In this document: one piece after another, positions 1-20,992 of the stretch | How the letters are laid out: each line of letters opens with the position of its first letter | Position numbering within the stretch: the first letter of the stretch is position 1 | DNA from: a virus | Virus record (IMG/VR): IMGVR_UViG_3300048025_000003 | Coordinates: 1-20,992 of that record | Reading direction: 5' to 3' (one strand) | Length of the DNA stretch: 20,992 nt | Translations under genes and position numbers: made by a program | The notes under the pieces: generated by a model | Told to the model about the DNA's origin: nothing | What the model saw: the letters and a program-made list of their open reading frames with translations, nothing else | Databases searched by the model: none

Positions 1-80
1 CAGGTTGCGTGATCGCATTATTTTTGTAGAGACAGAGCTGTAACATCAGCCGTATTTATAATATAAAAGTCTTTTTGTAA

Positions 81-109
81 TTGAGCTTTGAATGAAGTAT
101 ATTTATACT
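81..109 (+). promoter_or_regulatory. Predicted sigma70-type promoter for the packaging/head operon
   Basis: TTGAGC at 81-86 and TATACT at 104-109 are separated by 17 bases, matching 4/6 and 5/6 positions of the sigma70 consensus. Transcription would start near 115-117, about 22 bases before the TTG start of the terminase small subunit. It is the only good -35/-10 pair I see in the leader. In AT-rich DNA such matches arise by chance, so this is a candidate only. Confidence 0.4.
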
Positions 110-110
110 T
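95..110. promoter_or_regulatory. Inverted repeat over the -10 element, possible operator
   Basis: AAGTATA at 95-101 and TATACTT at 104-110 are perfect 7-bp inverted repeats separated by two bases. The right arm contains the predicted -10 hexamer, which is where a repressor or late activator could act. The hairpin would have only a two-base loop, so a DNA-level protein site is more plausible than an RNA structure. No regulator gene is in the window. Confidence 0.35.
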
Positions 111-137
111 ATGAGTATTAAGAAACTACTATAAAAC

Positions 138-662
138 TTGGCCACTAGAAAAGAACTAGCAGAGCATCTTGACCTGTCTCCTCAATCTATTAGCGATCTA
201 ATTGGAAAGGGTATATTTACTATCAGCTCAGGAAGATCGCCTGTTAATATAGATGTGTGCAGGGTTCAATACATAAACTATTTAAGAAAAGCTGCTAGAT
301 ATACTAAAAAAGATGGTACAGGTGACATAGCAGAAGAGAAAACCAAACTTACTGCTGCTCAGGCTAGAAAGGCTGAACTTGAAGTAGAAATTATGGAAGG
401 AAAGTTAGTGCCTATACAAGAAGTTGAGGAGTTTTTGGTTGAAAGGTTTTCAAACGCTAGAGCCAAATGGCTTGGCGTTCCCTCAAAGATTGCACATAAA
501 GTAATTACAGTTGATACTTTTGCTGAAGCGGAACAAGAAATAAAAGAAGGAATATACGAAGGATTAAACGAACTGGCTAATGATGGAATACCTGAAAAAT
601 ATAGAACGAGTGGTAGAGAGTACGAATCAAGTTTGGACTCCCCCACCCAATCTAAAGATTAG
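138..662 (+). CDS. terS: Terminase small subunit, Nu1-like
   Basis: A 174-residue protein that would recognise phage DNA at the packaging initiation site and recruit the large subunit. Residues 1-30 form a winged-helix-like start (MATRKELAEHLDLS...ISDLIGKG) typical of Nu1-family DNA-packaging proteins. Residues about 67-105 (LTAAQARKAELE...GKLVP) are the charged helical segment that the family uses for oligomerisation. The start is TTG at 138. An in-frame stop lies two codons upstream (132-134), and the first in-frame ATG would remove the whole DNA-binding part, so TTG is the only sensible choice. There is no clear Shine-Dalgarno sequence. The 3' end overlaps the large subunit gene by 83 bases in another frame. 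The family call rests on the HTH, the helix and the position directly before a GpA-type terminase. Confidence 0.85.
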   Translation: MATRKELAEHLDLSPQSISDLIGKGIFTISSGRSPVNIDVCRVQYINYLRKAARYTKKDGTGDIAEEKTKLTAAQARKAELEVEIMEGKLVPIQEVEEFLVERFSNARAKWLGVPSKIAHKVITVDTFAEAEQEIKEGIYEGLNELANDGIPEKYRTSGREYESSLDSPTQSKD

Positions 663-2403
663 CGACTGGGCAGATAACTACAGAAGACTATCTCCTGAAT
701 CATCTGCTGAGTCAGGTGTTTGGAGAACTGATAGAGCACCCTATCAAAGAGAAATCATGGACTCATTTAATGACCATGATATACAGCGTATAGTTTGGAT
801 GAAATCTTCTCAGGTTGGTGCTACAGAGATATTGTTAAATGTTATTGGTTATTACATAGATCAAGACCCTGCACCTATGTTGATTATGCAGCCTACACTA
901 GCTATGGCTCAGGCGTTTAGTAAAGATAGGCTTGCTACCATGATAAGGGATTCTGAGAAGATAAGAGATTGTGTTAAAGACCCTAGAAGTAGAGATAGTG
1001 GTAATACAGTGCTGTCTAAAAAGTTTGTTGGCGGAAACCTTACAATGGTTGGGTCTAATAGTGCTGCTGGACTCGCTTCAAGAGCTATAAGAATTTTGCT
1101 TGCTGATGAAACTGACAGGTATGAGGCATCAGCAGGAGCAGAGGGAGACCCAATATCACTTGCAACCAAGAGGACAACTACTTTTTGGAATAGAAAAATA
1201 TATTTATGCTCCACTCCTACAATAAAAGGACTTTCAAGAATAGAAACAGCTTTTGAAGAGTCTGATAAGCGTTACTACTATGTGCCATGCCCTGAATGTA
1301 ATGAAAAACAAGTTTTAAAGTGGAAGAACGTAATTTGGGAAGAAAATAAGCCTGAGACAGCAGCTTATGCTTGCGAACATTGCGGTTCTATAATAAATGA
1401 GTCTAAAAAACAATGGATGTTAAAGCATGGAGAATGGATAGCTACAGAAAAGAAAACAGGAACAGCAGGATTTCATATATCAGAGCTATATTCTGTTTGG
1501 TCTACTTGGTCAGAAATGGCTATTAACTTTCTTGAAGCAAAAAAGAATCCTGAAATGTTAAAAACTTGGATAAATACATCTCTTGGAGAATCTTGGGAAG
1601 AACAAGGAGAAGCAGTTGAATATGAGACACTTCTTGGTAGAAGGTTAAATTATGACTACACAACCATTCCTGAAGATGTTTTAGTTCTTACTGCTGGAGT
1701 GGACACGCAGAAGGATAGGTTGGAGCTGCAATTGGTAGGATGGGGTAAAAATTATGAGGCTTGGGTGTGTGACTATAAGATATTTTGGGGAGACCCAAAT
1801 GCTATGAATGTTTGGTCAGACCTAGACTCCTATCTTAAGAAAAGATTTAAAACTGAATCTGAGAGATTAATACCCATATCATGTTGTACTATTGACTCAG
1901 GTGGACATCATACGAACATGGTTTATCAATTCACAAAACCTAGACAGGCTAGAAGAATATTTGCTGTAAAAGGATTATCAACAGCAGGTAAGCCAATAGC
2001 AAATAGGCCAACATTTGTAGGTAAAAATAAGGCTGTTTTATACGGAGTAGGGTCAGATTCTGCAAAAGAAGCCATTTTTTCTCGTTTAGCTGCTGATAAT
2101 GAGTCAACTACTTTACATTTTTGCTCTGATCTTGATGAAGAGTACTTTAAACAGCTAACAGCAGAAAAAAGAGTAACAAAGTTTGTTAGAGGAAGAAAAA
2201 GTCTTGTTTGGAAACAAATAAGACCAAGAAATGAGGCTCTTGACACACTTGTATATAATTTTGCTGCTATATACATACTAAACCCTAATTATGACTCTAT
2301 TGAGCAAAAAATACTAACAAAACAAGCAGCACCAAAAGAAAACAACCAAAATAAGCCACAAAAAGGCATAAATAGAGGTAATTTTGCTACTTCTTGGAAG
2401 TAA
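580..2403 (+). CDS. terL: Terminase large subunit, GpA-like
   Basis: A 607-residue packaging motor ATPase and nuclease of the lambda GpA family. An adenine/entry region (TDRAPYQREIMD, 50-61) precedes a variant Walker A (KSSQVGATE, 75-83) and a Walker B ending in Asp-Glu (LLADETDRY, 173-181). Motif III-like STP is at 211-213. Two CxxC pairs (C237/C240 and C265/C268) form the zinc ribbon seen in this family. The nuclease domain shows D375 (GVDTQKDR), D439 (IDSGGHHT) and D555 (RNEALD). Length is close to lambda gpA (641). The start is one of two adjacent ATGs at 580/583. It lies 83 bases inside the small subunit gene, so the two are probably translationally coupled. The only other nearby start, GTG at 610, has no better ribosome-binding site. 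Identity is secure; the exact start is less so. Confidence 0.97.
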   Translation: MMEYLKNIERVVESTNQVWTPPPNLKISDWADNYRRLSPESSAESGVWRTDRAPYQREIMDSFNDHDIQRIVWMKSSQVGATEILLNVIGYYIDQDPAPMLIMQPTLAMAQAFSKDRLATMIRDSEKIRDCVKDPRSRDSGNTVLSKKFVGGNLTMVGSNSAAGLASRAIRILLADETDRYEASAGAEGDPISLATKRTTTFWNRKIYLCSTPTIKGLSRIETAFEESDKRYYYVPCPECNEKQVLKWKNVIWEENKPETAAYACEHCGSIINESKKQWMLKHGEWIATEKKTGTAGFHISELYSVWSTWSEMAINFLEAKKNPEMLKTWINTSLGESWEEQGEAVEYETLLGRRLNYDYTTIPEDVLVLTAGVDTQKDRLELQLVGWGKNYEAWVCDYKIFWGDPNAMNVWSDLDSYLKKRFKTESERLIPISCCTIDSGGHHTNMVYQFTKPRQARRIFAVKGLSTAGKPIANRPTFVGKNKAVLYGVGSDSAKEAIFSRLAADNESTTLHFCSDLDEEYFKQLTAEKRVTKFVRGRKSLVWKQIRPRNEALDTLVYNFAAIYILNPNYDSIEQKILTKQAAPKENNQNKPQKGINRGNFATSWK

Positions 2404-2492
2404 TTTGACTTTTCTTGCTAGGCATGTTGACTTTTTTACAGAAAACCATAGTGTAATATTAGATATATCTAAAACATTTATGAGGTTTTTGC
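2404..2492 (+). promoter_or_regulatory. Intergenic gap with a possible second promoter and a palindrome
   Basis: This 89-base gap stands out in an otherwise gapless gene string. TTGACTTTT occurs twice (from 2405 and from 2427, 22 bases apart). The second TTGACT (2427-2432) is followed after 19 bases by TGTAAT (2452-2457), a weak promoter with a long spacer. A perfect 14-bp palindrome, TTAGATATATCTAA, occupies 2459-2472 at the expected start of transcription. The Shine-Dalgarno GAGG (2482-2485) lies seven bases before the TTG of the next gene. Promoter and operator roles are inferred from sequence only. Confidence 0.35.
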
Positions 2493-3110
2493 TTGAGCAA
2501 CAAATTTGATTCAACAAATTATCCACCCCAAGTGCCTACTGAGCTTCAGTTGGGAGACTTTTGGGCATGGAAAAGAGAAGATCTATCAAGCGACTATCCA
2601 GTAGCCTCTTATTCACTATCCTATGAGTTCAATTTAGTTGATGGTGCTACAGTTTCTAACTTTACAATAACAGCTACAGAGTCAAACGATACATATATCA
2701 TTGAGGCCAGTAATACATCCTCATACGCAAAAGGCAATTACAACTGGGTTTCTTACATGACTAGAAGTTCTGACTCTGCAAGAGTTAAACTGGAAGAAGG
2801 TTTTGTAGAAGTTCAGGATAATTATGCAACTACATCTGCTTCAGTCAGAAGTCATGCAAAGATTGTTTTAGATAGCATTGAGGCTGTCATAGAAAATAGA
2901 GCAAATATTGATCAAGCATCTATGAGTATTGCTGGTAGATCATTATCAAGAATGTCCATAGACGAATTATTAACCTTTAGAGATAGATACAAGGCTGAAT
3001 ATCTAAAAGAGGTTAAACAACTAAGAATAAAAAATAATAGAGGGTCAGGTAATACCATAAAGGTTAATTTTGGTAGAACTACTGGCTCAACACCTAAGAG
3101 TTACACATAA
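2493..3110 (+). CDS. gpW-like head-tail connector protein with an added N-terminal beta domain
   Basis: A 205-residue protein in the gpW position of lambda (between large terminase and portal). The C-terminal part (about 118-195) is helical: HAKIVLDSIEAVIENRA, then SIAGRSLSRMSIDELLTFRD, then a basic stretch. It has the helix, short beta turn, helix pattern of gpW-like neck proteins. The N-terminal ~110 residues are rich in Thr/Ser/Tyr and alternate polar and apolar residues (FTITATESNDTYIIEAS), like an Ig-like beta sandwich, which lambda gpW (68 aa) lacks. The start is TTG at 2493 with GAGG seven bases upstream; an in-frame TGA at 2481 excludes an earlier start. The stop overlaps the portal start (TAATG). 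The role in closing the head after packaging is inferred from position and the gpW-like tail. Confidence 0.6.
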   Translation: MSNKFDSTNYPPQVPTELQLGDFWAWKREDLSSDYPVASYSLSYEFNLVDGATVSNFTITATESNDTYIIEASNTSSYAKGNYNWVSYMTRSSDSARVKLEEGFVEVQDNYATTSASVRSHAKIVLDSIEAVIENRANIDQASMSIAGRSLSRMSIDELLTFRDRYKAEYLKEVKQLRIKNNRGSGNTIKVNFGRTTGSTPKSYT

Positions 3111-4603
3111 TGGCGTGGTACAACAGAATATTGGGCGTTAATGAGCCTAAGAAGAAAAAAAGACAAGCATATAGAAGAAGCTATACTGGTGCGAACACTG
3201 GTAGACTTTTTGCTGATTTTGTTACTACATCAACCAGTGCTGATGCTGAGATAAAAGACAACATAAGAATATTAAGAGATAGAGCAAGGGAGTTAGCAAG
3301 AAACGATAGCTATATTGCAAGATACCTTAACCTGATGGTGTCCAATGTTATCGGTAAGCATGGCATAAGAGTTTCTAGCAAAGGTCGTGATGACAATGGT
3401 TCATTAGACATTGCTGGAAACCAGCTCATTGAAGATGCTTGGAAGGAATGGGGTAAGGTTGGTAATTGCACAACTAATGGAAGATTATCATTCTTAGACT
3501 GTCAAAAAATATTTATTGAATCTCTTTGTAGAGATGGAGAAGTATTAGTTAGAAAAATCAAAAAGAAGGATTCGCCTTTTGGTTTTGAATTACAGTTTTT
3601 AGAATCAGATCATTTGGATGAAAATAAAAATGATATTTACAAAGCTACTGGCAATCGTATTAAGATGGGTGTAGAAGTAGATAAGTATGACAAACCAGTT
3701 GCTTATCACTTATTTAAAGACCATCCATTTGATAGAGTTTACTTAGCTCAGGCACAACACATTAGAGTACCTGCTGATGAGATTATCCATGCTTACCTAC
3801 CTTCTAGGGCAGAACAAACTAGAGGTGTTTCTTTGGTTGCTACAGCAATGGCTAATGTGAAAATGTTAAATGGTTATTTAGAAGCAGAAATAGTTGCAGC
3901 TAGAGTTGGTGCATCTAAAATGGGTTTCTTTACTTCACCTGATGGTGATGGTTATGTTGGTGATGGAGAGTATGAGGATACCTTCAACCCAACAATGAAC
4001 GCACAAGCTGGGGTCTTTGAGCAGCTTCCACAAGGTATGGATTTCAAAGCCTTTGACCCTACACATCCAACATCTGCTTTTGATTCTTTTACAACTAGCG
4101 TGCTGAGAAGCATTGCTTCAGGTTTAAATATTTCTTACCACTCATTAAGTAATGACCTTACATCAGTAAATTACAGCTCAATAAGGCAAGGTGCTTTAGA
4201 AGATAGAAGTATGTATCAGATATATCAGCAATTTGTTATAGATCATTTTGTAGACCCTATCTTTAAATCATGGTTAGAAATGTCTATATCAAATGGTTAT
4301 ATAAACTTACCTATGAGCAAAGTGGATAAATTTTCAAAATCAATAAATTACATACCAAGAAGTTTTGCTTGGATTGACCCATTAAAAGAAATGCAGGCAA
4401 ATGTTATAGGTTTGCAGAATGGAACTCTTACTTACGCAGATATATCCAGTAGTTATGGTAGAGATACAGAAGAATTATTTGAACAACATCAAAAAGAAAT
4501 AGAACTAGCCAAACAATATGATATTGAACTAGCATATCAACCATTTGGTCAAAAGAACCCAGTAGATGCAAAGATACAGGGCGGAGATGACGAAGATGAG
4601 TAA
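3110..4603 (+). CDS. Portal protein, lambda gpB family
   Basis: A 497-residue portal of the lambda type, forming the dodecameric ring at one capsid vertex through which DNA enters and to which the neck attaches. The N-terminus is basic (EPKKKKRQAYRR), followed by the family pattern LRDRARELARND and YIARYLNLMVSNVIG (about 54-83). The conserved segment SNDLTSVNYSSIRQG near 346-360 matches the 'SxDxxxVxYSSxR' region of lambda portals. The C-terminus is acidic (GGDDEDE). Length is close to lambda gpB (533). The ATG overlaps the preceding stop by one base, and the 3' end overlaps the next gene by eight bases, both consistent with coupled translation. Confidence 0.93.
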   Translation: MAWYNRILGVNEPKKKKRQAYRRSYTGANTGRLFADFVTTSTSADAEIKDNIRILRDRARELARNDSYIARYLNLMVSNVIGKHGIRVSSKGRDDNGSLDIAGNQLIEDAWKEWGKVGNCTTNGRLSFLDCQKIFIESLCRDGEVLVRKIKKKDSPFGFELQFLESDHLDENKNDIYKATGNRIKMGVEVDKYDKPVAYHLFKDHPFDRVYLAQAQHIRVPADEIIHAYLPSRAEQTRGVSLVATAMANVKMLNGYLEAEIVAARVGASKMGFFTSPDGDGYVGDGEYEDTFNPTMNAQAGVFEQLPQGMDFKAFDPTHPTSAFDSFTTSVLRSIASGLNISYHSLSNDLTSVNYSSIRQGALEDRSMYQIYQQFVIDHFVDPIFKSWLEMSISNGYINLPMSKVDKFSKSINYIPRSFAWIDPLKEMQANVIGLQNGTLTYADISSSYGRDTEELFEQHQKEIELAKQYDIELAYQPFGQKNPVDAKIQGGDDEDE

Positions 4604-7154
4604 ACCAACTCAAAGCATGAAGTCAGAGGCTAGAAAAGGCTTAGATTGGCGTAAGGAGCATGGTAGAGGTGGAACTAGAATTGGTGCTGAAAGGGCAAAT
4701 CAAATTCTAAATGGTGAAAACCTGTCTGATGAAACTATCAAGAGGATGTATAGTTTTTTTAGCAGGCATGAGGTAGACAAGAAGGCTCAAGGATTTAGAC
4801 AAGGAGAAAAAGGCTACCCATCTAACGGAAGAATAGCATGGGCATTATGGGGTGGAGATGCTGGATTTAGCTGGTCAAGAAAGTTAGTTAATCAAATGAA
4901 AGACGATAGAAGTATTGAGCAAAGAGGAACAGAAGATACTCTAAGAGAAAAAGCCAGCGAACATAATAAAGATGTTGGTGATAATCCAGCAAAAAGAACT
5001 AGCTATTCTACATTACAAAAAGTTTACAACAGAGGTATTGGTGCATATAAAACTAATCCTTCAAGTGTTAGACCTAATGTTTCTTCAAAAGAACAATGGG
5101 CAATGGCACGCGTTAATAATTTTTTACGAGTCTTAAGGACTGGTAAATACAAGTCAGGGAAGCATGATACTGATCTGTTACCTGAAGGACATCCTTTATC
5201 AACTAAAAACAAGGAGAAATCTATGAATAAAGAAGATAGACATATCCTGAATGTGAGTGAAACTGATGATAAAGTTATCGTTGAATTTGCGAAGCATGAG
5301 GATGTAGAACATGAAGGTGAAGAATTAGAGACAACTGATGAAGTGTCTATGACTGAATCAAGCGAAGAGGAAAGGAAAGTAATTGATATGCCTATGAAAT
5401 ATAGAACTATTGATCTGTCCAAACATTCTTACCTTGATGAAGAAAATAGAGTGGTTCGTGTAGGCGTTTCTAGTGAAGAGCCTGTTGAAAGAAGTTTTGG
5501 TATGGAAGTGCTGGGACATTCTGCTGATGATATAAATATGGAGTTTATAAACTCAGGTAGAGCACCATTATTGCTTGATCATGATATGACTAAGCAAATT
5601 GGTGTGATTGAAGAATTCAAACTAGATGAGACTGCTAAAAGGTCTTTAGCAGTAGTCAGATTTGGAAAATCTGCTTTGGCTCAAGAGGTGTTTGAAGATG
5701 TAAAAGATGGGATACGGATGAACATATCGGTAGGGTATCGCATTGATAAATTGGAACGATATGAAAGCAACAACGAGACTTATTACAAGGCAAAATGGAC
5801 TCCAATGGAGGTTTCCTCTGTAAGTGTTCCTGCTGACCAGTCAAGACTAGTTGGTGTTGGTCGTTCTGAAGATAAAAATAATATTAACTTTAAGGAGATT
5901 ATAATGTCAGAAAATAAAGACATAAATATAGAAGAAGTTAGAACTCAAACTATTGACGAAGCTAAAGCTGAATTTAAAAGAAACTCAAAAGAGATCATAG
6001 ATTTAGCAGCTAGACACAATAAAAGAGATTTAGCTGACAAAGCCATTTCAAATGGTATCTCTGTTGAAGAATTTAGAGGCGTATTATTAGAAAATATTTC
6101 TAATGACACTCCTTTAGAAACTCCATCAGAAATTGGAATGAGCAAAGAAGAAGTTAGAGATTTTAGCCTAGTAAAAGCAATCAGAGCTATGGCTAATCCT
6201 TCTGACAGAAAAGCACAACAAGATGCAGCATTTGAATTTGAATGTTCTGCTGAAGCTGCAAGACAGTATGGTAAAGATGCTCAAGGTATCATGTTGCCTG
6301 CTGATGTCCTAAGAACTTGGGGCAAAAGAGACTTAAACACATCTGATGACTCAACTCTAATCGCTGAAGATTACAGAGGAGATTCATTCATTGATGTATT
6401 AAGAAACGAATCTTCAGTAATGCAAGCTGGAGCAACAATGCTTAGAGGATTACAAGGAAATGTTGTAATACCTAAGAAAACCGCTGCTTCATCTGCTGGT
6501 TGGATTGCTACAGAAGGCAACCCTGCTGCTGAAAGTGAATTTACTGCTGGTTCAGTAACAATGTCACCAAAAGTAATCGGTGCTTTCACTGATGCAACAA
6601 GACTATTGTTACAACAATCATCATTAGATGTTGAGAACTTAATCAGAGATGACCTAACAAAATCAATCGCTACTGCAATTGACTTAGGTGCTTTAACTGG
6701 TTCAGGTTCAAGTGGTCAGCCAACAGGTATTGCTAATACTACAGGTATTAACACTACAACTTTTGCTGCTGCTAACCCAACATGGGCAGAAATCGTAGCA
6801 ATGGAATCTGCAATCGCTAATGACAACGCATTAAGTGGTTCTTTAGGTTACATTTGTAGACCTGCTGACTTTGGTACTTTAAAAACAACTGAAAAAGCTA
6901 CTAATACAGCTCAGTTTGTTGTTAATCCTGATAACACTATGAACGGATATAATGTTATTAGAAGTAACCAAGTAACAAGTGGAGATTTCTACTTTGGTAA
7001 CTTTGCAGACTTATTAATTGGTATGTATGGTGGACTAGATATTACTGTTGACCCTTACGCATTATCAACTTCAGGTGGAGTAAGAATTGTTGCTCTACAA
7101 ACTGTTGATGTAGCTGTAAGACACGCAGTATCATTCTGTAAATCAAGCGACTAA
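4596..7154 (+). CDS. Accessory domain - HK97-type prohead protease - major capsid protein, one reading frame
   Basis: An 852-residue frame without stop holding three blocks. Residues 1-100 (KGLDWRKEHGRGGTRIG, then NGRIAWALWGGDAG) and 136-200 (KVYNRGIGAYKTN, EQWAMARVNNFL, LLPEGHP) are two conserved phage domains of unknown role; the second resembles what I recall as DUF5824. Residues 210-436 are a U35-type prohead protease with H329 (LLLDHD) and S378 (NISVGY), 49 residues apart as in HK97 gp4. Residues 437-852 are an HK97-fold capsid protein with an N-terminal delta-like scaffolding part. I chose ATG 4596 (GGAG nine bases upstream, MSKPTQ start) over ATG 4566 or 4587. Strong Shine-Dalgarno/ATG pairs at both internal joints suggest the parts are also made separately. 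Confidence 0.9.
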   Translation: MSKPTQSMKSEARKGLDWRKEHGRGGTRIGAERANQILNGENLSDETIKRMYSFFSRHEVDKKAQGFRQGEKGYPSNGRIAWALWGGDAGFSWSRKLVNQMKDDRSIEQRGTEDTLREKASEHNKDVGDNPAKRTSYSTLQKVYNRGIGAYKTNPSSVRPNVSSKEQWAMARVNNFLRVLRTGKYKSGKHDTDLLPEGHPLSTKNKEKSMNKEDRHILNVSETDDKVIVEFAKHEDVEHEGEELETTDEVSMTESSEEERKVIDMPMKYRTIDLSKHSYLDEENRVVRVGVSSEEPVERSFGMEVLGHSADDINMEFINSGRAPLLLDHDMTKQIGVIEEFKLDETAKRSLAVVRFGKSALAQEVFEDVKDGIRMNISVGYRIDKLERYESNNETYYKAKWTPMEVSSVSVPADQSRLVGVGRSEDKNNINFKEIIMSENKDINIEEVRTQTIDEAKAEFKRNSKEIIDLAARHNKRDLADKAISNGISVEEFRGVLLENISNDTPLETPSEIGMSKEEVRDFSLVKAIRAMANPSDRKAQQDAAFEFECSAEAARQYGKDAQGIMLPADVLRTWGKRDLNTSDDSTLIAEDYRGDSFIDVLRNESSVMQAGATMLRGLQGNVVIPKKTAASSAGWIATEGNPAAESEFTAGSVTMSPKVIGAFTDATRLLLQQSSLDVENLIRDDLTKSIATAIDLGALTGSGSSGQPTGIANTTGINTTTFAAANPTWAEIVAMESAIANDNALSGSLGYICRPADFGTLKTTEKATNTAQFVVNPDNTMNGYNVIRSNQVTSGDFYFGNFADLLIGMYGGLDITVDPYALSTSGGVRIVALQTVDVAVRHAVSFCKSSD
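5211..5225 (+). promoter_or_regulatory. Internal ribosome-binding site and start for the protease part
   Basis: AAGGAG at 5211-5216 lies six bases before ATG 5223-5225, which is in frame with the long capsid-operon reading frame. The ATG falls exactly between the accessory N-terminal block and the prohead protease. Initiation here would give a 643-residue protease-capsid protein without the N-terminal 209 residues. The match and spacing are among the best in the window. Confidence 0.6.
5223..7154 (+). CDS. Prohead protease (with capsid read-through), nested in-frame product
   Basis: Starting from the internal ATG, the first 227 residues are a serine protease of the HK97 gp4 (U35) type that cleaves scaffolding or delta regions during head maturation. 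In this numbering the catalytic His is 120 and the Ser is 169. The flanking 'GRAPLLLDHD' and 'VKDGIRMNISVGY' blocks are typical. Residues 2-60 are acidic and Ser/Thr-rich (for example EHEGEELETTDE), probably a linker or propeptide. No stop codon separates it from the capsid part, so it should be made as a fusion and released by its own cleavage, or be a minor product. The nested start resembles the lambda C/Nu3 arrangement. That this start is used is inference. Confidence 0.5.
   Translation: MNKEDRHILNVSETDDKVIVEFAKHEDVEHEGEELETTDEVSMTESSEEERKVIDMPMKYRTIDLSKHSYLDEENRVVRVGVSSEEPVERSFGMEVLGHSADDINMEFINSGRAPLLLDHDMTKQIGVIEEFKLDETAKRSLAVVRFGKSALAQEVFEDVKDGIRMNISVGYRIDKLERYESNNETYYKAKWTPMEVSSVSVPADQSRLVGVGRSEDKNNINFKEIIMSENKDINIEEVRTQTIDEAKAEFKRNSKEIIDLAARHNKRDLADKAISNGISVEEFRGVLLENISNDTPLETPSEIGMSKEEVRDFSLVKAIRAMANPSDRKAQQDAAFEFECSAEAARQYGKDAQGIMLPADVLRTWGKRDLNTSDDSTLIAEDYRGDSFIDVLRNESSVMQAGATMLRGLQGNVVIPKKTAASSAGWIATEGNPAAESEFTAGSVTMSPKVIGAFTDATRLLLQQSSLDVENLIRDDLTKSIATAIDLGALTGSGSSGQPTGIANTTGINTTTFAAANPTWAEIVAMESAIANDNALSGSLGYICRPADFGTLKTTEKATNTAQFVVNPDNTMNGYNVIRSNQVTSGDFYFGNFADLLIGMYGGLDITVDPYALSTSGGVRIVALQTVDVAVRHAVSFCKSSD
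5892..5906 (+). promoter_or_regulatory. Internal ribosome-binding site and start for the capsid part
   Basis: AAGGAG at 5892-5897 lies six bases before ATG 5904-5906, in frame with the protease and located at the protease/capsid boundary. A TAA at 5891-5893 overlaps the Shine-Dalgarno but is out of frame, the usual appearance of a gene joint in separately encoded relatives. Use of this start would allow much more capsid protein than protease. Confidence 0.65.
5904..7154 (+). CDS. Major capsid protein, HK97 fold, nested in-frame product
   Basis: From the internal ATG the product is 416 residues, the normal size of a free-standing HK97-type capsid protein. The first ~75 residues are charged and helical (EEVRTQTIDEAKAEFKRNSK), like the delta scaffolding domain that the protease removes. 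The body has the family's recognisable order: YRGDSFIDVLRNESSVMQAGATML, then GWIATEGNPAAESE, FTDATRLLLQQSSLDVEN (read in short blocks), GSGSSGQPTGIANT, and a C-terminal GGVRIVALQTVDVAVRH. It ends with a TAA at 7152-7154, 22 bases before a hairpin. Capsid identity is clear. Independent initiation is inferred from the Shine-Dalgarno, the size and the need for hundreds of copies per virion. Confidence 0.7.
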   Translation: MSENKDINIEEVRTQTIDEAKAEFKRNSKEIIDLAARHNKRDLADKAISNGISVEEFRGVLLENISNDTPLETPSEIGMSKEEVRDFSLVKAIRAMANPSDRKAQQDAAFEFECSAEAARQYGKDAQGIMLPADVLRTWGKRDLNTSDDSTLIAEDYRGDSFIDVLRNESSVMQAGATMLRGLQGNVVIPKKTAASSAGWIATEGNPAAESEFTAGSVTMSPKVIGAFTDATRLLLQQSSLDVENLIRDDLTKSIATAIDLGALTGSGSSGQPTGIANTTGINTTTFAAANPTWAEIVAMESAIANDNALSGSLGYICRPADFGTLKTTEKATNTAQFVVNPDNTMNGYNVIRSNQVTSGDFYFGNFADLLIGMYGGLDITVDPYALSTSGGVRIVALQTVDVAVRHAVSFCKSSD

Positions 7155-7175
7155 TTAACTAATGCTTAAATGGAA

Positions 7176-7195
7176 TGGGGGTGGAAACGCCCCCA
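7176..7195 (+). other. Hairpin with GNRA-type loop after the capsid gene
   Basis: TGGGGGTG (7176-7183) pairs with CGCCCCCA (7188-7195), giving eight pairs including one T-G wobble, closed by the loop GAAA (7184-7187). It is the strongest stem in the window and lies in the 49-base gap after the capsid stop. No T-run follows, so it is not a standard intrinsic terminator. It may protect the 3' end of capsid mRNA, slow ribosomes or polymerase, or lower expression of the next gene. Function is inferred. Confidence 0.7.
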
Positions 7196-7203
7196 ACTTA
7201 AAT

Positions 7204-7419
7204 ATGAAAAAATATAAAATCTTAACAGATACAATGGCTGGCGGTTCTAAAGTACACGCTGGTGATATAGTTGAACTTACTGAAAGCGAAGGACATTCCT
7301 TATGCGGTTATGGCAAAGCAGAAGTTCATGTTGGCAAACCTAAAGCTCAAAAAGAAGATAGAAGTGTTGGTTTGGAAACATCAAAAGTAAAAGCTCCTAA
7401 AACAAGAGCTAAAAAATAA
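7204..7419 (+). CDS. Small protein of unknown function downstream of the capsid
   Basis: A 71-residue protein: MKKYKILTDTMAGGSKVHAG followed by DIVELTESEGHSLCGYGKAEV and a lysine-rich tail (APKTRAKK). The first ~50 residues resemble the short beta-rich proteins often found between capsid and head-tail joining genes. The pattern of a glycine/valine core with 'GDxVEL...E...L...GxAE' is common there, but I know no assigned function. I chose ATG 7204 rather than the in-frame ATG at 7162. The longer version would translate through the hairpin, and its extra 14 residues look nothing like the family. No clear Shine-Dalgarno precedes it. The basic tail could bind nucleic acid or be a linker. Confidence 0.6.
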   Translation: MKKYKILTDTMAGGSKVHAGDIVELTESEGHSLCGYGKAEVHVGKPKAQKEDRSVGLETSKVKAPKTRAKK

Positions 7420-7422
7420 ATC

Positions 7423-7827
7423 ATGCCATTAGAGAGTGCAGCAGATTTTAACGCTTATGTTGACACAACAACAGGTCATGGTGTTACTGCTACATTCTTT
7501 GGCTTGGCTCAAGATTTATGGGATGAAAGAGTTGGATTGATTGATACTTGGTTTGATATTGATTCGGATGGCTCATCAAATATAAATATTATTATAGATC
7601 AGGAATATTTTAATATTGAAGGTGGTACAGTTCCTGTAGCTGGTTATCAGCCAAGAGCAATAATTAAGGCTAGTGATGTGCCATATATCGTGCAAAACGA
7701 TAGGATTGTAGTAAATGCAATAACAACAAATCATGGTAATGTCCTGAAACCTGAAACAACCTTTTTAGTCAAAACAGTAGAGCCTGATAATACAGGCCTA
7801 ATATCTTTAGTTTTAGAGGAACAATAA
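7423..7827 (+). CDS. gpFII-like head-tail joining protein, copy 1
   Basis: A 134-residue protein with the order of conserved features seen in lambda gpFII (117 aa): a GGTVPVAGYQPRAIIKASDV block (about 68-87), then NDRIVVNA and PDNTGLISLVLEEQ at the C-terminus. These correspond to gpFII 'GVRVEGSSPSLFVRTDEV', 'GDTLTI' and 'PDDGGSCHLWL'. gpFII proteins form the ring that joins the filled head to the tail. The N-terminal third (SAADFNAYVDTTTGHGVTAT) is shared with the next gene, showing the two are paralogues. A 40-residue insert (WDERVGLIDTWFDIDSDGSS region) distinguishes this copy. The start ATG has no good Shine-Dalgarno and follows the previous stop by three bases. The assignment is by remembered sequence pattern and position. 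Confidence 0.6.
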   Translation: MPLESAADFNAYVDTTTGHGVTATFFGLAQDLWDERVGLIDTWFDIDSDGSSNINIIIDQEYFNIEGGTVPVAGYQPRAIIKASDVPYIVQNDRIVVNAITTNHGNVLKPETTFLVKTVEPDNTGLISLVLEEQ

Positions 7828-8177
7828 TGTCTCAATTTAGATTAGAAACTGAAGAAGATATGCTGGGTTATTTAGATATTAATTATGGTCATGGTGTGGA
7901 AGCCAATTATATACATGGCGGAAACACATCAACAATAAATGTAATTTTAAACAATGAATATATAGAGCAAACTGAAGGTATTGGCGTTGAGGCACTTAAG
8001 CCAATAGTTTATTGTAGAAGTATTGATGTTCCCAATGTTGCATTTGGAGATTATATAAATGTTTATGCAATAAAAGACACCAATGGGAATATAATAAAAC
8101 CAGCACAAAATTATACAGTTGTTAATATACAAGCAGATAGAACTGGTTTCAGTGCATTAATGTTGGAAGAGGCGTAA
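7827..8177 (+). CDS. gpFII-like head-tail joining protein, copy 2
   Basis: A 116-residue paralogue of the preceding protein. Shared blocks are YLDINYGHGVEANY (versus YVDTTTGHGVTAT), INVILNNEYIEQTEGIGVEA (versus INIIIDQEYFNIEGGTVPVA), a Ser/Asp-Val-Pro block (SIDVPN versus SDVPY), GNIIKP (versus GNVLKP), and a C-terminal L-x-LEE. Its length is nearly that of lambda gpFII. It overlaps the previous stop (TAATG) and has GAGGAA upstream, so the pair is translated together. One copy may be the head-tail joiner and the other a second neck ring or stopper. Which is which cannot be read from sequence. Confidence 0.6.
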   Translation: MSQFRLETEEDMLGYLDINYGHGVEANYIHGGNTSTINVILNNEYIEQTEGIGVEALKPIVYCRSIDVPNVAFGDYINVYAIKDTNGNIIKPAQNYTVVNIQADRTGFSALMLEEA

Positions 8178-8179
8178 AA

Positions 8180-8620
8180 ATGGCAAACCATATAAGACAG
8201 CAAATAAGAGAAAAGTTTGGAACAACATTAAACAATTTAACAACTACAGAGACTAGGGTTTATGAGTCAAGAGTTTATCCGTTAGAAACAGTACCAGCAC
8301 TTGTTATATATACAAAATCAGAATCTTCAGAGCCTATAGTAATAGGCACTGATCGTGTAATGAGCAGAGAATTGTCAGTAGTAGTGGAAGGATATGCAAA
8401 AGCCACTAGCAACTTTGATGATACTATTGATACAATAAGTAAAGAGGTTGAAGAGGCAATAGCAGCAGATAGAACCTTAGATGGTTTAGCAAAGGACTGC
8501 TACCTAGAATCAACAGAAATAGAGTTTAACGCTGAGGGAGAAAAGCCTTTAGGTTATGTATCTCTTACATTTTTAACTAACTATTATGTCAAGGAAACCA
8601 ATCCTGACGTAGCAGTTTAA
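8180..8620 (+). CDS. Tail terminator / tail completion protein, gpU-like
   Basis: A 146-residue protein in the place of lambda gpU (131 aa), which caps the tail tube and joins it to the head. The N-terminus IRQQIREKFGTTL, the beta segment RVYPLETVPALVIYT (about 32-46), the central RELSVVVEGYAK, and the C-terminal GYVSLTFLTNYYV follow the alpha-beta layout of the gpU family ('IRQAVLDAL', 'LPAVAVYL', 'LHIEVFLKA', 'DLSYVITYE'). The start has a strong purine-rich GGAAGAGG upstream. No separate gpZ-like gene is present, so this protein may perform both completion steps. The alternative is a gpZ-like completion protein. Confidence 0.6.
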   Translation: MANHIRQQIREKFGTTLNNLTTTETRVYESRVYPLETVPALVIYTKSESSEPIVIGTDRVMSRELSVVVEGYAKATSNFDDTIDTISKEVEEAIAADRTLDGLAKDCYLESTEIEFNAEGEKPLGYVSLTFLTNYYVKETNPDVAV

Positions 8621-8632
8621 CAGGAGACGATT

Positions 8633-8803
8633 ATGAAATTAATTAGTCCAAATGGCAAAAGTTCTGTCATAGCTCATCCTACTCAGGTTGAGTCAATGAA
8701 GAAAAAGGGCTGGAAAGAAGAAGCAGTCCATTCGCAAGAAAAAATTAAACCTTCTTCAAAGAAAAAGTCGGAAGACGAGGTAAAAGAAAATGGCAACACA
8801 TAA
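8633..8803 (+). CDS. Small 56-residue gene between tail terminator and tail tube
   Basis: ATG 8633 has an excellent Shine-Dalgarno (AGGAGA, six bases upstream) and opens a 56-codon frame ending in TAA at 8801-8803, overlapping the tail tube gene by 14 bases. The product begins MKLISPNGKSSVIAHPTQVE, continues with KKKGWKEE, and ends in a Lys/Ser/Glu-rich tail. The first 30 residues fit a short motif I have seen in phage proteins ('SPDGK..V..HPxxVxxMxxxGW'), often as a stand-alone minor protein before the tube gene. The function is unknown. It fills an otherwise unexplained 169-base gap, which together with the ribosome site makes it convincing. Confidence 0.75.
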   Translation: MKLISPNGKSSVIAHPTQVESMKKKGWKEEAVHSQEKIKPSSKKKSEDEVKENGNT

Positions 8804-9179
8804 AGGAAGTGAAGGTACTGTTAAAGTCGGTACTAATGCTGTAGCTGAAATTAAGTCTTACTCAATAGAGGAATCTGCTGATACTTTAGAAGATACTTCA
8901 ATGGGTGATTCTGCTAGAAGCTATAAACCATCATTGACTTCTTTCTCAGGAAGTTTAGATGTATTTTGGGACGAAACAGATACTAACGGACAAGGTGCTT
9001 TAAGCATTGGCTCAGAAGTAACTCTTAATGTATATCCTGAAGGAGATACAACTGGTGATACTTATTATACTGGTTCAGCTATTGTTACTGGGGTTTCAAG
9101 AAGTGCATCATTTGATGGATTGGTTGAAGCTAGTATTTCAGTACAAGGCAATGGTGCTTTAACACCTGACGAAGTATAA
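8790..9179 (+). CDS. Major tail tube protein
   Basis: A 129-residue protein that polymerises into the tail tube. It begins MATHKGSEGTVKVG, with a beta-rich fold throughout: VAEIKSYSIEESADTLEDT (about 18-36), the central SFSGSLDVFWDETDTNGQGAL, and the C-terminal VTGVSRSASFDGLVEASISV. The 'SYSIEE.ADTLEDTSMGDSA..Y.PSLTSFSGSLD' layout is typical of small tube proteins of marine and lambda-like siphoviruses. It lacks the C-terminal Ig-like domain of lambda gpV, which explains its shorter length. It lies directly before the tail assembly chaperone, as expected. ATG 8790 has GAGG upstream. Confidence 0.88.
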   Translation: MATHKGSEGTVKVGTNAVAEIKSYSIEESADTLEDTSMGDSARSYKPSLTSFSGSLDVFWDETDTNGQGALSIGSEVTLNVYPEGDTTGDTYYTGSAIVTGVSRSASFDGLVEASISVQGNGALTPDEV

Positions 9180-9183
9180 GAAA

Positions 9184-9522
9184 ATGTCAGTTATAGATAA
9201 CGCAAAAAAACATTTTGACAGCTTAGAAACTAGAATTATAGAAGTCCCTGAATGGGGTGATGATGAAGATAATCCTTTAAAGATTTATTGTAAACCAATA
9301 ACCCTTTCAGAGACTTCTAAATTTATGAAACTAGCTCAAGATGATGATGTTCAGTTATTGGCTTATGTTTTAATATATAAAGCATTAAACGAGGCTGGAG
9401 AAAAGTTATTTACAATCGCTGATAAGAAAACCTTATTGGAGAGGGTTGATAGAGATGTATTAATTAGAGTTTCTAGTGAGATGATGAACAATGTCTCGCA
9501 GGAAGAAGTTAAAAAAAAGTAA
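9184..9522 (+). CDS. Tail assembly chaperone, gpG-like (unshifted product)
   Basis: A 112-residue protein equivalent to lambda gpG, which coats the tape measure before tube assembly and is absent from the virion. It shows EWGDDEDNPLKIYCKPITLS (about 23-42), the typical beta start of this family, followed by helices (SKFMKLAQDDDVQLLAYVLI and DRDVLIRVSSEMMNN). It ends EEVKKK at an eight-A run directly followed by the stop TAA (9520-9522). The stop sits immediately after a slippery heptamer, so most ribosomes should finish here and a minority continue in the -1 frame (next entry). Confidence 0.88.
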   Translation: MSVIDNAKKHFDSLETRIIEVPEWGDDEDNPLKIYCKPITLSETSKFMKLAQDDDVQLLAYVLIYKALNEAGEKLFTIADKKTLLERVDRDVLIRVSSEMMNNVSQEEVKKK

Positions 9523-9671
9523 TTGAAGATAAGCAGCTATACATAAGATATGCACTAGCTGACAAACTAAACAAAACCTTAGCTGAAATTGAAGAGATTA
9601 CAGTAGAGGAGTTTCAAGGATGGTTGGCTTATCTTGAAATAAAGGAAGAAAGAAATGGGAGCACTAACTAA
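9184..9671 (+). CDS. Tail assembly chaperone extended by -1 frameshift, gpGT-like
   Basis: Shifting one base back at A_AAA_AAG (9513-9519) continues as GTA ATT GAA from 9519 and stays open for 50 codons to TAA at 9669-9671, giving a 162-residue protein. The added part contains LYIRYALADKLNKTLAEIEE and TVEEFQGWLAYLEIKEERNG. This is the alpha-helical pattern ('RYALADxL', 'EFxxWxAYxEIexER') of gpT-like chaperone extensions. The second frame has no start codon suited to separate translation and overlaps the tape measure start by 17 bases. Frameshifted chaperones of this kind are a widely conserved feature of long-tailed phages, and the shifted product recruits tube subunits. The shift itself is inferred from sequence. 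Confidence 0.85.
9500..9561 (+). promoter_or_regulatory. Programmed -1 frameshift signal
   Basis: The heptamer A_AAA_AAG (9513-9519) is the same slippery sequence used by E. coli dnaX. It is preceded by AGGAAG (9500-9505), seven bases upstream, which could act as a Shine-Dalgarno-like stimulator. It is followed immediately by the zero-frame stop. A possible stem pairs CAGCTA (9534-9539) with TAGCTG (9556-9561), 14 bases after the heptamer, but it has only six pairs and a 16-base loop. The heptamer and the open -1 frame are strong evidence; the stem is weak. Confidence 0.8.
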
Positions 9672-11586
9672 ATCAGATATTCATTTTTCTATTATAGGAA
9701 ATGATCAGTCTGCTAAAGCTATAAACAATTTTAAGAAAAATGTTAAAGGCACTGGTGCTGCATTATCAGGTCTAAGAAACGCCATCATGGCTGCTTTTAG
9801 TACAAGAGAAATTATTGAAGCGGCTAACGTAATGATAGGCGTTGAAAATAGGATGAACGCCTTGACTGGCAGTGCTGAAAAGACAGCTATAGCTATGAAT
9901 CACATGAGAACAATAGCTTCTGATTCAAGATCAGATTTTGATGCTGTTGCAATGTTATATACAAGACTTTCTTTAGCTACAGAACATTTGGGTGCTACTC
10001 AAAGAGATGTTGCTGATGCTACTCAAACTGTAGCAAATACCTTTATTATTGCTGGCTCTCATGCTCAAGAGGCAAATAACTCTGCTAGACAGTTAGCACA
10101 GGGTTTAGCTTCAGGAGCTTTAAGAGGAGATGAGCTTAGATCAGTAATGGAAAACAACACCATTCTGACAAAAATGTTAGCTGATGGTTTAAACATGACT
10201 ATTGGTGAGCTTAGAGAATTTGGTCATGCTGGTAAACTAACAGCAGAAACAGTTATGCCAATTCTTATCAAAGGCACTAAAGAGACTAATGAGCAAATAG
10301 CAAAAATGCCTATGACTCTTGGACAGGCTGGCGTAGCTTTGCGTAATAATTTTCAATTTATGGTTGGAGATATACAAGAAGCAACTCAAGGTTTTTCAAA
10401 AATAGCAGGTGCAATTAATTTTGTTGCTGTTAATTTAGATGCTTTATTTATACCAGCACTTATTGCTGCTGGGTTTGCTGTAAAGGCATTGACTGTTGCA
10501 ATCATGGCCAATCCTTTTGGTCTTATTTTAACAGGTGTAACAACTGCTGTTATGGCAATATATGTTTTTAGAAACGAAATAAAAGACACTTTTAATGAGG
10601 TCATTCAAAGAGATATACCAAGACTTGTATTGCAATTTAAGGTTTTTGGTACGCAAGTAAAATTAGCGTTTGAACAAAAATTAATAATGCCAGTTAAAAC
10701 TGCGTTTACTGGTTTCATGAACTTTCTTTTTGATAGCATTAATAGTGGATTAGAGAGAATAGATGGTGCTCTTGATAAATTACCAAACATGGTAAAAGAT
10801 AAACTAGGTATACAAGATTTACCTAAAATTAATTTATTACCAAGTCCTGAAGATGGTTCATTAGAAATAGAAGAACAAATATCTGCATATCTTGCAGAGA
10901 TAGAAAAAATAACAGGAAAGGTTATTGAAAAGTCAGACATCCCAAGTATTACTGAAATGTTATTTGGTAAAAGAAATGAAGATGAGGGAGATAAAAAATC
11001 AGCATTTAAAGCCTTAACCGCATTTGAAACTTTTATGAAAGATGCGGAAAGAGGTTATAAAAAATTCTATAGTGGTATAAAAAGCATGGAAGATGAAATG
11101 CAGGGTGTGTTCAAAAAGTCTTATGATGGCATAACAAACCTAACAATGGATTTCTTAGAAAATGGTAAAGCATCCTTTAAAGACTATGCTACAACTATAG
11201 TAAAAGAGCTAATAAGAATAGCTTTACAAAAATTAGTTATTGATAAGATGTTTGCTTCCTTTGGCGGTTTGTTTAAAAAGCCAACAACAGACATATCATC
11301 ACTATCACTACCTACAACCATTCCTGATTTTGATGGTGGTGGTTATACAGGTGGAGGTGCTAGAGCTGGTGGATTAGATGGAAAAGGTGGTAGTCTTGCT
11401 ATGGTTCATCCTAATGAAACTGTAATAGATCACACTAAAGGACAAGGTATGGGTGCTACAGTAAACTTCAACATATCAACAGTGGATGCTGCTGGATTTG
11501 ATCAGTTACTAGCATCAAGAAAAGGATTGATAACATCAATCATAAACAATGCCATGAATAATCAAGGCAAAATGGGAATAGTATAA
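9655..11586 (+). CDS. Tape measure protein
   Basis: A 643-residue protein that sets tail length and leaves the tail ahead of the DNA. The N-terminal ~240 residues carry the tape-measure domain (MIGVENRMNALTGSAEKTAI, MLYTRLSLATEHLG, LAQGLASGALRGDELRSVME). Residues about 261-305 are strongly hydrophobic (LFIPALIAAGFAV, LILTGVTTAVMAIYVF), the membrane-inserting region. A long helical middle leads to ENGKASFKDYATTIVKELIR. The C-terminus has a glycine-rich segment (GGGYTGGGARAGG) and the motif MVHPNETVIDH. At roughly 0.15 nm per residue, a tail near 95-100 nm would be expected. AAGGAAG lies upstream of the ATG. Short for a siphovirus tape measure, but complete. Confidence 0.93.
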   Translation: MGALTKSDIHFSIIGNDQSAKAINNFKKNVKGTGAALSGLRNAIMAAFSTREIIEAANVMIGVENRMNALTGSAEKTAIAMNHMRTIASDSRSDFDAVAMLYTRLSLATEHLGATQRDVADATQTVANTFIIAGSHAQEANNSARQLAQGLASGALRGDELRSVMENNTILTKMLADGLNMTIGELREFGHAGKLTAETVMPILIKGTKETNEQIAKMPMTLGQAGVALRNNFQFMVGDIQEATQGFSKIAGAINFVAVNLDALFIPALIAAGFAVKALTVAIMANPFGLILTGVTTAVMAIYVFRNEIKDTFNEVIQRDIPRLVLQFKVFGTQVKLAFEQKLIMPVKTAFTGFMNFLFDSINSGLERIDGALDKLPNMVKDKLGIQDLPKINLLPSPEDGSLEIEEQISAYLAEIEKITGKVIEKSDIPSITEMLFGKRNEDEGDKKSAFKALTAFETFMKDAERGYKKFYSGIKSMEDEMQGVFKKSYDGITNLTMDFLENGKASFKDYATTIVKELIRIALQKLVIDKMFASFGGLFKKPTTDISSLSLPTTIPDFDGGGYTGGGARAGGLDGKGGSLAMVHPNETVIDHTKGQGMGATVNFNISTVDAAGFDQLLASRKGLITSIINNAMNNQGKMGIV

Positions 11587-12191
11587 TGTCAGGACAATTT
11601 CCAACAGACCCAAATTTTAGAAGCCTTAATTTTAAAGACAGTAGACCTGCTCTATTGAATCAAACATTATCAGGTAGAAAACAAGTCAGACAAATAGGTG
11701 CTCAGTATTTCTCTTTTACAGTTGCAATGCCACCATTACAACAAGAAAAAGCTCAAGAAATATTTGCATTTTTACAAAAACAAAAAGGTTCTTTTGAGAA
11801 CTTTACAATAGTTGCACCACTAGATAACTTAGGTGCAGGCAAGTCAGAAACAGATATACAAGTGGTTGGAGCACATACATCAGGAGATGCTTCTATAGCC
11901 TTAGATGGCTTTACAGCCAACCAAACAGGTGCTTTAAAGGCTGGAGATTTAATTAAGTTTGCAAATCATAGCAAGGTATACATGGTTCAATCAGATATTG
12001 ATTCTAATGGTAGTGGGGCATTGACTGTTCTTATATCGCCTAATTTAGTAACAGCTTTAACTGACAATGTTGCAGTTACTGTAAACAAACCAAGTTTTAC
12101 TGTATATTTAGAAAACAACGAAATTGTTTATTCAACAGATGCTAATGGTTTTTACAGTATTTCATTTGATGTTAGAGAGGTTATAACCTAA
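11586..12191 (+). CDS. Minor tail / distal tail protein (gpM position)
   Basis: A 201-residue protein directly after the tape measure, where lambda has gpM. It begins MSGQFPTDPNFRSLNFKDSR and contains TLSGRKQVRQIGAQYFSFTV (about 29-48) and LQKQKGSFENFTIVAP (about 63-78). These resemble distal-tail (Dit-like) tip proteins that start with a short arm and a beta barrel and act as the hub between tube and tip. The central part (DIQVVGAHTSGDASIALDGF...LKAGDLIKFANHSKVYMV) is a small barrel with a 'GDLIKFANHxKVYMV' signature seen in phage tail tips. The C-terminus ends NGFYSISFDVREV. TAATG overlaps on both sides tie it to its neighbours. The exact lambda counterpart is uncertain. Confidence 0.6.
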   Translation: MSGQFPTDPNFRSLNFKDSRPALLNQTLSGRKQVRQIGAQYFSFTVAMPPLQQEKAQEIFAFLQKQKGSFENFTIVAPLDNLGAGKSETDIQVVGAHTSGDASIALDGFTANQTGALKAGDLIKFANHSKVYMVQSDIDSNGSGALTVLISPNLVTALTDNVAVTVNKPSFTVYLENNEIVYSTDANGFYSISFDVREVIT

Positions 12192-12739
12192 TGCCAAGAA
12201 GTTTATCTACTGATCTACAAACTCAAGTATCATCAACAGAAACTAAGACAGCTTTTTTAGTTGAGCTTAATTTATCATCTACTATTAGATTAACTGATTG
12301 GTATTCTAATGTTACCTATAACTCTAATAGCTATGAAGCTGGAGGTTCTTTTTTAACTGTTGATTCAACAACTGAAACAGGGCAATTACAAGTTGATGAA
12401 ATTAATTTGGGATTTTCTAATATTACAGATCAGGTAAGGTCTTTAGTTCAAGATGGTGCATTTACAGATAAAATGGTAGATGTTTATATGGCTTATTTTA
12501 ATGAAGATGAGACTATTGTAGGTGCAATAAACTTTTTTTCAGGACAAATAAGAAATATAGCAATACAAGAAAATATTAAAGATTCAACACTAAGCATGAC
12601 TGTAGCTTCACATTGGGCAAATTGGAACTTAACCAAAGGAAGGCATTATTCTGACGAATCACAACAAGGATTTAGCACAGGAGATAAAGGTTTTGAGTTC
12701 GCTACTCAAGTTAAATCAGATGTAAGGTGGGGAATGTAA
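12191..12739 (+). CDS. Minor tail protein, DUF2163/gpL-like
   Basis: A 182-residue tail-tip protein. AFLVELNLSSTIRLTDWYSN and VTYNSNSYEAGGSFLTVD (about 21-58) are the usual opening of gpL/DUF2163-like tail proteins ('xxxVxLxxxxgxxxLTdw..ditY.G.tY.ggg.ll'). The end (HYSDESQQGFSTGDKGFEFA) matches their C-terminal 'R...SQQ...GDKGFEY' box. In lambda gpL the C-terminal region carries cysteines for an iron-sulfur cluster; none is present here. The protein probably sits between the distal ring and the J-like tip. It is followed without space by the J-like gene, with no gpK/gpI between them. Confidence 0.65.
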   Translation: MPRSLSTDLQTQVSSTETKTAFLVELNLSSTIRLTDWYSNVTYNSNSYEAGGSFLTVDSTTETGQLQVDEINLGFSNITDQVRSLVQDGAFTDKMVDVYMAYFNEDETIVGAINFFSGQIRNIAIQENIKDSTLSMTVASHWANWNLTKGRHYSDESQQGFSTGDKGFEFATQVKSDVRWGM

Positions 12740-15700
12740 ATGGCTAATCCTTTTGTAACATTTTTTAATTGGGTTGTAGCTACTTGGAAGACTGCTGATA
12801 CTCTAGGGAAAATAAACATGGTGCTTACAGCAGTAACTCTTGCTGTTGGTGTTAAAGGCTTTATGCAAGCTAGGCAGATGATGGCTAAAGGCCAAGATAT
12901 CTTAGCTAACAAAACTTCTGCTGGTGGCAAACTTCCTGTAATTTATGGAACTCGTAGGGTTGGTGCACAGATCATTTATATGGATGTATCTGCTAATGAC
13001 TCAAGAGATTTGTATGTAGTTTATGCCTTATCAGTTGGTGAGTGTGATGAAATACTTGGAAGAACTATTGAGCTGGATGGCAATCCTTTAACAGATTATG
13101 CAAGATTTAAGGATGGTGGTTACATTGGTTCAGATAAAATATCATCAGGTGCTTATTCTTTAAATACAGTCTCGCAAAATGGAACTGGTATAGATGCAGG
13201 TGCTGGTGGTTTTGGCTCTAGTCCTACACAAAAATATAGATATGTTATGAATCTACATCATGGAGCTGCAACACAAACAGCAGACCCTATGCTTGTTGCT
13301 TCTATGCCTAATTGGACTTCTGCACACAAACTAAATGGTGTTTGTTATATAGCCGCACATTATGGCTATGATAAAGAGGGTATGTGGAAAGGAGTTCCAC
13401 AACTAACAGTTCAGGTAAGAGGTAAAAAAGTATTTGACCCTAGAGATACAAATCAAACCTTTGGAACTGTATCTACTTACGAATATTCAGATAATCCAGC
13501 TTTAACCTTTTTAGATTACATAACTAATAATGAATATGGTAAAGGTTTAACTCAGTCACAAATAAACATGAGCACATTTACTGCTGCTGCCAATGTTTGT
13601 GATACACAGGTTGATCAACCTTATTTTAATGGCTCAACACAATCTCTTACTTGGTCAGGTAACGCTGGAGATGACTTTATAACCATTGGGGGAACTGACC
13701 CTAACACAAACTGGTGGCAAAATAAGATTGGAGAAGTAGTAGATATTAATGATGCAAATGGCAATCTCATTGTAGATGGTAAAGAAATTAAAGATGTACA
13801 GAGAAATGGATTTTACGATCAAAATGATGAATACATTGTATATATTGATGACACACTAGGCTCAACATATTCTTCACAAACAGGCTCTTCTTTAGTTAAA
13901 GTAAAAAGATTTCATTGTAATGGCTATTTAGATGCTAATAAGAATGTCATGGATAATGCAAAAGAGCTTCTTGCAAACATGAGAGGTATCTTTCTTTATA
14001 TAGATGGTAAGTATGAATTATCAATAGAAGACACAGGAACATCAACATTTAGTATCAACGATAATCACATAATTGCTGATGCTGGTATATCAGTTGATTA
14101 TGGCAACAAAGACAAAAAAGCAAATAAAGTTATAGTTGAATTTTTTAATGCCAATAAAAGATATGAATTAGATACAGCTACAGTTTTACATAATGCAACG
14201 CCTGAGTATTATTCAGATGATGGTGATGAGATATTGGAAATAAAAGCTGAGTTCCCTTATATAAGCGACCCTTACATAGCCTACAACATGGGTAAGGCAA
14301 TCTTAACTAGAAGTAGAAATCAGACTACTATGCAGTTCTTAGGAACTCCTGAGATGTATAAATTAAATGTGGGAGATATAGTAGATTTAACTTATGCAGG
14401 TTTAGGATTTTCAGGAAAAGTTTGTAGAGTTGAAGCATTAGAATTGCAATCTAATGGTTTGGTTGCAGTTAGTTTAATAGAATACTTTGATGTCTATACA
14501 TGGGAAGTACCACCTCAAGAACCAGTAGAAGAGTTAGCTAATTTACCCTCCGCTTATGCAGTTAAAGCTCCAACAGGATTATCATTCACTGATACTGATT
14601 CTAGTTCAACAGGTAGACCATTCTTATCTTGGAATGAACCAACAGATTTTCCTAACTATCAATATAGAATCAATGTTGTAGACAGTTCTAGCAATCAGGT
14701 TTTAAATAGAATAGTAGATGTAGAGAATTGTGATCTTAACTTCTTGCCTGTTGATACTAATTACGTTGCTAGCGTTACTTCACTTAATACATTAGGTACA
14801 GAATCATCTCCAGCGACTTTAACCTTTACTATTGGTGATGCTCCTACAGCAACTGCTGATATTAAAGATGATGCAATTGTTACTGACAAGATAGTAGATG
14901 ATGCTGTTACTGATGCAAAAATCAATTCATTATCTGCTGATAAGATTACAGCAGGAACTATTGATGCTAGTCAGATAACAGTCACTAATTTAGATGCAGA
15001 CAATATAACCTCAGGTAGTATAGATGCTTCAGTTATTACAGTTACTAACCTAGATGCAGACAATATAACTTCAGGTACTATTGGTGCAGATAAAATAGAT
15101 GTAACAAACCTTTCTGCTATATCTGCTGATCTTGGTTCTATTACAGCAGGTGATATGAATATAGGCTCAGGAAACTTTACTGTTTCTTCATCAGGTTTTA
15201 TGAGTGCAACTGGTGCTACTATATCAGGTGGTATTACAGCTACTTCACTAAATGTAACTAACGCCACTGTTACAGGAACTTTAGATGCTAGTGTTATTAC
15301 GTTAAATAATGAACCTTTAGATGATGTTTTAACCTATTCAGAAGTTGGTGGTATTGGTTTACTAACTCTTAATGAGGGAGCTGCTATTGATGGTGATTTT
15401 GTTGTAGCTGGTAATTTTGAAGCTACAGGATCACAACCTGATCTAATAGTTGGTAAAGTTACTGGAATAGCAAGTGATACAGTACAAGCAGATGCAATAC
15501 TAAGAAGTTCAACAGGTAGTGGTGGTTTCAGAATACAAGCAGGTTCAGGAAATACGCAAGTTGTTGGCTTGGTTTATGATGCTGTTGGTGGTACAACCTT
15601 ATCAGCAGATGGTGGTGCAAGTGGCACATTTAAGATTAATGCAGATGGTGCTTTAGCTGTAACATTTGACTCATCACAAAACGCAACCTTCACTGGAGAG

Positions 15701-18214
15701 GTTACAGCAGATGCTTTAGGATTACCCTCTAATACACCAAGTACAACAACTAACAAACTTTATAACGTAGGTGGTTCTTTATACTTTAATGGTTCTGCTG
15801 TTGGTGGTGGTGGAGCTGGAGACATTACTTCAGTTGCAGCAGGTACTAACCTCAATGGTGGTGGTACTTCAGGTGCTGTTACTCTTAATCTTGATAATAC
15901 GATCTCAATAACAGGAACAGTAACAGCAACACAATTCTTAGCTTCAGGTGGAGACAGTACACCTTCAGGAACTACTTTTAACAATGTGTTTAAAGGTGTT
16001 AGTTCATATAGAACTGCTTATTTTGATGGTAATGGAAGTAATTGCAGTGTTTGGTGGGGTGTAGGCAATAACCCTCATGCAGCACTTGATACTACTGATG
16101 GAAATTTAGCAACTTGGGCAAATGATTCTGCTGGAACTTGGCGTAAGATTACAGAGCATACTGCTAGTGGTTTAAATATTACAACTGGTGGTCTTTTAGT
16201 AGGTTCAAATTATGTAATAGATAGTTCTCGTAACCTAACCAATATAGTTAATTTAAATGGTTCTGCTGTATCAAGCTATTGGAAAAATAGTGGTTCTTGG
16301 CTTGGAGATCTAGGAAGCAATGGATATACGCGTGAGTATGGTTTAAGTATGACTGGTAGTTCAGAGTTTGTAATTTTATCAAAAAATGGTCAGGGTTCTA
16401 CTTTAGTAGATGGTCAATACATATCTTATGAGTCTGCAAATGGATTTTTTGGGTCTTACAACTCATCTTATGGCAATGCTTCAGGGATAAGAGCAACTGC
16501 TGCAAATACAGTAAGTGTTATGCAACTTGATGGGGGTACAGCAAATTTAGCAGTAACTGGTACTTTATCTTCAGGTGCTATAGATTCTACAGATGGTTTT
16601 ATGACCTTTGAAACTTCAGACATAAATGGATATGCGAGATTTACTGCTGCAAATGGCTCGGCACAATTAGGCCTATTTAGAAGTGGCAGTTCTGCTGGAG
16701 GTATGTATTTGGGATCAGATTCGGCTGGTCTTGAATTTAGAAATTCAGGATTTGCAGTAAGAGCAACTTTAAGTCCTACAGGTGTATTTAATGTAGTCAA
16801 CGCCTATCAATTAAATGGCACTACAATCGTAGATCCCTCTCGTAACCTAACTAATATAGGAACTATATATTCAGGAACAAGTTTTTATCTTGGAGCTTCA
16901 AATAAAACTAGAATTAGTAGTGATGATAATGGAGAGGTTGGTTTAAATTATGCAAACACATCAGGTACAGCAACTACAACTCTTGGTATTTATAACAACA
17001 CAACAAAAACTATAAGCCTTAACAGAAATGGAACTATAAATTCAGGTGCAATTAACAGCACTGGCGTAGTTTCAATGGTTACAAGAGCTGAAATACAAGG
17101 GAATGGAGGTTGGGCATATACAAGGTTGTACAATAGTGGGGCAACCATGTGGGATATTGCAGCCAACCCAAGTGATAATTCTTCTGCTTTACAATTTAGA
17201 CCAAGTGGCAGTGGAACAAATGCTTCGCTTTTATCCACTTCAGGTAACTGGACTATAAATGGAAAAGTGTCTGCAACTGAATATGATTTGCCTTCAGGTG
17301 GAATGTTGGATTGGGCAAATGGAGATGCAAGAATAATAGAAGGCTTGGTAAATAACTACTCTTTATCTTTTCAAACTTGGGATGGTTCTAATGTTAGTAC
17401 AGCACTAAGACTTGATGGTGATAATACCGCTACTTTTACAGGTAACACATTTCTTAAAAATACAAAATTTTTAGGTGGTAATAGCTACAATGAAAATATT
17501 AGATGTAATGCTGCTGCTAATGATTATTCTTCTTTCGTTCTTGGTGCAGTCAGTGGAGATTCAGGAACAGGTACAGGACAGTGGACACTTGTAAGATATC
17601 CAAGTGCAGGGCATGGAAACAAATTTAGCATAAGACATAGCAGCACGGATGCTCTTGTATTTGATACAAGCAGTGCCGCAACCTTTACAAGCAGTGTTAC
17701 AACACCATATTTAAAAGTTGGAGCCAACTTTGGGAACTATCCAGTTTCAATTAGTACAGCTCAAAGGTATTGCATTGGTTTTAGAAATACAGGTGCTACA
17801 AATGGTGCAACAAATTATCCTTGGTTTGTGCATGACTCTGATAAATTGATAGTACACTGGAACGCAATTGGAGATAGGTGGAGTTTAGATCAAAGCGGAA
17901 ATACTGTTAATTCAGGAAACGTAACAGCTTATTCAGATGAAAGATTAAAAACTAATATACAAACATTAGACAGTAAAAAGGCATTACAAATGCGTGGTGT
18001 TAGCTTTATTAAAGATGGTGTTGAGGGTAGTGGTGTTATAGCCCAAGAAATAGAAGAAATAGCACCTGAATTAGTGATAACAGCAGATGATGAAATGGGT
18101 ACTAAATCAGTAGCTTATGGCAACTTAGTTGGATATCTCATTGAAACTGTTAAAGACCAACAAAAGCAAATAGATGAATTAAAGCAGAGGTTAGATAATG
18201 ACTCTAGCAACTAG
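12740..18214 (+). CDS. gpJ-like tail tip protein fused to a long fibre with peptidase S74 chaperone
   Basis: A 1824-residue host-recognition protein. A hydrophobic stretch (about 26-43, INMVLTAVTLAVGVKG) precedes KLPVIYGTRRVGAQIIYMDV and other gpJ-type blocks (MRGIFLYIDGKYELSIEDTG, near 414-433). A fibronectin-III-like domain spans about 606-703 (APTGLSFTD, FLSWNEPTD, YQYRINVV). Three 20-residue repeats run 734-793, then a beta-rich fibre with two 'VxDxSRNLTNI' blocks (near 1160 and 1362). The C-terminus is an S74 intramolecular chaperone: YSDERLKTNI at 1731-1740 with the Ser1732/Lys1737 pair, spaced five apart as in endosialidases, then a helix (TVKDQQKQIDELKQRLD). Self-cleavage before Ser1732 would release 93 residues. 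Much longer than lambda gpJ (1132). AGGTGGGG lies upstream of ATG 12740. Confidence 0.9.
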   Translation: MANPFVTFFNWVVATWKTADTLGKINMVLTAVTLAVGVKGFMQARQMMAKGQDILANKTSAGGKLPVIYGTRRVGAQIIYMDVSANDSRDLYVVYALSVGECDEILGRTIELDGNPLTDYARFKDGGYIGSDKISSGAYSLNTVSQNGTGIDAGAGGFGSSPTQKYRYVMNLHHGAATQTADPMLVASMPNWTSAHKLNGVCYIAAHYGYDKEGMWKGVPQLTVQVRGKKVFDPRDTNQTFGTVSTYEYSDNPALTFLDYITNNEYGKGLTQSQINMSTFTAAANVCDTQVDQPYFNGSTQSLTWSGNAGDDFITIGGTDPNTNWWQNKIGEVVDINDANGNLIVDGKEIKDVQRNGFYDQNDEYIVYIDDTLGSTYSSQTGSSLVKVKRFHCNGYLDANKNVMDNAKELLANMRGIFLYIDGKYELSIEDTGTSTFSINDNHIIADAGISVDYGNKDKKANKVIVEFFNANKRYELDTATVLHNATPEYYSDDGDEILEIKAEFPYISDPYIAYNMGKAILTRSRNQTTMQFLGTPEMYKLNVGDIVDLTYAGLGFSGKVCRVEALELQSNGLVAVSLIEYFDVYTWEVPPQEPVEELANLPSAYAVKAPTGLSFTDTDSSSTGRPFLSWNEPTDFPNYQYRINVVDSSSNQVLNRIVDVENCDLNFLPVDTNYVASVTSLNTLGTESSPATLTFTIGDAPTATADIKDDAIVTDKIVDDAVTDAKINSLSADKITAGTIDASQITVTNLDADNITSGSIDASVITVTNLDADNITSGTIGADKIDVTNLSAISADLGSITAGDMNIGSGNFTVSSSGFMSATGATISGGITATSLNVTNATVTGTLDASVITLNNEPLDDVLTYSEVGGIGLLTLNEGAAIDGDFVVAGNFEATGSQPDLIVGKVTGIASDTVQADAILRSSTGSGGFRIQAGSGNTQVVGLVYDAVGGTTLSADGGASGTFKINADGALAVTFDSSQNATFTGEVTADALGLPSNTPSTTTNKLYNVGGSLYFNGSAVGGGGAGDITSVAAGTNLNGGGTSGAVTLNLDNTISITGTVTATQFLASGGDSTPSGTTFNNVFKGVSSYRTAYFDGNGSNCSVWWGVGNNPHAALDTTDGNLATWANDSAGTWRKITEHTASGLNITTGGLLVGSNYVIDSSRNLTNIVNLNGSAVSSYWKNSGSWLGDLGSNGYTREYGLSMTGSSEFVILSKNGQGSTLVDGQYISYESANGFFGSYNSSYGNASGIRATAANTVSVMQLDGGTANLAVTGTLSSGAIDSTDGFMTFETSDINGYARFTAANGSAQLGLFRSGSSAGGMYLGSDSAGLEFRNSGFAVRATLSPTGVFNVVNAYQLNGTTIVDPSRNLTNIGTIYSGTSFYLGASNKTRISSDDNGEVGLNYANTSGTATTTLGIYNNTTKTISLNRNGTINSGAINSTGVVSMVTRAEIQGNGGWAYTRLYNSGATMWDIAANPSDNSSALQFRPSGSGTNASLLSTSGNWTINGKVSATEYDLPSGGMLDWANGDARIIEGLVNNYSLSFQTWDGSNVSTALRLDGDNTATFTGNTFLKNTKFLGGNSYNENIRCNAAANDYSSFVLGAVSGDSGTGTGQWTLVRYPSAGHGNKFSIRHSSTDALVFDTSSAATFTSSVTTPYLKVGANFGNYPVSISTAQRYCIGFRNTGATNGATNYPWFVHDSDKLIVHWNAIGDRWSLDQSGNTVNSGNVTAYSDERLKTNIQTLDSKKALQMRGVSFIKDGVEGSGVIAQEIEEIAPELVITADDEMGTKSVAYGNLVGYLIETVKDQQKQIDELKQRLDNDSSN
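14939..15118 (+). repeat. Three tandem 60-bp (20-residue) repeats in the J-fibre gene
   Basis: Three in-frame copies of a 20-residue unit lie at residues 734-753, 754-773 and 774-793: DKITAGTIDASQITVTNLDA, DNITSGSIDASVITVTNLDA and DNITSGTIGADKIDVTNLSA. The period is exactly 60 bases. The hydrophobic/turn pattern suggests a trimeric beta-helix shaft, the usual structure of such fibre repeats. Copies differ mainly at third codon positions, so the repeat is old or selected at protein level. Confidence 0.9.
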
Positions 18215-18776
18215 CGGAACTATGTCTATTGGTGGTAGTACCCAAGATAGATCAATTAACTTAGAGCTAAAAAGAGCAGCTACAGCTACATCTAATATGA
18301 ATGAAACTAGTCTAAGGGATTTAGCAGATGTATCTTCAGGTGCAATATCTATGTCTAACTTTTATGGTAAAACCATATATAAGTTTCAAGCAGTTAATAC
18401 ATTACAGCAAAGCGTTTTTTTTGGTCAAACCTTTACAGGATATGCACCAAACATAGCAGGAAACACTTTAGGTTCTACAACAGATTCTACTTGCGATTTA
18501 TATAGTAATACTCCCACTTGGGGTCTTTACCATGTAAATACTAATAATACCTTTTTCTATATATATGATACTGTTGGAACTCCAACAGGTAATGCAGGTT
18601 GGACTACCTTACATATATATAATGGCCAACAAAATACACATGGTTTAAATACTTACAACACTTTTACAAGATCAAGTCTAAGTTACACCTCTCAGGGAGG
18701 AGCAAGGTTTTGGGATTTAGGAGTTACTGCATTTTCTATATCTGATGTTTGGGTAACAGTAGGATTTATAGAATGA
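18198..18776 (+). CDS. Tail-associated structural protein with SxxFYGK-type N-terminal domain
   Basis: A 192-residue protein. Residues 1-56 (LATSGTMSIGGST...RSINLELKRA...SLRDLADVSSGAISMSNFYGK) are a short module that I recognise from many marine phage tail proteins, where it often precedes a variable binding domain. The remaining ~135 residues are rich in aromatic residues, Asn and Thr (FTGYAPNIAGNTLG, TPTWGLYHVNTNNTFFYIYD) with no helices or charges to speak of, suggesting a beta sandwich and a possible receptor- or glycan-binding role. It overlaps the J-fibre gene by 17 bases with GAGG upstream, and the next gene by ATGA. The binding role is inferred. Confidence 0.6.
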   Translation: MTLATSGTMSIGGSTQDRSINLELKRAATATSNMNETSLRDLADVSSGAISMSNFYGKTIYKFQAVNTLQQSVFFGQTFTGYAPNIAGNTLGSTTDSTCDLYSNTPTWGLYHVNTNNTFFYIYDTVGTPTGNAGWTTLHIYNGQQNTHGLNTYNTFTRSSLSYTSQGGARFWDLGVTAFSISDVWVTVGFIE

Positions 18777-18961
18777 ATTATGAAATTATAGAAATAGAAG
18801 GAATAAGGTTTTATATGGCTACAAGAACATCAGATGGAGCTATATTTGAAGTGCCTTGCGTTTTAGATGCAGATGGCAATATTAATACTGATGCTACACA
18901 AACAAAGATGGAGCAACATATAAAAGAGTCTGATGAATTAATTACTTATATAGGAGAATAG
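18773..18961 (+). CDS. Small protein of unknown function in the fibre region
   Basis: A 62-residue acidic protein (MNYEIIEIEGIRFYMATRTS, then DGAIFEVPCVLDADGNINTD, ending ESDELITYIGE). ATG 18773 overlaps the previous stop in an ATGA arrangement, which is why I prefer it to an in-frame TTG 24 bases upstream that would add eight residues inside the preceding gene. Small genes between fibre genes are often fibre assembly factors or minor fibre components, but no motif shown here decides this. It is followed after one base by the next gene. Confidence 0.7.
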   Translation: MNYEIIEIEGIRFYMATRTSDGAIFEVPCVLDADGNINTDATQTKMEQHIKESDELITYIGE

Positions 18962-18962
18962 A

Positions 18963-19199
18963 ATGGCAATAACATTAACAAGAACAGTACAAAGAATAGA
19001 AACATATCCAGCAATAGAAGCACCTGAAGGCGAAACAACCTACCCAACACTTATGGTTGTTTACAATGACTTATTTGATGATGCTGATGATGAACAATTA
19101 CCAGTAACAGCAACTAAGGTTTTACACTTTAATAAAGGTGATGATGTATCAGGAGAAGATGAATTGGTACAAACAATAGCTACTGCTATTTGGGCGTAA
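18963..19199 (+). CDS. Conserved phage protein of unknown function, marine-phage type
   Basis: A 78-residue acidic protein: MAITLTRTVQRIETYPAIEA, YPTLMVVYNDLFDDADDEQL, PVTATKVLHFNKGDDVSGED, ending LVQTIATAIWA. The ordered blocks 'TVQRIExYP', 'VVYxxxFDDxDDxxLPVTxTK' and 'SGEDxLVQTIxxAIW' are familiar to me from many uncultured marine phage genomes, nearly always next to tail fibre genes, but without a proven role. GGAG lies about eight bases upstream of the ATG. It may be a fibre-associated or tail accessory protein. Confidence 0.75.
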   Translation: MAITLTRTVQRIETYPAIEAPEGETTYPTLMVVYNDLFDDADDEQLPVTATKVLHFNKGDDVSGEDELVQTIATAIWA

Positions 19200-19253
19200 G
19201 GCATTTATCAAATGCAAATGTAGGTATAAAATTAGTAGAAATAGGAATTTATT

Positions 19254-20992
19254 ATGGCACAACACGATTACAACATAGCTAACCAAACAGGTGCAAATTT
19301 TAGAGCAGACCTAAACAATGCTTTAGAAGCTATTGCTACTGTTAATAGCGGAGGAACAGAGCCTTCAACCACATTTGCACATCAGTTATGGGTAGATACA
19401 TCTAGCAGTGAATTAAAGATCAGAAATTCTGATGACAACTCATGGATTACTACAGGTGTTAGTATTACCGCATCTAATACATTTATTGGCAATTTAACAG
19501 GAGATGTTACTGGTAACTTAACAGGTAATGTTACAGGTAATGTCACTGGAGACTTAACAGGTAATGCTGATTCTGCTGATACCTTAAGTACAGCTAGAAC
19601 TATATCTTTATCAGGTGATGTAGTAGGTTCAGTATCTTTTGATGGTAGCTCTAATATAGATATAGATACAGTAGTGCAAATCAATTCTATTACTTTAGGA
19701 ACTGATACAACTGGTGATTATGTTGAATCTATATCAGGAGGAACTGGAGTAATATTAACAGGTGGAACTGGAGAAGGTTCTACGCCTAGTATTGCTATAG
19801 GACAAGCTGTAGCTACAACAGATAATGTTACTTTTAATAAAGTTACTGCATCTAATGAATTTATTGGTGATATTGATGGTGCTGTTAGATTTACAGCGAA
19901 AACAACTGAAGATTTATCTAAAGGAGATGTTGTTTATGTTTCAGGGATATCAGGCAACACCGCTACAGTAAGCAAGGCTAAGGCTGATGATGCTTCTAAA
20001 ATGCCTGCATTTGGTCTAGCGATAGAAGATGCTAATGCTAATAACAATTTACAAATAGTTACACTTGGTAACTTAACAGATATAGATACGTCTAATTTTT
20101 CAGAAGGGCAAATTTTATATGTATCTACAACCGCAGGTGAATATACAACCACAATTCCAAGTGGAGAGTCATCACAAATACAAAACATAGGTAAGGTATT
20201 AAGAAGTCATGCTGTTAATGGCTCAATCAGAGTAGGTGGTGCTGGTAGAAGTAACGCTACTCCTAACCTAGATAATGGTAAAATATTTATAGGTAGTGGT
20301 TCTAATCAATCAACTACTGCAACTTTAGATACTTCTATTGTTGTTGAGAATACTAACCTTTACTATACCCAATCAAGATTTGATTCTGCTTTTACAGCCA
20401 AATCAACATCAGACCTTTCAGAAGGCACAAATTTATACTATACAACAGCAAGAGCAAATACAGATTTTGATACAAGACTTGCAACCAAAGATACTGGAAA
20501 TCTAGCAGAAGGTTCTAATCTTTACTATACAGATGCTAGGTCTTATACAGCTTTTGACACTAGATTAGCTACAAAAGATACAGATGATCTTTCAGAAGGT
20601 ACTAATCTTTATTACACTCAGGCAAGATTTGATTCTGCTTTTGGTAATAAGACAACTGCTGATTTAACTGAAAACACAAATTTATACTATACAGATACAA
20701 GGGCAAATTCAGCTATAGATGCTAGAGTAACTAAAGCATTTGTTGATGCTCTTAATGTTCAAGCAGCAAGCGTAGATGCCAATTCAGTAACACTTGGAAC
20801 AGACACTGTTGGTAATTATATTCAAACTATTACAGGAACTGCTAACAAGATCACTGTATCAGGAAGTGGTAGTGAATCAGCAGACGTAACATTATCATTA
20901 CCTGATGATGTACAAATAGCTGATAGCTTAACAGTAGCAGGTAATTTGACTGTTAATGGTACTCTAACCTCATTAGACACAACCAATTTAGA
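19254..20992 (+). CDS. Second tail fibre protein, repeat-rich, 3' end cut by the window
   Basis: Open from ATG 19254 (AGGA seven bases upstream) to the window end without a stop: 579 codons are visible. Residues 1-70 (MAQHDYNIANQTGANFRADL, EPSTTFAHQLWVDTSSSELK) form the attachment domain common in marine phage fibres. Residues 80-103 are six four-residue NLTG/DVTG units. Two similar modules (SITLGTDTTGDYVESISG near 145 and SVTLGTDTVGNYIQTITG near 510) bracket the middle. Between them lie five 'NLYYTxxR' repeats. The pattern predicts a trimeric fibre with beta-helix segments, and the receptor-binding end is missing from the window. The 54-base gap before it has GCATTT/AAATGC (19201-19206/19210-19215) and TATAAA (19225-19230), too weak to call a terminator or promoter. 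Confidence 0.85.
   Translation, partial: MAQHDYNIANQTGANFRADLNNALEAIATVNSGGTEPSTTFAHQLWVDTSSSELKIRNSDDNSWITTGVSITASNTFIGNLTGDVTGNLTGNVTGNVTGDLTGNADSADTLSTARTISLSGDVVGSVSFDGSSNIDIDTVVQINSITLGTDTTGDYVESISGGTGVILTGGTGEGSTPSIAIGQAVATTDNVTFNKVTASNEFIGDIDGAVRFTAKTTEDLSKGDVVYVSGISGNTATVSKAKADDASKMPAFGLAIEDANANNNLQIVTLGNLTDIDTSNFSEGQILYVSTTAGEYTTTIPSGESSQIQNIGKVLRSHAVNGSIRVGGAGRSNATPNLDNGKIFIGSGSNQSTTATLDTSIVVENTNLYYTQSRFDSAFTAKSTSDLSEGTNLYYTTARANTDFDTRLATKDTGNLAEGSNLYYTDARSYTAFDTRLATKDTDDLSEGTNLYYTQARFDSAFGNKTTADLTENTNLYYTDTRANSAIDARVTKAFVDALNVQAASVDANSVTLGTDTVGNYIQTITGTANKITVSGSGSESADVTLSLPDDVQIADSLTVAGNLTVNGTLTSLDTTNL
19491..19562 (+). repeat. Six tandem 12-bp (four-residue) TG repeats in the second fibre
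   Basis: Residues 80-103 read NLTG DVTG NLTG NVTG NVTG DLTG, six exact-length four-residue units encoded by 12-base repeats with varied third positions. Such Thr-Gly ladders are common in phage fibre shafts. Confidence 0.9.
20341..20740 (+). repeat. Five NLYYT repeats in the second fibre
   Basis: The block 'L.E.(T/S)NLYYT..R....(F/A)' occurs five times, with the Asn codon starting at 20355, 20430, 20517, 20604 and 20679. The spacing is 25, 29, 29 and 25 residues. The 29-residue units carry an extra 'DTRLATKDT' segment. Similar repeats occur in fibres of T4-like cyanophages and other marine phages, where they form shaft segments. Confidence 0.9.

Follow-up and report, generated by a model that had tools for sequence, protein, structure and literature searches.

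In phage lambda C/Nu3, and likewise in Mu I/Z, a short C-terminal product is translated from an in-frame start inside the protease gene; this nested product serves only as scaffold, the capsid being encoded by a gene of its own. Internal initiation also yields three C-co-terminal products (IF2 alpha, beta and gamma) from the single frame of infB in E. coli. Fusions of a prohead protease with a capsid protein have already been described, as far as the accessible text of the reports goes (PMC8508860, PMC8601537, PMC6536676), and no internal start is reported for such fusion genes in the accessible, largely open-access literature. Within the same scope, no published report was found in which a protease gene harbours a nested capsid precursor and a further, third layer.

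The gene described here lies in a stretch of 20,992 bases (hereafter the window) of the IMG/VR virus record IMGVR_UViG_3300048025_000003. It carries an N-terminal module, a protease and a capsid protein in one frame, and the boundaries between them are called joint 1 (accessory/protease) and joint 2 (protease/capsid). Its features are as follows.

4583..4586, + strand: Shine-Dalgarno (SD) motif GGAG for the full-length start, within the 3' end of the portal gene (sequence; -6.9 kcal/mol against the anti-SD)
4596..7154, + strand: fused gene for N-module, prohead protease and capsid (frame, profiles and same-frame fusion in relatives)
4596..5222, + strand: N-terminal accessory module, codons 1-209, with phrog_2859 (about 4-105) and DUF5824 (131-192) (profiles)
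5211..5216, + strand: SD motif AAGGAG of joint 1 (sequence, codon alignment, SD statistics)
5223..5225, + strand: ATG of joint 1 at codon 210, from which a protease-capsid product of 643 aa is proposed to start (alignment, SD statistics)
5223..5903, + strand: prohead protease module, Peptidase_S78, with candidate triad H329, S378 and E405 (profiles, invariant columns)
5892..5897, + strand: SD motif AAGGAG of joint 2 (sequence; function conserved among relatives)
5904..5906, + strand: joint-2 ATG, codon 437, proposed start of a 416-aa capsid precursor (alignment, SD statistics)
5904..6347, + strand: delta region at the front of the capsid precursor, scaffold-like; the protease is proposed to remove it, and its boundary is approximate (R4C alignment; low-confidence model segment 577-596)
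6348..7151, + strand: mature capsid protein with the HK97 fold, about 268 aa (Phage_capsid at 595-849; Foldseek)

Module order and start signals of the window gene

The gene occupies 4596-7154 as a single frame of 852 codons (4596-7151) plus the stop codon, and the preliminary description was right that it runs uninterrupted. An alternative upstream ATG at 4566 is possible, although an SD stands before 4596 alone (-6.9 kcal/mol, against -2.7 for 4566). By profiles, phrog_2859 and DUF5824 lie below codon 210, Peptidase_S78 in codons 210-436 and Phage_capsid in codons 437-852. With its match to phrog_617 (E 3.8e-148, residues 268-850, profile positions 9-621 of 626), the window protein belongs to the S78 protease-capsid fusion family; against the protease/MCP fusion model NF045541 it scores 140.3 bits, over residues 280-545 only, below the cut-off of 525 bits. 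The protease is recognized by PF04586 (Peptidase_S78; 27.8 bits against a cut-off of 21), and H329, S378 and E405, which are unchanged across 44 aligned sequences, probably form its catalytic triad. The capsid part is matched by PF05065 (Phage_capsid) with an E value of 2.5e-42, and its top Foldseek match is the R4C capsid 8gta (E 1.8e-20), HK97 structures being matched as well. In the AlphaFold model of the fused protein (mean pLDDT 74.8), the modules form separate folds connected by low-confidence linkers at 103-110, 208-216, 232-277, 424-445 and 577-596, with joint 1 inside linker 208-216 and joint 2 inside linker 424-445.

The spacing between AAGGAG and ATG is exactly six bases at both 5223 and 5904. 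The placement of these pairs at the accessory/protease and protease/capsid joints, as read from the letters alone, agrees with the profiles and the model linkers, and the figure of 416 aa given for the product that would start at 5904 is right. The gene has 24 in-frame ATGs; the SDs in front of those at 5223 and 5904 are the strongest of all (-9.0 and -8.5 kcal/mol), and both surpass the SD of the gene's own start (-6.9) and those of 18 further putative starts checked across the window (-7.4 at best). The SD-ATG pairs at the two joints of the window gene are beyond chance.

Elsewhere in the window, positions 12740-18214 encode a tail protein of 1824 aa that ends in what may be a self-cleaving intramolecular chaperone domain (DERLKTNIQTL...GVIAQEIEEIAPELV), and a short ORF at 9184-9655 lies before the tape measure gene, the usual place of frameshifted tail assembly chaperones.

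The protease-capsid joint in the fusion family

A first IMG/VR scan, made with two search peptides that overlap the joints and therefore biased towards them, gave 80 loci. Later scans with proteins of ep3, VP882, RcCronus, CRP-821, S-CBS3 and CRP-811 brought this first set to 454 loci; several of the scans behind it used joint-overlapping peptides. Nearly all 80 first-scan loci have a single frame, with one in-frame stop each in L009 and L071. Wherever both protease and capsid were found, they lie in one frame: in 443 of 443 loci of the expanded set, and in 519 of 519 overall. Since the fusion is seen in every relative with both halves, an assembly artefact or a recent joining of genes is ruled out. 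As an independent set, GTDB genomes were scanned with one capsid and one protease pattern, both lying outside the joint, and 76 prophage fusions were obtained.

When the fusion genes were clustered at 75% identity, an in-frame ATG was found within the protease-capsid linker of 58 of the 59 clusters, and the best linker ATG had a mean SD of -5.2 kcal/mol, compared with -2.4 at 776 other in-frame ATGs of the same genes (p 1e-13). If the first linker Met is picked while ignoring the SD, anti-SD affinity reaches its maximum at -4 to -9 from it, and no comparable peak occurs within 45 nt on either side. The prophage fusions behave in the same way: a linker ATG is present in 75 of 76, an SD of -5 or stronger precedes 76% of linker ATGs as against 15.6% of 1041 in-frame controls (p 1.6e-26), and the positional peak is as in the first set. 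Counting genes or clusters, 133 of 135 linkers hold a Met/ATG where 110.6 would be expected, the two without one being L356 and L516. Moreover, mRNA structure from -30 to +21 is weaker at the joint ATG than at other in-frame ATGs (-6.6 against -12.8 kcal/mol, uncorrected for linker composition), and this holds in 93% of genes.

Synonymous shuffles that preserve protein and codon usage, 300 per set and pooled, were never as strong as the observed joint-2 SD (0/300 in each set; z -6.7 in the first set and -5.0 in the prophages). Taken gene by gene, the same test is weak (p <= 0.05 in 5 of 58) because single genes give little power, whereas the pooled test is clear. A chance SD is ruled out by the control ATGs together with these shuffles, and the codon choice at joint 2 is, by these comparisons of sequences, selected beyond the need of the peptide. 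In the codon alignment of first-scan loci, the SD varies among subgroups (AAGGAG, GAGGTA, AAGGTG, AAAGGT, AAGGAA), with some SD and an ATG always kept, and the joint peptide and the position of its Met shift as well (KNNINFKEIIM, KQTINNIEVITM, KQINNTKVRIM, LNKGIIM). The residues upstream of the linker Met vary freely, and those downstream are conserved in both the roseophage-type and the cyanophage-type groups (e.g., M-S/T-E..D-I/L-x-A-V-x-A-E-A).

On the tree of the 59 clusters, the SD is present in 10 of 10 members of the roseophage-type clade and absent in 15 of 19 of the cyanophage-type clade, whose members retain the joint-2 ATG behind a weak or absent SD. The start of the next gene carries an SD in 19% of the cyanophage-type clade compared with 67% elsewhere; since most neighbouring starts there also lack an SD, its absence at the joint fits the habit of the hosts and not the loss of a start. 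A few phages of proteobacteria, FoX3 and Alexa among them, likewise have a weak or absent joint-2 SD. Conservation of a joint-2 start over the whole protease-capsid fusion family is well supported by this comparative evidence.

A few loci are irregular. L009 (codon 223), L071 (codon 332) and L413 have one in-frame stop in the protease part of an otherwise intact fusion; such stops would spare only the joint-2 product, and they may be sequencing or assembly errors. L046 and L071 are two different fusion-gene copies on one contig of 65,678 bases (IMGVR_UViG_3300050343_000089), which is probably a chimeric assembly or several joined genomes.

The first joint and the N-terminal module

In first-scan loci, the joint-1 ATG is present in every alignment row that covers the position, always behind an SD ending in GAG, in genes that use GAA about four times as often as GAG (5337 against 1309). 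The joint-1 SD averages -6.8 kcal/mol over 13 clusters, where shuffles average -3.5 (z -5.6) and control ATGs -2.0, and the sequences upstream of the Met are unlike each other (KNKEKSM, KERDM, IEGRTM, SKRGEDM). A motif conserved just after this Met (R/K-H-I/V...ET) served as the marker of joint 1, and a Met directly precedes it in 151 of 165 marker-bearing loci. Genes apparently starting near joint 1 (L288, L289, L292, L298-L317) were excluded as evidence, as their frames continue upstream.

The remaining 14 marker-bearing loci, in four clusters, have lost the joint-1 Met and are all fused. According to the preliminary description, nesting would be refuted by close relatives that are still fused but have lost the SD or the ATG, and for joint 1 such losses do exist; on the other side, CRP-811-type genes, which have a Hva1_TUDOR domain (PF11160) upstream, carry an SD-ATG one module further up, at the front of that domain, in 43 of 44. 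A replacement start is thus seen for part, not all, of the 14 Met-less loci (L274 is an exception). SDs at joint 1 are also mostly absent from the cyanophage-type group, and in a wider test on 36 clusters with an N-module, SDs lying between that module and the protease exceed shuffles only modestly (z -2.7). From these patterns, a joint-1 start is well supported in the roseophage-type clade, to which the window belongs, and not family-wide. The earlier proposal of internal initiation and nested co-terminal products accordingly stands on different footings at its two joints, with comparative support across the family for joint 2 and in this clade only for joint 1.

It may be asked whether only joint 2 is a working start, the joint-1 SD-ATG being little used and the full-length protein delivering the protease. 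Such an arrangement would suit the family-wide conservation of joint 2, the confinement of joint 1 to one clade with loss in 14 loci, and the many family members that have no N-module at all. It is nevertheless unlikely, as codon choice at the joint-1 SD is selected within its clade, the GAG of this SD is invariant in the aligned members, and the CRP-811-type group retains a start one module upstream.

The N-module itself is swapped or absent among relatives. Its phrog_2859 domain opens another head protein, of 661 aa and weakly matching DUF2213, in Vibrio phage 1.122, and a DUF5824-like region occurs in a 934-aa protein of Salinibacter phage 14_5, in both cases ahead of a separate capsid gene. 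Viral structure matches of the N-module include prohead protease, XkdF and portal among their names, and a fold search of the PDB with it returned no match. The N-module goes with head morphogenesis genes. Of the "three capsid-assembly functions" first attributed to the frame, protease and capsid are confirmed by profiles, and the claim was overstated for the N-terminal module. Further exchanges were observed within the set: in L082 and about 43 relatives (L375-L454), the DUF5824 module is replaced by Hva1_TUDOR with its own SD-ATG in front, and in L236, L238, L241 and L249 the phrog_2859 domain is replaced by another N-terminal domain (KISLRNSNYPQFDYDFA...) without a Pfam match, DUF5824 being kept.

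Proposed translation and comparison with known systems

Three ribosome entry points, at 4596, 5223 and 5904, could serve the one frame and would give, respectively, the 852-aa full protein, the 643-aa protease-capsid product and the 416-aa capsid precursor. The precursor, consisting of the delta region and the HK97-fold domain, would be produced in excess from 5904, taken as the strongest site, and the longer products would co-assemble with it via their own capsid domain, so that protease and N-module enter the prohead as minority components. Cleavage by the protease would then remove the delta regions and whatever lies upstream of them, and the shell would consist of subunits of about 268 aa. 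Initiation by ribosomes at the joints, the relative amounts of the products, their co-assembly and the order of cleavage are predicted steps, and internal starts may in this way control stoichiometry. Taken as a whole, we regard this nested three-entry model, in which a single gene gives nested co-terminal products, as probable.

The virion structure of the R4C capsid (8gta), a family member, covers residues 362-629 of a 629-aa frame, with unmodelled residues possible, and its modelled chain begins 173 residues below the joint ATG; the words "protease" and "cleav" are absent from the text of the structure paper. This chain start fits the removal of a delta region from a precursor and is uninformative on the start of translation, because a delta-bearing precursor would be cut whether it arose by an internal start or by proteolysis. 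For the same reason, capsid N-termini produced by proteolysis below residue 437, which had been put forward as contrary evidence, do not discriminate, the start at residue 362 of 629 being expected wherever translation began. In the Anaerolineae split relatives L529, L533 and L534, the capsid and delta region form a gene of their own, and this free capsid gene, of 458 aa in L529 and L534, counts in favour of the nested model. In the latter two, the gene upstream of the capsid looks by eye like a ClpP-type protease in place of the S78 protease.

Alternatively, only the full-length product might be made and then cleaved as a polyprotein to separate protease and capsid, the SD-ATGs being relics of once-separate genes. 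The modules are indeed separate folds that recur elsewhere as separate genes, and the R4C chain does begin below the joint. Yet the fusion is universal in the family and the SD-ATG is kept at deep divergence while peptide and motif shift, and codon choice at the joint is still under selection where relics would be expected to decay. In addition, HK97 proheads contain 415 capsid and about 60 protease copies, and those of D3 contain 540 and about 90 (PMC12749128). If translation never began inside the fused gene, every capsid subunit would bring a protease with it, instead of the ratio of about 1:6-7; such copy numbers are out of reach for a strict 1:1 fusion and were counted for internal starts. 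On these grounds a polyprotein is very unlikely. That the SD-like motifs are translational pauses at domain boundaries that aid folding, the ATG being incidental, would suit their location in unstructured linkers and is hardly credible, as it leaves unexplained the in-frame ATG at start-site spacing in 133 of 135 genes or clusters, the weak mRNA structure at the joint, and the cyanophage-type ATG kept without an SD among neighbouring genes that mostly lack one too.

Extended beyond the window gene, the nested three-entry model would make the whole S78 fusion family translationally nested: a start before each module would fix the relative amounts of capsid, protease and accessory module, starts would be kept at module boundaries while N-modules swap, and the protein of 600-970 aa annotated as "major capsid protein" would in fact be the minor product. 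The case for this extension is evenly balanced. If nesting is true, it would explain how phages with fused genes avoid packing a protease with every shell subunit, and annotations of where the main capsid product begins would need correction for many phages and prophages, whether marine, cyanobacterial or proteobacterial. The comparative signature could also be used to find nested genes in other fused phage proteins.

Compared with described systems, the window gene resembles the phrog_617/NF045541 fusions, MD8 gp5, the Rhodobacter RcC phages and the Paracoccus prophages in having protease and capsid in one frame, and differs by an extra N-terminal module with a further start. In MD8, an unrelated S14 protease-capsid fusion, a strong SD-ATG lies inside the protease at codon 185 and another near its end at codon 220; these were not counted as evidence. 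The l5 gene of Lactococcus phage c2 is likewise a protease-capsid fusion, with AAAGGAGAACAAGAACAAATG at codon 131, where the protease appears to meet the delta region, and its record starts the mature protein at codon 206; however, it was not retrieved as a relative in the searches, has no N-module and has a longer spacing of about 10 nt. With the HK97 and D3 operons the window shares the order of portal, protease and capsid and probably an N-terminal delta domain, which in HK97 and D3 is cut in the prohead; in those phages the protease and capsid genes are separate and their ratio is set by separate translation. The infB gene differs as a cellular translation factor without fused separate functions. 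The fusion family has a conserved in-frame internal SD-ATG, as in nested genes of the lambda C/Nu3 type, from which the window gene would differ in that the nested product from 5904 holds the capsid domain and is the capsid precursor itself, and in that a third layer is added. The proposed nested fusion gene is thus a variation on known fusions and on the two-layer nesting of lambda C/Nu3.
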